A stretch of DNA of 64,000 nt from Terriglobia bacterium (GTDB lineage: Bacteria; Acidobacteriota; Terriglobia; Acidiferrales; UBA7541). This document shows, one piece after another, positions 1-64,000 of the stretch; the stretch's first letter is position 1; each line of letters opens with the position of its first letter. The translations under genes were made by a program, and so were the position numbers. The DNA lies in contig JAIQEW010000008.1 of the NCBI GenBank assembly GCA_020073605.1, forward strand, positions 62,001 to 126,000, written 5' to 3'. Under the pieces are notes generated by a model. The model was not told the DNA's origin. It did no database searches and saw only the letters and a list, made by a program, of their open reading frames with translations.

Positions 1-2
1 CA

Positions 3-1241
3 ACTCGCGCTTTATTCGGCCAGGTCGCCATTGGGGGAAGAATTCCGGTTACCGTTCCGGGAACCGTGCAGCGCGGCGACGGTCTGAGTGTGGCCGCCAA
101 TCCGATGATTCTTCAGCCGGCGCCCACAGCGATCGTCAATCGACTCAAGCCCGCATACACACTGCTCGACCGTGCTGTAACCGACGGAGCTTTTCCGGGC
201 GGAGTCCTGGCGGTCGGCTGGAACGGCCAGCTTACCGTGCATCCGTTTGGCCAGCTCGAGCAGGAAGGCGAGGCCTATGACGCCGACAAAGATTCGATGT
301 ACGACGTCGCATCGCTGACGAAGCCGATCGTCACGACCACTGCTGCGATGTTGCTCGTGCAGCAAGGGCGCCTCGACTTGAACCGTTCGGTGGAAAGCTA
401 TCTCCCGGATTTTGCGCCGGCCGCGAAGACAGATCCGAACCCCGCCTGGCGCGCGCGAATCACGATCCGCATGCTGCTGCTCCACGATGCGGGTTTTCCC
501 GCCCATCGCGACTTTTACAAGGAAGCAAAAGGCCGCGATGCGATTCTCGCGCGCGTGCTCGCGGAGCCGCTGGTCCATGAGCCGGGCGCGCAAGTGGAAT
601 ATTCGGACATCGGATTCATCTTGCTCGGCGAGATCATCGAGCGGCTCACCGGCGAGTCACTCGACGTATTGGCGAAACGGGAGATCTTCAAGCCTCTCGG
701 TATGGACCGGTCGATGTTCAATCCGCCCCGCAAGCTTCGCGAAGATATCGCCCCCACGGAACTGGACTCGGACTACCGGAAGCGGCTGGTGTGGGGCGAG
801 GTCCACGATGAAAATGCGTGGGCGATGGGCGGAATCGCCGGGCACGCCGGTCTATTTTCCACGGCGGAAGACATCGCCGCGTTCGCACAGATGATTCTCA
901 ACGGCGGCATCTACGGCCACGAACGCCTGCTCGCCCGCTCGACGATACAGCTTTTCACCGCCCGCCAGACGATCGGCGATTCGGCCCACGCGCTCGGCTG
1001 GGACGTTCCAGTCGAACCCTCCTCGTCGGGCCGCTACTTCTCGGCAAAAAGCTTCGGCCATACGGGCTTCACCGGCACATCGCTCTGGATTGACCCCGAG
1101 CGAAAGCTGTTCGTCGTCCTGCTCACGAATCGCGTGCATCCCACGCGGGCCAACGAGAAGATCCGCCAGGTACGCCCGGCGCTCCATGACGCGATTATCG
1201 AAAGCCTGGGGCTCGCACCCGGCCAGGCTGCCGCCCGATAA
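3..1241 (+). CDS. NagZ-type glycosidase / serine beta-lactamase-like fusion, 5' truncated
   Basis: The frame is open to the left edge, so the gene starts outside the window. The first residues (ending RIPVTVPG) look like the C-terminal tail of GH3 beta-N-acetylglucosaminidases of the NagZ class. The rest is a class C beta-lactamase/DD-peptidase-like domain: SxxK as Ser-Leu-Thr-Lys at nt 312-323, a Tyr-Ser-Asp second motif at nt 600-608, and a His-Thr-Gly box near the end. Such GH3-plus-serine-hydrolase fusions are known in cell-wall turnover. murQ follows by about 90 bases, which supports a role in muropeptide recycling. Seen: the hydrolase motifs and open 5' frame. Inferred: the GH3 part, since its catalytic region lies outside. 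A GTG at 66 could start a stand-alone hydrolase instead, but that would leave the upstream GH3-like residues unexplained. Confidence 0.72.
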   Translation, partial: TRALFGQVAIGGRIPVTVPGTVQRGDGLSVAANPMILQPAPTAIVNRLKPAYTLLDRAVTDGAFPGGVLAVGWNGQLTVHPFGQLEQEGEAYDADKDSMYDVASLTKPIVTTTAAMLLVQQGRLDLNRSVESYLPDFAPAAKTDPNPAWRARITIRMLLLHDAGFPAHRDFYKEAKGRDAILARVLAEPLVHEPGAQVEYSDIGFILLGEIIERLTGESLDVLAKREIFKPLGMDRSMFNPPRKLREDIAPTELDSDYRKRLVWGEVHDENAWAMGGIAGHAGLFSTAEDIAAFAQMILNGGIYGHERLLARSTIQLFTARQTIGDSAHALGWDVPVEPSSSGRYFSAKSFGHTGFTGTSLWIDPERKLFVVLLTNRVHPTRANEKIRQVRPALHDAIIESLGLAPGQAAAR

Positions 1242-1332
1242 CTTCCTCGGCACACTCCCAGCCGGAATCCGCCCACGGCGCGCTATCCTAAGCTCCCCTG
1301 CCGATATAATTATCCTGGGTTTGAGGGGCTCC

Positions 1333-2250
1333 TTGAAAGCAGTCCGGACAGAGCAGCGAAATCCCCGCTCGCGCGGGCTCGATCGGCGGTCCACGCTCGA
1401 AATCCTGCGTGCACTGAATCGTGAGGATGCGCGCGTTGCGCTCGCCGTGCGGCGGGAACTACCGAAGATCGCGCGTGCAGTCGACGCGATCGCAAAGTCT
1501 TTGCGGCGCGGCGGAAGGCTCATCTACCTGGGTGCGGGGACGAGTGGAAGGCTCGCTGTTCTCGACGCGGCGGAATGCCCGCCGACCTTCGGAACGCCGC
1601 CCCGGATGATTCAGGCGATCATCGCGGGAGGCGAGCGAGCTCTGCGCCATGCGGTCGAAGGCGCGGAGGACTCCGTCACGAACGGCGCGCGCGACCTCAA
1701 GCGTGCGGCGGTGTCGCGGCGCGACGTAGTCGTGGGGATCTCGGCAAGCGGAACGACGCCCTATGTGCTCGGCGCGCTTCAATTCGCTAGAGGGCGAGGC
1801 GCAATCACGGTGGGAGTTACTTCGAATCCGCGTTCGCCGCTGGCACGGCAGGCGCGAATCGCGATCGCGCCGGATACGGGGCCCGAGGCAATTGCGGGCT
1901 CGACGCGGCTGAAGGCCGGGACGGCGCAGAAGCTGGTCCTGAATTTGCTCTCTACTGCCTCGATGGTGCGGCTCGGCAGGGTCTATGAGAATTGGATGGT
2001 TTATGTGGCGCTGACAAATCAGAAGTTGCGGCGAAGGGCCGCGCGCATTCTGCAGGAAGCAACGGGCGCGAATGCGTCCGCCGCGGAACACGCTCTGCGT
2101 CAGTCTGGCCACAATCTGCCTGCGGCCCTCGTCATGCTCAAATCAGGTGCCAGCGCCCGTGACGCGGCGCGATGGCTCGCGGCAGCGGGCGGAAATGTGC
2201 GGCAGGCCCTCGCGGCGGCAAAGAAGCAGCAAACCAGGGGCCGGAGATAG
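1333..2250 (+). CDS. murQ: N-acetylmuramic acid 6-phosphate etherase
   Basis: MurQ cleaves the lactyl ether of MurNAc-6-phosphate to GlcNAc-6-phosphate and D-lactate in cytoplasmic peptidoglycan recycling. The 305-residue product matches the usual length of about 300. It has the family N-terminus (TEQRNPRSRGLDRRSTLEIL), the SIS sugar-phosphate-binding region with GAGTSGRLAVLDAAECPPTF, and a second SIS loop with GISASGTTPYV. The C-terminal helical region resembles the usual UBA-like end. The open frame extends upstream into the previous gene, but a TTG at 1333 with AGGGG four bases before it fits the family start; TTG at 1321 is an alternative. It lies between a NagZ-like fusion and murA, with three bases to murA, so co-transcription is likely. 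Confidence 0.93.
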   Translation: MKAVRTEQRNPRSRGLDRRSTLEILRALNREDARVALAVRRELPKIARAVDAIAKSLRRGGRLIYLGAGTSGRLAVLDAAECPPTFGTPPRMIQAIIAGGERALRHAVEGAEDSVTNGARDLKRAAVSRRDVVVGISASGTTPYVLGALQFARGRGAITVGVTSNPRSPLARQARIAIAPDTGPEAIAGSTRLKAGTAQKLVLNLLSTASMVRLGRVYENWMVYVALTNQKLRRRAARILQEATGANASAAEHALRQSGHNLPAALVMLKSGASARDAARWLAAAGGNVRQALAAAKKQQTRGRR

Positions 2251-2253
2251 CGA

Positions 2254-3525
2254 ATGGACCGATTCAAGATCGAGGGCGGGCGCAGGCTCGAAGGCACGGT
2301 GCAAATCAGCGGGGCAAAGAATGCAGCGCTGCCGGCCATGGCGGCCGCGCTGCTGACCTCTGGTACCGTGCGTCTCCAAAACATCCCCCACGTGCGCGAC
2401 ATCATCACCATGGCGAAGCTCCTCGCGCACATGCGCTGCCGCGTGGAAAGCCCTGACATCCCGCCGAGCGAATTCATCATTCAGGCCGAAGACGTATCGC
2501 ACGCGGAGGCGCCGTACGAGCTTGTAAAGACAATGCGCGCTTCGGTGCTGACGCTCGGGCCGCTCGTGGCGCGATTCGGCTACGCGCGCGTTTCCCTGCC
2601 CGGCGGATGCTCGATCGGCGCGCGGCCGATCGACCTGCACATCCAGGCGCTCGAAAAACTCGGCGCGACGATTTCAGTCGAGCACGGCTACGTCGAAGCC
2701 CGCGCGGAGCGGCTGCGCGGCACAACGTTCCGCTTCCCTAAAATCACGGTGACCGGAACGGAAAACATTCTGACGGCGGCAGTGCTGGCCGAAGGCGAAA
2801 CCGTGCTCGAAAACTGCGCCCTCGAACCCGAAATTGCCGACTTGGCCGAGCTGCTCGTGAAAATGGGCGCGGAGATCGAGGGCGCGGGCACGCCCACCAT
2901 CCGCGTGCAGGGCGTGGAGAAGCTCCACGGCGCGACGCATGCCGTGATCCCCGACCGGATCGAGGCGGGCACGTTTCTCGTCGCCGGTGCCATTACGGGC
3001 GGCGAGCTTCTTCTTACCGATTGCGAGCCGGGGCACCTGACTGCCATTATCGGCAAGCTCAAGGAGTGCGGAGTCGAAATCGAGTGCGAAGGAAATGGCT
3101 CGCTGCGCGTTCGCGCGGCGAAAAAGCTCGTGGCCGCCGACGTGAACACCGAGGAATATCCGGGCTTTGCCACCGATATGCAGGCGCAGTTCATGGCGCT
3201 GGCCACGCAGGCGCACGGTGTTTCGCACATTCGCGAAACAATCTTTGAAAACCGCTTCCTGCACGCAAGCGAGATGATGCGCATGGGCGCGAACATCACG
3301 ATCGACGGAAACTTGGCGGTAGTCACAGGCCCGACGCCGCTCAGCGGCGCGCCCGTCACTGCGTCGGACTTGCGCGCAAGCGCAGGGTTGGTGCTCGCAG
3401 GCCTTGTGGCCGACAACACCACCTGGATCGACCGCGTCTATCACATCGACCGCGGCTACGAGCAGATCGAAGTGAAGCTTCGCGACGTAGGCGCGCGCAT
3501 CGAGCGCGTTACAGCGTCTAGCTAG
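2254..3525 (+). CDS. murA: UDP-N-acetylglucosamine 1-carboxyvinyltransferase
   Basis: MurA transfers enolpyruvate from PEP to UDP-GlcNAc, the first committed step of peptidoglycan synthesis in the cytoplasm. The product is 423 residues, typical of the family. It begins MDRFKIEGGRRLEGTVQISG, has the SGAKNAALP segment, and carries the fosfomycin-sensitive catalytic cysteine in the loop PGGCSIGARPIDLH. The C-terminal half has the second EPSP-synthase-like lobe, ending in GYEQIEVKLRDVGARIERV. ATG at 2254 has GGAG at 2243-2246. It lies three bases after murQ, so recycling and de novo synthesis genes probably share a transcript. It is convergent with pnp; the shared intergenic stretch holds a hairpin terminator oriented for pnp. 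Confidence 0.97.
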   Translation: MDRFKIEGGRRLEGTVQISGAKNAALPAMAAALLTSGTVRLQNIPHVRDIITMAKLLAHMRCRVESPDIPPSEFIIQAEDVSHAEAPYELVKTMRASVLTLGPLVARFGYARVSLPGGCSIGARPIDLHIQALEKLGATISVEHGYVEARAERLRGTTFRFPKITVTGTENILTAAVLAEGETVLENCALEPEIADLAELLVKMGAEIEGAGTPTIRVQGVEKLHGATHAVIPDRIEAGTFLVAGAITGGELLLTDCEPGHLTAIIGKLKECGVEIECEGNGSLRVRAAKKLVAADVNTEEYPGFATDMQAQFMALATQAHGVSHIRETIFENRFLHASEMMRMGANITIDGNLAVVTGPTPLSGAPVTASDLRASAGLVLAGLVADNTTWIDRVYHIDRGYEQIEVKLRDVGARIERVTASS

Positions 3526-3540
3526 AATACCCGCCCCAAA

Positions 3541-3568
3541 ACAAAAGGGAGGCGAATCATCGCCTCCC
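3541..3568 (-). terminator. Rho-independent terminator of pnp
   Basis: A perfect 8-bp stem (3547-3554 GGGAGGCG with 3561-3568 CGCCTCCC, loop of 6) lies 37 bases beyond the pnp stop. On the minus strand the stem is followed by TTTTGTTTTGG, a good U-tract. On the plus strand the bases after the stem are not T-rich, so it serves pnp rather than murA. Confidence 0.85.
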
Positions 3569-3604
3569 TGGGGAAACTCTGCTCCTCGGATGCTGCGAGC
3601 GGCG

Positions 3605-5722
3605 CTATCCCGCCGCTTCGCCCTTGGCCTGTTTGTCGCGCTGATCGCGAAGGACTGCCTTGCGGCTGAGCCGGATCTTATTCCCTTCAATCGCCAGCAC
3701 CTTCACGAGCACCTGATCGCCTTCCTTGAGCTCGTCGCGAACGGCGCGAATGCGCTGCTCGGCGATTTCGCTGATGTGCAGCAGGCCGTCCGTCCCGGAG
3801 AAAATCTCGACGAACGCGCCGAATTCCGCGATGCGCACCACCGTGCCGAGATACGTCTTGCCGATTTCGGCGGTGGCCGTGACATCGCGGATCATCTTCA
3901 GCGCATCCTCGGCTGCCTTTCCGTTGCTGGCGAAGACGTGGACCTTGCCGTCGTCCATCACGTCGATCTTTACGCCCGTGGCTTCCACGATCGAACGGAT
4001 TTTCTTTCCGCCCGGCCCGATCAGGTCGCGAATCTTGTCCGTTGGAATCGTGAGCATGTGGAGGTGCGGCGCATACGCGGAAATCTCTGCGCGTCCCGTT
4101 GAGATCGTCGGTTCCATCGTGTCGAGGATTTGGAGACGTGCCTTTCGCGCCTGAGCGAGCGCCTCGCGCATCATGGCGATGCTCACTCCACCGACCTTGA
4201 TGTCCATCTGCAATGCCGTGATTCCCTGCCGCGTCCCGGCGACTTTGAAATCCATGTCCCCGTAGTGGTCCTCCGCGCCTGCGATGTCGGTGAGGATGGC
4301 GTACTTGTCGCCCTCCACCACCAATCCCATCGCGATTCCGGCGCACGGAGCTTTCAGGGGCACGCCCGCATCCATCAGAGCGAGCGATCCGCCGCAGACC
4401 GTCGCCATCGACGAAGAGCCATTCGATTCGAGAATGTCCGAAACGACGCGCATGGCGTAAGGAAAATCAGCTTCCGCCGGCAGCAGATTTAAGAGAGCCC
4501 GCTCCGCCAGCGCACCGTGCCCGATTTCGCGCCGGCCGGGGCCGCGAAGGAACTTCACTTCGCCGACCGAGAACGGCGGGAAGTTGTAGTGCAGCATGAA
4601 CCGTTTGAACGCCTCATCCTCGAACAAAAGATCGAGACGCTGCTTGTCTTCCTTCGTGCCCAGCGTGGTTGTCACGAGCGCCTGCGTCTCGCCGCGCGTG
4701 AAGAGCGCCGAACCGTGGACTCGCGGCAGCACTCCCACTTCGCACGTGATCTGCCGGATCTCATCGAAAGCGCGGCCATCGGGACGCCGCCTGCGAATCA
4801 GCATGTCGTCGCGGAAGATGGTCTCCCGCAGACGCTCGAACGCGCGATAAGCAAGTTTGTGCTTCTCTTCGTCTTCTTCCGGGATCGCCGCCATGATTTC
4901 GGCCTTGATTTCATCCACCAGCCCGTAGCTCTCGAGCTTCGGATGCTTGGCCGTATCCAGCGCGTCGCGCAGCCGGTCACCGTATTTCTGGGTGATCTCT
5001 TTGTAGAGCGTTTCGTCGAACGCCGGCGGCTTCACGACGACTTTCGGCGTATTGACGCGGCTTCCCAGTTCCTTGATTGCGGCGACGATCTTCTTGATCT
5101 CCGCGTGCCCGAATTCGAGCGCGTCCGCGACGGTTTCTTCGGAGACCTCCAGCGCGCCGGATTCCACCATCACGATCGCATCGGACGTCCCGGCGACAAT
5201 GATGTTCAGCAAGCTCGTCTTCTGCCCGGCGACGGTCGGGTTCACGACCAGCTTTCCGTCGATCAGGCCTACGCGCACGCAGGCAATCGGATTGGGAAAC
5301 GGTATCTTCGAAATGTAGAGCGCGGCGGAAGCGGCCGTCACACCGATAACATCCGGGTCGTTCTCGCTATCCGCAGACAGCACCATAGAGACGATTTGCG
5401 TTTCCGTGGCCCAGCCCTCAGGGAAAAGCGGCCGCAGCGGCCGATCGGTCAGGCGCGACGTAAGGATTTCGCGCTCCGAAGGGCGCCCTTCGCGCTTGAA
5501 AAATCCGCCGGGAATCTTTCCCGCGGAGTACGTGTATTCACGGTAGTCCACCGTGAGAGGCAGAAAATCCTTTTCAGTGGCCTTGTTGTCCATGCAGGCC
5601 GTGGCGAGCAGCACCGAATCACCATACCGCGCAACAACGGCGCCGTGCGCCTGGCGGGCCATCTTGCCCGTCTCCAGCGTCAGTTTGCGTCCGCCCAGAT
5701 CCACACTCACTTGTTCAAACAT
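3605..5722 (-). CDS. pnp: Polyribonucleotide nucleotidyltransferase (PNPase)
   Basis: PNPase degrades RNA 3' to 5' phosphorolytically and takes part in the RNA degradosome. The 705-residue product is full length. In order it has RNase PH domain 1 (about 1-140), the alpha-helical domain, RNase PH domain 2 (about 310-520, with FSVGEVKFLRGPGRREIGHG), a KH domain with GPGGKKI (about 556-615) and an S1 domain with GAFVEIFSGTDGLLHISEI (about 625-690). ATG at 5722 is preceded by GAAGGATG. It is downstream of rpsO on the same strand, the classical rpsO-pnp order, and ends just before a strong hairpin terminator. A long antisense open frame over this gene is a codon-bias shadow. Confidence 0.98.
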   Translation of the reverse strand: MFEQVSVDLGGRKLTLETGKMARQAHGAVVARYGDSVLLATACMDNKATEKDFLPLTVDYREYTYSAGKIPGGFFKREGRPSEREILTSRLTDRPLRPLFPEGWATETQIVSMVLSADSENDPDVIGVTAASAALYISKIPFPNPIACVRVGLIDGKLVVNPTVAGQKTSLLNIIVAGTSDAIVMVESGALEVSEETVADALEFGHAEIKKIVAAIKELGSRVNTPKVVVKPPAFDETLYKEITQKYGDRLRDALDTAKHPKLESYGLVDEIKAEIMAAIPEEDEEKHKLAYRAFERLRETIFRDDMLIRRRRPDGRAFDEIRQITCEVGVLPRVHGSALFTRGETQALVTTTLGTKEDKQRLDLLFEDEAFKRFMLHYNFPPFSVGEVKFLRGPGRREIGHGALAERALLNLLPAEADFPYAMRVVSDILESNGSSSMATVCGGSLALMDAGVPLKAPCAGIAMGLVVEGDKYAILTDIAGAEDHYGDMDFKVAGTRQGITALQMDIKVGGVSIAMMREALAQARKARLQILDTMEPTISTGRAEISAYAPHLHMLTIPTDKIRDLIGPGGKKIRSIVEATGVKIDVMDDGKVHVFASNGKAAEDALKMIRDVTATAEIGKTYLGTVVRIAEFGAFVEIFSGTDGLLHISEIAEQRIRAVRDELKEGDQVLVKVLAIEGNKIRLSRKAVLRDQRDKQAKGEAAG

Positions 5723-5916
5723 CCATCACATCCTTCTGTCCCGGCTCACCGGGAACGGTCATCGGATACGAGAGAATTCTCTCGGGGATTGCCTCGAGGA
5801 AGAGGGGAAAACGCGTCGGACGGAGCGATAGACTAGCCGGCAATTGGCCTCGCACACCGCGGCCCTCGCCGCCCGCACGCGGGCCGACAATTCAAGTTTG
5901 TGCGGTGGAGGAGGAT

Positions 5917-5935
5917 GCGGCCGGAGCGGCCGCTC
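5917..5935. repeat. Palindrome in the rpsO-pnp spacer
   Basis: GCGGCC at 5917-5922 and GGCCGC at 5928-5933 form an inverted repeat, and GAGCGGCCGCTC at 5924-5935 is an exact 12-base palindrome. It lies within 31 bases after the rpsO stop. In other bacteria hairpins in this spacer are RNase III or RNase E processing sites that control pnp; that role is inferred by position only. There is no U-tract, so it is probably not a terminator. Confidence 0.35.
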
Positions 5936-5947
5936 GGGGGCTCCGCG

Positions 5948-6205
5948 CTACTTGCGCAAGCTAAGTCGTGCCACAATCTCGCGATACCGATCCGGGTCGC
6001 GCCGATTCAGATAGTCCAGCAGCCGGCGACGCTTGTTGACCATCATGATCAACCCGCGGCGCGAAGCATGATCTTTTGCATGGGACTGGAGGTGGGTCGT
6101 GAGGTAGTTGATGCGCTCGCTCAACAACGCGATCTGTACTTCGGGCGATCCGGTGTCTTTCGTGTGCACGCGGTACTGCTCGATTACACCGGCTTTGGCA
6201 TCCAT
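5948..6205 (-). CDS. rpsO: 30S ribosomal protein S15
   Basis: S15 binds 16S rRNA early in small-subunit assembly. The product is 85 residues, about the family length, with the hallmark segments [33 protein letters not shown] and [16 protein letters not shown] codon lies immediately upstream in frame, but the ATG at 6205 has GGAGGG at 6213-6218 seven bases before it, so ATG is the likely start. It is followed by pnp on the same strand. A plausible promoter lies at 6269-6296, and the leader between could hold the S15 autoregulatory site known from other bacteria, though none was recognised here. Confidence 0.97.
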
Positions 6206-6268
6206 CAACTGACCCTCCCTCTGAAACGTCGTGCCCTGCTCTATGCTTTTCGCCTCTTCGACTAGAAA

Positions 6269-6296
6269 ATGCTAGCACAGACACTTCAGGGCGCAA
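6269..6296 (-). promoter_or_regulatory. Candidate sigma-70 promoter for rpsO
   Basis: On the minus strand, TTGCGC (6291-6296) and TAGCAT (6269-6274) are separated by 16 bases. This would place a start about 55-60 bases upstream of the rpsO ATG. Both boxes match consensus moderately. Confidence 0.4.
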
Positions 6297-6323
6297 AGGA
6301 AATTTCCCGTCCGCCCGGCCGCC

Positions 6324-6950
6324 TCATTTTCCGCTGCGGATCAGGGAAAGGAACTCGTCGCGCGTCTGTTTGCTCTCCCGGAAGGCGCCCAGCATCGCGC
6401 TCGTCATCGACGAAGAGTGCTGCTTCTCGACGCCGCGCATCACCATGCAGAGATGCCGTGCCTCGATGATCACGCCGACGCCCTGAGGGCTGAGCTGTTC
6501 CTGCAACGTCTTCGCGATCTGGCTCGTCAGCCGCTCCTGAATCTGCAATCGCCGTGCGTACATGTTCACCAGGCGCGCGATCTTGCTGAGACCGACGACC
6601 TTCTTGTTCGGGATGTAGGCCACATGGCACTTGCCGAAAAACGGAAGCAGGTGATGCTCGCAAAGGCTGTAAACCTCGATGTCCTTCACCACCACCATCT
6701 CGTCGTAGCTGACGCTGAACATCGCGCCGTTCAAAATCTTCTCAGGGTCCTGCCGATAGCCGCTCGTCAGGTAGCGGAGCGCCTTCTCGAAGCGCTCGGG
6801 CGTTCGCCGAAGTCCTTCGCGGGTGGGGTCTTCGCCGAGTTGCGCGATCATCTTGCGCACCAGGTCCGCAATGGTCTCGGAACCCGCCGCCCTGGAAAGC
6901 GTAATCTCGGTTGTCTCGTCGATAACAGCCTTGCTCGTTGTTTTGCTCAT
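6324..6950 (-). CDS. folE: GTP cyclohydrolase I
   Basis: FolE converts GTP to 7,8-dihydroneopterin triphosphate, the entry to folate, biopterin and queuosine pathways. The product is 208 residues. Zn ligands are visible in [19 protein letters not shown] (Cys-Glu-His-His) and in [10 protein letters not shown]. The [23 protein letters not shown] and TSAMLGAF segments are typical of the family. The ATG at 6950 overlaps the stop of the upstream PTPS gene by four bases (ATGA), so it is translationally coupled as the last gene of a four-gene operon. Two adjacent PTPS paralogs suggest its product feeds a tetrahydropterin rather than only folate. Confidence 0.96.
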
Positions 6951-7393
6951 GGCTTGCGCTGCTCCACCCCGGCGGATTCGCCGGTGAATTCGAAGCTGTT
7001 CTTGCTCGTCTCTTCAATCCGCACGCGTTCGAGCCGCGCGGACGGGAAATGTTTCAGGCGCCGAAAGATTTCCCTGCAGACATTTTCGGTGGTCGGCACG
7101 GCGCTCCGGAATTCGGCGACCTCCTCGTTCAGGAACTTGTGATCGAACGCCTCGACGACTTCGCGCTCGACGAACGGATCGAGCTCGCCCAGATTCGCGA
7201 CCATGCCGGTTTCCGCATCCACGGGGCCGCCAATTGTGACATCAACTACGTAATTGTGACCGTGGCCGTAGGGATTGCTGCACTTTCCATACAGGCGCAG
7301 ATTCTCCTCCGGGCTGAAAGCTGGGCTGTGAAGCCGGTGCGAGGCCGCAAAATGGTAGCGGCGAGTCAGCGATAATTTCAACGGGCGGTTCAT
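6947..7393 (-). CDS. 6-pyruvoyl tetrahydropterin synthase-like protein, paralog 1
   Basis: The 148-residue product is a PTPS/QueD-family T-fold protein. It acts on dihydroneopterin triphosphate, the product of FolE encoded next to it. Zn-binding His residues are in FAASHRLHS and GHGHNY; the catalytic Cys is in [14 protein letters not shown] and the Asp-His pair in AFDHKFLN. The Cys-x5-His-Gly-His spacing and surrounding residues match animal-type PTPS (PTPS-I), not the shorter Cys-x3-HGH of E. coli QueD. Start and stop overlap its neighbours by four bases. No queC or queE is seen, so a queuosine role is not supported by context. Whether it makes 6-pyruvoyl- or 6-carboxy-tetrahydropterin cannot be told from sequence alone. 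Confidence 0.9.
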
Positions 7394-7815
7394 GTCCCGC
7401 TCCCGTTCGAATCCGCCGTGCAGTCCGCGAACAGATCGGGCGATTCGTAGAGCCGCACTCGATCGAGCTTCCCCGTCGTGATCTTAGGCTCGAGCAGGCG
7501 CCAGATCACCGCCGCGATGTTTTCGCACGTCGGAATCTTTCCGGCCAGCTCCGGCACCTCGTAATTCAAGTGGCGGTGATCCATGCGATCGGAAACCTCG
7601 CGCTGCAAAATGTCCTTCAGCTCCTTCAAGTCCAGCACCATGCCCGTGGCCGGATCGGGGTCGCCCGCGACGGTCACCTCGAGGACGTAGTTGTGCCCGT
7701 GCCCGTGCGGGTTGTTGCACTTGCCGAAGATGCGGCGGTTCTCCTCCGCCGAAAAATTGGGGTTGTGGTAGTAGTGCGCCGCCGAAAACTCGAGTTTGCG
7801 CGTCACTCGGATCAT
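7390..7815 (-). CDS. 6-pyruvoyl tetrahydropterin synthase-like protein, paralog 2
   Basis: This 141-residue protein is a second PTPS family member, in tandem with paralog 1. It has FSAAHYYHNPNFSAEENRR, the catalytic Cys motif FGKCNNPHGHGHNY, RMDHRHLNYEVPEL with the Asp-His pair, and the terminal Glu in RLYESPD. The longest frame runs upstream into the glycosyltransferase gene, but ATG at 7815 gives the family N-terminus (MIRVTRKLEFSAAH) and overlaps the glycosyltransferase stop as ATGA. It is clearly diverged from paralog 1, so the two may form a hetero-oligomer or act on different intermediates; this is inference. All catalytic residues are intact in both copies. Confidence 0.91.
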   Translation of the reverse strand: MIRVTRKLEFSAAHYYHNPNFSAEENRRIFGKCNNPHGHGHNYVLEVTVAGDPDPATGMVLDLKELKDILQREVSDRMDHRHLNYEVPELAGKIPTCENIAAVIWRLLEPKITTGKLDRVRLYESPDLFADCTADSNGSGT

Positions 7816-8840
7816 GGAGTTCTCGCCGGGTACGCCCTTCCCTTCCAAACCACCGCGCCACGCGTGCTCTTCCACCAGGACGCCAAGAGCACCGTGCCGT
7901 AGAGCAAGGAGCCGGCAAGGTAGTATTGGATGTGACGAACCGGATAGAGATTCCGGTACAGCGCCGCAAAGTAGCTGATGTGCTTGCCCAGCAGCATGCC
8001 GATGATCACGCCCGCCGCCGGAGCAAGCACCGAGCTTCTGAACCCGGCGAAGTGAAGCAGCAGCGCCACGGCCAGCAAGGCGAGCTCCGGTATCGCGGAA
8101 GCCTCGATGAACTCCAAAAACAGCGACTTGGCGTTTCCGCCCATCAGCGGATAGAGATTCTTCGTCCAGCCCTGCCACATTGCCGGAAACGATCGATACA
8201 TCCGGGTGCGCACCACGCCGAGGGGAGCCGTGAAGTAGATCCCGTATCCGCTCTGCTTCACCACGCGCGCGATGGCCACGTCCTCTAAAATGTGCCGCGC
8301 CACAGTTTCATGGCCGCCGACCGTCTGGTAGACGTCTCGAAGCACCATCAGGAATTGTCCGTTTGCCGCGGCGTCGAGCCTCGTGGGATCGTTCACCCGC
8401 GCGAACGAAAATCTCGCGGCCAGCCGGCAATACACAAACGGAATGAGCATCCGCTCCCAGAAGGTTTCCATCTCCTGCTCGGGTGAGTAGGAAACGAACA
8501 CCGCATTGTGATCGACGGCGTCACCAAGCGCCCGGCGGGCCGAGCCGGGATAATGGTAGGTATCCGCATCGGTGAACAGCAGCCAATCGCCCGTCGCCGC
8601 CGCGGCTCCAATCGAAACCGCATAATTCTTCCCGATCCAGCCGGACGGCAAATCCTCGTTGCGGATGATCTTCAGCTTGGGTATGCGCGCGGCAAGCTCC
8701 GCCAGGATCGCGCCCGTGCCGTCGCTCGACTGGTCGTCCACCACGATGACTTCCCCGATCTCCAGCTGCGCCGCAACGGACTCAACCGCGCGCGCAATCG
8801 ACGCTTCTTCGTTTCGGGCGGGAATGATGGCGGAGATCAA
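7812..8840 (-). CDS. Membrane glycosyltransferase, family 2
   Basis: The 342-residue product has an N-terminal GT-A domain: ISAIIPARNEEASIARAV, VVDDQSSDGT, and the DxD metal site in FTDADTYHYPG, followed by GGHETVARHILEDVAIARVV. The C-terminal third holds several membrane segments (about residues 245-320). This layout is found in CrtQ-like and hopanoid-type GT2 enzymes that glycosylate lipids at the inner membrane. The start is TTG at 8840, without a clear Shine-Dalgarno site. It is the first gene of an operon with two PTPS genes and folE, joined by ATGA overlaps; a pterin or lipid acceptor is possible, but the substrate is unknown. Confidence 0.85.
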   Translation of the reverse strand: MISAIIPARNEEASIARAVESVAAQLEIGEVIVVDDQSSDGTGAILAELAARIPKLKIIRNEDLPSGWIGKNYAVSIGAAAATGDWLLFTDADTYHYPGSARRALGDAVDHNAVFVSYSPEQEMETFWERMLIPFVYCRLAARFSFARVNDPTRLDAAANGQFLMVLRDVYQTVGGHETVARHILEDVAIARVVKQSGYGIYFTAPLGVVRTRMYRSFPAMWQGWTKNLYPLMGGNAKSLFLEFIEASAIPELALLAVALLLHFAGFRSSVLAPAAGVIIGMLLGKHISYFAALYRNLYPVRHIQYYLAGSLLYGTVLLASWWKSTRGAVVWKGRAYPARTP

Positions 8841-8902
8841 GGTTTTTGCGATCCGATCCGCGGGACTGTTAAACTGTTCACTGTCTACTTGGAGATAGTT
8901 CT

Positions 8903-8931
8903 ATTATAGGGCGCTTGGACAACGGATTGAA
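8903..8931 (-). promoter_or_regulatory. Candidate promoter of the glycosyltransferase-PTPS-folE operon
   Basis: On the minus strand a perfect TATAAT (8903-8908) has TTCAAT (8926-8931) 17 bases upstream. The predicted start is about 55 bases before the TTG of the glycosyltransferase. The -35 box falls inside the divergent TlpA-like gene. Confidence 0.45.
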
Positions 8932-9448
8932 ACGGAAACTGAAAACAGGTCTGGTTCTCGCATTTATCGCCGGACTTCTCGTTCTCTTCGCGCTGCCCGA
9001 CTACCGGCAGGGCGAAGCGAGCCTGCGGGGACGCCCGGCGAAGGATTTTCAGATCACTCTCGACGGCAAGCCCGTGAAGCTCGCCGACTTCCGCGGCAAA
9101 GTCGTCGTGCTGAATTTCTGGGCTTCCTGGTGCCCGCCGTGCGTGGACGAGGCTGCCGCGCTCAATGCCTTGCAGCGGCGGATCGAACCCCTCGGAGGCA
9201 CGGTCCTGGGCGTCAGCGAGGACGAAGATCCCAGCGCTTTCGATGGCTTCCTGAAGACCTACGGCGTCGCCTTCCCCACCTACCGCGACCCTTCGAAACA
9301 GATCAAGCTGAGTTACGGCACCCAGATGATCCCCGAGACTTACGTCATCGACCGGGAAGGGCGCATCGACCGCAAGATCGTCGGCGCGCAGGATTGGACG
9401 AGCCCCGCGATGACTTCCTACCTCGACTCCGTGTTGAATGCCCGCTGA
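8915..9448 (+). CDS. TlpA-like membrane-anchored thiol-disulfide oxidoreductase
   Basis: The 177-residue protein has one N-terminal membrane segment (about residues 10-30) and a thioredoxin-fold domain of the TlpA/ResA/AhpC-TSA class with [16 protein letters not shown] (CxxC active site) and a cis-Pro region in [12 protein letters not shown]. It probably works in the periplasm as a reductant, for example in cytochrome c maturation or protein thiol repair. The start used is TTG at 8915 with AGGG just upstream; a second TTG at 8927 would shorten the cytoplasmic tail only. It is divergent from the pterin operon. A second, longer TlpA-like gene lies at 49804-50712. Confidence 0.9.
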
Positions 9449-9562
9449 GAGGTAGCGACAAAGTTTCTTGATCCCGCCAACGCACGAACTCCTCGAATCT
9501 CAATGCTCTCGACTAGCCCTAAGACCGGGCGTAAGATCGCGGCACAGTTCGGGAGGATAAAC

Positions 9563-10198
9563 ATGGTCGACTTTGCGGTAATTCCCCAGCGCACGGCATT
9601 GTTGAACGTCGATTTGCAGAACTGCTTCGTTGAGGGGTCGCCGATTGCCGCCCCGGACGGCCGCGCGGTCCTCGATCGCATGAATCGCCTCGCGGCGGCA
9701 TGCCGGAAGGCGGGGATACTTGTTATCCACGCAAGCGTGGTGTTCCGGCCGGACCATTCGAATCTCGGTATTCTCGAAGAGTTCAACCCCTACGTGAAAG
9801 ACGGCATTCTTGACAAGGGATCTACATCGGCGGCGCTGCACAAGGATCTCGTGATCGACCCACGCGACATTCTTCTCGACAAGCCGCGCTTTGGTGCATT
9901 CCATGGTACCGACTTGGAGTTGATCCTCCGCAAGCGCGGAATCGACACAATCATCATCGGAGGTGTCGCCACGAATATCTGCTGCGAGACAAGCGCTCGC
10001 GAGGCTGCCGTGCGCGATTTCCGCGTGATCTTTCTTAGCGATGGAACCGCAACCGCTGATATGGGTGACGCGTCCGCACAGGAGCTCCAAAAGGCAACCT
10101 GCGCCACCCTCGGCTTCCTGTTCGCGCAGGTGCTTACCGTCGACCAGACGATTCGCAAGATCGAAGGAGCCGCGCGCGCCGCTGCGTCGGCGTCGTGA
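9563..10198 (+). CDS. Isochorismatase-family cysteine hydrolase
   Basis: The 211-residue product has the family's Asp-Lys-Cys triad: Asp in LNVDLQNCF, Lys in LDKPRFGAFHGTDL, and Cys in GGVATNICCETSAREA. This superfamily includes nicotinamidases, isochorismatases and N-carbamoyl hydrolases; the long insertion before the Lys and lack of nicotinamidase metal residues make the substrate uncertain. ATG at 9563 has GGGAGG at 9551-9556, which is better than the upstream in-frame ATG at 9503. It follows the TlpA-like gene by 114 bases and is convergent with a MacB-like permease. Confidence 0.88.
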   Translation: MVDFAVIPQRTALLNVDLQNCFVEGSPIAAPDGRAVLDRMNRLAAACRKAGILVIHASVVFRPDHSNLGILEEFNPYVKDGILDKGSTSAALHKDLVIDPRDILLDKPRFGAFHGTDLELILRKRGIDTIIIGGVATNICCETSAREAAVRDFRVIFLSDGTATADMGDASAQELQKATCATLGFLFAQVLTVDQTIRKIEGAARAAASAS

Positions 10199-10243
10199 AG
10201 CGGGCGTTAAACGTGGTGCCCGCGCCGTAGTACGGGCAGGTGC

Positions 10244-11497
10244 CTATTCGTATCGCAGGGCGTCGACTGGATCTAATCGGGCGGCGCGCATCGCCGGAAC
10301 AAGCCCGCTCAGCACACCTACGAGGATCAGCACGCCGAGGGACGCGGCGAGAATTTCCCAGGAAATCGTCATGTGGATGTCCACCTTGCCGGACGTGTCC
10401 TCGTACGCCGGGCCGAGAAACGGCAGCGTGCCAATCGCCGCTCCGATCCCGGCGGAAATCAGCACACCAATCGCGCCGCCGGCGAGCGTCAGAGCCAGCG
10501 CCTCGGTGAGGAATTGCATCCGGATGTGCCGGCGCCTCGCCCCCAGCGCCCGCCGAAGCCCAATCTCGCGAATGCGCTCGTTCACCGTGACGAGCATGAT
10601 GTTCATCACGCCCACTCCGCCGATGCCCAGCGTGAGCAGCCCCACGAACAGCAGCAGGAATTCGAGCCCGTAGGAAATCCCGATGATGACGGGCCGAAAC
10701 TCCACCATGCTGATCATCGTGATGGCCCGCTTGTCCGTGGGCGAGAAATGCTGTCGCTCAGCCAGGATGGCAAGAATCTGCTCGCGTGCTTTGAGGTCGA
10801 GTTGAGGGGCCACGGGTGACGCGACGAGGACGCTGGCGGACTTCGTGTCCCACAAGTCGCCTGCCGTCGAGTATGGAATCCATGCCGACTCGTTATCGTC
10901 CGTGAAATACGTCATTTGCTGAAATTTGCGGTCCATCGTGCCGACCACGGTGAAGGGCGAGCCCTTGATCCGGACGGTCTCTCCGACGGCAGGCATTCCC
11001 GCGAAGAGTTTCTTCTTCAGCACCGCGCCGAGAAACACGACCCGGCGCCGGTTCACTTCGTCCTCGGCGCTCAGCCAGCGCCCCTCGTTGGGAACCTCGT
11101 TCCGCATCTCGCCGTAGTCGGTGCACACCCCTCGGATGGCCGTGTTGGCGAACCGATCCTGACGCGAGATGTCGGTGAATTGAACGGTCTCGGGACAGAC
11201 CTGCTTCACGTACGTCGCCCCCGCGCGGAGATTTTCCACGTCCACTTGTTCGAGCTGCACCTTCTTCCCGGCGCGCTCGCCGCCCGCCTGCTCGCCAGTT
11301 GTCCCGGGCCAACAGACGATCGCGTCATGGCCGAACGAGTCGAACGTGTACATCAGCACGCGGCGAAAGCCCGAGCCGTAGGCCAGCAGCATCGTGACCG
11401 CCACGATTCCCCATACGATTCCCGCCATCGTCAGGCAGCTTCGCACCGGCTGGCGGCGCAGCGAAATCCACGCCTGCTTGAGAATTTCTTTCAGCAT
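10244..11497 (-). CDS. MacB/FtsX-type ABC transporter permease, second
   Basis: The 417-residue protein starts MLKEILKQAWISLRRQPVRS, has one membrane segment (about 20-45), a large extracytoplasmic MacB-like domain, and three C-terminal membrane segments with GIGGVGVMNIMLVTVNERIREIGLRRALG, the FtsX hallmark split here across the lipid boundary. It ends ARLDPVDALRYE, as MacB permeases do. ATG at 11497 is five bases after the previous permease's stop. Such permeases move substrates from periplasm to outside or act as mechanotransmitters; they need a partner ATPase, and none is encoded nearby. Confidence 0.92.
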   Translation of the reverse strand: MLKEILKQAWISLRRQPVRSCLTMAGIVWGIVAVTMLLAYGSGFRRVLMYTFDSFGHDAIVCWPGTTGEQAGGERAGKKVQLEQVDVENLRAGATYVKQVCPETVQFTDISRQDRFANTAIRGVCTDYGEMRNEVPNEGRWLSAEDEVNRRRVVFLGAVLKKKLFAGMPAVGETVRIKGSPFTVVGTMDRKFQQMTYFTDDNESAWIPYSTAGDLWDTKSASVLVASPVAPQLDLKAREQILAILAERQHFSPTDKRAITMISMVEFRPVIIGISYGLEFLLLFVGLLTLGIGGVGVMNIMLVTVNERIREIGLRRALGARRRHIRMQFLTEALALTLAGGAIGVLISAGIGAAIGTLPFLGPAYEDTSGKVDIHMTISWEILAASLGVLILVGVLSGLVPAMRAARLDPVDALRYE

Positions 11498-11502
11498 TCC
11501 GG

Positions 11503-12759
11503 CTAGCCTCCGGCCTCGTAGCGCAGCGCCTCGATGGGGTCCACCGCCGCCGCACGCCGCGCCGGATAGAGCGCCGAGCACATCGCCGTCGTTGCCAGCA
11601 GCAGAAACGAGAGCACTCCCGACTTCCACGTTGGCAGCAGGCCGGCGAAAACGGCCGGCATCGGAAGCAGATCCACCAACGCGCAGAAACCGTAGGCGAT
11701 CCCCATTCCGATGCCTCCGCTCAGGAACGCGATGATCAGCGTCTCGATGAAGAATTGGCCCAGAATGGCACGCTGGGTGGCGCCCAGCGCCTTGCGCACG
11801 CCGATCTCGCGAGTCCGTTCACGCACGGCCACGAGCATCACATTCATCACGCCGAGCCCTCCCAGAAACAGCGTGATCACCCCGACCGATCCCATGAAGT
11901 ACTCCATCCCGTCCATGATCAGCGCATTCGCCTGCGCGTTTTTGATCGTATCCCACACATGGGCAGCTTCCTTATCGGTCGGGTCGAAATGGTGAATTGA
12001 TCCGAGGGCGGCGCGCGCTTCGTGCTCGCAGTCCTCGTGCTCGGCGAGCGATTTCGGCACGATGAGCAGGTGATCCACGGTGTTCGGCGGCATGGGCGGC
12101 GCGGCCGGGAAATCGCGAGTCATCGCGCTGAAAGGAATGAAGACCTTGCGGATGTCCTGCCCGTCGTAGCTCGAATCCTGTTCCTTGGCCCGCATCACGC
12201 CAATGATCGCGTAGGGAATATCGCCGAGCCAGAGTGTTTCGCCGATGGCCGGTCGGCTGCCGAAAAGTTGCTTCTTCGCGTCGCTGCCGAGGAACGCCAC
12301 GCGATGGACGCCCGCCACATCTTCATCGTCGTAGAAGCGCCCCTCGCCCACGTCCACACTGCGCACGTGCGCAAACGGGGGCAGCGAACCCACCACCAAC
12401 AGCGTTCCGCTGTTGTACCGGCTGCGCAGGGGCACCCGGTGGCCGATTTCCGGAAGGACGTAGCGGCAGGCGGGAGACTGCGCCAGCACCGAAACATAAT
12501 CGTCATCGTCCCAAAAGACCGCGCGCCCCGCTCGCATTCCCCCTGCTTGCAGGCTCGTGTGACCGGCAAAGAAAATCATGATGTCCTTGCCGAAAGTCTC
12601 CGAATTGCGCTTGAGCCCCACGCGCAGGCCTTCACCGGCGGCGACCATCAGCGTGATGGAAATGATCCCCCAGGTGATCCCGAACATAGTCAGCAGGGTG
12701 CGCAGCTTGTGCGCCCAGAGGGTTTGAAGGGTGTCCTTGAGCAGGTCGCGGAAACTCAT
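11503..12759 (-). CDS. MacB/FtsX-type ABC transporter permease, first
   Basis: The 418-residue product has the same plan as the downstream permease: N-terminal segment LLTMFGITWGIISITLMVAA, a periplasmic MacB domain of about 230 residues, then three membrane helices with GGLGVMNVMLVAVRERTREI and a terminal VDPIEALRYEAGG. The pair are paralogs, probably a heterodimer. It lies between an HlyD-like adaptor (31 bases upstream) and the second permease (5 bases downstream), so the three form one operon. The missing ATP-binding subunit, normally between adaptor and permease, is the odd point. Confidence 0.92.
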   Translation of the reverse strand: MSFRDLLKDTLQTLWAHKLRTLLTMFGITWGIISITLMVAAGEGLRVGLKRNSETFGKDIMIFFAGHTSLQAGGMRAGRAVFWDDDDYVSVLAQSPACRYVLPEIGHRVPLRSRYNSGTLLVVGSLPPFAHVRSVDVGEGRFYDDEDVAGVHRVAFLGSDAKKQLFGSRPAIGETLWLGDIPYAIIGVMRAKEQDSSYDGQDIRKVFIPFSAMTRDFPAAPPMPPNTVDHLLIVPKSLAEHEDCEHEARAALGSIHHFDPTDKEAAHVWDTIKNAQANALIMDGMEYFMGSVGVITLFLGGLGVMNVMLVAVRERTREIGVRKALGATQRAILGQFFIETLIIAFLSGGIGMGIAYGFCALVDLLPMPAVFAGLLPTWKSGVLSFLLLATTAMCSALYPARRAAAVDPIEALRYEAGG

Positions 12760-12790
12760 GGTTCTGCTTTCGGTCTCCGGGTCCGTCGGG

Positions 12791-14020
12791 CTATTGCAGC
12801 ACTACTTTCTGGCCTTCTTTGACGCCGGTCACGACTTCGGTTTTCACGCCGTTTGAGATGCCGAGCTTGACCGCCAGCTTCTGGCGGCCGTCCGGCCCCT
12901 TGGGGTCGGGGACTTCGATCGACGCATTCTTGTTCTTGTCGAAAATCACGGCGCCTTCAGGCACGAGCAGCACGCCCTTCTTTTCTTCCAGGATGATTTC
13001 GGCGTTCGCGCTCATGTTGGCCCGCAGTTCACCGGAAGCATTTTGAATCGAGACGCGGACCTCGAAGGTGGTCACGTTGTCCTTCTCCACTCCGAGCGGA
13101 GAAATCTTCGTCACCTTGCCCTGGAACTGCTTGTCCTTGAACGACTCGACCACGATTCGCGCCGCCTGGTCCAGATAGACTTTTCCAACATCGGCCTCAT
13201 CCACCTTGCCCCGGACGTACACCTCTCTCGTATCCCCCAGCGTCGCAACCAGCGTGGCCTGCGAGCCGAGCACGAGAATCGAGCTCACGGCGTCTCCCAA
13301 TTCCACGTCCTTTGAAAGCACCACGCCATCGATGGGGCTCGTGATCGTCGAGTAGCGAAGATTTTCCAGGGTGTTGTCGAGCGCGGCTTTGGCCTGCGCC
13401 ACCTGAGCCTTGGCCTGCGCCACTTGCGCGTTGCTCATCTGCGCGCTGCGTTGCGCGGACATCTGCCGGTTGAGCGCCAGTTGAAAGTTCTTCTCCGCGT
13501 CCTGCATCACGCTCTGCGCGATCAATCCCTGCTTGTACAGGTCGTGGGCGCGGTCCATATCGTTCTTGAGAAACGGCACGTCGGGCCCCTGCGCGTCCAC
13601 GAGATTCTTCTGATACGAAGCCTCGGCAGCTTGCTGCGCGGCCTGCGCCGCTTCCAGATTTGCCTGAGCCTCGGCGACGGCTGCCTGGAGCTGCTCCTTG
13701 TCGAGCTCGGCGAGTACCTGCCCGGTCTTCACCCTATCGCCCGCATCCACGTAGATTTTCTTAACGATTCCGCTGGCCTTGGATTTCACTTCCACCTTCG
13801 TCAGCGGCTCGATCTTCCCCGTGGCAACCACCGACCGGGCAATGTCACCGCGCTCGATGGTGGCAAGCTTGTCGGGATCGAAAGTGTGGCTCGGGCGCAG
13901 CGCGGCCGCGGTCGCCATGACGATCACCAACAGACCCGCCGCAAGGCCGCCGAATACCATCCAGCGCTTCCGTCGTTTTCGCCCGTTTTTGCCGTTGCCG
14001 CCGTTTGCGTTCACGGACAT
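12791..14020 (-). CDS. HlyD/MacA-type periplasmic adaptor
   Basis: The 409-residue protein has a basic N-terminus, one membrane anchor (about 24-44), a split biotinyl-lipoyl-like domain (ATGKIEPLTKVEVKSKASG and TITSPIDGVVLSKDVELGD), a long Ala/Gln-rich coiled-coil hairpin (about 115-245), then beta-barrel and membrane-proximal domains ending EVVTGVKEGQKVVLQ. MacA-like adaptors bridge an inner-membrane transporter to a TolC-type channel. ATG at 14020 was chosen because upstream residues of the longer frame are not family-like; GGGGG abuts it. Two permeases follow in the same direction. A TolC-like gene is not present in the window. Confidence 0.92.
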   Translation of the reverse strand: MSVNANGGNGKNGRKRRKRWMVFGGLAAGLLVIVMATAAALRPSHTFDPDKLATIERGDIARSVVATGKIEPLTKVEVKSKASGIVKKIYVDAGDRVKTGQVLAELDKEQLQAAVAEAQANLEAAQAAQQAAEASYQKNLVDAQGPDVPFLKNDMDRAHDLYKQGLIAQSVMQDAEKNFQLALNRQMSAQRSAQMSNAQVAQAKAQVAQAKAALDNTLENLRYSTITSPIDGVVLSKDVELGDAVSSILVLGSQATLVATLGDTREVYVRGKVDEADVGKVYLDQAARIVVESFKDKQFQGKVTKISPLGVEKDNVTTFEVRVSIQNASGELRANMSANAEIILEEKKGVLLVPEGAVIFDKNKNASIEVPDPKGPDGRQKLAVKLGISNGVKTEVVTGVKEGQKVVLQ

Positions 14021-14126
14021 CCCCCGTCTGAGATGCTTCGACGTGCTGCCGTTAGATACGTGAGCCCTGCCCGGAAAGTTCCGTAATCTGGGTGATGCTT
14101 TGACAGTCAGGCGATAATGGGCAGAT

Positions 14127-16568
<2,442 letters not shown>

Positions 16569-16623
16569 AGGTGCGGCGCGCGCGGTGTGATTCCGATGCG
16601 GTGCCGATGCTATACTGATCGCC

Positions 16624-16851
16624 ATGACATTCATGACCGTAACCTACGAATTGCAAGGCGCGCTGAAGCCCGAACAGTTCCGTGCGCTCGGCAAGTTCGC
16701 GAATACTTACGGCCTGCAAAAGTTCCGCTTCGACGAAAAGACCAACCTGCTGCACTTCGATTACGATGCCTCGCGGCTGAGGGAAACGGTGGTCGAGCAC
16801 GTCCTGCGCGAGGCGAAAATTCCGGTCCTGCGGCGGGTTGCGCAAGCCTGA
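16624..16851 (+). CDS. Small protein of possible HMA-like fold lacking CxxC
   Basis: The product has 75 residues with an alternating pattern (VTYELQGAL strand, long helix, KFRFDEKTNLLHFDYDA two strands, helix, IPVLRRV strand) that resembles the beta-alpha-beta-beta-alpha-beta layout of heavy-metal-associated domains. The metal-binding CxxC is missing, and there is no cysteine at all. It lies 55 bases after copA in the same direction. It may be a degenerate CopZ-like partner or unrelated; the fold is inferred from hydrophobic pattern only. No strong Shine-Dalgarno site precedes ATG at 16624; ATG at 16633 is an alternative. Confidence 0.6.
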   Translation: MTFMTVTYELQGALKPEQFRALGKFANTYGLQKFRFDEKTNLLHFDYDASRLRETVVEHVLREAKIPVLRRVAQA

Positions 16852-16894
16852 ATCGGTCCTTCGCGGTAGTTGGCGGGATAAAAGGGGTTCTGCG

Positions 16895-17221
16895 TTGCCG
16901 TTATACGAATACAAGTGCGTGAAATGCGGCCATCGCTTCGAGAAGATCGAAAGCGTTACCGCTTCGGAAACCAAGAAGTGCCCGAAATGCGGGGCTAAGG
17001 CGCAGCGCATGGCGTCGGCGCCCGCGATTCAGTTCAAGGGCTCAGGCTGGTACGTGACCGACTACGGGGGCAAAGGCACCGCGCCCGCTTCGTCGAGCGA
17101 GAGCTCCGGAGATAGCGCGGCCGCCAAGACCTCGGAAAAACCGGCGGAGTCGAAGACCGAATCGAAACCGGCAGCCTCCGATCATTCCAACAAGGGCGCC
17201 GCCAACCGAAAGAAGAAGTGA
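16895..17221 (+). CDS. FmdB-family zinc ribbon protein
   Basis: The 108-residue protein begins (M)PLYEYKCVKCGHRFEKIES and has two CxxC pairs (CVKC, CPKC), the FmdB/putative regulatory zinc ribbon of about 45 residues. The ribbon is followed by GSGWYVTDYG and a low-complexity Ser/Lys/Ala tail ending in KKK. The longest frame starts upstream, but TTG at 16895 gives the exact family N-terminus and has AAAGGGG seven bases before it. The family's function is not firmly known; formamidase regulation was proposed for the founding member. It is convergent with galU. Confidence 0.88.
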   Translation: MPLYEYKCVKCGHRFEKIESVTASETKKCPKCGAKAQRMASAPAIQFKGSGWYVTDYGGKGTAPASSSESSGDSAAAKTSEKPAESKTESKPAASDHSNKGAANRKKK

Positions 17222-17300
17222 CCTGGCCCTGTTGATTTCCCTCGTTTGTTCCTAGCGCCTGCCCGTCACTTGCCGTTTTCTCCGCAACACTCTCGGCCAG

Positions 17301-17388
17301 GTCATCCCGAGCGGAGTCCCGCGCGTTGTTACTCCTCCCCTCGTCGTTTGAGGGGCGCGGGACGGAGCCGAGGGATCTCTCTTCGACG
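17301..17388 (+). repeat. GTCATCC-type imperfect palindromic repeat, copy A
   Basis: The element starts GTCATCCCGAGCGGAG and ends GAGGGATCTCTCTTCGACG. Inside, GTCCCGCG (17316-17323) pairs perfectly with CGCGGGAC (17356-17363), with CCCCT/AGGGG (17337-17341, 17351-17355) nested. Related elements on the minus strand lie at 23250-23338 and 63495-63592. It fills the gap between the convergent FmdB and galU genes. Confidence 0.6.
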
Positions 17389-17425
17389 TCAGCAAAAGAA
17401 AGACGTCAACCCAGCCGACCGACCT

Positions 17426-18319
17426 CTAAAGATTAAGCCCCCGCAGGTACGTTCGAAAATCCTTGCCGAGTTTGGGATTCTTCAGCGCCATCTCGACCGT
17501 AGCCTCGAGGAATCCCAGCTTGTCGCCGGCGTCGTAGGTCTTTCCTTCGTAAATGCACGCGAAGAGCTTGTTCGCCTCCGCCAAGCGGCAGAGTCCGTCG
17601 GTCAGTTGAATCTCTCCGCCAGTGCCCGGTTTCGTCGTTGCGAGATAGTCGAAAATTTCCGGTGGCAATACGTAGCGCCCCGTGACTCCGAGATTCGAGG
17701 GCGCCTTTTCCGCGCTCGGCTTCTCCACCAGATTCTTGACGCGCAAAAGCCTGTCGCCCCACCGCGAATTCTTCTCCGGCGCCGCGTCCACGATCCCGTA
17801 AAGATGGACGCGTTCGCGCGGCACCCGCTCGACGTGGATCGCTCCCGCGCCAGTCTCTTCGCAGATCTCGATCAATTCGCGCGTCGCGGGCACCGGCCCA
17901 TCCATGATTACGTCGCCGAGCAGCACCGCGAACGGCTCGTCGCCGACCAGTTCCGCAGCGCACAGCACCGCGTGGCCGAGCCCGAGCGCCTCGCTCTGCC
18001 GCGTGTAGCTGATGCGCAGCCCGCCGCTGATCTCGTGCACCATCCGCGCGGCATCGTGCTTCCCGTGCTGCTCGAGAAAACTTTCCAGCTCCGGCGCGAG
18101 GTCGAAGTGATCCTCGATCGCGTTCTTGCGCCGCCCGGTAACAAAAATCACGTGCTCGATTCCCGACGCGATGCACTCCTCGACCGCATACTGGATCAGC
18201 GGCTTATCCACGACGGTCAGCATTTCCTTGGGAATAGCCTTTGTCGCCGGGAGAAATCGCGTCCCCAGCCCCGCCACGGGCAGGACGGCCTTCCGCACTT
18301 TCTTGGTTTTTCCAGTCAT
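17426..18319 (-). CDS. galU: UTP-glucose-1-phosphate uridylyltransferase
   Basis: GalU makes UDP-glucose from UTP and glucose-1-phosphate for glycan and envelope synthesis. The 297-residue product has the N-terminal nucleotide-binding motif AVLPVAGLGTRFLPATKAIPKEML, DKPLIQYAVEECIASGI, the QSEALGLGHAVLCA segment, DxD-like LLGDVIMDGP, and EIQLTDGLCRL near the end. The open frame continues upstream, but ATG at 18319 gives the conserved start (MTGKTKKVRKAVLPVAG). It is divergent from tsaD across 90 bases with a candidate promoter at 18368-18394. Its end abuts the palindromic repeat. Confidence 0.95.
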   Translation of the reverse strand: MTGKTKKVRKAVLPVAGLGTRFLPATKAIPKEMLTVVDKPLIQYAVEECIASGIEHVIFVTGRRKNAIEDHFDLAPELESFLEQHGKHDAARMVHEISGGLRISYTRQSEALGLGHAVLCAAELVGDEPFAVLLGDVIMDGPVPATRELIEICEETGAGAIHVERVPRERVHLYGIVDAAPEKNSRWGDRLLRVKNLVEKPSAEKAPSNLGVTGRYVLPPEIFDYLATTKPGTGGEIQLTDGLCRLAEANKLFACIYEGKTYDAGDKLGFLEATVEMALKNPKLGKDFRTYLRGLNL

Positions 18320-18367
18320 GTTTTGTCGGAGATTGGCTCGCGCCGAGCGAGCTTCCCTGCCTATGCT

Positions 18368-18394
18368 AACATAGCGATTTTGAGTCACTTGCAA
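18368..18394 (-). promoter_or_regulatory. Candidate promoter of galU
   Basis: On the minus strand TTGCAA (18389-18394) and TATGTT (18368-18373) are 15 bases apart, a little short. The predicted leader to the galU ATG is about 40-45 bases. The box overlaps an imperfect inverted repeat CTATG/CATAG. Confidence 0.33.
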
Positions 18395-18409
18395 GATTGA
18401 GGCACGGTT

Positions 18410-19531
18410 GTGACCGAACGCGAACATCTGATTCTGGGAATCGAATCCTCCTGCGACGAGACGGCGGCGGCCGTCGTGGCCGGGGGCCGGCGCATCCTCT
18501 CGAGCGTCGTCGCCTCGCAGACCGAGATTCACCGCAAGTATGGCGGCGTCGTCCCGGAGCTAGCCTCGCGCGAACACCTCCGGCAGATCGTTCCCGTGGT
18601 GCGCGAGGCGGTCGAGCAAGCCCACGTCACGCTCCGCGACGTGGACGCCGTGGCCGTCACGAACGGGCCGGGCTTGATCGGCGCGCTTCTCGTCGGCGTC
18701 ACCTATGGGAAGGTGCTCGCTCAGGCGCTCGGCAAACCGCTGATCGCCGTGAATCATCTTGAAGGCCACGTCCACGCCGTGTTTCTCGAGGCGCACGCCG
18801 CCGGCCGCGAGCCGGCCCTACCTGCTGTCTGCCTGATTGTCTCCGGCGGACACACGATCCTCTACGATGTGAAATCCGCGTCCTCGAACGGCGTTCAACG
18901 CTTCACATACACGCGCATCGGCGGCACGCGCGACGATGCCGCCGGCGAAGCCTACGACAAAGTCGCCCGCATGCTCGCGCTGGGCTATCCAGGCGGCCCG
19001 ATCATCGACCGCCTGGCGCCGCACGGCGACGCGCATGCCGTCCGCTTCAACGAGCCGAAGATGAGCGGCAATCCCTACGACTTCAGCTTCAGCGGCATCA
19101 AGACCGCAGTGCTCTATCACCTGCGGCGCAATCCGCAGCTCACGCCGGAAATCGAATCGCGGCGCCAGGCGCTGGCGCGCGGGGAGCGCAGCGCGGACGC
19201 GTTGCGCGCACTTTCCAGCCCCGCGACGCTCGATCTGATTGCAAGCTTCCAGCGCGCCGTCGTCGATAATCTTGTCTCGCGCACATTTGCTGCAGCCGAA
19301 CAGCACTCCGTGCGCTCGATCCTTGTCTCCGGAGGCGTGGCGGCCAATAGCGAGCTCCGCCACACCTTTGAATCCGAAGCCGCTCGCCGCCGGCTGGAGG
19401 TTTACTTCCCCAGCCGCGCGCTTTCCACCGACAACGCCGCGATGATCGCCGCCGCCGGACATGCACGCTTCCTCTCCGGCGAACGCGCCGATTTGATGCT
19501 CAACGCCGAGGCCAATCTCCCGCTCGCTTGA
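18410..19531 (+). CDS. tsaD: tRNA N6-adenosine threonylcarbamoyltransferase
   Basis: TsaD, with TsaB and TsaE, installs t6A37 on ANN-decoding tRNAs. The 373-residue product has LGIESSCDETAAAVV at the start, metal-binding histidines in VNHLEGHVHAV, VSGGHTILY, GEAYDKVARMLALGYPGGP, FSFSGIKTAV and the ASKHA-fold end VSGGVAANSELR with STDNAAMIA. The start is GTG at 18410. It is divergent from galU and followed 42 bases later by an SDR gene in the same direction. The partners tsaB and tsaE are not in the window. Confidence 0.97.
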   Translation: MTEREHLILGIESSCDETAAAVVAGGRRILSSVVASQTEIHRKYGGVVPELASREHLRQIVPVVREAVEQAHVTLRDVDAVAVTNGPGLIGALLVGVTYGKVLAQALGKPLIAVNHLEGHVHAVFLEAHAAGREPALPAVCLIVSGGHTILYDVKSASSNGVQRFTYTRIGGTRDDAAGEAYDKVARMLALGYPGGPIIDRLAPHGDAHAVRFNEPKMSGNPYDFSFSGIKTAVLYHLRRNPQLTPEIESRRQALARGERSADALRALSSPATLDLIASFQRAVVDNLVSRTFAAAEQHSVRSILVSGGVAANSELRHTFESEAARRRLEVYFPSRALSTDNAAMIAAAGHARFLSGERADLMLNAEANLPLA

Positions 19532-19573
19532 GTCTGGCGCGGGCGATGCTGCTCCGAGTCTGAGAGGTCAAAC

Positions 19574-20443
19574 ATGTCTGAACCTAGAAGTATGAGCGGG
19601 AAGACCTGCATCGTCACCGGAGCCAACAGCGGCATAGGCAAGGAGACGGCGCTCGGCCTCGCGCGAATGGGCGCGCGCGTCGTGCTCGTCTGCCGGAACG
19701 CCGAAAAAGGAAAAGCTGCGCTCGAAGATATCCGGCGGGAGTCGGGATCTTCCGCCCTCGACTTGCTAATCGCGGACATGTCTTCGCAAGCATCGGTGCG
19801 AGCGCTCGCGGAGCAAATCCTGAAGAAATACTCGCGCCTCGACGTGCTGATCAACAACGCAGGCGCGGCCGTGCGCGCCCGCACGCTGTCCGCGGACGGC
19901 ATCGAAACGACCGTGGCCGCCAACCACCTGGGCGCCGCCCTGTTGACGATTCTCTTGCTCGATCTCCTGAAGGCCGGCACGCCCTCGCGGATCATCAACG
20001 TTTCGTCGGAGGCTCAGCGCCGCGCCCGTCTCGACATGAGCGATCTTCAATTCGAGCGGCGGAAATACAATTCGTTCTATGCCTACGGACAATCAAAGCT
20101 GCTGATGAACGCCTTTACGTTCGAGCTGGCGCGCCGGCTGGAAGGAACTGGAGTCACAGCGAACTGCCTGCACCCAGGCGTGGTCGCGACGAACATCTGG
20201 GGCGCCGATCCGCCGCTCATCTTCAAGCTGATCATCGCCCTCGTAAAACCCTTCATGCTGAATTCGAAAGAGGGCGCCGAAGTGTCTCTTTATCTCGCAA
20301 GTTCCCCCGACGTCGCGCAGGTTTCCGGAAAATACTTCGTGAAGTCGAAACCTGCTGAATCGAGCCCCCTCTCGCAGGATCCGCAAATCGCCGCTGAAAT
20401 CTGGCAATGGACTACAAAGATGATTGGCATTCAGATGGCGTGA
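19574..20443 (+). CDS. Short-chain dehydrogenase/reductase, retinol-dehydrogenase-like
   Basis: The 289-residue protein is a classical SDR with the NADP-binding TGANSGIGKETALGLARMG, NNAG, the catalytic Ser in INVSSEAQRRA, and Tyr/Lys in YAYGQSKLLM. The pattern of TGANSGIGKE and the length fit the RDH11-14/WWOX-like group often annotated as oxidoreductase in bacteria. The substrate cannot be predicted. ATG at 19574 is preceded by GAGAGGTC; a second ATG six codons later is possible. It is convergent with the WD40-like gene, with 20 bases between. Confidence 0.9.
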   Translation: MSEPRSMSGKTCIVTGANSGIGKETALGLARMGARVVLVCRNAEKGKAALEDIRRESGSSALDLLIADMSSQASVRALAEQILKKYSRLDVLINNAGAAVRARTLSADGIETTVAANHLGAALLTILLLDLLKAGTPSRIINVSSEAQRRARLDMSDLQFERRKYNSFYAYGQSKLLMNAFTFELARRLEGTGVTANCLHPGVVATNIWGADPPLIFKLIIALVKPFMLNSKEGAEVSLYLASSPDVAQVSGKYFVKSKPAESSPLSQDPQIAAEIWQWTTKMIGIQMA

Positions 20444-20463
20444 TGCCGGCGTGACGGCGCGCC

Positions 20464-21612
20464 CTACAGCAGCGGCGGTTCGTAAATGTAGGCAAGCCCG
20501 TCGGTGGTGACGGCGTAAGCTTTCGATCCGTCGAGGCTCCAGCGCAGATCGACGACCCCTTCAGCGGCGTACTCATCGAACACCGTTAAATTCTTCAAGT
20601 CCACGAGAAACAGCCGCCCCTTCGCGGAATTCCTGAGCCACGAGCTGAAGCAAAGGCAAATCGGCAGGTGCGGATGGCACGCGCAGAGCTCGGCGCCAAA
20701 CGGCAAGGCTTCCGCCTCGATGCTTCCTTCCGCGAGACGATACGCTTGTCCCGCAGCGCAATAGACGAGCTGGCGGCCGTCAAACGTCCAGGCGAGATCG
20801 GTGACGTGCCCCTGCGCCTGAATACTTCGCTGCCGTCGCAGCGCAGGCACGTCGAGCAGCACGATGGAATCGTCCGCCCACTCGCCTTCGATTTCGATGA
20901 CGCTCGCGAGCGTTCCTTCGTCTGGGCTGAAGGCCGTGCAGCCAAAGCCCGAAAACGATCCCTCGTCGCCGGATTCGCCATCGGCCGCCTGCGCGCCCAT
21001 CCATTCATCCACCGACCGCAGCCCGCCAAGCGCGCTCAAGGGAGCTCCGGAAAACGGCATCATCCCGCTCGAATCGGCGGCCGCTTCCCATAGGCGCAAC
21101 TCCGCTTCCGTCCCGCCGGGTGTGGAGGCGGCAAAGTATCGCCCCGTGTCCGACCATGCCAGGCAATGCGGGAAATTCGAAAATCTTCCGAACGCGCCCA
21201 GCGACACTTTCCCATTCAGATCGAATACGTGCAGCTCTCGCTGCCAGCCGCCCCACGCCGCCACCAGATAGCGCGCCGTCGGCGACCAAGCAAACGCCCC
21301 CGGCAGGCCCGGTGCGCACGCCTCGGACTCCCCGGGAACGCTGAGCGCGATCGTAGGCGCACTCAGTTCGATGTCGTATAGCGCGACGCGCTCTGTGCCG
21401 TGCCGCGCCACGGGAGAGGCGGCGCACAGCTGGCCCGCCGGCGATATCGCGAGGTGCTGGGACCTCTCGGTGAAAACTTTCTTGACCAGCCAGTTTGAAT
21501 CGCGCGCGAGGTCGCGCAACCCGCGCGCAACGATTGCAGCCGACCTCACCGCGAGCGCCTGCGAGGCTGCGGGAACGATCTGCTTCGCCTCGGATTGTTC
21601 GCGAGTTTCCAT
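20464..21612 (-). CDS. WD40-like beta-propeller protein
   Basis: The 382-residue protein has repeated propeller blades with patterns such as LAISPAGQLCAA, FAWSPTARYLVAAW, LAWSDTGRYFAAST, TAFSPDEGTLASV, LAWTFDGRQLVYC and LRWSLDGSKAYAV. There is no signal peptide, so it is probably cytoplasmic. The ATG at 21612 overlaps the stop of the upstream J-domain gene (TGATG), so the two are co-translated. Propellers are protein-protein platforms; a role as client adaptor to the J-domain partner is inference from context. Confidence 0.82.
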   Translation of the reverse strand: METREQSEAKQIVPAASQALAVRSAAIVARGLRDLARDSNWLVKKVFTERSQHLAISPAGQLCAASPVARHGTERVALYDIELSAPTIALSVPGESEACAPGLPGAFAWSPTARYLVAAWGGWQRELHVFDLNGKVSLGAFGRFSNFPHCLAWSDTGRYFAASTPGGTEAELRLWEAAADSSGMMPFSGAPLSALGGLRSVDEWMGAQAADGESGDEGSFSGFGCTAFSPDEGTLASVIEIEGEWADDSIVLLDVPALRRQRSIQAQGHVTDLAWTFDGRQLVYCAAGQAYRLAEGSIEAEALPFGAELCACHPHLPICLCFSSWLRNSAKGRLFLVDLKNLTVFDEYAAEGVVDLRWSLDGSKAYAVTTDGLAYIYEPPLL

Positions 21613-22430
21613 CAGCGGGCGTTCGATTGAGGATTCTGGAGACGCTGTTTCGCGAGCGCGATCTGTTCATCCACTTTTTCGATCATGCCCTTGAGCACGT
21701 CGCGGCCGCTTTTCTCGGCTTCGTCCACGCGCGATTTCAGCTGGTATAGATCGGAGCGCAGCAACCCCTGCATCTCCGCTTCGATTTCCGCGAGTCGCCC
21801 GCGCGCCTGGCTCACGCGCCGGATCACGCGCACCAGCTCCGCTCCTGCTCCTTCTCCCTCCACGGCCTCCGGGCTGTGCTCGTACGCGGTCAGAATCTTC
21901 GCCAAGCGCGTTTCGTCGCCTCGCTCGTACGCTTGATTTGCTTCGGCCATCAACTGCTGCCGCTTGGCCCGGTCGTTCCGGTCCGAGGTAAGATCGGGAT
22001 GGACGCGCTTGGCTACTTCGCGGTAAAGCCGCTTCATCTCCGGCGACGATACGAACGCCCGAGGCTCCTGCGCGGCCTTTTCTCCGGCTGCGGATTTTGT
22101 TTCGTCGGCGCGGGCGCGCGCCTCGCGAGCCGCGTGTTGAGCGCGCTCGTTCGCAGGCTGCTCCCGGGCGAGCCGTTCGGCAAGTTGCGCCTTCCACTCG
22201 TCCAGCTCGGCGTAGCGCGAGCCGACAAAGTGTAGATAGCGCCGCTCGAACGCCCCGAGCTCCGCGCGCAGGTTTGCCGAACGCAGCTCGCGGTCGGCAA
22301 GGTCGGCTTCGAGGGCCTCCTGCTCATCCCGCTTGCGCGCCAGCTCCTGCTCTTCCGGCTTAGCAGGCGTTTGAACGGACTCGCGCCCAGCCTGCTGCGC
22401 CGGAGGCACATCCGCTGATTTCAGGGCCAT
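21612..22430 (-). CDS. J-domain protein with coiled coil
   Basis: The 272-residue product has an N-terminal charged coiled coil (about 20-130, rich in Glu/Ala/Arg), then a J-domain (about 138-200) with MKRLYREVAKRVHPDLTSD containing the HPD motif needed to stimulate DnaK-type ATPases, then a second helical region (about 205-270). It lacks the Gly/Phe and Cys-rich parts of DnaJ, so it is a specialised co-chaperone. ATG at 22430 was chosen; the upstream frame reads non-family sequence. Its stop overlaps the WD40 gene start. This J-domain/propeller pairing appears designed to act together. Confidence 0.82.
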   Translation of the reverse strand: MALKSADVPPAQQAGRESVQTPAKPEEQELARKRDEQEALEADLADRELRSANLRAELGAFERRYLHFVGSRYAELDEWKAQLAERLAREQPANERAQHAAREARARADETKSAAGEKAAQEPRAFVSSPEMKRLYREVAKRVHPDLTSDRNDRAKRQQLMAEANQAYERGDETRLAKILTAYEHSPEAVEGEGAGAELVRVIRRVSQARGRLAEIEAEMQGLLRSDLYQLKSRVDEAEKSGRDVLKGMIEKVDEQIALAKQRLQNPQSNAR

Positions 22431-22730
22431 TTCGTCCGCCTCTGATTGGTTCCCGCACACCGACTGGCCGCCGATCACACCCTTTGGCGGCCAATCCGCC
22501 TTCAAATCGTCCTTAAATTGTACGACGCAGGCGCAGGCGCTTCGGGCCACTTGGCAACCGGGGTTTCCAGAATGAAAAATAGCCCCTTGGCAAAGGCCAT
22601 CCGTGTCTGCCCGCTGCCAGCCAATTTGGCTTCGCGGCGCGTTCCGGGCACACAACCTTCTGATTTCGACGGGCGCCGCCCTGATTTACAATCTCGTTCG
22701 GCCATCACTCGCATCGCAAGGAGAGAACAC
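22431..22730. other. Divergent intergenic region, no gene recognised
   Basis: These 300 bases separate the divergent J-domain and DinB genes. The stretch is open in some frames, but none gives a recognisable protein. It should hold both promoters; no convincing -10/-35 pair was found. AAGGAGAG just before 22731 is the ribosome site of the DinB gene. Confidence 0.6.
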
Positions 22731-23243
22731 ATGCAGGAAACCGCAGAACAGTACCGGGCGCGAATGTACGGGCATGTCCAGGGGAGCGATCCACTGAAGC
22801 TGCAAGCGGCGGCCCCGGCGCGCCTCGCCAAGCTTTTGAAAGGTGTCAGCCCCGCGAAGGCGCGCAAGCGCCCTGCGCCGGACAAATGGTCGATCGCCGA
22901 GATCGTCGCGCACATCGCGGACACCGAACTCGTCGGCGGCTACCGAATCCGCGCGATTCTCGGCGCGCCCGGAACTCAGATCATGGGCTTCGATCAGGAC
23001 GCCTGGGTGACGGCGCTTCATTACGACAAGCGCGATCTGAAGAAATCCTTCGAGCAGTACCGCGCGCTCCGGGAAGCAAACCTGGCGCTGCTCAAGACGC
23101 TCACGCCCGAGCAGTGGAAGCACCACGGGATGCACAGCGAACGCGGCGCGGAGACCGTCGAAACGATCGTCCGCATGTTCGCGGGACACGACCTCAACCA
23201 CTTCCAGCAGATCGAGCGAATTCTCGCTGCGAAAAAGAAGTAG
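22731..23243 (+). CDS. DinB-family protein (putative thiol- or metal-dependent enzyme)
   Basis: The 170-residue product is a DinB/YfiT four-helix-bundle protein. It has DKWSIAEIVAHIADTELVGGYRIR and the C-terminal FAGHDLNHFQQIERIL, with His residues (in VAHIADTE and in GHDLNH) in the usual metal triad positions. Members include bacillithiol and mycothiol S-transferases and many uncharacterised proteins. ATG at 22731 has AAGGAGAG 6-13 bases upstream; the longer frame to 22446 is not used. It ends a few bases before a GTCATCC-type repeat. Confidence 0.88.
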   Translation: MQETAEQYRARMYGHVQGSDPLKLQAAAPARLAKLLKGVSPAKARKRPAPDKWSIAEIVAHIADTELVGGYRIRAILGAPGTQIMGFDQDAWVTALHYDKRDLKKSFEQYRALREANLALLKTLTPEQWKHHGMHSERGAETVETIVRMFAGHDLNHFQQIERILAAKKK

Positions 23244-23249
23244 CCGGAC

Positions 23250-23338
23250 CCTTCGACGGACGAAGCGCGTCCGTCTCAGGATGACGATCCTTTGCCCTTA
23301 GGTCGCCAGCGGCGGTCGAAGGGTCAGCGGATCGTCAC
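23250..23338 (-). repeat. GTCATCC-type imperfect palindromic repeat, copy B
   Basis: On the minus strand it contains GTCATCCTGAGACGG and CGTCGAAGGGTCC. ACGGACGCG and CGCGTCCGT-like arms around 23256-23274 form a hairpin. CTCAGGATGACGATCCT at 23275-23291 is identical to 63561-63577. The right end overlaps the last bases of the M13 peptidase gene. Confidence 0.55.
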
Positions 23339-25488
23339 CAGATTCGACAGCGCTGGCCTTCGGCCCGGACCATTTTCGAATCCGCGCCGCATCCGAACGC
23401 CTTGGCGAATGCGGGTGTGTTCGTAAGCGGCCCGTTCCCGCGAAATTGATTGAGCGGGTGCGGGTCCGTCTTGGCGATCAGCCGCGCGTACTCCGGCCGC
23501 AGATTCGCAGCCCATATCTGCGCCCATCCTAGAAAGAAGCGCTGCTCCGTGGTGAAACCGTCGATCGGCGCCGGAGCGGATTTCCCGGCCAGCGTCTTCA
23601 GGTAGGCCGCGTGCGCGATGGTCATGCCTCCCAGGTCGGCGATGGCCTCGCCCTCTTCGAGCTTGCCGTTTCCGTGCAGGCCGGGCTCGATCTCAAACGC
23701 CTCGAACTGCTTCGAGATGCACTCGCCGCGGTCCTGGAAATTCTTCAAGTCCTCGGGCGTCCACCAGTTGTCCAAATTGCCTTGTCCGTCGAACTTCGCG
23801 CCCTGATCGTCGAACCCGTGGGTCATCTCGTGCCCGATCACCGACCCCATGCCGCCGTAATTGATGGCGTCGTCGGCCTTGGGATCGAAAAATGGCGGCT
23901 GGAGAATTCCTGCCGGGAAAACGATCTCGTTCATGGAGGGGTTGTAATAGGCATTGACGGTGGGCGGCGTCATGCCCCATTCGGTGCGATCCACGGGTTT
24001 GCCGATCTTCCCAAGGTCGCGTGCCACTTCAAACGCGTTGCCGCGGAGCACATTCTCCACGTACGGTCCGCGATCGACCTGGAACCGCGAGTAGTCCCGC
24101 CATTTGTCGGGGTAGCCGATCTTCAGCGTGATCGCGTCGAGCTTCTTGCCCGCTTGTACGCGCGTCGCGGGGCTCATCCAATCGAGCGTCGATAGATCGT
24201 CGTGCAGCGCGGCGATCAGGTTTCGCACCATGGCGAGCGCTTGCGCCTTCGCTTCCGGCGGGAAATTGCGCTGCACGTAATACTGGCCGAGGGCTTCGCC
24301 GAGCTGGCCGTCGGTGGCCAGCACGCAGCGGTGCCATCGCGGAAGCAATTGCTTCGCGCCGGTCAGAGTGCGCCCGTAGAAATCGAAATTCTCATCCACG
24401 AACTTTCCCGTCAGGCTTCCGGCGACGGCATGGACCAGGTGCCAGCGGAGATAGGTCTTCCAGTCCGCTAGCGGGACGGAAAGGAGCGCGGCGTCCATCT
24501 GCTTGAAGAAGTCGGGCTGGCCGATGTCGGTATCCTTCAGCGCGGGCGCGCCGATTTCCTTGAAGTAGCTGACCCACGAAAAATGGGGCGTGAGCTCCCC
24601 GAGCTGCGCCAGCGGCATACGGTGATAGTTCGTCTCGGGGTCGCGCAGGTCTTCGCGCTTCTTCGATGCCTTCGCCAGCGAAGTCTCGACGTCCAGCACG
24701 GTCTTGGCTTCGGCGGCCGAGGTCGCATCGTCGTCGCCCATGAGCTTGAGCATGTTGGTCATGTGCTTCACGTACCCTGCGCGAAGCTGCTTCGACCGGT
24801 CGTCGTCATCGACGTAATACTGGCGGTCGGGCATTCCCAGCCCGCCCTGTCCTGCTCCGGCGATCACCTGCGTGCTGTCCTTCAAATCCTGCTCGGAGGT
24901 GAAGAAGAACACGGCATTCACGCCCGAGCGTTGCAGGCGCGCGATTTCAGCTTGCAGCCCGGCAGTGTCCTTGATGTCCGCGATGGCTTGGAGTTCGGGC
25001 GCGAGCGGCTTCAGGCCGGCCGATTCGACCTGGCTTTCATCTATGCAGCTCGAGTAGAAGGCGCCGATCTTCTGCCAGTTCGAGCCGGGCGCGGCAGTCT
25101 TGTCCTTCGCGGCTTCCTCGAGAATTTGGTGCAGGGCTTCCTCGTTGTGATCGCGTAGCTTGTTGAACGTCGCCCACGCGGCGCGGTCGGGCGGCACGGG
25201 ATTGTTCTTGATCCATCCGCCGTCCGCGAACTTGTAGAAGTCGTCGCAGGGAGAAACCGAGCGGTCGAGGTTCGCGGGATCGAAGCCGTGGATCGAGGTA
25301 TCGGCTCCGCGCGGGGACGAAGCAGTTCCCCCCGCTCCGGCAGTGTCCGCCGCAAAACTCGCACACCCGTTCGCAACCCGCGGCGCGGAATTTTCGGCAC
25401 CATTCGATTCAGAAGACTGCGAAGCCAGCGTGAGAGGAAAAACAAGGGATAGAACTGCAACGAGCGCAAAGCTGGAACGTCGATTCAT
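23335..25488 (-). CDS. M13 family zinc endopeptidase (neprilysin/PepO-like), exported
   Basis: The 717-residue protein has a signal peptide (MNRRSSFALVAVLSLVFPLTLA) and both M13 domains. The N-terminal part has SPCDDFYKFADGGWIKNNP (peptidase M13_N). The catalytic domain has HExxH in VIGHEMTHGFDDQGAKFDG and the third zinc ligand Glu in EGEAIADLGGMTIAH, and ends GNGPLTNTPAFAKAFGC...GQRCRIW, typical of the family. It probably degrades peptides in the periplasm or outside. ATG at 25488 has GAGGGAGAG upstream and is preferred to 25536. It is divergent from the MutS-like gene. Confidence 0.94.
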   Translation of the reverse strand: MNRRSSFALVAVLSLVFPLTLASQSSESNGAENSAPRVANGCASFAADTAGAGGTASSPRGADTSIHGFDPANLDRSVSPCDDFYKFADGGWIKNNPVPPDRAAWATFNKLRDHNEEALHQILEEAAKDKTAAPGSNWQKIGAFYSSCIDESQVESAGLKPLAPELQAIADIKDTAGLQAEIARLQRSGVNAVFFFTSEQDLKDSTQVIAGAGQGGLGMPDRQYYVDDDDRSKQLRAGYVKHMTNMLKLMGDDDATSAAEAKTVLDVETSLAKASKKREDLRDPETNYHRMPLAQLGELTPHFSWVSYFKEIGAPALKDTDIGQPDFFKQMDAALLSVPLADWKTYLRWHLVHAVAGSLTGKFVDENFDFYGRTLTGAKQLLPRWHRCVLATDGQLGEALGQYYVQRNFPPEAKAQALAMVRNLIAALHDDLSTLDWMSPATRVQAGKKLDAITLKIGYPDKWRDYSRFQVDRGPYVENVLRGNAFEVARDLGKIGKPVDRTEWGMTPPTVNAYYNPSMNEIVFPAGILQPPFFDPKADDAINYGGMGSVIGHEMTHGFDDQGAKFDGQGNLDNWWTPEDLKNFQDRGECISKQFEAFEIEPGLHGNGKLEEGEAIADLGGMTIAHAAYLKTLAGKSAPAPIDGFTTEQRFFLGWAQIWAANLRPEYARLIAKTDPHPLNQFRGNGPLTNTPAFAKAFGCGADSKMVRAEGQRCRIW

Positions 25489-25691
25489 CGGGAAGCTCTC
25501 CCTCGGAGGAAAGCTGCAAGACGCGCGCCTTCCCATCCGGATTGAATTGCGATCGGAAAGCTGCCCCTGGCAGGTTTACCCGCCCGCTACCCACCGCAGC
25601 GATATTCTGCTTGTAGGAAAACAAAGTGTCAATCGCCCCGCCTGATGATTCCGTGCGCTCCCCCTGGAGTAGACTAGGCGAGGAGGAAAGC

Positions 25692-27482
25692 GTGCCTGAT
25701 CCACGCGCAGAGTACGGAGACCGCCTCGAGTCTCGCGCCAGAACAGTCGCGACACGCGAGCGCAGCCACATCCGAATCGGAAATTCTAAATTGGCGGTGG
25801 TGGCCGCCGCTCTCGTCCTGGTATGGCTCTGTTTCGCAAGGCATCTCGTGTCGGCTCGCTGGCTTCTCTTGCCGGTAGCCGCTTACGTCGTACTGGCGAT
25901 TCTGCATGAACGGATCATCCGCGCCCGGACGCGTGCGGAAACGGCGGCCGCTTTCTATCGCGCCGGAATTGCGCGCATCGAGGACCGCTGGAGCGGCACG
26001 GGCGCATCGGGCGAAAGATTCGGCGACGAGAAGCATGTCTATGCGAGCGACCTCGATCTCTTCGGGCGCGGCTGTCTGTTCGAGCTTCTCTCGACCGCCA
26101 GATTGCCGATGGGAGAAAACCGCCTCGCGGAATGGTTGTGCAGACCGTCGCCGGTGAAAACGATCGTGGAGCGTCAAGGCTTGATCGCCGAGCTGCGCCC
26201 GAAGCTGGACCTGCGGGAGGATTTGGCGGTGACCGGAGAAGAGTTGCGCGTCCGCTTGAATCCGGAGTCGCTCACGAAGTGGTGCGAGGGAACGCCGGTG
26301 CTCGGCGGAACTGCCTTGCGGGTCATTGCGGCGGCCTTTGCGTTTGCCGCCGCGGCGGCATTCATCTATTTCGTCAGCACGGCGATCCTTTGGCCGTTTC
26401 TCGCCGTCCTCATCGTCGAGGGAATCTTGTACGCCTGGTTGCAAAGGCGCGCGATTGCAGTCATCTCGGAAGTGCATTGCAACGCCGAAGGGCTGGTGCT
26501 CTTCTCGAAGATTCTGGCGCGTCTCGAAAAAGAGCCGTTCGCCTCTCCGCGACTGCAGCAGCTTGCGGCCGAGCTGAAACGCGGCGCCGAGCCTGGTTCG
26601 CGCGCGATCCGGCGATTCGCTCGCATCGTCAACTGGATCGATGCGCATGACAGCCTGATCGCTAGGATGATGAACCTCCCGCTGCTCTACACAATCCAGA
26701 CGGCTTTGGCAGCCGAGGCATGGAGAAAACGCTGGGGCAGCCGAATGCGCGTCTGGATCGATATCGTCGGTGAAATCGAAGCGCTGCTCTCGCTGGCGGC
26801 GTATTCGTTCGAACACCCTGGCGACCCATTCCCGGAATTCGCGGATCAGGGCGATGCGCCGGCGCTCTTTGCCGGCGAGGAGCTTGGCCACCCGTTGATG
26901 CCCGCACTCCAATGCGTGCGGAACAGCGTGCAACTGGATGCGACTACGCGCGTTCTGCTGGTGAGCGGCTCGAATATGTCAGGCAAAAGCACCTTCCTCC
27001 GTACCGTCGGCATCAACACCGTTCTGGCTATGGCAGGCGCGCCGATCCGGGGGAAGTCCCTTCGCATGGCCCCGCTCCGGCTGGGCACGCGCTTGCGCAG
27101 CATCGACTCTCTGCAAGAGGGCCGCTCGACCTTCTACACGGAATTGCTCCGTATCCGGCAGGTGTTCGACCTGGCAAACGGCGACGCACCGGTACTGTTC
27201 CTGTTCGACGAACTCCTGGACGGGACGAATTCGCACGATCGCCGGATCGGGGCGGAGAGCTTGGTCGGGGCGCTGCTTGAGCGCGGGGCCATCGGCATTG
27301 TGACCACGCACGATCTGGCGCTCACCGAGATGACGAAGTCACTGGGCGCGATCGTGCGCAACTCGCATTTTCAAGATTACGTCGAGGGCGGGAAAATGCG
27401 CTTCGATTACAAGCTGCGCGACGGAGTGGTCACGAAGAGCAACGCCCTGGAGCTGATGCGGCTCGTCGGGCTCAAGGTTTGA
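25692..27482 (+). CDS. Membrane-anchored MutS-like ATPase
   Basis: The 596-residue protein has four hydrophobic segments in its N-terminal half (two near residues 35-80, two near 205-250), a helical core, and a C-terminal MutS-class ATPase: Walker A in GSNMSGKSTFLRTVG, Walker B in LFLFDELLDGTNSHDR, and the His switch region VTTHDLALTEM. The mismatch-recognition and connector domains of MutS are absent, and so is the Smr endonuclease of MutS2. Related membrane MutS-like proteins are known from genomes but their function is unclear. GTG at 25692 with AGGAGG at 25681-25686 is chosen over GTG 25626. It is convergent with the aldehyde dehydrogenase gene. Confidence 0.87.
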   Translation: MPDPRAEYGDRLESRARTVATRERSHIRIGNSKLAVVAAALVLVWLCFARHLVSARWLLLPVAAYVVLAILHERIIRARTRAETAAAFYRAGIARIEDRWSGTGASGERFGDEKHVYASDLDLFGRGCLFELLSTARLPMGENRLAEWLCRPSPVKTIVERQGLIAELRPKLDLREDLAVTGEELRVRLNPESLTKWCEGTPVLGGTALRVIAAAFAFAAAAAFIYFVSTAILWPFLAVLIVEGILYAWLQRRAIAVISEVHCNAEGLVLFSKILARLEKEPFASPRLQQLAAELKRGAEPGSRAIRRFARIVNWIDAHDSLIARMMNLPLLYTIQTALAAEAWRKRWGSRMRVWIDIVGEIEALLSLAAYSFEHPGDPFPEFADQGDAPALFAGEELGHPLMPALQCVRNSVQLDATTRVLLVSGSNMSGKSTFLRTVGINTVLAMAGAPIRGKSLRMAPLRLGTRLRSIDSLQEGRSTFYTELLRIRQVFDLANGDAPVLFLFDELLDGTNSHDRRIGAESLVGALLERGAIGIVTTHDLALTEMTKSLGAIVRNSHFQDYVEGGKMRFDYKLRDGVVTKSNALELMRLVGLKV

Positions 27483-27501
27483 GTCCCGCCTCGGCTCTCG
27501 C

Positions 27502-29004
<1,503 letters not shown>

Positions 29005-29096
29005 GGCGGGTCCTCCAGTTGGTGCGGTATTGCGCGGACGGTGGTGCCGAAGGCTTAGGTTAGCAATCGCGCGGCTGCGGCGTCAACGCGCGCAAC

Positions 29097-29684
29097 TTAC
29101 CTCTGCGAAGGCTTGGTGTCTGAAGCGGAGTTCGTTCCGGTGCCGTCGGATGTATTTGCCGATCCCGCGGGCGGCGTCGCGGATTGGGTCTGGGGAGCCT
29201 TAGAGCAGCACATCGGAGCGGGCTTGTCAGCCGGCGACGTTGTCGGCGCCGGAGACGATGCCGGCATCGAACAGCAGCTCGGCACAACCGGCTTGGGCGC
29301 GGAAACACCGGCGATGTCGGAACCGAGCCCGAGCTTTTGCAGCGTCGGGGCGTCCAGCTTGCCGCTGGCCTCGATCCCGTTGGCCGACTGGAATTTCTCG
29401 ACCGCAGTGACCGTGTTCGAATCCCACTTGCCGTTCGGGTCCCCTTGGTAATAGCCGCCGCGGGCGAGAGCCGATTGAATTTCGGAAATGCGGTCGGGTG
29501 TCGGCGCTTTCTGGCCCGGCTTGCTGCGCGGGCGGCCCTTGCGTTTGGATTTCTTGGGAGCGCTCGATTTCGGGGCAGCGGAAGCGGAAGTCGAACTCGA
29601 CTGGCGCGCGGGTGCCGATGAAGCCGTACCCGGCCAAAGCGTGCATGCGAGCGCGAACGACGCGGCGATTGGCAGCCATTTCAT
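29097..29684 (-). CDS. Secreted peptidoglycan-binding domain protein
   Basis: The 195-residue protein has a signal peptide (about residues 1-23), a basic Ser/Lys-rich linker (about 30-60) and a PG_binding_1 domain (about 62-118) with ISEIQSALARGGYYQGDPNG and AVEKFQSANGIEASGKLDAPTL. The C-terminal 75 residues are Pro/Ser/Thr-rich with two Cys-Cys pairs (SCCSM and MCCSK), an unusual feature that may bind metal or form disulfides. ATG at 29684 has GAGGGGC upstream. It probably anchors to the cell wall; no catalytic domain is visible. Confidence 0.86.
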   Translation of the reverse strand: MKWLPIAASFALACTLWPGTASSAPARQSSSTSASAAPKSSAPKKSKRKGRPRSKPGQKAPTPDRISEIQSALARGGYYQGDPNGKWDSNTVTAVEKFQSANGIEASGKLDAPTLQKLGLGSDIAGVSAPKPVVPSCCSMPASSPAPTTSPADKPAPMCCSKAPQTQSATPPAGSANTSDGTGTNSASDTKPSQR

Positions 29685-29901
29685 CAGATTTGCCCCTCTT
29701 AATTGACGCCCGTTCCCCCGGCTTTGTCGCCTCGACTCAAATCCCGGTAGCTTGATTATCCCGGTTCGACGGGAAGACTCAAGACGCGAGCCACGTAGCG
29801 CCACCTATGAGGCAACGTAGAGCGGAGAGGGAACGGCGCACGCATGGAGGATGACGAGCCCCCACGTCTCGTGAGGGCCTCAGGCGCGAAGGCCGGAATC
29901 G

Positions 29902-31452
29902 TCAGTGCGCGGCGGGAATGGACCCGGCGAGAAACAGAGTCAGCACGCGATCGGTTTCGGAGCGCCGTGCAACGCGGAACAGCACGTCCTCGCCGGGCTT
30001 GAGCTTCGTCATTTGCGCGCGATAGTCCGCCATCGAGTTGATGGGGATGTGGTTGATTTCGATGATCACGTCGCCGCGCGCAAAGCCCACGTCTTCGGCA
30101 AAGCTTGCCGGCTCTACCTGCGTCACCACTGGGCCGGTCAGCTTTCCCATCCCGAGCTTGTGCGCGAGGTCTGACGTCAGATCCTCGACGTGCAATCCGA
30201 ACTGCCCCGGCTCCTCACCCTGATCGGGCTGCTCATCGGCATCCTGGGCCGTCTGCGGGAAAATCTTGGCGCGGTCGGCGACCGTCACCATCACGTCCTT
30301 GGTCTGCTTGTTGCGAACGTAGTGGAGCCGCACGTCCTGGCCGATCGGTGTCTGCGCAATCGGGTTCACCAGGTCGGCGCCCGTGTGGACCGGCTGGCCG
30401 TTCACGTCCGTGATCACGTCTCCGGCCTGCAATCCGACTTTGTCCGCCGGGCTGCCGGGCTCGACCGCTTCGACCACGATTCCGTAAGGCGCGCCCAGTT
30501 CCCTCATCAGGACCGGATTGTTGCTGTTATCTTCCTGGAACGTAACGCCGATGGAGCCGCGGGTCACCTTCCCGACGGTCACGAGCTGGTTGTAAACGCT
30601 GATTGCCGTATTCGACGGCAGCGCGAACCCGACGCCCTCAAATCCCCGGCTGCCGGTATAAATCGCCGTGTTGATGCCGATCACTTCCCCGGAAAGGCTC
30701 ACGAGCGGCCCTCCCGAGTTCCCCGGATTGATCGCCGCGTCGGTCTGGATGAAGCGCTGGAATTGCTTCCCGACGGTCGAACGGTTCTTGGCGCTGACGA
30801 TGCCGGCCGTAACGGTTGAGTTCAACCCAAACGGGCTGCCGAACGCGAGGACCCAGTCCCCTACCTGAACCCCATCCGAGTTGCCGAGTTTCCCGGTGGG
30901 CAATTCGTGGTCCGCATCGATCTTGATGACCGCAAGGTCGGTGTCCTTGTCCGTGCCGATCACGCGGGCGCTGTAACGGCGGGAATCGCCGTCGAGCGTA
31001 ACTTGAATCTTCGTGGCTTGGTCGATCACATGGTCGTTCGTGAGGATGAATCCCCGCTTATCCACGATCACGCCGGAACCCAGGCTGCGCTCCGCGTCGG
31101 GAGCGTCCTGTGGCGAATCGAAAAAGCGGTCGAAGAAATCTTGGAAGGAATCGTCCGGTTTGCGCTGGTTTTTGCCGCTCTTCGGCTTCTCGATCACCTG
31201 GGTGGTCGAAATGTTGACAACGGCGGGCCCCAGGCTCTTCGAAATGCTCGAAAACGCGCTCGAGAGCGTCACCGGGTCCGGGATCGCCAGCAGCGCGGCT
31301 CCGCTCGCTCCTTGCGCCCGCGTGGCCAGTGCGCGGCCCGAAACCAGGCTGCCGATGATGATGCCGACGCACAGCGTGAGCGCAATGAGGAGGGAGGCAA
31401 ACACCTTCCGGCGTCTCATCCAGTTCCACAGTTCCTGAAATTCGATTCCCAT
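29902..31452 (-). CDS. HtrA/DegQ-type serine protease with two PDZ domains
   Basis: The 516-residue protein has a membrane anchor or signal (about 16-42), a trypsin-like domain with His in LTNDHVIDQATK, Asp in DKDTDLAVIKID and Ser in INPGNSGGPLVS, then two PDZ domains (about 300-385 and 415-510; GLQAGDVITDVNGQPV and FARGDVIIEINHIPI). It acts in periplasmic protein quality control. ATG at 31452 lies about 40 bases after a strong minus-strand TATAAT promoter box. An insertion rich in Gln/Glu/Asp separates the PDZ domains. The gene is divergent from the VOC protein. Confidence 0.95.
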   Translation of the reverse strand: MGIEFQELWNWMRRRKVFASLLIALTLCVGIIIGSLVSGRALATRAQGASGAALLAIPDPVTLSSAFSSISKSLGPAVVNISTTQVIEKPKSGKNQRKPDDSFQDFFDRFFDSPQDAPDAERSLGSGVIVDKRGFILTNDHVIDQATKIQVTLDGDSRRYSARVIGTDKDTDLAVIKIDADHELPTGKLGNSDGVQVGDWVLAFGSPFGLNSTVTAGIVSAKNRSTVGKQFQRFIQTDAAINPGNSGGPLVSLSGEVIGINTAIYTGSRGFEGVGFALPSNTAISVYNQLVTVGKVTRGSIGVTFQEDNSNNPVLMRELGAPYGIVVEAVEPGSPADKVGLQAGDVITDVNGQPVHTGADLVNPIAQTPIGQDVRLHYVRNKQTKDVMVTVADRAKIFPQTAQDADEQPDQGEEPGQFGLHVEDLTSDLAHKLGMGKLTGPVVTQVEPASFAEDVGFARGDVIIEINHIPINSMADYRAQMTKLKPGEDVLFRVARRSETDRVLTLFLAGSIPAAH

Positions 31453-31493
31453 CCTCGAGCTCCTCTGCCGCCGCTAAAGAAGACTAAATTACA

Positions 31494-31522
31494 ATTATAG
31501 CACCCAATCCAAAATCGCAAGT
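31494..31522 (-). promoter_or_regulatory. Promoter of the HtrA gene
   Basis: A perfect TATAAT lies at 31494-31499 on the minus strand. TTGCGA (31515-31520, spacing 15) or ACTTGC (31517-31522, spacing 17) serves as -35. The leader would be about 35-40 bases. Confidence 0.5.
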
Positions 31523-31812
31523 CCAGCCCTCGGGCCGTTTGCCGTGAAGGCCAAGCCCCCGCCGCCCCGGCAGTCGGTCAGCTTCTAATCACCCGGCTAA
31601 TCGAAGCTTGATCGGATCGGTCAAAGGAATCCGGCCCGCCAAAAACGAGTTTCTACACCATGAGCTGCTCGGTGTAGAATCCAGCCGCTCGACAAGGGGG
31701 CAATAATCGAGCACGTGAAGTCAGGTCTCCGGATCGCCGGCGCCGTCCGGTAACCTCCGGACCGGCCCGCGCGTCTATACCGAGCAGGGTCGCGGGGAGT
31801 GAGACGGAAGGA
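31523..31812. other. Gene-free stretch with two hairpins before the VOC gene
   Basis: No coding region is recognised here. CTACACC (31653-31659) pairs with GGTGTAG (31671-31677), and GTCCGG (31745-31750) pairs with CCGGAC (31757-31762). Neither has a T-tract. They might form a structured leader for the downstream VOC gene, but no known riboswitch class was recognised. Confidence 0.4.
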
Positions 31813-31818
31813 GTGTTC

Positions 31819-32964
31819 ATGAAGAAGCTAAAGGCATTGAATTCTCTGTTGTCGAGCAATTTTGGCGTCATCGTTGCGGTTTGTGCTCTTATGGTCGCGA
31901 TGGCAACCGTGGGTCTCTCGCGATCGTGGGCTGGAACGCCTGACGCGGCACCAGCGCCCGACACAGGAAAAGTGCTGGGGGTCGCGTTTGACGGCCATCA
32001 GGTCTCGAACTTGGATAACTCGATCAAGTTCTATGAAGCGATCGATTTTCACGTGGCGAGCAGGACGGACTGGCACGTCGACAAGATCCTCAATAAGCTC
32101 GGCAACACGCCCGGCGCCGAGTCGCGCCAGGCCGTGATGGAAACCCTCAGCTCCGTCTCCGACAAGCCGTTCGACTTGATTCTTACGGAATACCGCGGCA
32201 TCGACCGGAAGAATTGGAGCAATCTCGGTTTGGGCGATCTGCTCTCCGGCCACCTGGACCTCACCGTCATGGACGATTGCAAGATCGATGTCGACAAGCT
32301 CAAGGCCATTGGCATGTTCAAGGATGTGCCAATGAATATGCCCGGAGCGGGCGGAGGCAATGGCCCGCTCCGCTTTGCCTTCGTGCAGGATCCCGACGGC
32401 TGGTTTGTCGAATTCTTCGCGATCATGAAGCCGGCCCCGGGAGCTCCGCCCGAGGAACCGAAAGTCTCGAATTCCACAGCGACGGCGCGGAATATCGACC
32501 GGCTCGGCAAGCAGCTCGGCTTCAACCATATCGGTCTCGACGTGAAGGACATGGCCAAGGCCCTGAGCTTCTATCAAGGCGTGCTCGGCGGAGATTATCC
32601 TCCGCCCGCGCCTCCGGAGCCTCCGGCAGGGGCCGCTGCTGGCGGGCCGGGTGGGGGGCGCGCTGCTCCTCGCATGAACATGATGAACGGATGGTTCCCG
32701 CAGGCCGGTACCGACAAGAACGTCCGACTCGAACTGATCGGGGAAGCCGGGACTACGGTGCCCGACGAACATTTCGCGGACATCAACGTGAACTACGTCG
32801 GCTTCCAAGTGACCGACATTGACGCAGTGTATGCGAAGGCCAAGGCGGCCGGCGCAATCACGGTATCCGATGGCGGGATCGTGAAAGTGAAAGACGGCCG
32901 CGCTGTGATGCTCCGCGACCCGGACGTCGGCGGCTTCGTCGAACTGTGGGAGCCGGCGCACTAG
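31819..32964 (+). CDS. Exported protein with two VOC (glyoxalase-fold) domains
   Basis: The 381-residue product has a signal peptide or anchor (about residues 14-40) and two vicinal-oxygen-chelate regions. The first is about residues 50-200 (DGHQVSNLDNSIKFYEAIDFH through FVQDPDGWFVEFF), the second about 238-380 (FNHIGLDVKDMAKALSFYQGVLGG through LRDPDVGGFVELWEPAH). A Pro/Gly/Ala-rich insert of about 30 residues interrupts the second. Exported VOC proteins are uncommon, since most act in the cytoplasm. ATG at 31819 has GGAAGGA upstream. The flavin-dependent oxidoreductase follows by eight bases, so the two are probably co-expressed. Confidence 0.82.
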   Translation: MKKLKALNSLLSSNFGVIVAVCALMVAMATVGLSRSWAGTPDAAPAPDTGKVLGVAFDGHQVSNLDNSIKFYEAIDFHVASRTDWHVDKILNKLGNTPGAESRQAVMETLSSVSDKPFDLILTEYRGIDRKNWSNLGLGDLLSGHLDLTVMDDCKIDVDKLKAIGMFKDVPMNMPGAGGGNGPLRFAFVQDPDGWFVEFFAIMKPAPGAPPEEPKVSNSTATARNIDRLGKQLGFNHIGLDVKDMAKALSFYQGVLGGDYPPPAPPEPPAGAAAGGPGGGRAAPRMNMMNGWFPQAGTDKNVRLELIGEAGTTVPDEHFADINVNYVGFQVTDIDAVYAKAKAAGAITVSDGGIVKVKDGRAVMLRDPDVGGFVELWEPAH

Positions 32965-32972
32965 TCCGGCGA

Positions 32973-33980
32973 ATGAAAGTCGATTTCGGCGCGGTCGATC
33001 ATGTGGACCGGCAGGACCGGCCGGTCCACGAAACATACGACAGCCGGCTGAAGCTGGTCGAGCTCTACGACAAGGCCGGCTTCAGCATCTTTCACGTCAC
33101 CGAGCATCACTTCACCCCTCTCGGTCTGGCGCCTTCGCCGCTGATCTTCTACGCGGCGGCCTCGCGTATCACCAGGAACATCCGGTTCGCTCCCCTAGTG
33201 CTGATCGCCACGCTTTACAATCCCCTGCGACTCGCCGCCGAAATCTGCATGCTCGACCATCTTACGCACGGCCGATTCGAAATCGGCACCGGCCGAGGAG
33301 TTTCGAGCGTCGAGCTTGGCTTCTACAACGTCGCCGAGGCCGAAGCTCCCGCCATCTACGGCGAAGCGATGGAAGTGCTCATGGCGGCGCTGACGAAGGA
33401 CGTCGTGAATTTTCACGGCAAGTATTTCAACTTCGCGAACGTTCCAATCGAGATGAGGCCTCTGCAACAGCCGCATCCGCCGCTCTGGTACGCCACGAAT
33501 ACTCCAGACAGTGCAGCGCGGGCGGCGCGCCAGAACATGAATCTCGTCACCCTGCTGCCGTCGAAGGATGCGCGCGGCGTCCTCTCAAGCTACAAGGACG
33601 CATGGAACGCGGCGCACGCGGGAAGCGGCAAGAAAATGCCAAGAGCGGGCGTCACTCGCCATGTCTACGTTGGCGAAACGGACCAGCAAGCGCGAGAACG
33701 GGGAATGTTTGGAGCTAAAACGTTCTACGAGAGCCTCGTGTATTTGTGGAAGAAGTCCGGCACCAAGCATTTGGCCGTCGAGGAAGTGATGCGCGCGAGC
33801 GAAGCGACGCTCTACACAGGCACGCCCGCGACCGTCCGCGCGAAAATTCAAGAGGATCTCGAGGAATCCGGCGCCAACTACTTCGTTCCCCGCTTTGCCT
33901 ACGGAAACCTCACCCACGAAGAGAGCGTCCGCTCGCTCGAACTTTTCACCAAGGAAGTGATGCCGCACTTTCAGAAATAG
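32973..33980 (+). CDS. LLM-class flavin-dependent oxidoreductase
   Basis: The 335-residue protein is a luciferase-like monooxygenase-family member with FHVTEHHF, the IRFAPLVLIATLYNPLRLAAEI strand-helix, LDHLTHGRFEIGTGRGVSSVE and YGEAMEVLMAAL. The family uses FMN or F420. The TIM-barrel is complete. ATG at 32973 (eight bases after the upstream stop) gives a family-like N-terminus; no strong Shine-Dalgarno is visible, suggesting translational coupling. The substrate is not predictable. It is convergent with the di-heme gene. Confidence 0.87.
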   Translation: MKVDFGAVDHVDRQDRPVHETYDSRLKLVELYDKAGFSIFHVTEHHFTPLGLAPSPLIFYAAASRITRNIRFAPLVLIATLYNPLRLAAEICMLDHLTHGRFEIGTGRGVSSVELGFYNVAEAEAPAIYGEAMEVLMAALTKDVVNFHGKYFNFANVPIEMRPLQQPHPPLWYATNTPDSAARAARQNMNLVTLLPSKDARGVLSSYKDAWNAAHAGSGKKMPRAGVTRHVYVGETDQQARERGMFGAKTFYESLVYLWKKSGTKHLAVEEVMRASEATLYTGTPATVRAKIQEDLEESGANYFVPRFAYGNLTHEESVRSLELFTKEVMPHFQK

Positions 33981-34018
33981 GCGGCATCACCCTTGGCACG
34001 CGTCCGCCATTATTCCCC

Positions 34019-35449
34019 CTACAAGGACCGCAGGAAGTTCAGCAGATCCTGCTTCTGCTGTTCGCTCAGCGTGTTGAAGAACGCGATCACGCCGTTGGCC
34101 TCCGATCCCTGCCCCGCGTGAGCCTGAATCGCGCGTAGCAGCCCTCCGTTCGCCGGAGTGGCGCGGCCGTCGTGCAGGAAGAAAATCCGCTGCCCGACTC
34201 CCCACAGGGGCGCCGTCCTGAACTCATCCGGCCCGGCCGCTCCCTGCGAGACGCGATCTGACAATCCGTCTCCCATGTGGTGCACCAGCAGATCGGAGAA
34301 CAGAGCCGCGTTCTGGTTGCTGAGCCCGGAAGTCAGGGACGAGCCGGCGGTTTTCAGCACCGGCGTATGGCACAGGTCGCAGTGCACCTGCACGAAGAGG
34401 TTGCCGCCATTCTGGATCGATTGCGCCGTCGGGTTGCCGGGAATTCCCTGCGTGGAAGGCGCCGGCGGCGCGAGGAACCTCATGAACGTCGAAAATCCCG
34501 CCGCATCGCTCAGGAGTTCGGTGCCGGACTGATCGAAGTGAGTGAAATCTTCCGGCGTGGAGTTGAAAAGGCACGCGGACGGGGCATTCCCGCGCTCGTT
34601 CGGGAACAGCTCGTTGGTCACTCCCATTTCGACGTTGTAGGCCTCCCCCGTGAACACCTCGAGAGATTTGTTCTGCGCCTTCCAGCCGAAGCGCGTGATC
34701 GTGCCGTCGTTGCCGCTGGTATTCGGATGGCCCGAGATCCCGAGACGCCGCTTCAGCAGCGCGTTCGCATTCATGTTCGCGAGGATCGTCGAGTCCGCGA
34801 TGTTTTCCATCAGCCCCGCGCCGAAGACCGGCGTGGGAATCCGGAAGATCACGTTGTTGAGCTGCTGCATCAGCTCGTAATCCGGCTGCGCGAGCGTGCA
34901 ACCGGGCGCGTCGGTTCGGCCCGTGATGGTGAAAATATCGTGGACTCCGCCGTCCGGAATCTGGGTCAGCCTTCCTCCCGGCGAAACTACGAAGGGAAAC
35001 CGCGTCTCGCGAACCGGCCCGTCCGCCGTGATGAACGAAGGGATCGTGTTCAGCGCGCTCGCGTCGCTGGCCACTCGAATTTGTGGATTGGGGCCGATGT
35101 ACGGGTATGCATTCGCGCTGGGGCTCGATCCCCCGGCGAAGGGCTGCGCGTGGCAGCTCGAACAGCTATTGGAATTGAAGCCGGGCCCCAGTCCTTTGCC
35201 GGGCTCCCCGGGAATCGTGCCGCTGACGGAATCCACTTCCATGAACCGGATCTGCCCGTCCTGAAAGAATTGGATCTGCTCGGCGCTCAGCGTCGAGAGC
35301 GACTGCCCGGCGTTGACGGCGCCGGCGCGCACGCCGGGGTCATGTGCCCGTGAGCCGCCGTTCTGCGGCTGCGCCAATAGCAGCCCGCCTCCCAGCGACA
35401 GCACCGCAAGGATTCCTACAGTCGCGCCTGTTTTCGGAATTCTCGTCAT
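34019..35449 (-). CDS. Di-heme oxidoreductase-like cytochrome (DHOR family)
   Basis: The 476-residue exported protein (signal about residues 1-27) has two c-type heme sites, CSSCH at residues 96-100 and CDLCH at 357-361. Segments such as GLGPGFNSNSCSSCH, RFGWKAQN and LWGVGQRIFFLHDGRA are typical of the putative thiol oxidoreductase/di-heme DUF1111 family. It probably works in the periplasm in electron transfer; the peroxidase relatives are MauG and CcpA. ATG at 35449 has AAGGAG upstream. A periplasmic heme lyase system is not in the window. Confidence 0.88.
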   Translation of the reverse strand: MTRIPKTGATVGILAVLSLGGGLLLAQPQNGGSRAHDPGVRAGAVNAGQSLSTLSAEQIQFFQDGQIRFMEVDSVSGTIPGEPGKGLGPGFNSNSCSSCHAQPFAGGSSPSANAYPYIGPNPQIRVASDASALNTIPSFITADGPVRETRFPFVVSPGGRLTQIPDGGVHDIFTITGRTDAPGCTLAQPDYELMQQLNNVIFRIPTPVFGAGLMENIADSTILANMNANALLKRRLGISGHPNTSGNDGTITRFGWKAQNKSLEVFTGEAYNVEMGVTNELFPNERGNAPSACLFNSTPEDFTHFDQSGTELLSDAAGFSTFMRFLAPPAPSTQGIPGNPTAQSIQNGGNLFVQVHCDLCHTPVLKTAGSSLTSGLSNQNAALFSDLLVHHMGDGLSDRVSQGAAGPDEFRTAPLWGVGQRIFFLHDGRATPANGGLLRAIQAHAGQGSEANGVIAFFNTLSEQQKQDLLNFLRSL

Positions 35450-35678
35450 GGAACTCTCCTTCTTGCGGCCCGGGATGGCGGCGGGCACACTGCGCCCGCG
35501 CAAACGACATGGGACTCATGGCTGGGAGGGTGCCCTGAGGTTCGTCAGAGCCACGCCGGACCATTCGCGGCCGAGCTTTTCGATTTCGGCTCGCGAACGC
35601 GCCGGGAAGATACGCTGACGCCTGAAAAGCGTCAACGACCTCGAGGTACAGTTTTCGTACAGGCGAAACGAGTGGCCC

Positions 35679-36521
35679 TCATCCAGGCCCGCCCGCCGAA
35701 GCCTTGGCGTAGGCGGGCCTTCGTGCGGCCATCCAAAGCGAATCGCTCGTCGGCATGCGGTCGAGCAGCGGTCTTGGCAGCGGCTCAAAGCCGACTTTGC
35801 GAAGCATCTCGCCGAGCGTGTGCGGCGTGAAGTAATTGCAGTGCGCGGGAATGTGGTAGCCGCACCACTTCATGCCGCGTATGGTGCGATTCCAGCTTGC
35901 GTAGTTCGGCGTCTTCATCACCGTGACGCCGCCGGGCTTCAGCACACGATATGCGGCGCGCAATCCCGCAAGCGGATGCCATTCGTGCTCGATGTAGCTG
36001 AACTGCGTGACGACATCGAAACTCTTTTCAGGCAAACCGGCGGCAATCTCCGTTAAGGGGCCCTCAAGAATTGTCCCCGCCGGCACGCGCTGCCGCGAAA
36101 GCTCCGCGCCACGGGGACTGAGTTCGATGCCCGTCACGTCGAAATGCCGCGCCGCAAGCGCCAGAAAACCTCCATCGCCGCAGCCGAAATCGACGAGCTT
36201 CCCTTCCCTTCTCCAGCGCAGGGTCTGTGAAAGCAAACGCCCATTCGTATCGGGCCGCAGCGGACGCAGGCAGCGCGAGAGGAACAGCATCACCGGCTGC
36301 TTCTCTCTGCGCCGCGTTACTTCCTTCGTGTACTCGTCCGTCCAATCGTGGTCTCGAGCCTGCACGTCGTACGCGAGGTCGCTCCCGATGAACACCATCG
36401 TGCAGCGCGCGCACTCGACGATCTCCCATTGGTCGCGGCGCGACACCACCTGGCGTTCCACGCCGCCGCACAGCGGGCAAGGACGCAATCCGGCAGTCGG
36501 TAATCGGGTAGCGGCGCACAT
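35679..36521 (-). CDS. SAM-dependent methyltransferase with zinc-ribbon N-terminus
   Basis: The 280-residue protein has an N-terminal Cys4 ribbon (CPLCGG and CARC), then a class I Rossmann methyltransferase with VDFGCGDGGFLALAA, DVVTQFSYIEHEW and VLKPGGVTVMKTPNY. Similar proteins modify sugars or lipids in glycan clusters, but this copy stands alone. ATG at 36521 was chosen. The last residues, RRPAYAKASAGGPG, are encoded by a palindromic repeat that has entered the 3' end of the gene, so the natural C-terminus was probably different. Confidence 0.85.
   Translation of the reverse strand: MCAATRLPTAGLRPCPLCGGVERQVVSRRDQWEIVECARCTMVFIGSDLAYDVQARDHDWTDEYTKEVTRRREKQPVMLFLSRCLRPLRPDTNGRLLSQTLRWRREGKLVDFGCGDGGFLALAARHFDVTGIELSPRGAELSRQRVPAGTILEGPLTEIAAGLPEKSFDVVTQFSYIEHEWHPLAGLRAAYRVLKPGGVTVMKTPNYASWNRTIRGMKWCGYHIPAHCNYFTPHTLGEMLRKVGFEPLPRPLLDRMPTSDSLWMAARRPAYAKASAGGPG
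35685..35720. repeat. YAKASAG-type palindromic repeat
   Basis: AGGCCCGCC (35685-35693) pairs perfectly with GGCGGGCCT (35712-35720), with an inner CGCC/GGCG stem. On the minus strand it encodes the AYAKASAGG stretch at the end of the methyltransferase. Proteins with this short tail are seen across many uncultivated bacteria, where it marks an inserted DNA repeat. Confidence 0.65.
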
Positions 36522-36732
36522 GAACGCAAGAATCGCGTAAGGATTGGCAATTCTACCACGCCAAAGATGGTCCAACTCGGGAGTCGCGAACGCGCGCGAG
36601 TTGTTTCGAGATCGAACTATCTATTCCTTCGGGGTGAAGGCAAAAATGGGCACCTAAAACCCCTTAGATGGCCGTTTACGGTCGATTTTGGCAGCGGCGA
36701 ACGCGTTCCTCGACTGTGGGAGTAGTCGCCGA
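36522..36732. other. Intergenic region, no gene recognised
   Basis: It separates two minus-strand genes (methyltransferase and TonB/DUF2059 protein). No coding frame of interest and no confident terminator was seen. Confidence 0.5.
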
Positions 36733-37707
36733 TCAATCGCCCGTCTTGGACGCTCCCGATCGCGCGCCATCCGGTGCGATCAGGAGGCCTTTGTTCTGTG
36801 GGCTTTCACTTGGACAGAAGCTCGCCGCACCCTTCAGTTCTGGGTAGTCCTTGCATAGCGACTGAAGAATATTGACGATGTGTCCTTTCGCAATATCCTG
36901 GCCGATCTGGAAGCCCTCTGCCGTAATCTGGCCGCTGACAGCGTTGAAGTGTTGCCCGGCGGGAGTTTGATAGAAGTCGGCGAGAGCCTTGACGTCGTCA
37001 TCCATGAGGTACTTTGCGTACAGGGCGACGGAGCGATCCGTGAACTCTTGCGTGGAGAGCAGGCTGATGAGCTTTTCCTGGTACGCGTCGACGATCTTTT
37101 CGCGGTTGGGCGTCAGCGGAAGCGAAGCCAATAGTGCCGGCCGCAAGGATTGGAAGGCCGTTCGGCCCATCTCCACCGTCCTCTCCTGTACGTGCAACAC
37201 GTCGAACAGATGCAAGATATCGGCCTTGAACTGCGGATCGATCTCCTGCGATTCCGTTGGCGGGGCGTCACTGAGGGTGAAAACCACCTGGATTGTGGTA
37301 TCGACTTCGATCGGCTCGTCATTGAGCAGCGTCGGTTTGTAGCGCCACTGCTTGACCGCGTCCATGGCCGCCTTCATGAGCAGCATCGGCCCAGATACGT
37401 AATCAAGCTGTTGGATCGAGCCGTCTTTGGAAATAATCGCGTGAAGCCCGACGGTGCCCTGCACGTGCGCTGTCTTGGCGATTTGGGGATACACGGGCTG
37501 CACCTGATTGACGAGATTCGCCGCCTGCACGTTGCCGCCGACGCGGATTCGCCTCGTGGGAGGTGCCGGGGATGCGGGCGCCGGTGCGGGCTCCGGCACC
37601 GCTGATGCGGTGGCAGGGGGCATCGGACCCGTTTCTTTCTGGCCGTACGCCAGCGTTGCCATCGACGCTACGACCAGAAAACTCAACGCGAGAATTCTGA
37701 ATTTCAT
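36733..37707 (-). CDS. Exported TonB C-terminal domain / DUF2059 fusion
   Basis: The 324-residue product has a signal peptide (MKFRILALSFLVVASMATLAYG), a Pro/Ala-rich linker, a TonB C-terminal-like domain (about 55-150; VQPVYPQIAKTAHVQGTVGL, AMDAVKQWRYKP) and a DUF2059 domain (about 185-290; LYAKYLMDDDVKALADFYQTPAGQH). Unlike true TonB there is no N-terminal membrane anchor beyond the signal, so it is probably a soluble periplasmic protein. TonB-like domains of this kind are abundant in acidobacteria. ATG at 37707 has GGGAGG six bases before it. Function unknown; energy transduction is unlikely. Confidence 0.84.
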   Translation of the reverse strand: MKFRILALSFLVVASMATLAYGQKETGPMPPATASAVPEPAPAPASPAPPTRRIRVGGNVQAANLVNQVQPVYPQIAKTAHVQGTVGLHAIISKDGSIQQLDYVSGPMLLMKAAMDAVKQWRYKPTLLNDEPIEVDTTIQVVFTLSDAPPTESQEIDPQFKADILHLFDVLHVQERTVEMGRTAFQSLRPALLASLPLTPNREKIVDAYQEKLISLLSTQEFTDRSVALYAKYLMDDDVKALADFYQTPAGQHFNAVSGQITAEGFQIGQDIAKGHIVNILQSLCKDYPELKGAASFCPSESPQNKGLLIAPDGARSGASKTGD

Positions 37708-37886
37708 CGCCGCCTCCCGGGCATCCATTGACCGACCCGTTAGATGCGCCGCAGTATACGCCCCGGGAATCCTCAACGGCGAATGATTATGTCTGACCAC
37801 TGGCAATCGCCGGACTGCGCGCGAGCAGTTGGCGGGCGCGCGACGGAATTGCTACAATGATTGCGGGGAATGGTGAAATCAAGCTG

Positions 37887-39311
37887 ATGGCTCCACGCAC
37901 AATCTACGAAAAAATCTGGGATGCGCACGTCGTCCGCGAGGAACCGGGAAAGCCCTCGCTGATCTACATCGACCGGCACCTCATCCACGAAGGCACCACT
38001 CCGCAGGCGTTCGCGGGATTGAAAGCGGCCGGCCGCAAGGTGCGCCGCCCCGATCTGACTTTCGCGGTGATGGACCATTCCGTCTCGACGAAAAATCGCG
38101 CCCTGCCCATATTGGACGCCAATGCCGCCGCGCAGTTCGAGGCCCTCGCGCGGAATTGCCAGGAGCACGGCATCAACCTCTTCGACATGAACAGCCGCAA
38201 TCAGGGCATCGTTCACGTGATCGGGCCGGAACTGGGGATCACGCTGCCCGGATGTACGATCGTGTGCGGCGATAGTCACACGGCCACTCACGGCGCCTTC
38301 GGCGCGCTTGCCTTCGGCATCGGGACGAGCGAAGTCGAGCACGTGTTTGCCACGCAGTGCCTCACGCAGTTCAAGTCGAAGACGATGAAGATCGACGTCC
38401 AGGGCAAGCGCCACCGCGGCATCACGGCAAAGGACATCATCCTCGCGATCATCGGCAAAATCGGAATCGGCGGCGGCACGGGCCACGTGATCGAATATAC
38501 GGGCGAGGCGGTTCGCGCTCTTTCGATGGAAGGCCGCATGACCATGTGCAACATGTCCATCGAAGGCGGCGCGCGCGCCGGCATGGTCGCGCCGGACGAG
38601 ACGACATTCGCCTACATCGAAGGCCGGCCCTTCGCGCCGCAGGGAAAAGAGTTTCAGGCCGCGGTCGAGCAGTGGAAGGCGCTCGCCACCGATCCCGGCG
38701 CCAAGTACGATGTGACCGTAACGCTGCACGCGGACGAAATCGCGCCGATGGTCACATGGGGCACGAACCCCGGCATGGTGACGCAGGTAACGAGCAGCGT
38801 TCCCGACCCTTCCTCGTTCCGGGATCCCGTTGACCGCAAAGCCGCCGAAAGCGCGCTCCTCTACATGGACCTGAAACCCGGCACGCCGATGGAAGACATC
38901 CGGCTCGACCGCGTGTTCATCGGCTCGTGCACGAATTCGCGCATCGAGGACCTGCGCGCGGCGTCGAAAGTGGTCTCCGGCAAGCACGTCGCGAAGTCGC
39001 TCAAGCAGGCGCTCGTCGTGCCCGGCTCGCGCGTCGTCAAAGCGGCGGCCGAAAAAGAAGGCCTCGACAAGATTTTCCGCGAGGCGGGGTTCGAGTGGCG
39101 CGATTCCGGCTGCAGCATGTGCATCGGCATGAACGACGATGTGCTGCCGAGCGGCGAACGCTCCGCATCCACTTCCAACAGAAATTTTGAAGGACGGCAG
39201 GGCAAGGGCAGCCGGACCCACCTGGTGAGCCCGGTGATGGCCGCGGCCGCCGCGATCGAAGGCCACTTCGTGGATATCCGCGAGTGGAAAGACGTGGACG
39301 GAGCGGAGTAG
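37887..39311 (+). CDS. leuC: 3-isopropylmalate dehydratase large subunit
   Basis: LeuC with LeuD isomerises 2- to 3-isopropylmalate in leucine synthesis. The 474-residue product starts (M)[15 protein letters not shown] and has [22 protein letters not shown], the iron-sulfur cysteines in IGSCTNSR and [12 protein letters not shown], and the aconitase-fold N-terminal half. ATG at 37887 gives the family N-terminus; ATG at 37857 adds ten residues. leuD follows after 35 bases. leuA-like and truA genes lie 8 kb away, and leuB is not in the window. Confidence 0.95.
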
Positions 39312-39346
39312 CATCCGAGGAATCGAGGAGCCGAGGAAAAAGACCG

Positions 39347-39982
39347 ATGCAGCCTTTCACCAAACTCACGGGTCTCGTTGCGCCGCTCGATCGCGTGAAC
39401 GTCGATACCGATCAAATGGTGCCGAAGCAGTTTCTGAAGCTTCTGACGCGCGAGGGCTTCGGGCGCTTCCTCTTCTACGACTGGCGGTACCTGCAGGGCG
39501 AGAAACCGAATCCCGATTTCGTTCTGAACCGCCCGCGCTACAAGGGAGCCAGCGTGCTCCTCGCTCGCGCGAATTTCGGCTGCGGCTCGAGCCGCGAGCA
39601 CGCTCCCTGGGCGATTCTCGACTACGGCTTCCGCGCGATTCTCGCGCCCAGCTACGCCGACATTTTCTATAACAATTGCTTCAAGAACGGCATCCTGCCC
39701 GTCACGCTCTCGAACGAGCAGATTGACGAGCTTTTCAAGCGCACCGAATCGAGCGAAGGCTATCGCGTCACCGTCGATCTTGAGCAGCAGGTCGTCACCG
39801 ACGACAAAGGCTTGCGCTATTCGTTCACAATCGACCCCTTCCTCCGCGAATACTTGCTGAGGGGCCTCGACGACATCGGACTCACGCTGGTCCATGAGGC
39901 GGAAATTACCGCCTACGAAAAGAAGAACGTCCACGCCCCCGAGATGCACGCTCCGCTCGACGTGAAGTACCACCACGACTGA
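39347..39982 (+). CDS. leuD: 3-isopropylmalate dehydratase small subunit
   Basis: The 211-residue LeuD forms the swivelling domain of isopropylmalate isomerase. It has [41 protein letters not shown] and [14 protein letters not shown], all typical. ATG at 39347 has GAGGAAAA upstream; the longer frame overlaps leuC. It is transcribed with leuC. The following gene, an FHA protein, is in the same direction 87 bases on, but has no metabolic link. Confidence 0.96.
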
Positions 39983-40069
39983 CCACACGTTAGCCATCGG
40001 ACAAGCTGGCCCCGGCTATTTCTTGATTCGGCGCGCTGCCGGGCTGAAGATCGCAATAGGCTCATTTCG

Positions 40070-41113
40070 ATGCCCAGATTCCTGATCCATCATACCGGCG
40101 AAGATTCGCGCGTCTTCGAGCTGCTCGGCGATCGCCCGGTCTCCATCGGCCGCGCGAAATCGAGCAGCCTCGTGCTCGACAACGCCAGCATCTCGCGCCT
40201 GCACGCCGTGGTGCGTTCTTCCCCTGACGGCACATGGCAGATCATCGATCGCGCGAGCGCGAATGGCGTGAAGGTCAACGGCAAAGCGGTGAAAGAGGCT
40301 GTGTTGCACGCGAACGACGAGGTCATCCTCGGCGAATACCGCCTGCGGTTCTTTGAGGATTCCGCGGCGCGCAACATGGTCACGTACGGTACGCCGCAGC
40401 TCCCTCCCGCATTCGCCAAGGTGCTTTCGGAGCCGGCCTATTCGGGCACGTTTCTCCCGGTTCAAGCCGTCGGAAGCGTGACCTCCACCAATCTGAAGAA
40501 ACCTCCGAGCGCGGAGGAGCGTTTGCACGCGCTCGAGCACGAGAACCGCTTGTTGACGTTGCTTTATCGCGTCAGCCGCACACTGGGCGAATTGGCAACG
40601 GTCCCGCAAGTAACGCGGCGCATTCTCGATCTGGTTCTCGAAATGGACGGCGCCGAGCGCGGCTTCGTGATGCTCCTCGATAAGGACTCCATCGGCCGGG
40701 GCGATTTCAGCCAAGGCGACTACGGTTTTGAGCCTGCCCTCATTCGCCATCGCGCCGGATCAAAGGCTCCGCAGGGCGCGCCTCAATTGACCATTTCCCA
40801 GAGCATCATTCGCCAGGTGATGCAAGGCGGCTTGCCGTTGCTGGTCACCGATCCAAAAGCCGACCCGCGTCTTGCCGCCAGCCAGAGCATCGCAGCGGCG
40901 GGAATTCAGTCCGCGATGTGTTCCCCGCTCGGCGTGAAAGACCACCTGCTCGGACTGCTCTATGTGGATAATCTCTCCCGCAGGGGCATGTTCACCGTCG
41001 AAGACCTCAACGTCTTCACCGTGATCGCCACGCAGGCGGGACTCGCGATAAACAACGCCCGCACGGGCGCCCACACGGCGAAGGAACCCCAGCCATCGCC
41101 CGCCCTGGAGTAG
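40070..41113 (+). CDS. FHA-GAF domain signalling protein
   Basis: The 347-residue protein has an FHA domain (about 1-90) with VSIGRAKSSSLVLDNASISRLHAVV, which binds phosphothreonine, and a GAF domain (about 170-330) with LLYRVSRTLGELATVPQVTRRIL and MCSPLGVKDHLLGLLYVDN. The N-terminal FHA and C-terminal sensor GAF suggest a phosphorylation-dependent signalling protein without an output enzyme, such as cyclase or kinase. Similar FHA-GAF proteins pair with Ser/Thr kinases; none is adjacent. It is convergent with a small membrane protein. Confidence 0.87.
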   Translation: MPRFLIHHTGEDSRVFELLGDRPVSIGRAKSSSLVLDNASISRLHAVVRSSPDGTWQIIDRASANGVKVNGKAVKEAVLHANDEVILGEYRLRFFEDSAARNMVTYGTPQLPPAFAKVLSEPAYSGTFLPVQAVGSVTSTNLKKPPSAEERLHALEHENRLLTLLYRVSRTLGELATVPQVTRRILDLVLEMDGAERGFVMLLDKDSIGRGDFSQGDYGFEPALIRHRAGSKAPQGAPQLTISQSIIRQVMQGGLPLLVTDPKADPRLAASQSIAAAGIQSAMCSPLGVKDHLLGLLYVDNLSRRGMFTVEDLNVFTVIATQAGLAINNARTGAHTAKEPQPSPALE

Positions 41114-41118
41114 TCCCG

Positions 41119-41457
41119 CTACTCCGCACTCGGCGTTCGAATGAAAGCGACGATGAACAAGACTCCCAGAAGACCATGTGTCGCCGCATTTACGGCTAGT
41201 TCCGAGAGGGTTGTTCGTCCCTTCAAAAAGAAGGCGAGGAGAGTCACCATCCACAGCGCCTTTTCTAGGATGGCCGGAATCATGAGGAGCCTGAACCGCT
41301 TCGGATTCCAGCCAATCAAGAAGAAGGCAACCTGCCAGGCCGCAAGGGTTGCGAGGAAACCGTAGTACATGGGCTCGCCCGGCTGCCGGTAAAGCGGGAC
41401 GAGCGCCAAGGCCCCGAAGGCGCCCGCAATCCAGAATACGACTCTTGCGAATTTCAT
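41119..41457 (-). CDS. Small four-helix membrane protein, unknown
   Basis: The 112-residue product has about four hydrophobic helices (residues near 5-22, 33-50, 60-78 and 90-108). No known motif was recognised. It follows the glyoxalase-like protein in the same direction after 18 bases and may be co-transcribed with the ECF-glyoxalase pair. Cytoplasmic-membrane location is inferred from hydrophobicity. Confidence 0.7.
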   Translation of the reverse strand: MKFARVVFWIAGAFGALALVPLYRQPGEPMYYGFLATLAAWQVAFFLIGWNPKRFRLLMIPAILEKALWMVTLLAFFLKGRTTLSELAVNAATHGLLGVLFIVAFIRTPSAE

Positions 41458-41475
41458 CTGGTCCTCCGTATTCCG

Positions 41476-42480
41476 CTAACTCGCAACGTCCCGAATGTGC
41501 GTGGCGACGAACCAGCGGTTCCCGAAGGGATCCGTCACGCCGCCGCTGCGGTCCCCGTAGGGCTGATCCGCGACGGGCTGGATCGAAGTGGCGCCGGCCT
41601 TCATCGCGCGCTCATATGCGGCGTCCGCATCCGGCACGTACAGGTGAAGCGTGCAAGGCATCGGCTGGTACGGCCCGTGCGCGTCGCCCATGCCGATGAC
41701 AGAATCCCCGATCTGAACCTGCGCGTGGTGGACCACACCGTCGGGCGACTGCGCCCGGTACACTTCCTCGGCCCCGAACGCTTTCCGCAGAAACTCGATC
41801 ATCGCCGGCACTCGAAGAGGATTCATGTACGGGGTCACGCTGCGAAATCTCTCGAAAATCGTATTGCCGGGGGTTGGCTTGCTGATGTGCCAGCTGTTCC
41901 CGCACATATCCTTTACCGTGCCGCTGCGCTCACCGTAGTCTTGGTCGGCAACCGGCTGGAATGGTGTGGCGCCTGCGGCGACCGCGCGATCGTAAACCTC
42001 ATCGACATTGTCCACCTGAAGCACCATCGAAGCCGGCGTGGGAGGAAACTGCGTATTCGCCTCCGCCAGCTCGACCATCGAGTCTCCGATTTTCACTTCG
42101 GCATGCATGATGACGTCCGTTCCCGGCCCTTTGATCCGGAAACGCTCCTCCGCGCCAAACGCCGTCTTCATGAATTCGATCAACTGCGCTGCGTTCGGAA
42201 TAACGAGGTACGGCGTAATGCTGTGGAATCCTTCGCGAATGTAATTGACGGCCTTTCCAGGGGCTGTTGACATCGCTGCTCTCCTTTCCAAATCGGCTTT
42301 CAGACGTGCTCGGAAATCCGCGCGCGGCAGACCACGCATGCCTGCAACCACGCTTGTCACGGGCGCCCACTCCGCGTCGAAAGCGCCCGCGCTCTCCATC
42401 CCCGCGAGTGACGCACCCGGAGGTCCGAGAATGGCCTCCACGATTCTGTCGAGTTGTTCGCTCGGTGTTTGCTTGGCCAT
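41476..42480 (-). CDS. Two-domain PhnB-type VOC protein, ECF partner
   Basis: The 334-residue protein has an N-terminal helical segment of about 75 residues (EQLDRIVEAILGPPGASL through FRARLKADLERR), then two tandem VOC/PhnB domains (about 85-205 and 215-330) with NAAQLIEFMKTAFGAEE and VPAMIEFLRKAFGAEE. The N-terminal segment resembles those found on proteins co-encoded with ECF sigma factors. It starts eight bases after the ECF sigma stop, so it is probably co-translated. A role as modulator of the sigma factor, rather than a free glyoxalase, is inference. Confidence 0.83.
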   Translation of the reverse strand: MAKQTPSEQLDRIVEAILGPPGASLAGMESAGAFDAEWAPVTSVVAGMRGLPRADFRARLKADLERRAAMSTAPGKAVNYIREGFHSITPYLVIPNAAQLIEFMKTAFGAEERFRIKGPGTDVIMHAEVKIGDSMVELAEANTQFPPTPASMVLQVDNVDEVYDRAVAAGATPFQPVADQDYGERSGTVKDMCGNSWHISKPTPGNTIFERFRSVTPYMNPLRVPAMIEFLRKAFGAEEVYRAQSPDGVVHHAQVQIGDSVIGMGDAHGPYQPMPCTLHLYVPDADAAYERAMKAGATSIQPVADQPYGDRSGGVTDPFGNRWFVATHIRDVAS

Positions 42481-42488
42481 TTTTCCGC

Positions 42489-43040
42489 TCACTTCTTGCC
42501 CGGCTTCGCGTCCCACTGCGCGCGCAGATTCCGGATGCCTCGAAACTGAAGCTGCTTGATCGCGCCGGGCGTGCGCTTCAGCTCGCGGGCGATTTCGCTG
42601 ATGCTCTTTTCTTCGGCGAACCGCATCTCGATCACGCGCCTCTGTTCCGCGGGCAATGCGTTGACGAGCCGGAAGAGCCGGGCGCGCCGTTCCGCTTCCT
42701 CCGGATTCGAGTCCGCGCGGTCGGCGGGCGGGTCCGACTCGATGGGGTCACCAGTCTCTCTCGCCGTGCGCTGCCAGCGATCTGCGATGGCATTCCCCGC
42801 GATCCGGTAAAGCCACGCCGCAAAGGGCACGCCGCGCCACTCGAACTTCGCTAGATTGGCCAGCGCCTGTTGAAACACCTCGGCGGTCACGTCCTCCGCG
42901 TTCGCGCGGTCCCGCACACGCCGCGCGACGTACGCGTACACGCGCTCGAAATTCTCCTCGTATAGCTCCGCGAAGCGCGCAGGATCACGCTGCGCCGCTT
43001 CGATCAGGAGCCGTTCGCGGGCGTCCTTCTTCTGTGGCAT
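42489..43040 (-). CDS. ECF RNA polymerase sigma factor
   Basis: The 183-residue protein has sigma2 (about 15-80; FAELYEENFERVYAYVARRV and AAWLYRIAGNAIADRW) and sigma4 (about 120-170; LVNALPAEQRRVIEMRFAEE and ELKRTPGAIKQLQFRGIRNL). It is followed directly by the glyoxalase-like protein. No classical anti-sigma gene (zinc-binding ASD) is adjacent. ATG at 43040 was chosen over GTG at 43046. Confidence 0.9.
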   Translation of the reverse strand: MPQKKDARERLLIEAAQRDPARFAELYEENFERVYAYVARRVRDRANAEDVTAEVFQQALANLAKFEWRGVPFAAWLYRIAGNAIADRWQRTARETGDPIESDPPADRADSNPEEAERRARLFRLVNALPAEQRRVIEMRFAEEKSISEIARELKRTPGAIKQLQFRGIRNLRAQWDAKPGKK

Positions 43041-43129
43041 TCGCACTCTGTCCGAAACTGTCCCTCGCTCCGTCCTCTACATGGATAAACCGCTGAACCG
43101 CCGAAAGGTTACGCCGGAAATCTATCGAA

Positions 43130-44053
43130 TCATTCGGCGGTGCGCCCGGCCGGTTCCATCGACTCGGGCGCGGCGGGGGCGGCGCCCTTCAATTCGGCAA
43201 GCAGGATGCCGGCGAAGATCAGCGCCGCTCCTGCAAGCGTTCGCATGCCAAAACGCTCGCGCGCGAGCAGCCACGACGTCAGCGCGGCAAACACCGGCTC
43301 CAGGCTGATAAGGATCGCCACGTGCGACGGCGAAGTGTGCTGCTGTGCCCAAGTTTGGAACGAAAACGCGATCACGGTCGCGCCGATCGAAGTGGTTAAG
43401 ATTGCGAAGATCACCGTGTCGCTCATCACCATCCGCGGTTTCTCCCAGCCGGCCGCCGCAAGAACCGGGAGAAGCATTGCCGAGAGAACCGCCGTCGTCG
43501 CCACCTGCAAGAAGGCGAGCGACCCGACGGAATGTTCCCCGGCGTAACGCCCAATAAAAATGATGTGCAGCGCGAACATCACGGCGCACCCGAAAACGAT
43601 CGGATCGCCGCGGTTCAGCGCTCCCAGTCCCTCGGAAGGCACCGTCAAGAAATAGAGTCCGGCGAGCGCCGCGGCAGCCCCGCTCCAGATCCAAGCCGTG
43701 ATGCGGCGCCGCCCGAACACCGCCAGGAAGATCGGCACGAGCACCACGCTCAGGCCGGTGATGAAGGCGGCCTTCGCGGGTGTGGTGAGTCGCAGGCCGG
43801 CGATCTGAAAAGCGTAGCCGCCGAACATAAAGAAGCCGATCTGCACCCCCGCCCAAAGCGTGCCCCTGTTCATCCGTCGAAGCGACGACCAGAAAATGCA
43901 CGCCATCACGGTCGCGGCAAGACTGAAGCGCACGGCGATGTACAGGAAAACGGAAATGTCGGCGAGCGCGTCCTTGATGACGACGAACGTGGCACCCCAG
44001 ATCACGGTGCAGAAGCCTATCGCGAGATCGGCGCGCGCGCGTTTGCTCAGCAT
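43130..44053 (-). CDS. EamA/DMT-family transporter
   Basis: The 307-residue protein has ten hydrophobic helices arranged as two EamA repeats, with GATFVVIKDALADISVFLYIAVRF in the first and SIGATVIAFSFQTWAQQHTSPSH in the second. These carriers export metabolites such as amino acids or act in drug/nucleotide-sugar transport. ATG at 44053 gives the typical short cytoplasmic start (MLSKRARADLAIGF). It is divergent from the secreted 243-residue protein; the substrate is not predictable. Confidence 0.9.
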   Translation of the reverse strand: MLSKRARADLAIGFCTVIWGATFVVIKDALADISVFLYIAVRFSLAATVMACIFWSSLRRMNRGTLWAGVQIGFFMFGGYAFQIAGLRLTTPAKAAFITGLSVVLVPIFLAVFGRRRITAWIWSGAAAALAGLYFLTVPSEGLGALNRGDPIVFGCAVMFALHIIFIGRYAGEHSVGSLAFLQVATTAVLSAMLLPVLAAAGWEKPRMVMSDTVIFAILTTSIGATVIAFSFQTWAQQHTSPSHVAILISLEPVFAALTSWLLARERFGMRTLAGAALIFAGILLAELKGAAPAAPESMEPAGRTAE

Positions 44054-44149
44054 GGAGTTTCCGAGTGTATGCGGCGAGCGGCCCGGCGGCAAGACGCGTC
44101 GGAAAATGCTTGACGGCATCTCAATGCCAATGTAAATAGGCGTCACGTT

Positions 44150-44881
44150 ATGACGATACGGTCAATACTTGCCCTGTTTATCTGCTGCCTGATGCTTGCG
44201 GCGCGTCCCGTTGCAGCGCTTGCCGGCGGGCAGACCCAGAATGCGCCCGCCTCGGGCGCCACGCACGGAGCGAGCGATGTAAAGGAATCAACGGGCATCG
44301 TCACCGAATCCGTGTGCTCGGGGGCGAATCAGCGAATCGAGCTCAAGACATCCTCGGGAGTGCTGCACCTTCGCGGCCCGGCCGGCGGAGGGCTGGCCAT
44401 CGTGGAAACGTCGCAGTTGCCCGTGGGATTCAACTCCTGCACATCGCTCAAAGGGCTGCGCGTTTCGGTTCAGTACAAGCCCGACATCGCGCAGAAGCAG
44501 AGCGGGACAGTCCAGTCCCTTCGGCTACTGCCTCCGGAGGATTCGGATCCCGGCGCGGGCCCGCAGGCCCCGCCTCCATCCAGCGGCGATTCCGCAACGC
44601 AGCTTGTTCCCGATGCCGCGATGACCGCGGAAGGACGCGTCACCGACGTAAAGTGCACGGGCAACGAAATCCTCGTGAAGATTGTTACCCCTGCTCGCCC
44701 GTTCGCGCTCCACGCGCGCGACTATGCGCGCCTCACCTACGACGACGATCGCACGTCGTTCGAAAACCGGGACTTCCCCGCTTGCACGCAGCTCAATGGG
44801 CGCGTCGCCGCCATCCAATTTATCGTCGTCGAGCACAAGCAGTGGGACGGCGAGATGCAAAGCGTGGAAATCGAGAAGTAG
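44150..44881 (+). CDS. Exported protein with an internally duplicated domain
   Basis: The 243-residue product has a signal peptide (about 1-25). Two similar halves follow. The first runs from STGIVTESVCSGANQRIELKT to CTSLKGLRVSVQYKPD; the second from AEGRVTDVKCTGNEILVKIVT to CTQLNGRVAAIQFIV and GEMQSVEIEK. Each half has two conserved Cys. The core resembles an OB-like beta fold. It is not assigned to a known family by eye. It is convergent with the M20 peptidase, 13 bases away. Confidence 0.74.
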   Translation: MTIRSILALFICCLMLAARPVAALAGGQTQNAPASGATHGASDVKESTGIVTESVCSGANQRIELKTSSGVLHLRGPAGGGLAIVETSQLPVGFNSCTSLKGLRVSVQYKPDIAQKQSGTVQSLRLLPPEDSDPGAGPQAPPPSSGDSATQLVPDAAMTAEGRVTDVKCTGNEILVKIVTPARPFALHARDYARLTYDDDRTSFENRDFPACTQLNGRVAAIQFIVVEHKQWDGEMQSVEIEK

Positions 44882-44894
44882 ACTCGGAGAAAGT

Positions 44895-46148
44895 TCAGCG
44901 CTCGAGGCCGGCGAGCGTTACGGTCGTGAGGAACAGGCGCTTCAATCCCAGCTCGCGCCCGGCGGGATCGTACCATTCGTCGAGCGTGTGCGACCCGCCG
45001 CCCTTCCCTCCCCCGCCGAGCGCCACGGCCGGAATTCCCATCGAGAGAGGAATATTCGCGTCGGTCGAGCTGCGTTCCAGTCGCGAGCGGTTTCCCAGGT
45101 AGCGGTCCACGTTGCGAATCGCCGCCACCAGCGGCGAATCGTCGGGCAGTTTTCCCGCAGGGCGCGTGCCGAGCGAACGAGTACTGAGTTGAAGGGAGCT
45201 GTTCCCCGCGCGCCAAAACGCTATCTCGCTATTCACGCCGGATTGCATCGCGTCCCGCAGGGCCGCTTCGAGCCGGCTGAGCTCGCGCTCGTCTTCCGAG
45301 CGCAGATCGATCTTGACGGCGGCGCGCGCTGGAATTGAATTGACCGACGTGCCGCCCTCGATCACGCCGAAGTTATACGAACTCCGCGGATCGTCGGGCA
45401 CGCGCACCGAAGAGAACTGGACGATTCCTCGCGAAATTGCCGTGATCGGATTCGGCGCGCCGAAATCGGACCAGCTGTGGCCTCCGGGGCCCGTCACGCT
45501 CACTTCAAAACGGCGCGACGCGATCCCCTGCGTGGTGATGTGGTCGGTTGACGGCCCGTCCACCGCGATGATGGCCGCGAGCCGCGAACCGTAGCTCTCC
45601 ACCAGCGCGCGCATTCCGCGCAGGTTCCCTTCGCCTTCTTCGCCGACGTCCCCGGCAAGCACGATCGTCTTCGTCGTGCGGATGCGCGATTCCGAAATTG
45701 CGCGTGCCACCCCGGCCAGCGATGCAAGTCCCACGGCGTTGTCGGAAATTCCGGGCCCGACCAGGTGGCTTCCGTTGCGCTTCACGCGGACGTCCGTGCC
45801 CGCGGGAAACACGGTATCGAGGTGTGCGGCTAGAAGCACGACGCTCTTTGCGTCCGAGCCGGCGCGCTCTGCGATCACGTTGCCCGTCTTGTCAGTGCGG
45901 ACTTCGAACCCGCTCGCCGCGAAAAGTTCCTTCAGGGCTTCGCCCCTGCGCGCTTCGTCGAATTCGTGCGCGGGAATTTCCGAGAGGCGAATCTGCTGGT
46001 CGGTCACCCAGCGGGAATTGCTGTCGATCCAGTCGAGCCCACGAGCGCAGCGCGGGTCTCCGGCGGCTTTCGAGACGGAATCGTCGGTGGCGCGGGCGGA
46101 AATAGTAGCCATCGAAATCAAGATACAGCAGATGGGTACGAGTTTCAC
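44895..46148 (-). CDS. Exported M20-family zinc peptidase
   Basis: The 417-residue protein has a signal peptide starting VKLVPICCILISMATISARA. The catalytic motifs are LLAAHLDTVFPAG (His-x-Asp), GISDNAVGL, the Glu pair in DVGEEGEGNLRG, and the dimer-forming region with VTGPGGHSWSDFG. The C-terminus has the last ligand region SHTLDEWYD. The M20A/peptidase T-like group acts on di- and tripeptides or acylated amino acids. GTG at 46148 is chosen as the start from the signal peptide; an inner ATG is possible. It follows the GNAT gene in the same direction after 20 bases. Confidence 0.9.
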   Translation of the reverse strand: MKLVPICCILISMATISARATDDSVSKAAGDPRCARGLDWIDSNSRWVTDQQIRLSEIPAHEFDEARRGEALKELFAASGFEVRTDKTGNVIAERAGSDAKSVVLLAAHLDTVFPAGTDVRVKRNGSHLVGPGISDNAVGLASLAGVARAISESRIRTTKTIVLAGDVGEEGEGNLRGMRALVESYGSRLAAIIAVDGPSTDHITTQGIASRRFEVSVTGPGGHSWSDFGAPNPITAISRGIVQFSSVRVPDDPRSSYNFGVIEGGTSVNSIPARAAVKIDLRSEDERELSRLEAALRDAMQSGVNSEIAFWRAGNSSLQLSTRSLGTRPAGKLPDDSPLVAAIRNVDRYLGNRSRLERSSTDANIPLSMGIPAVALGGGGKGGGSHTLDEWYDPAGRELGLKRLFLTTVTLAGLER

Positions 46149-46167
46149 GTGATTCGTGCGGCGGATT

Positions 46168-47142
46168 CTATCGCCAGTCGTCGAGGATGTACACGCCGGC
46201 GCGGTTGTAGCCGGATGCGGCATCGCCGATTTCCATCGCTACGCCCTGCATCTCCGTGCGGAATCCACGCGCGATCATGGCTTGAAACGCCTCGCGGCGC
46301 GCGAGGTTTACGCCCGCCGTGATCTTCTGCGCGCCTTTGGCTCCCGCGAACGCCTCCACCGCAGCCAGTAGACGCGCGAAGTTCTTGCCCACGCGCGGCC
46401 CCGGACGCACCGCCGCAAACTTAACGTAGCATGTGCCGCCCCCGGCCTCTGTGCCGGGGCCCGAATGGCACACCGCGAATGCCCCCAGCCGGTCTCCATC
46501 CCACACGAGAACCGTATCGCCGAGATTTTGCTCCGCGACGGAGCGGATTTCGCGCACTAGATCGAGACCTTCGAAAATCGTGTCGGTCACTTCGCGGCAA
46601 GAGGCGAGAATTCGAGGCCTGTCTTCTGGCTTGCATTCGGAGAACAGCGCCGTGTCCGGATCAGCGCCAGCCGGCGTCTCGCTGATCGTCTTTCCCATGA
46701 TCGCGACCAGATCGCGCGGCCAAAAGCCGTACTTTTGATACAGGGCCATGTGCTTTGCGCTGTGCGCGAACGTATAGAGGCCGAGATGCCCGATGCCCCA
46801 GCGTCGAAAGATTTCCATCGTGGGAGCGAGCAACTGCTGCGCAATGCCGCGATTCCAGTATTCAGGCTCCACGGTCAAGGGACCGAAGAACCCGAAGCTG
46901 CCCCAGTTCGCCACGAAGTTCGATCCGATCAGCCTTCCACTTTCTTCGGCTCCGACCGTCGCGAACGGGTCGGCGGTCCAGCGCGTCCGGGCATAGTCGC
47001 TGTCGGCTGGCCGGCGGGGGTCATCCGGCGGCAATCCAAGGAATGTCGAGAATGCCACTCGAATGATGCGCGCGGCTTCGGCAAGATCGCTCTCCACGAG
47101 CGGCCGGATGATGATCCCGGATTGGCGTTGCGATGTGGCCAC
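46168..47142 (-). CDS. GNAT-family N-acetyltransferase with two domains
   Basis: The 324-residue product has an N-terminal GNAT domain (about 10-165) with FFGPLTVEPEYWNRGIAQQLL, acetyl-CoA-binding region, and a second, weaker GNAT-like domain (about 170-320) with VKFAAVRPGPRVGKNFARLLAAVEAFAGA. The start is GTG at 47142. It is followed by the M20 peptidase. The paired layout is found in several bacterial acetyltransferases of unknown substrate. Confidence 0.86.
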   Translation of the reverse strand: MATSQRQSGIIIRPLVESDLAEAARIIRVAFSTFLGLPPDDPRRPADSDYARTRWTADPFATVGAEESGRLIGSNFVANWGSFGFFGPLTVEPEYWNRGIAQQLLAPTMEIFRRWGIGHLGLYTFAHSAKHMALYQKYGFWPRDLVAIMGKTISETPAGADPDTALFSECKPEDRPRILASCREVTDTIFEGLDLVREIRSVAEQNLGDTVLVWDGDRLGAFAVCHSGPGTEAGGGTCYVKFAAVRPGPRVGKNFARLLAAVEAFAGAKGAQKITAGVNLARREAFQAMIARGFRTEMQGVAMEIGDAASGYNRAGVYILDDWR

Positions 47143-47189
47143 GCTGATATTAGAGCCTCGACTTTCTCCTCTGGCAAGACGCGGAAAGC

Positions 47190-48422
47190 CTACTTCGCCG
47201 CATCAGACTTCACGAGCGCAAGAATTTCCTTCTCCGTCAGGACGGACGCGGATTGCTTCGCCGCCGCGAGAATCCGCTCCACGATTTCATCCGTCGCGGC
47301 GATGCCGTGCTTCCCGAGCCAGAAGACGACATTCGAGCGCCCGCTCATCGGCCCAATCTCGATAATCTGCTCGAGGCCGAAGAGGTGCGCCGGCACGCCG
47401 CTGTAGATCGCGTCGGCAAGCTCGACGTCGTTTCTCTTGTACGCCTTCGCGATGGCCGCGGCGTGCACTCCGGTCTGCGTGCGGAACGCATCGCGGCCCA
47501 CCACCGGATAATTCGGCGGAATCACGGTGCCCGTCGCCCGCGCCACCGTCTCCGAATATTTCTTGAGCTGCGAAAGGTCGCGGTCGATCACGCCAAGCAA
47601 CCGCAGATTCACGAGCATCACTTCCATCGGCGTGTTGCCCACGCGCTCGCCGAGCGCCAGCGCCACCGCGTGCACTTGATCGGCCCCCGCTGCGATCGCC
47701 GCGATCGAATTCGCCACGGCCAGTCCGCGGTCGTTGTGGCCGTGCCAATCGACGCGGATCTTTTCTCCCGAAGGCTTCACGATTTCATCGATCGCGAACT
47801 TCACCAGGTTGTACGCACCGCGCGGCGTCGCGTGCCCCACCGTGTCGCACAGGACGATCGCGCGAGCCCCCGCGCGAATCGCCGTCGAATAGAGCGCGAC
47901 GATCGTCGGCGGATCGGTGCGAATCGTGTCCTCGGTCACGTACATCGCGGGCAGCCCAGCGGACACCGCCTGCTTCACGGCTTCTTCGGTCGTGCGCTTC
48001 AGGTGATCGAGGTCCCAACCCTCCACCAGCCGCCGGATCGGGCTCGACCCGAGAAACATCGCCGCTTCCATCGGCTGCCCGACGCGCTCGCAGATATCGA
48101 TCATCGCCCGGATGTCGTCCTTGTGCGTGCGTCCGCTCACATGCGGACGAATCTTCATCCGCGATCCCAGAATCTCCCGCGCGAGCGCCTCTGCGTCGGC
48201 AAAGGCTCGCGGCCCGGCAGCGGGAAGACCGACGTTGACGCTGTCGATTCCGAGCGCTTCCATCAGATGAACGATTTCGATCTTTTCGCCGATCGAAGGA
48301 TTGCGCACCGACGGATTCTGCAATCCGTCCCGCAGCGTCTCGTCATTGAGCAGCACGCGACGCCCGGCCGGAATTTCCGGCCCGGCGTACGTGTTCCAAT
48401 CGTGGATAAGTTCTTGGGCCAT
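47190..48422 (-). CDS. LeuA/homocitrate-synthase-type acyltransferase
   Basis: The 410-residue protein belongs to the HMGL-like alpha-keto-acid synthase family. It has RVLLNDETLRDGLQNPSV with the divalent-metal Asp, VDWHGHNDRGLAVANSIAA and the conserved HxH metal ligands, plus the GERVGNTPMEVMLVNLRLLG segment. It lacks the C-terminal LeuA regulatory domain (leucine feedback). 2-isopropylmalate synthase, homocitrate synthase and citramalate synthase are all possible; leuCD 8 kb away favour the first, which is inference. It is followed by no linked leucine gene. Confidence 0.85.
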   Translation of the reverse strand: MAQELIHDWNTYAGPEIPAGRRVLLNDETLRDGLQNPSVRNPSIGEKIEIVHLMEALGIDSVNVGLPAAGPRAFADAEALAREILGSRMKIRPHVSGRTHKDDIRAMIDICERVGQPMEAAMFLGSSPIRRLVEGWDLDHLKRTTEEAVKQAVSAGLPAMYVTEDTIRTDPPTIVALYSTAIRAGARAIVLCDTVGHATPRGAYNLVKFAIDEIVKPSGEKIRVDWHGHNDRGLAVANSIAAIAAGADQVHAVALALGERVGNTPMEVMLVNLRLLGVIDRDLSQLKKYSETVARATGTVIPPNYPVVGRDAFRTQTGVHAAAIAKAYKRNDVELADAIYSGVPAHLFGLEQIIEIGPMSGRSNVVFWLGKHGIAATDEIVERILAAAKQSASVLTEKEILALVKSDAAK

Positions 48423-48450
48423 CTCCGGCGAGTGTACCTGATTTCAGATG

Positions 48451-49263
48451 CTAGGAATCAGCGGCGCGGCGGCGCGAGCCGAACGACGCGAGCGAATCCG
48501 TGGGATCTGGAAATTCGAGCGAAACAAGGTAAAGCCCCTCGGCGGGAACCGTCGGCCCGGAACGCGACCGGTCACGCAGCTCGAATAATCCCGGAATATC
48601 TCCCGGCGCGAGCCTTCCCTTCCCGACATCTAGCAGCGTCCCGACAATCTTGCGGACCATATACCGAAGAAACGACTTCCCGCGGACCACATAGGCAATC
48701 TCTTCGCGATCCGGCTCGCGCACGATTTCCGACGTAAAAATCTCGCGGACCATGTTCCGGTCGCGGTCGTCCTCTTCCGAGCCGGACGATGCCGCGAACG
48801 AAGAGAAATCGTGCTCGCCTTCGAATTGCCGCGCCGCCTCAGCCATCGCGCCCTCATCGAGCGGCCAGGGATAGTGCAGCGCGCGGCGATGCTCGAACGG
48901 CGGCAGCACGCGCCCCCGAAAAATACGATAGCGGTATGTCTTCGCCTGCGATAGCCAGCGCGCGTGAAACTCGTGCCCCATTTCCTCTGCGGCAACGATG
49001 CGGATCGCGGGCGGCAGCAGCGCGTTGAGCGCGCGCTGAAATTCGGTGGCGGATAGCGCGGACTGCGTCTTGAAGTGCGCCACCTGACCGAGCGCGTGGA
49101 CCCCCGTGTCGGTCCGGCTCGCCCCGTGGACCACGACCTTTTCCTGCGTGATCTTCCGCGCGGCCTCGTTCAGCAGTCCTTGAATCGTCGGCAGACCGGG
49201 CTGCAATTGCCAGCCGTGAAAATCCGCCCCGTCGTATGAAATTGTCAGCTTGATGTTGCGCAT
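48451..49263 (-). CDS. truA: tRNA pseudouridine(38-40) synthase
   Basis: TruA pseudouridylates positions 38-40 of tRNA anticodon arms. The 270-residue product has YDGADFHGWQLQP, the catalytic Asp in SRTDTGVHALGQVAHF, WLSQAKTYRYRIFRG and FLRYMVRKIVGTLLDVG. ATG at 49263 begins the typical MRNIKLTISYDG. It stands 75 bases downstream (minus-strand sense) of a strong hairpin terminator whose upstream region may encode a structured RNA. The short tail after FPDPTDSLA is normal. Confidence 0.96.
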   Translation of the reverse strand: MRNIKLTISYDGADFHGWQLQPGLPTIQGLLNEAARKITQEKVVVHGASRTDTGVHALGQVAHFKTQSALSATEFQRALNALLPPAIRIVAAEEMGHEFHARWLSQAKTYRYRIFRGRVLPPFEHRRALHYPWPLDEGAMAEAARQFEGEHDFSSFAASSGSEEDDRDRNMVREIFTSEIVREPDREEIAYVVRGKSFLRYMVRKIVGTLLDVGKGRLAPGDIPGLFELRDRSRSGPTVPAEGLYLVSLEFPDPTDSLASFGSRRRAADS

Positions 49264-49337
49264 GCGCCTGACGCCATTATCGCACGGCGCGGATTTGCGG
49301 CGGAATCGGGGGTGAAATTGGCGGGCGGATCGTCAGC

Positions 49338-49378
49338 AGAAAAGAAGAGGGGGCCCCAGCTTGGGATCCAGGGCCCCC
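49338..49378 (-). terminator. Rho-independent terminator ending an orphan minus-strand transcript
   Basis: On the minus strand, GGGGGCCC and GGGCCCCC (49349-49356 paired with 49371-49378) form an 8-bp stem, followed by TCTTCTTTTCT, a good U-tract (49338-49348). The plus-strand side has no T-run. No protein gene ends just upstream on the minus strand, so it closes a non-coding transcript or a truA leader. Confidence 0.7.
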
Positions 49379-49660
49379 AAAGGCCGCGCTCCTTTGGTCC
49401 GGCCTAGGCGTGACCGAACCATGGGGTCATCCATCCTAGCTTCCCTCTCAGAGGCAGGTGGGAACGACCTGCGCCATCTTGTGAACGGGCCCCTTCCTCC
49501 CCATTCACTCAACAACGCCGATCGTGTAGGAACGCGACCCGCACTCTCCCTTATGCAAGTCGATTGCCCATCTCTTGTGCCGCTTGCTCCGCGGACGCTT
49601 CCATTTTTCAACAACTTGCAGCCTCCGAATCCTCCGCAGCCTGCTCTTCAGGTTCAAATC
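49338..49660 (-). ncRNA. Candidate structured RNA of unknown family
   Basis: No convincing protein is encoded between truA and the TlpA-like gene. On the minus strand a chain of helices precedes a strong terminator: GCAAGTTG/CGACTTGC (49612-49619 with 49555-49562) enclosing CCGC/GCGG (49591-49594 with 49580-49583); a nine-pair stem GTGAATGGG/CCCGTTCAC (49500-49508 with 49481-49489, one G-U); GCAGGT/ACCTGC (49467-49472 with 49454-49459); CTAGG/CCTAG (49435-49439 with 49404-49408) around TGACC/GGTCA (49425-49429 with 49411-49415); and CCAAAGG/CCTTTGG (49391-49397 with 49377-49383). The 5' end is uncertain. Motifs of tmRNA, RNase P RNA and SRP RNA were sought and not found. 6S RNA or a truA leader element are possible but unproven. 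Confidence 0.45.
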
Positions 49661-49803
49661 GGGAAGCAGTGTCCCGCAATGGCGCCGCTCCGAATCTGCC
49701 GTCCCGAAGCATCCTCTTCTCGTTTCCATCGTCTATATCTACGAGCCCCCTCATTGTGCGGCGCGCTCGTCTGCCGCATAATGGGTCAAGTGGCGCGCAA
49801 AGC

Positions 49804-50712
49804 ATGAAAAAACCCCTCCTTCTCGTCGTGGCGGCGCTCGCAGCGCTCTTGGTGCTGGTGGCGGCGCTGGCGACCCCGCGTTCGGGGCATGTCGCCGCAG
49901 CCACTCGCGTGTCGCTCCCTCACAATTCACCAGTTGCAGCTAAGGCCCCACAGGACGAGGCGTCGGACGACGACCCACCCGCCGTCATCCGCTTCGCGAG
50001 CAATCCGTCGCCTGTGCCGCCGTTCCTGGTCAGCGATTTGGACGACAACGTCATCTCGACGGCAAGCTGGCACGGCAAGGTCGTCTTGCTGAACTTCTGG
50101 GCCACGTGGTGCCCTCCCTGCCGCGAGGAGATCCCGATGCTCATCGAGCTCGAGGGGCGCTACAAGGAGCGCTTGCAGGTGATCGGTGTTTCAGAAGACG
50201 ACGCGCCGCCCGAGGAAGTACGCGCGTTCGCCCAGAACATGGGAATCAACTATCCCATCGTGATGGGCAACAATGAAATTTCGGCGGAATACGGCGGCGT
50301 CGAAGCTCTGCCGACTTCCTTTGTCGTGAACCCGGACGGCCGCATCGTCCAGAAGCACGTGGGCCTCTTCCCGATCGAGGTGTACGACCGCGAGATCCGC
50401 GCCCTGCTCGGCATGCCTATCAACGTGCCGATCGAAACGTTCGAGGACACCGGGCAAATCTTCCTGAAGAACGCCGCGCTCGCCACGTCGCTTCCCGGCG
50501 TCGAATTCCGCGGACTTACCGCGAAGCAGAAGCGCGCGGCGTTGAAGCGCATGAATTCCGAGAACTGCGCCTGCGGCTGCAAGATGACGATTGCGCAATG
50601 CCGCATCAACGATCCCTCATGCTCCACCAGCCAGAAGCTCGCAACGGAGATCGTGCACGAAATCCGTTCCCGCGGCCCCGCATCCCCCTCCGCTGCCACC
50701 GCCGCCCGATAG
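49804..50712 (+). CDS. TlpA-family thiol-disulfide protein with Cys-rich tail
   Basis: The 302-residue protein has a signal/anchor (about residues 3-24), a TlpA thioredoxin domain (about 62-200) with NFWATWCPPCREEIPML (CxxC) and ALPTSFVVNPDG, and a C-terminal extension of about 100 residues with a cysteine cluster ENCACGCKMTIAQCRINDPSC. That cluster suggests metal binding, and it is not part of the usual TlpA fold. ATG at 49804 was chosen because the longer upstream frame reads non-coding sequence, including the minus-strand RNA candidate. It is probably periplasmic and might handle copper or thiols. Confidence 0.86.
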   Translation: MKKPLLLVVAALAALLVLVAALATPRSGHVAAATRVSLPHNSPVAAKAPQDEASDDDPPAVIRFASNPSPVPPFLVSDLDDNVISTASWHGKVVLLNFWATWCPPCREEIPMLIELEGRYKERLQVIGVSEDDAPPEEVRAFAQNMGINYPIVMGNNEISAEYGGVEALPTSFVVNPDGRIVQKHVGLFPIEVYDREIRALLGMPINVPIETFEDTGQIFLKNAALATSLPGVEFRGLTAKQKRAALKRMNSENCACGCKMTIAQCRINDPSCSTSQKLATEIVHEIRSRGPASPSAATAAR

Positions 50713-50789
50713 CCCTCAGCGCCTGGTTTCGATTTTTCCGGCAAGCCAAATCGCCGCACGAATCACAGCTACTATTGTGGGAACTTGCC

Positions 50790-50828
50790 GGGTGGGAAAA
50801 CTCACCCAGCTCGCAGCGCCCGCTGCGA
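50790..50828. other. Two hairpins between convergent genes
   Basis: GGGTG (50790-50794) pairs with CACCC (50803-50807), and TCGCAGCG (50811-50818) pairs with CGCTGCGA (50821-50828). They lie between the convergent TlpA and small secreted protein genes. There is no T-tract, so a terminator function is uncertain. Confidence 0.4.
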
Positions 50829-50867
50829 GGGACAGGCGCCGCAAGCTGGGCCGAGATGGATGGCTTA

Positions 50868-51158
50868 CTAGCGGTCGTACTTGAGGCAGGTCTCGAGTTG
50901 ACCGATGGCGGCATCAACAGCATGGATCGCCTCCACGCGGTGCCCGCCGAAATCGTGGGCTGCGTGGTTCAAGTGTTCTCGTGCACGGCGAAGCGACGCG
51001 ATGGCCTCGCGGATTTCGGGATGCGGTTCAGGCGCGGCAGCGGGGTGAGCCGCAGGCTGCGGCTTTGGAGCGGGCGGAGCCGCGGGAACCGCGACCGGAA
51101 ATGCCAGTGCGAAAACCAGCGCGACAATCGCAAGGATGCCGATGACCGATTTCTTCAT
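50868..51158 (-). CDS. Small exported protein, unknown
   Basis: The 96-residue product has a signal peptide (MKKSVIGILAIVALVFALAF), a Pro/Ala-rich linker and a helical region with HPEIREAIASLRRAREHLNH and AIHAVDAAIGQLETCL. The helical pattern resembles small periplasmic helical proteins of unknown role. ATG at 51158 has AAGGGACG upstream. No known family was assigned. Confidence 0.72.
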   Translation of the reverse strand: MKKSVIGILAIVALVFALAFPVAVPAAPPAPKPQPAAHPAAAPEPHPEIREAIASLRRAREHLNHAAHDFGGHRVEAIHAVDAAIGQLETCLKYDR

Positions 51159-51341
51159 GTAACGTCCCTTCTGCTCCGGATAGGCCCGGAGCCGCACGAA
51201 ATCTTGAGTCTTCTCTGGCGTGCGGGCTGGGCGCTGCACGCCGGAGCATCCCGATGGTATCGCCCCGCCATGATTCGCAAGCGGCGCGATTCGGCGCCTG
51301 TCGTCAAAGAATCAAGCATCCCAAGCCGGTCGGTTTTCGTA

Positions 51342-51410
51342 GCACAGCCAATCCTGGCTGTGCGCGTAAGCCCGGGCACAGGGTAGTTGCACAGCGAGGA
51401 CTCGCCGTGC
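51342..51410. repeat. Two GCACAG-type palindromes
   Basis: GCACAGCCA (51342-51350) pairs with TGGCTGTGC (51355-51363), and GCACAGCGAG (51389-51398) pairs with CTCGCCGTGC (51401-51410) with one mismatch. The first is preceded by TTTTCGTA, as in the copy at 58917-58938 (TTTTCGTG before GCACAGAC/GTCTGTGC). Outer GCACAG/CTGTGC arms are shared while inner stems differ and still pair. Confidence 0.6.
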
Positions 51411-51544
51411 CACATGCAAACTGAGTCGGTACCCTAGTCGTCAGAGTATTGACGTCCCCCAGCACATCGGATAGTCTCCTGCGCGCTTAGTCGATTCCAA
51501 CGCATCGCAATCAACTGCATGCATCGCAGAGGGACGCAAGCCGC
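51411..51544. other. Upstream region of the NAD-dependent epimerase-like gene
   Basis: The stretch contains no recognised gene. It lies between the palindromes and the plus-strand epimerase-like gene. No confident promoter was assigned. Confidence 0.4.
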
Positions 51545-52195
51545 ATGACTCGTCACCGCGTGTTCGTCACGGGCGCCACCGGCTACATGGGGCGGCACCT
51601 GATTCCGGAACTTCTTCGCGCCGGGCATGAAGTGCGCGCTCTCGCGCGGCCCGGTTCGGAGGGCAAGCTGCCCCCCGGATGCGAGCTTGTTTCCGGCAAC
51701 GCGCTCGACGCGAAATCCTATGCCGAAAAAGTCTCGCCCTGCGACACGCTCGTCCATCTTATCGGCGTATCCCATCCGAGCCCGGCGAAGGCCAGGCAAT
51801 TCCGCGAAATCGACCTGAAGTCGGCGGTCGAAGCCGTTGCGGCGGCGAAAGCGGCGGGAGTGCAGCACCTCGTGTACGTCAGTGTCGCGCAGCCCGCGCC
51901 AGTGATGAAAGCTTACCTCGCCGCTCGCGCCGAAGCAGAAGCGCTGATTCGCTCAAGCGGCCTGAACGCCACGTTTCTGCGCCCGTGGTACGTGCTGGGG
52001 CCGGGCCATCGCTGGCCGGTCGTCCTCATTCCCTTCTACTGGCTGTTCGAGCGCATTCCCGTGACCCGCGAGAGCGCACTCCGCCTTGGCTTGGTTTCAA
52101 CGAAGCAGATGATCGCCGCTCTACGCGGAGCAGTCGAAAATCCCGCCCACGGCGTGCGAGTCGTCGGCGTCCCCGACATTCGTCGTGCCACGTAG
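51545..52195 (+). CDS. NAD(P)-binding epimerase-like protein
   Basis: The 216-residue product has the Rossmann motif VFVTGATGYMGRHLIPELLRAG and an atypical SDR pattern (LVHLIGVSHPSPAKARQFREID, LVYVSVAQPAP, and LRPWYVLGPGHRW). The active-site YxxxK is not clear; the protein resembles NAD(P)-binding subunits of complex I assembly or NmrA-like regulators. ATG at 51545 is preceded by no strong Shine-Dalgarno. It is convergent with a membrane protein gene. Confidence 0.83.
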   Translation: MTRHRVFVTGATGYMGRHLIPELLRAGHEVRALARPGSEGKLPPGCELVSGNALDAKSYAEKVSPCDTLVHLIGVSHPSPAKARQFREIDLKSAVEAVAAAKAAGVQHLVYVSVAQPAPVMKAYLAARAEAEALIRSSGLNATFLRPWYVLGPGHRWPVVLIPFYWLFERIPVTRESALRLGLVSTKQMIAALRGAVENPAHGVRVVGVPDIRRAT

Positions 52196-52224
52196 GCCCA
52201 CCCTTTCAGGATACGAACCCGGCT

Positions 52225-52707
52225 TCACTGGCGGAATGCCGGCACGTCCCTGACAGATCGCAACAGCATCAAGACGTGAGTCACGATGATCACGGGCACC
52301 ACGAAAGTTGGCAACAGAATGAGCGGAAATTGATCGAGTTGGTGCATCGACCCGGGAACAGCCATCTCGGACCGCGCCGCCGTCACAACCACCGCCACGA
52401 TATCCGCAAGGCCCAGCAGATTCCACGCGACAATTGCGGGTCGGAAGCGGACGGCAAACAGCAGCGCGAGCGCAATCGTCGCCACGATGATGTCGCCGAT
52501 GCCTCCGCGGACTGCGAAGTCGTAAGGCAACTCATGCCGCGAATACAGGTAGAGAAAGTAAATCCCCACGAACCGGGTCAAATGGAATGCGATCAGCCGG
52601 CGGATATCGACACGGAACGCCCATTCGCGAAGAGGGCGCACAATCGCAAGCGCCAGTCCCAGCGCGGCTGCGATGGACAGAATCGCTTTTGGGTACCACG
52701 GCACCAT
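52225..52707 (-). CDS. Membrane protein, unknown
   Basis: The 160-residue protein has four or five hydrophobic segments (about residues 8-22, 45-60, 70-90, 95-112, 130-150). No family was recognised. It lies 12 bases after the outer-membrane protein gene in the same direction, so the two may share a transcript and function. Confidence 0.72.
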   Translation of the reverse strand: MVPWYPKAILSIAAALGLALAIVRPLREWAFRVDIRRLIAFHLTRFVGIYFLYLYSRHELPYDFAVRGGIGDIIVATIALALLFAVRFRPAIVAWNLLGLADIVAVVVTAARSEMAVPGSMHQLDQFPLILLPTFVVPVIIVTHVLMLLRSVRDVPAFRQ

Positions 52708-52719
52708 ACGACCCTCACA

Positions 52720-53511
52720 CTACCAGAGCCGATGCGGGAGCAGGTACGTGAAACCCGCAAAAGCTTCCCACTGCGTCGAAGTATGCGTCAGCCCCCGATC
52801 GAATCCGATATCGAGCACGAGCGTCTTCCGCGCGGCGTAGGACATGGCCCACAAGTTCCCGACGGCGTTGCTCCGAAGAAACGGCTGCGTGAAGTGATAG
52901 ATTTCGCCTGAAAGCCCGAACCTTCCCACGATCGGATGTGAAATCGAAAGCGTTTGTCCGAATTGCGCGCGGCGCACCGGCCCTTCGGTGACTTCGTTGA
53001 AGAGCGCATTCGTGTCGTAGTGAAATCCCTTCACGTCGGCGCTGGCGAGAAGCAACACAGAGTTGGCCGGGCTTCCGATATCGAGGTCCGGCGTGTCTCC
53101 GCCGTAGACGGAGTGGAAATAGCTGACCGCCACTGTCGGCTTCGCCGCTTCTCCCCGCAAAACCACCGCCTGCGCCCCTAGCGCGACGCCGCTCGTGCCG
53201 GAACCTGCGATCTCGCCATCCGTGAAGTGGGTGAACGGTTGAGTCGAGGCGATGAGCTGCAGGCGGGGAGCGACCACCAGCTTGATCACTTCGTTGAAGT
53301 TGTACCACGTCGAAAATTCCGGAGAATCCGTCGCGCCGATGATGCCCGTTTCAAATTGCAAATAGCCGACCGGCGTCAGCGTGGCGGGAGTCGAAACGGT
53401 TGGCCGGCCGGGATTCGCCGCAGGCTCATCAGGACTTGCCGACTGCGCCACGATGGAGGCAACGAAAGGACTCAGGAGCACTGCACCCAGGACAATCGCG
53501 ACCCGCCTCAT
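52720..53511 (-). CDS. Outer-membrane beta-barrel protein
   Basis: The 263-residue product has a signal peptide (about 1-22) and alternating beta-strand pattern with aromatic girdles, such as VGYLQFETGIIGATDSPEFS, LVVAPRLQLIASTQPF and SYAARKTLVLDIGFDRGLT, ending YLLPHRLW with a terminal Trp. This resembles outer-membrane channels of the phenol-degradation MetA/transporter type. It precedes a membrane protein gene by 12 bases. Confidence 0.78.
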   Translation of the reverse strand: MRRVAIVLGAVLLSPFVASIVAQSASPDEPAANPGRPTVSTPATLTPVGYLQFETGIIGATDSPEFSTWYNFNEVIKLVVAPRLQLIASTQPFTHFTDGEIAGSGTSGVALGAQAVVLRGEAAKPTVAVSYFHSVYGGDTPDLDIGSPANSVLLLASADVKGFHYDTNALFNEVTEGPVRRAQFGQTLSISHPIVGRFGLSGEIYHFTQPFLRSNAVGNLWAMSYAARKTLVLDIGFDRGLTHTSTQWEAFAGFTYLLPHRLW

Positions 53512-53587
53512 TGGTGGGCGATTCTACCATCACGAGCCGCCGCAAAACGAAGACCCGCGAAAGCGGCGGCGAGGTGTCTGAGAATTT

Positions 53588-54232
53588 CTACCGCGGCTTC
53601 AGGAGTGCGGGATCGAGAATGGGGATGAGCGAGACAAAGTCCCGCATCAGCAGGTTTCTGAGTTCGCCGAATTCCTCGCTCCGCAGCGACGGGGCGAAAC
53701 ACGGAGGCACCTTGCGATGCGTGAGGGCGCCCGGCGAATCGAGCCCGAGGCACCGCAAAAAGCTCGCGAGATAGAGCGCCTCAGGACTCCACGTGTGCGG
53801 CTCGTCCAACGGAACGGGCTGGCCGTCGAGGGCGCCGCCGGGATCTGATCCATTGCCCGCCAGGAGATCGCCGCCTTCGTCGAGGCCCTGCAAAACCGAC
53901 CACATGTAAATCAGCACTCGCAGGCGGTGCGTGCCCAGGACGACAGCGGAGTCCTCGAGTTTCGGAGCGGATTCTTCCGGCGAAAGCGCGAGCGAGGCGA
54001 CTAGTCGTTGCACGAGTGCTTCGAGATCGGGCTGCGCGCGGATCTCTTCAGCCACGCGCGCGAGATCGACCACTTCTGCGTCGAGCAAGCTGGTCAGCCG
54101 GCGTAGGGACGCGCGAGCGTCGGCCGCTTTTTTTGTGTGAGATTCATGGCCGGGATCGCGGCCGCCCTTCGGGTCGGCTGCTGCGCTCTTGAGAGTCGAA
54201 CCGCGAGACCGCTCCTGAGATGCGGAGGACAT
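53588..54232 (-). CDS. HDOD-like protein, shortened
   Basis: The 214-residue product has the core pattern of HDOD domains (LARVAEEIRAQPDLEALVQRLVASLALS, then LGTHRLRVLIYMWSVLQ), but only about half of a usual HDOD fold. The C-terminal half has LYLASFLRCLGLDSPG and is not matched to a family. HDOD proteins act in signalling in c-di-GMP and motility regulation. It follows the FliA-type sigma gene by 135 bases in the same direction. It may be a degenerate regulator. Confidence 0.62.
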   Translation of the reverse strand: MSSASQERSRGSTLKSAAADPKGGRDPGHESHTKKAADARASLRRLTSLLDAEVVDLARVAEEIRAQPDLEALVQRLVASLALSPEESAPKLEDSAVVLGTHRLRVLIYMWSVLQGLDEGGDLLAGNGSDPGGALDGQPVPLDEPHTWSPEALYLASFLRCLGLDSPGALTHRKVPPCFAPSLRSEEFGELRNLLMRDFVSLIPILDPALLKPR

Positions 54233-54367
54233 GCAAACTCCGGGGCCGGATAAGTTGCTGCAACCAACTTATCGGCTGTGGCGGGGCGCTCTTTAGGCGG
54301 AACAGGGTGGACGCAGTTCGTGCTTCGAAACGTCCTGTGGACGAAACAACTTGTGGATGTGCCGGGT

Positions 54368-55180
54368 TCAGGCCGTTTTCCACGCTGCCGTTGCGGCGTA
54401 CGGCTTTCCGCGCGTCAGGTTGGCCACGCGATGCAGGCCGGGCTTCGATGGCGGCGTTTTCGCCAGCAGTTGCGGCAATCGCAAGCGCAGCCGCAGCAGC
54501 GCCGACGTGTGGATCTGCGAAACCCGCGACTCTCCGATGCGCAGCAGTGTGCCAACCTCTTTCATTGTGAGCTCTTCGAAGTGGTACAGCGCCAGCACCT
54601 CGCGCTCGCGGTCCGGCAGTTCGCCGATCGCTTTCTCGAGCAAGGTCTTGATTTCCGACCGCAGCGCCTGATGATACGGGTCCTCGTCCTCGGAGCCGGC
54701 GCGAGCGGGGATCGTCTCCTCGCCGCCCGATTCGTCCGTTTCCGCTTGCAGGCTTCCGATGTCCAGGCCGCGCAGATCGCCGCGAAGCTGCTGAAGACTT
54801 TCGAGGCTCACCTGAAGCTCCGCTGCGATTTCCGTCTCGCTCGGATCGCGCCCCAGCCGTGCCTTGCACTGCAAAATGGCCTGCTCGAGGCGCCGGGCCT
54901 GCCGGCGCAGCGTGCGCGGTCCCCAGTCGATCAAACGCAGGCTATCGAGGATCGCGCCCCGAATGCGAAACTCGGCGTAGTGCTTGAGCTGAACGTTCTT
55001 GCTCGGATCGTATTTCCGCACGGCGTCCATGAGGCCGAGAATGCCGGCGTGCACCAGATCCTCGAGAAGCACCTGTTGAGGCAGCCGCCCGTGGATCCTG
55101 CGGGCGACGTGCTGCACCTGCGGAAGGTGCTCGAGCAGAATTTTGTCGCGCTGCGCGTCGTCCAGCTCAGGGATCAGCAT
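54368..55180 (-). CDS. fliA: FliA-type (sigma-28) RNA polymerase sigma factor
   Basis: The 270-residue protein has sigma2 (LVHAGILGLMDAVRKYDPS, FRIRGAILDSLRLIDWGPRTLRRQARRLEQA), sigma3 (ARLGRDPSETEIAAELQVSLE) and sigma4 (IGELPDREREVLALYHFEELTMKEVG). This fits the FliA/WhiG group, which directs late flagellar or motility genes. ATG at 55180 gives MLIPELDDAQRD; a TTG just upstream is less likely. It lies downstream of a sigma-54 activator in the same direction. No flagellar structural genes are in the window, so the target regulon is unknown. Confidence 0.88.
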   Translation of the reverse strand: MLIPELDDAQRDKILLEHLPQVQHVARRIHGRLPQQVLLEDLVHAGILGLMDAVRKYDPSKNVQLKHYAEFRIRGAILDSLRLIDWGPRTLRRQARRLEQAILQCKARLGRDPSETEIAAELQVSLESLQQLRGDLRGLDIGSLQAETDESGGEETIPARAGSEDEDPYHQALRSEIKTLLEKAIGELPDREREVLALYHFEELTMKEVGTLLRIGESRVSQIHTSALLRLRLRLPQLLAKTPPSKPGLHRVANLTRGKPYAATAAWKTA

Positions 55181-55243
55181 GACGTGCGTCAAGCTGCAAG
55201 CGGAGTTCCAGGCGGCGCGTCCTGCGATTAAAATTCCCTAATC

Positions 55244-56407
55244 TCACACCGCCTCGGCGAACATCGACAAATCCGCCGTGCCGATCTCCTCGTTCGCTTC
55301 CGAAAGCACGAACGCCCGCTCGACCCAGTGCTGCAGCTCGCGCACGTTTCCCGGCCACGAATATTTCTGAAGAGTGTGCGCCGCTTCGGCGCTGAAGCTC
55401 TTCCGCGGCACGCCCGCTGCCACGCAAAGCTCCGCCAGAAAATGCCGCCCGAGCGGCAGTATGTCTTCCCAGCGGTCCTGAAGCCGCGGCAGCGCGATCG
55501 GGAAAACGGCGAGGCGATAGTACAAATCTTCGCGAAACTGTTTTTCGCGGACGCGCTGGAGCAAATCGGCGTTCGTCGCCGCGATCAGGCGCGCATCCAC
55601 GCGGAAGAGGTCCGCGCTCCCGAGCCGCTGCACTTCCCCTTCCTGCACGAACCGCAACAGCTTGGCTTGCATGCTCAGCGGCAGCTCGCCCACCTCATCC
55701 AGCAGCAGCGTGCCGCCATGCGCTGCGTGGATGCGGCCGAGGCGCGATTGAAAAGCGCCCGTAAACGCGCCCCGCGTGAACCCGAAAAGCTCCGCCTCCA
55801 GCAGGCTCTCAGGTATCGCGGCGCAATTCACCACGATGAACGGGCCCTGGCTGCGCCGGCTGAGGTCGTGAATCCCGCGCGCGACGAGCTCTTTGCCGGT
55901 GCCCGTCGCCCCCACGATCAATGCTGCCGTATCGCGCGGCGCCACGAGCCGCGCCAGCCGGTAGATTTGCTGCATCTTCTGGCTCGTGCCGATCATTTTC
56001 GGCAGCGCGTCGACCGTCGCGGCTGCGCCCTCGATAGCATCCGCACCCGCTTCGGCTGGACTCTCGCGACCAGTGTCCGCCGCGCAGCTCTCGCGTAGAT
56101 CAAACGACAGCTGCTCCGCGTCTTTCCCTCGTTCTAGCACCACCACGTTCACCTGAGGAAACCGCGCGCGAATGATTTCGGCCAACTCCTCCGCGTCCAA
56201 ATCTTCTAGCTGCGAATCGAGCAACACGGTGCGGAAATCGTCCGATTCCAGCTTGATGAGCGCGTCCGCGCCGCCTGTCGCTTCACTGGTCGGCACGGCC
56301 GTTGGCCCCAACCCCGCAAGAATTCGCTTTCGGCATTCCTCGAGCGAACTCGCCACAAGCAACTTCCCTTCCCTGTCTCTGGTCAAGACTGCGCTGGCCG
56401 CTGGCAT
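55244..56407 (-). CDS. Sigma-54-interacting AAA+ activator without HTH
   Basis: The 387-residue protein has a receiver-like N-terminal region (about 45-105, with VLLDSQLEDLDAEEL but weak acidic-pocket match) and the sigma-54 activator AAA+ domain: Walker A GATGTGKE (about 166-173), the GAFTGA loop in FGFTRGAFTGAF that contacts sigma-54, GGTLLLDEVGELPL, and WPGNVRELQHWVER. It ends soon after the AAA+ domain with no FIS-type helix-turn-helix, so it cannot bind DNA by itself. Similar HTH-less activators (for example FlgR-like) work from solution. ATG at 56407. Confidence 0.88.
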   Translation of the reverse strand: MPAASAVLTRDREGKLLVASSLEECRKRILAGLGPTAVPTSEATGGADALIKLESDDFRTVLLDSQLEDLDAEELAEIIRARFPQVNVVVLERGKDAEQLSFDLRESCAADTGRESPAEAGADAIEGAAATVDALPKMIGTSQKMQQIYRLARLVAPRDTAALIVGATGTGKELVARGIHDLSRRSQGPFIVVNCAAIPESLLEAELFGFTRGAFTGAFQSRLGRIHAAHGGTLLLDEVGELPLSMQAKLLRFVQEGEVQRLGSADLFRVDARLIAATNADLLQRVREKQFREDLYYRLAVFPIALPRLQDRWEDILPLGRHFLAELCVAAGVPRKSFSAEAAHTLQKYSWPGNVRELQHWVERAFVLSEANEEIGTADLSMFAEAV

Positions 56408-56477
56408 GCTTGCTCCCCTCTGTGAATCGTAGATTGGTCTCGCCCCGCACCGCACACTGCATACCGCCGCTGCGTAT

Positions 56478-57173
56478 TCACGCGCCGTTGCCGCCGGATG
56501 GATTTCGCGCTTGCAACTGATAGCCGATGCCGCGAATCGTGTGAATCAGCTTGCGGTCGGACTCCGCGTCGACCTTCTTGCGCAGATAATTGATGTACAC
56601 GTCCACCACGTTGGTCATCGTGTCGAACGACAAATTCCACACGTCCCGGATGATCTGCGTGCGCGTCACGCGCTGCCCGTTGTTGCGCATCAGGTATTCG
56701 AGCAGCGCGAATTCCTTGGGCGTCAGCTCGATCTTGCGCCCCGCGCGCTTCACCGAGTGTTCGACGCAGCTCAATTCGAGATCGTCGATGCGCAGCAACG
56801 CATCGGCGTGATGGCTTCCGCGGCGCAGCAGCGCGCGTACGCGTGCGGACAGTTCGGAAAAGGAAAACGGTTTGAAAACGAGATCGTCGGCGCCGAGATC
56901 GAGCACCTGCACGCGATCCATCGGCCGCGTGCGCGTCGCAAGAATCAGCAAGGGCAACTGCGGACGCTTTGCGCGCACACAGCGCAAAACATCGAGGCCA
57001 TCCTGCGCCGATAAATTCAGGTCGAGAATTGCCGCGTCATAGTAGCGGTCCTGCGCCATCGACTTGGCTCTGTCCGCGTCGGCGGCCAGATCGACGGCAT
57101 AGTGCGCGGCCGTGAATTCACGCTCGAGAAACGTGCCGAGCGCCGCGTCGCCCTCGGCCACAAGAATCCGCAT
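56478..57173 (-). CDS. OmpR/PhoB-type response regulator, orphan
   Basis: The 231-residue protein has a receiver domain (about 1-120) with phosphoacceptor Asp in AILDLNLSAQDG and Lys in LVFKPFSFSEL, and a winged-helix output domain (about 130-220) with ELTPKEFALLEYLMRN and VDVYINYLRKKVDAESDRKLIHTIRGIGYQL. No sensor kinase is adjacent. It is transcribed toward the sigma-54 activator with 70 bases between and has its own promoter at 57225-57252. Confidence 0.93.
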   Translation of the reverse strand: MRILVAEGDAALGTFLEREFTAAHYAVDLAADADRAKSMAQDRYYDAAILDLNLSAQDGLDVLRCVRAKRPQLPLLILATRTRPMDRVQVLDLGADDLVFKPFSFSELSARVRALLRRGSHHADALLRIDDLELSCVEHSVKRAGRKIELTPKEFALLEYLMRNNGQRVTRTQIIRDVWNLSFDTMTNVVDVYINYLRKKVDAESDRKLIHTIRGIGYQLQARNPSGGNGA

Positions 57174-57224
57174 GGATGCTCCTGCGGAAGGGGGAAACCG
57201 CGAGAGGTTCCCAAGGGGAGTTCA

Positions 57225-57252
57225 ATTTTATTGGGCGCGAGAAACGAGTCAA
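57225..57252 (-). promoter_or_regulatory. Promoter of the orphan response regulator
   Basis: On the minus strand TTGACT (57247-57252) and TAAAAT (57225-57230) are 16 bases apart, a good sigma-70 match. The leader to ATG 57173 is about 45 bases. Confidence 0.5.
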
Positions 57253-57384
57253 AAGAAAAGTTCATTGGAACGCGCAAAGTTTCGAAGAATGAGAATGTCG
57301 CCGCGATGTGACGCAAATTGACATCGCAAATTCTAAGAATTGGACCGAAATGAACCGCGGGCGAGTTTCAGATCAGGAAGCGTC

Positions 57385-58800
<1,416 letters not shown>

Positions 58801-58916
58801 GCTATCTTCCTCCCTGATGCAGCATGGCGAGCGGATGCCGTAAGGATACTGCGAAATGTGGCCGCGCGCAGCCCCTTATGTCAGTGACTAGTGATTCGTC
58901 GCGAAGGGTTTTCGTG

Positions 58917-58938
58917 GCACAGACACTCTTGTCTGTGC
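58917..58938. repeat. GCACAG-type palindrome, second locus
   Basis: GCACAGAC (58917-58924) pairs with GTCTGTGC (58931-58938), loop of six. It is preceded by TTTTCGTG. The copies at 51342-51410 share the outer arms but have different inner stem bases that still pair. Confidence 0.6.
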
Positions 58939-58971
58939 TCTTTCTGAGAAGCGTTCACGGCCGCATCTGTT

Positions 58972-59196
58972 CTATTTGGTGGGCTTCCGCTTTCCCTTCT
59001 TCTTGGCCAGCGCCGCGGACCACTTGAAAGCCGCCTGCGAGGCCTTGTAAGCCTTGGACGAATGTTCCATGGCCCGCTTCGTCTTTTCGTGTCCGGTCTG
59101 GTGGTCTTCCTTGCCGTGGTGGACCGCGGCAACGCGGTGCGCGTGAGCGGCAAGCTCGTGGAACTCAGCGGCTCGGATGTGTGAATCGCTTGGCAT
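58972..59196 (-). CDS. Small basic protein, unknown
   Basis: The 74-residue product is rich in His, Lys and Ala (SDSHIRAAEFHELAAHAHRVA, then HHGKEDHQTGHEKTKRAMEH) with a strongly basic end. ATG at 59196 has GGGAGACG upstream. Small His/Lys-rich helical proteins of this kind are seen in Gram-negative stress-related settings, but no function is assigned. Confidence 0.6.
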   Translation of the reverse strand: MPSDSHIRAAEFHELAAHAHRVAAVHHGKEDHQTGHEKTKRAMEHSSKAYKASQAAFKWSAALAKKKGKRKPTK

Positions 59197-59478
59197 GATC
59201 GTCTCCCTGAATTTCAGGCTGACGACGATAGCTTGTCGCGCGCTCGATGTCTAGACGGGTTCCGCCTCGCGCCAGAAATGTGCTCCCGAAGGATCACAAT
59301 CTAGTAGCTCGGCCATCCCTCTCATCGAGAAAACAGAGAAAATGATTGACGTCTAGTGGCGTGCATGGCAAGTTTTTGGCGCACGCCTCATTGGGCCTGC
59401 GTTCGGTGTAGAAAACCGATCAGGCTGCATGGGGCGCAGAAACGGCATGGCATTTTCGAACACCCGGAGGGGCCTCAA
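59197..59478. other. Gene-free stretch
   Basis: It contains no recognised gene or repeat. It separates divergent small genes and may carry both their promoters. Confidence 0.45.
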
Positions 59479-59772
59479 ATGTGGCGGGCAATCAACAACG
59501 GGAAGCAAGCGGGCAGGGGCAGTCATGTGCCAAGCCCGATGCCGGTGGATGGTGGCGTATATCTCCTATTCGACAATGAAGAGATTGCGGGCATGTCATC
59601 GTTGTTCGTTCGCCATGCTGCTCAGGGGAATCCGGTCGAAGACGCTGTCCGAGCGGGCGAAGCATTCATGAACCGTCCCACGGCAGAGAAATGCGCAATG
59701 GAGGGTGGTGTCATAGACATACTCGGAAATACTCTCACGCCTCCACACCCGATCGCGAAGCAGTCCCTGTAA
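59479..59772 (+). CDS. Hypothetical small protein 1 of an accessory trio
   Basis: The 97-residue product contains MWRAINNGKQAGRGSHVPSP and VYLLFDNEEIAGMSSLFVRH, with no recognised motif. ATG at 59479 has CGGAGGGG upstream; the frame extends further but without a Shine-Dalgarno. Two more small genes follow closely in the same direction. The local composition is visibly less GC-rich than the housekeeping parts of the window. Confidence 0.55.
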   Translation: MWRAINNGKQAGRGSHVPSPMPVDGGVYLLFDNEEIAGMSSLFVRHAAQGNPVEDAVRAGEAFMNRPTAEKCAMEGGVIDILGNTLTPPHPIAKQSL

Positions 59773-59790
59773 GACCAAGCTGGTCCTCTG

Positions 59791-60021
59791 ATGAAGAGAA
59801 AGAAGACGATTGCCATCGTTGCTTTCTTGCTCATGCTGTTGTTTTGGATCGCAACGATCACGCATGACACCTTGGGATTTGTCGCGCCCAATTCTCCTGA
59901 AGCCGTGGGCTTCGATCTCTGGACCACGCTGGTGTGGTCTGCATTCCTGTATTCGATTTGGAATCTTCGGCGTGCGTTCACGACGCAAGGAGAAACCCGT
60001 GTCAGCGGAAGTGAAGAATGA
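59791..60021 (+). CDS. Small two-helix membrane protein
   Basis: The 76-residue product has two hydrophobic segments (about 7-22 and 44-58). It starts 18 bases after gene 1 and overlaps gene 3 by four bases (ATGA). No family was recognised. Confidence 0.6.
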   Translation: MKRKKTIAIVAFLLMLLFWIATITHDTLGFVAPNSPEAVGFDLWTTLVWSAFLYSIWNLRRAFTTQGETRVSGSEE

Positions 60022-60461
60022 AGTTTGATGTCATTGTCCCCGCATTCGTCGCGGCGATTGTCAGCATTTCGGTTGTCTTTCTCGGCAGGCGGTCAGAAAC
60101 AATCAGGCAACTCCAAACTCTGAGGACGGCCGCCTATGTGGATTTCATCCGCGCCGTCGCTGGTTTGGCGAGCCTTCAAAAGGAGACTGTACAGCAGAGA
60201 GAGCATTTCTTGAAGGGATGGGAATTGAAGATGCTACTGGCAGACGCTAAGGCTCGAATCGCCATTTACGGCGGCGAGGCAGTGGTTTCCTCGATGGCAA
60301 GTTTTCTGCGTGGCGACCCCATCCTCGATTCTCCAGAAAGAGCCAAGGAATTTACCGCTATCTGCCAAAAGATGCGGGACGACAGCCGACCCAAGCCCGG
60401 CGAAGTGAACGATCGGGACGTACATTTCCTGCTATTCGGCCTTGACCTGGGGGATTATTAA
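60018..60461 (+). CDS. Hypothetical protein with N-terminal membrane segment
   Basis: The 147-residue product begins with a hydrophobic segment (VIVPAFVAAIVSISVVFLG) and continues as a helical cytoplasmic or periplasmic domain (VDFIRAVAGLASLQKE, MLLADAKARIAIYGGEAVV). It resembles small helical domains of uncharacterised membrane-associated proteins. It is translationally coupled to the preceding gene by an ATGA overlap. Confidence 0.6.
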   Translation: MKFDVIVPAFVAAIVSISVVFLGRRSETIRQLQTLRTAAYVDFIRAVAGLASLQKETVQQREHFLKGWELKMLLADAKARIAIYGGEAVVSSMASFLRGDPILDSPERAKEFTAICQKMRDDSRPKPGEVNDRDVHFLLFGLDLGDY

Positions 60462-60584
60462 CGGGTTTCCTATCGTGCCGTCACGGGCAGGCGGATGAAC
60501 GTCCGCAAGGTGGTGACACACGAGGAAAGGAGGGAGCCGTCGAAAGCACCGGTCACCCACCCGCCAGCCCAAAGTCGAAGCCCT

Positions 60585-61388
60585 TTACTTCAAGTGTCCG
60601 CAGACTTCCTTAATCGCGCTCTCTACCGTCCGTGCTCTCGTGGCGAAAACCATGTCGCCGTTTGTATCAAACACGCTCGCCCCGTCGACTTTCGAGTGCG
60701 CTGACAAAGCCAGTCCCGTCAGTCCCCCGAATGCAAACATGCTCGACCTCTTCCCGCCTTCCCGCCGGAAAAGCAACACGTAATCCGCCCTAGGTGGGTC
60801 ATTCGTCACAACGATTGAAGGGCACTTCTTGTATAGGTCGGCCTGAACCTCTACCGTTCGCGGGTCTGCGCCTTTCTGAGAGTAACCATATGCGCCCCCC
60901 ACCGAGCCGCCCGAACCGTCTACATGGCCGCTGGACGACCCACTTACATTGCCTGTTCCGTTGGCAAACGAACCTGACACTTGACCGGAAGAATTCCCGT
61001 TGACTTGCCATCCTGAGCGATGCGATGCAATAAAGATGGATTCATCTTTGGGTTCATCGGTGACATACAGTCGCACTTTTCCGTCGTTCACCTTTGGGGT
61101 TGGGGCCGGAGCAGGTAGCGGAGTATTTGCCGCCTCAGTTGGCGCCGCTGAATTCGGAGCCGAGACAACAGGAGCCGGTTTGGGATCGGCAGCGGGCGCA
61201 GGAGTGTTCACGGGAGCGGCTTGTGGAGCAGGCGCGTACGTAACTTGCCGGCATGCTTGGCCATTGACGACGGTTTCCCCTGAATACAGAAAGCCGCCGG
61301 AGTCTTTGAGGTCACGGCAGGCCGTCTGCGTTTGGCCGAAAGATGGCACGGCCCAGACAATCAGAGCCAAAAGAAGAGCCTTCTTCAC
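60585..61388 (-). CDS. Exported protein with Pro-rich and Gly/Ser-rich regions
   Basis: The 267-residue product has a signal peptide (MKKALLLALIVWAVPSFG), a Pro/Ala-rich region (about 50-105), a Gly/Ser/Asn-rich patch (SGQVSGSFANGTGNVSGSSS) and a C-terminal globular part with LYKKCPSIVVTNDPPRADYV and VFDTNGDMVFATRARTVES. The last part resembles proteins that report on a conserved 'stress/secretion' CsgG-like fold, but this is not certain. The start is GTG at 61388 with AGGAGG upstream. Confidence 0.66.
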   Translation of the reverse strand: MKKALLLALIVWAVPSFGQTQTACRDLKDSGGFLYSGETVVNGQACRQVTYAPAPQAAPVNTPAPAADPKPAPVVSAPNSAAPTEAANTPLPAPAPTPKVNDGKVRLYVTDEPKDESIFIASHRSGWQVNGNSSGQVSGSFANGTGNVSGSSSGHVDGSGGSVGGAYGYSQKGADPRTVEVQADLYKKCPSIVVTNDPPRADYVLLFRREGGKRSSMFAFGGLTGLALSAHSKVDGASVFDTNGDMVFATRARTVESAIKEVCGHLK

Positions 61389-61531
61389 GATTCCTCCTCG
61401 AGTATGTTCGGATGCCTAAGTGTGGGACGCACCACCGGGGTTGGGAATGGTACTTTCCACTTTCGGCCATTACCATTTTGGGCAATGGTGGTATGGGTGT
61501 GCGAAAAACGGGGCGGACGCCCTACGAACGC

Positions 61532-61599
61532 CCGCCTTCCCGACAGAGAGCGTCGGGACGCATAAAGCGCGAAAGGCGGCCGCTACGATGGCAAAAGCC
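61532..61599. repeat. REP-like hairpin, copy 1
   Basis: CCGCCTT (61532-61538) pairs with AAGGCGG (61573-61579) around an inner CCCGAC/GTCGGG stem. The right side, GGCGGCCGCTACGA, matches the REP copies near the RAYT gene. Confidence 0.55.
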
Positions 61600-61690
61600 A
61601 AGCCGGAGCCTTGTACGCTGAGGCCACTGCGTATAGATTGTTGGCCCGCAGAGAATTCGAAATAGAAATCGCGAGTCACAGGAGAGAACA

Positions 61691-61984
61691 ATGGCGAAGA
61701 AGGGATATTGGGTGGTTTGCTACCAGTCGGCGCTGGACCCGGCCGTGCGAGCGGCGTATGGCGCGGCCGCGGGGCCGGCCATCGCAGCGGCCGGTGGGCG
61801 TCTACTAGCCGCAGGCAAGCCCGCGAGGACGCACGAATCGGGAACGGATCAGACGGTTGTCCTGATCGAGTTCGACAGCGTGGAGAAAGCGATTGCCGCG
61901 TATGAGAGCGATGGTTACAAGGCGGCGTTAAAGGCGTTCAACAACGCAGCGAAGCGCGACATCCGCATCGTGGAGGGGATGTAA
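61691..61984 (+). CDS. DUF1330 protein
   Basis: The 97-residue product matches the DUF1330 family: (M)AKKGYWVVCYQSALDPAVRAAY, GGRLLAAGKPARTHESGTDQ and VLIEFDSVEKAIAAYESDGYKAALKAFN. The fold is a ferredoxin-like dimeric alpha-beta barrel. The function is unknown. ATG at 61691 has GGAGAG upstream. It lies between REP hairpins. Confidence 0.9.
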   Translation: MAKKGYWVVCYQSALDPAVRAAYGAAAGPAIAAAGGRLLAAGKPARTHESGTDQTVVLIEFDSVEKAIAAYESDGYKAALKAFNNAAKRDIRIVEGM

Positions 61985-62037
61985 TAGGCACGGATTGTGC
62001 ACGGCGAGCACGAAAAACGAAGACCACAGAGAAAGAA

Positions 62038-62077
62038 AAGTCGCCCGCCTGAAGGCGGCCGCTACGAAGGCAACGGC
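62038..62077 (-). repeat. REP hairpin, copy 2
   Basis: GCCCGCCTGAAGGCGGCCGC with the CCGCC/GGCGG stem (62045-62049, 62054-62058) ends in CTAC, that is GTAG on the minus strand. 40 bases match copies at 62801 and 62856 with one or two changes. Confidence 0.7.
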
Positions 62078-62163
62078 AGATGCCGGTTCTGGCTTTGGGT
62101 GTGATTGTTGTCGCGCCACGTACATCGACTACTGTATTTCTTCCGACCTCTAGGTGCATGATT

Positions 62164-62231
62164 GCCGACGGTTTCGTAGCGGCCGCCTTTCGCGCCCTTT
62201 GCGTCCCGGTCGCCTTCTGACCGGGAAGGCG
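62164..62231 (+). repeat. Inverted REP copy 3 with adjacent hairpin
   Basis: GTAGCGGCCGCCTTTCGCGCC (62176-62196) is the reverse orientation of copy 1. A second hairpin CGCCTTC/GAAGGCG (62211-62217, 62225-62231) follows. Copies 2 and 3 face each other across about 110 bases upstream of the RAYT gene. Confidence 0.6.
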
Positions 62232-62248
62232 AGCGTAGTGGACTCTCG

Positions 62249-62797
62249 ATGGGTTTTCTGCACAGAAACATTCGCCTACCCGCCGCGAAATACAGAGGTG
62301 TGCAGTGGTATTTCGTCACGCTCTGTTGCGCTGGCCGCCGCCGCGTGTTCGCGGATGAGAAGCGGGCGACTTGGATAGTTGACGAACTCCGACGACACGC
62401 AACGTCGCACCGCTTTGCGGTCCACGCCTACTGCGCGATGCCCGATCATTTGCACGCGCTCGTGATGGGCCTGGACGCCACGAGCGATCTGCTAACATTT
62501 CTGAAGAACCTGAAACAGAAGACCGCCTACGAGTTTCACAGCGAGTTTGACCGCAGCCTGTGGCAGAAGAAGTTCTACGATCACATTCTTCGGCGGGAAG
62601 ATGCCGTCGAACGAGTGGCCGCTTACATCTGGATGAATCCCGTTCGGAAGGGGCTTTGCAAAGACCCACGGGAATACGCGTTTTCGGGATCGTTTGTGCT
62701 GGATTGGAAGAGGGATGGCAAGCCTGTCGAAACGTGGGTGCCACCGTGGAAGGAAAAGGCGCCCGCTACAAAGGCAACGACAGGCCGACAGGAATAA
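62249..62797 (+). CDS. REP-associated tyrosine transposase (RAYT)
   Basis: The 182-residue protein is a Y1/HUH-type nuclease of the RAYT group. It has YFVTLCCAGRRRVFADEK, the His-x-His motif in YCAMPDHLHALVMGL, LWQKKFYDHILRREDAVE and the catalytic Tyr region AAYIWMNPVRKGLCKDP. RAYTs act on short REP hairpins with a GTAG-type tetranucleotide and are thought to spread them. It is surrounded by such REPs, and the last ten residues are encoded by a REP copy. ATG at 62249. Confidence 0.93.
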   Translation: MGFLHRNIRLPAAKYRGVQWYFVTLCCAGRRRVFADEKRATWIVDELRRHATSHRFAVHAYCAMPDHLHALVMGLDATSDLLTFLKNLKQKTAYEFHSEFDRSLWQKKFYDHILRREDAVERVAAYIWMNPVRKGLCKDPREYAFSGSFVLDWKRDGKPVETWVPPWKEKAPATKATTGRQE

Positions 62798-62895
62798 GAC
62801 AAATCGCCCGCCTGAAGGCGGCCGCTACGAAGGCAACGGCGAAAACACCGGAGACAAATCGCCCGCCTGAAGGCGGCCGCTACGAAGGCAACAGC
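62757..62895. repeat. REP copies 4-6, two of them nearly identical
   Basis: Copies at 62801-62840 and 62856-62893 share a 37-base identical core from AAATCGCCCG to AAGGCAAC and are 55 bases apart. A shorter copy (62757-62779) encodes the last residues of the RAYT protein. All carry the CCGCC/GGCGG hairpin with CTAC on its right side. Confidence 0.75.
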
Positions 62896-62910
62896 GCTTG
62901 TCGGGCGCGG

Positions 62911-63174
62911 CTATCGGTGAATCCAGTTCCACAGAGTGGCCAGGATGCAACCCATGATGTAGCCGATCGTCGCTGTGACCGCGATGAGGACAAGCGCGAT
63001 CCATGCCTTGAACTCCCCGATCACGTAAATCGGCTTGATGAAATGCATCCAGAAAACGAAGTTGACGATCGGCTGCGCCCAACCTAGTGCAACCAATGCC
63101 GCCCAGACAGTATGCCAACCTCCGAGTAGCGCCGCGAAGACAAGACCCACTTTGTTAGGGTTGACGGCTTCCAT
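62911..63174 (-). CDS. Small membrane protein, unknown
   Basis: The 87-residue product has two or three hydrophobic segments (about 8-30, 33-50 and 58-82). No function is assigned. ATG at 63174 has AAGGAGGCG upstream, so it is a genuine gene. It is convergent with RAYT, with REP copies between. Confidence 0.72.
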   Translation of the reverse strand: MEAVNPNKVGLVFAALLGGWHTVWAALVALGWAQPIVNFVFWMHFIKPIYVIGEFKAWIALVLIAVTATIGYIMGCILATLWNWIHR

Positions 63175-63494
63175 GGACGCCTCCTTAGACCCTTACACCG
63201 GCACATCCTTCCATTTCGCCGTGAACAGTGCTACGCAAGAAGAGTGAAGTCAAGGATGTACGTAGCTAAAGATCGGAGGCGTCGGGCATGAGGCGACGGG
63301 AATTGATCGAGCTGAGGAGACTGGGCCGCACCTTCTCCGCCCTCAGTGCTCTCTGTGACCCCTCTGCGTCCTCAGTGGTCAGCAGTTTCCCTGCACGATT
63401 GGTCGACACACCCTGCAACCTAATTGCACGTCTAACTCGTTCAAAACAAACGATTGGTGCACACTCAGGTCGACACACTTTTCGAGGGTCATGC
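63175..63494. other. Gene-free stretch with repeats
   Basis: It holds no recognised gene. GGTCGACACAC occurs twice (63401-63411 and 63468-63478). A stretch near 63340-63385 resembles intergenic repeats found in acidobacteria-type genomes. It may be the decayed remains of an element. Confidence 0.45.
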
Positions 63495-63592
63495 GGCACG
63501 CGCCTGAGAGGACCGGAGCGAAGAGAGATCCTTCGGCCGGCAAGAGGGTAGAACGCCGTCCTCAGGATGACGATCCTCATCGGATCGTCACT
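63495..63592 (-). repeat. GTCATCC-type imperfect palindromic repeat, copy C
   Basis: On the minus strand it reads GTCATCCTGAGGACGGCG and CGAAGGATCTCTCTTCGCTC, closely similar to copy A at 17301-17388. GACGATCC (63569-63576) pairs with GGATCGTC (63582-63589). Confidence 0.55.
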
Positions 63593-63643
63593 TGACCGGT
63601 GCGGCGGGCGCGACTATATTCGCGGGCGAACGGGGGATGGGGA

Positions 63644-64000
63644 ATGAAACCTAGGATCGTCGCCATTTTTCTTGCGAGCGTTGGTCTGCTGCTGGCTGCG
63701 GGCGCGCCCGCGCGGGCGCATCATTCGTTTGGGGTCGAGTACGACGCGAACAAGCCCGTCACGCTGACGGGCGTGATCACCAGCATCGAGTGGACCAATC
63801 CGCACAGCTTCGTCTACATCGACGTGAAGGGCGCCGACGGCAAGGTGACGAACTGGAAGTTCGAGGGCTATCCTCCAGGCGTCCTGTACAGGACTGGATG
63901 GCATCGCGACGTGACGATGAAGGTCGGCGACACGATCACGGTCTTTGGGTGGCAGGCGCGCACGGGCGGCGCGTGGGGGCATGCGCGCGACATCACGTTC
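63644..64000 (+). CDS. DUF6152-type exported protein, 3' truncated
   Basis: The gene continues beyond the right edge. The first 119 residues include a signal peptide (MKPRIVAIFLASVGLLLAAG, cleaved near ARAHHSF), then SIEWTNPHSFVYIDVKGADG, WKFEGYPPGVLYRTGWHRD and KVGDTITVFGWQARTGG. This pattern is typical of the DUF6152 family of small periplasmic proteins often met in acidobacteria and proteobacteria. ATG at 63644 has GGGGA upstream. Confidence 0.83.
   Translation, partial: MKPRIVAIFLASVGLLLAAGAPARAHHSFGVEYDANKPVTLTGVITSIEWTNPHSFVYIDVKGADGKVTNWKFEGYPPGVLYRTGWHRDVTMKVGDTITVFGWQARTGGAWGHARDITF

Follow-up and report, generated by a model that had tools for sequence, protein, structure and literature searches.

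A conserved four-way-junction RNA of Acidiferrales with a predicted sigma-54 promoter

Comparison with homologous loci indicates that the gap before truA in the window (the whole 64,000-nucleotide stretch of DNA analysed) holds a real RNA gene of ∼205 nt, carried by the minus strand and having a sigma-54 promoter and a terminator of its own. The gene, its fold, its terminator, the sigma-54 motif and its changing neighbours were all shown by this comparison. The earlier note had proposed an orphan structured RNA on this strand ending in a terminator, a proposal now borne out by conservation across genera and by covariation. Its extent, given as 49338-49660, had to be revised: the predicted transcript runs from about 49543 to 49338, while positions 49544-49685 hold the promoter and enhancer region and lie outside the RNA.

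The RNA gene and its fold

The 5′-end of the transcript was placed from the spacing of the sigma-54 element and the 3′-end was taken from the terminator. The features, from upstream to downstream, are as follows.

49672-49685, minus strand: palindromic element 1 of the upstream region, one half of an enhancer site resembling TTCCCGA-N-TCGGGAA
49653-49665, minus strand: upstream palindromic element 2, ∼20 bp from element 1
49555-49570, minus strand: sigma-54 −24/−12 promoter TGGGCAATCGACTTGC (GG-N10-GC), at a fixed place in homologues
49338-49543, minus strand: predicted transcript, from +1 (about 49543) to the end of the U-rich tail
49529-49541, minus strand: 5′ strand of the closing helix P1
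49464-49525, minus strand: long hairpin P2
49490-49499, minus strand: apical loop of P2, GAGGAAGGGG
49423-49463, minus strand: near-invariant 41-nt core (P3 plus J3/4), from the homologue alignment
49431-49461, minus strand: hairpin P3, CCACCUGCCUCUGAGAGGGAAGCUAGGAUGG
49421-49430, minus strand: conserved single strand J3/4, AUGACCCCAU, from the homologue alignment
49396-49420, minus strand: hairpin P4
49382-49392, minus strand: 3′ strand of P1, from single-sequence folds and the pairing analysis of the alignment
49349-49378, minus strand: intrinsic terminator stem-loop of 11 pairs, loop GAUCCCAAGC
49338-49348, minus strand: U-rich tail UCUUCUUUUCU, 3′ of the terminator stem

The stretch has a predicted folding energy of −143.4 kcal/mol, against −124.8 kcal/mol in shuffled sequences (z = −3.5), and is more stable than all 100 of the 100 shuffles. 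A coding frame across the core was considered and rejected: its first AUG is absent from several homologues and, beyond the core, lengths differ by numbers not divisible by three, so the core frames are not coding.

The fold is a cruciform, in which the closing helix P1 is followed by the hairpins P2, P3 and P4 and then by the terminator, and the same cruciform was obtained from single-sequence folds of widely different homologues. This closed four-way junction replaces the six helices in series that had been described before. The nine-pair stem with a GAGGAAGGGG loop (the loop at 49490-49499) is present, as reported; the terminator stem and its U-rich tail are also there, although the stem has 11 pairs rather than 8. 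The sequence CCCARGC is kept in the terminator loop (49359-49368, minus strand) of 37 of the 47 homologues, which is unusual for a plain terminator.

Three of the helices covary. Both sides were changed in 9 of the 11 pairs of P1 (93.7% paired), in 16 of the 18 pairs of P2 and in 7 of the 9 pairs of P4, an arm that MAFFT aligned poorly between genera. As an example, most members of the window's genus have GGGUCGCGUUCC/GGAACGCGACC as P1, and another genus has GAGGUGCACGG/CCGUGCACCUC. Across the alignment, 88.9% of cells pair and 32 of 49 pairs show changes on both sides; double-sided compensatory cells numbered 270, against 97 in shuffled and 37–72 in slid controls, counts that do not represent independent events, the homologues being related by kinship. 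The covariation score (0.364) was twice that of the shuffled alignment (0.184) and more than four times that of the slid ones (≤0.086). P3 behaves differently: its 11 pairs (98.4% paired) show almost no variation, so its support comes from conservation and folding energy rather than covariation, and most homologues include it in their minimum-energy fold.

The apical loop of P2 is of an invariant GGAAGGGG type. A loop mimicking a ribosome site had been suggested; GGAGG is present in 18 of the 47 P2 loops, while the string found in all 47 is GGAMGGGG, which speaks against that suggestion. The GGA motifs of this loop and of the core, with AGGAUGGAUG and GAGGAAGG motifs present in the sequence, would also suit a sponge for CsrA of the CsrB/RsmZ kind, but CsrA was not found in the genome from which the window derives (93.6% complete), and we give this reading hardly any credence. 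Near-perfect conservation over 41 nt is not usual for CsrB/RsmZ sponges. A pseudoknot between the GGGG of the P2 loop and the CCCC of J3/4 was considered as well: some J3/4 changes keep pairing through G-U, while others break it. The two helices previously held to be mutually exclusive, AGGCCG/CGGCCT and CCAAAGG/CCTTTGG, do occur in the window but are conserved in only 1 and 2 of the 47 homologues, respectively; being nearly window-specific, these alternatives do not sustain the switch that had been built on them.

The sigma-54 promoter and its surroundings

The GG-N10-GC pattern is the signature of the −24/−12 elements recognized by sigma-54. All 47 homologues whose upstream sequence is intact have it 87–99 nt ahead of the core, while its background is 2.6% of random positions. 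The spacing of the element makes the first bases of P1 the predicted +1. Further upstream, ∼80–125 bp from the promoter, many homologues, though not every one, have two palindromes ∼20 bp apart. Such sites concentrate at two spacings from the −24 element, on its upstream side, with 69 observed against a mean of 21 and a maximum of 35 in 200 shuffles. The arrangement is one expected for an enhancer-binding protein, which makes the paired palindromes candidate binding sites. When the genome's own contigs were searched with exact and two-mismatch patterns, no further site combining the paired palindromes and the promoter was seen among the loci listed. A TlpA-like redoxin gene (49804-50712, plus strand) runs divergently and has a common intergenic region with the enhancer-like elements of the RNA, a neighbourship kept in part of the family.

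Sigma-54 itself is encoded (rpoN) in the window's own genome and in 22 of the 23 genomes tested, and it also occurs in genomes without the RNA. In one genome (G029, genus g11, 97% complete) the RNA is present and the sigma-54 DNA-binding domain was not found. In the genome of origin, rapZ, with both RapZ Pfam domains, lies directly after rpoN (L179, 574-2931; contig C2). Linkage of rpoN and rapZ is common in bacteria that lack GlmY.

Distribution and genomic neighbours

A DNA search of 101 relatives detected the element in most members of the window's family, and gave no credible match beyond that family; the matches reached 85% identity over 240 bases, with the 41-base core often 100% identical. 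A covariance model built from 47 homologues was then used on 399 genomes of the class, in which the RNA was found, mostly as a single copy, in 76 of the 89 genomes of the family. A diverged copy was present in one genome of a second Acidiferrales family, retaining GG-N10-GC, the loop GGAAGGGG, a P1 with complementary strands and a terminator. Run against 297 genomes from the whole phylum, the model gave no credible match; a 24-bit match in one genome (G414) has no core and appears to be due to chance. When named genomes were scanned with a pattern, the RNA was placed in Candidatus Acidiferrales and in group-2 acidobacterial metagenome-assembled genomes (MAGs; Acidobacteriota). Two contigs labelled Bacillota and Betaproteobacteria (L122 and L171) closely match Acidiferrales contigs and are probably mis-binned or mislabelled. 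A mobile or phage origin was discarded, there being no matches in viral contigs or in phage or plasmid collections.

Decayed copies without intact helices or terminator were also observed in other genomes of the family (L104, L105, L113 and L115), several of which are large. The decay or absence of copies in some large genomes indicates that the RNA is not essential everywhere, absence calls being affected by MAG incompleteness.

In the window the start codon of truA lies ∼75 nt downstream of the terminator, an arrangement that would suit a leader or attenuator of truA, as the earlier note had suggested. However, of 40 contexts only 5 have truA immediately 3′ of the RNA, and 2 others have it at a greater distance; a copper ATPase gene, in either orientation, occupied the 3′ side in many others, and different genes elsewhere. 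Since the neighbours change between genera, the RNA is an independent gene and not a truA leader. The alternative helices are not conserved among homologues either, and we regard this role as most improbable.

Proposed action and relation to known RNAs

We infer the expression of the RNA, its activator, its docking partner and its regulatory outcome from the comparison as follows. Bound to the paired palindromes, an enhancer-binding protein would activate sigma-54 RNA polymerase at the −24/−12 element; transcription would begin with the 5′ strand of P1, stopping at the terminator and yielding an RNA of ∼205 nt that would fold as the four-way junction P1-P2-P3-P4. The arms P1, P2 and P4 change in sequence yet keep their pairing, which suggests a scaffold role, while the P2 loop, P3 and J3/4 are nearly invariant even where base-paired, which suggests a sequence-specific docking face. 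The partner docked there would most likely be an RNA-binding protein, which the RNA may sequester or modulate while the sigma-54 signal is on. That the RNA is a free-standing, sigma-54-induced, trans-acting four-way junction whose invariant face docks a conserved partner is a proposal to which we give about even chances. More tentatively, it may represent an undescribed Acidiferrales class of sigma-54-induced regulator of the ribonucleoprotein type, working with a dedicated protein, be it RapZ or another RNA-binding protein.

It is equally conceivable that the strictly conserved stretches pair with target RNAs. A base-pairing sRNA induced by sigma-54, used in the manner of Qrr and dependent on Hfq or not, would seed conserved mRNAs through its conserved single strands, the candidates being J3/4 (AUGACCCCA), the P2 loop and the terminator loop (CCCAAGC). 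The independent gene with its terminator and the conserved loops agree with such a role, as do the matches to the Hfq family, present in 22 of the 23 genomes and over the cut-off in 13, but these matches are weak and divergent (∼33 bits in the genome of origin), and both strands of the P3 stem are conserved rather than single-stranded seeds alone. This role is possible though doubtful; the conservation of paired P3 positions points to a protein as the reader of this stem more than to simple seed pairing, and falls short of proof.

The RNA is of interest as a structured family that has good support, is missing from Rfam and comes from uncultured soil bacteria; a literature search retrieved no description of small RNAs for Candidatus Acidiferrales and no paper describing this RNA. 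The fixed sigma-54 promoter offers a direct handle on the inducing signal, and the near-invariant core a handle on the partner.

In agreement with the earlier note, in which no known RNA class was recognised, the window matched no family of Rfam 15 at gathering score and nothing convincingly at E ≤ 10, and only a neighbouring tRNA was matched at gathering when 20 homologous loci were searched. BjrC68 (RF02353) gave a weak match over the P4/terminator region (21.4 bits, against a gathering score of 39) that depends on the GC-rich terminator and not on the core. The proposal of a 6S-like RNA was dropped: the window did not match RF00013, and the genome's own 6S RNA lies on another contig (C12; 57.6 bits, over the cut-off). 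The two are structured and similar in length (the 6S model has 187 positions), but the RNA described here is a cruciform, i.e. a four-way junction with a terminator.

A parallel in control is GlmY of E. coli, a free-standing sRNA driven by sigma-54 that sequesters RapZ and has, like the RNA described here, a −24/−12 promoter, activated in its case by an enhancer-binding response regulator (PMC7073468). A decoy of this kind, binding RapZ and controlling its activity, would fit with rapZ adjoining rpoN downstream in the genome of origin. Against it, the GlmY/GlmZ models of Rfam gave no match in the window up to E = 10 and none among the homologues at gathering, the cruciform fold and invariant core are unlike GlmY, and nothing specific connects the RNA to RapZ here, which makes this role improbable. 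The CrcZ, CrcY and CrcX RNAs of Pseudomonas, which are RpoN-dependent and activated by the enhancer-binding protein CbrB (PMC8657755), are likewise comparable in control but not in sequence, and their host belongs to a different phylum; they sequester Hfq-Crc, and no Rfam match was found for the present RNA. Finally, OLE, GOLLD and ROOL are also strongly conserved structured RNAs found by comparison and with no function assigned; they are far larger than the ∼205-nt RNA (PMC12286853), which has no sequence match to them and is narrower in its distribution.
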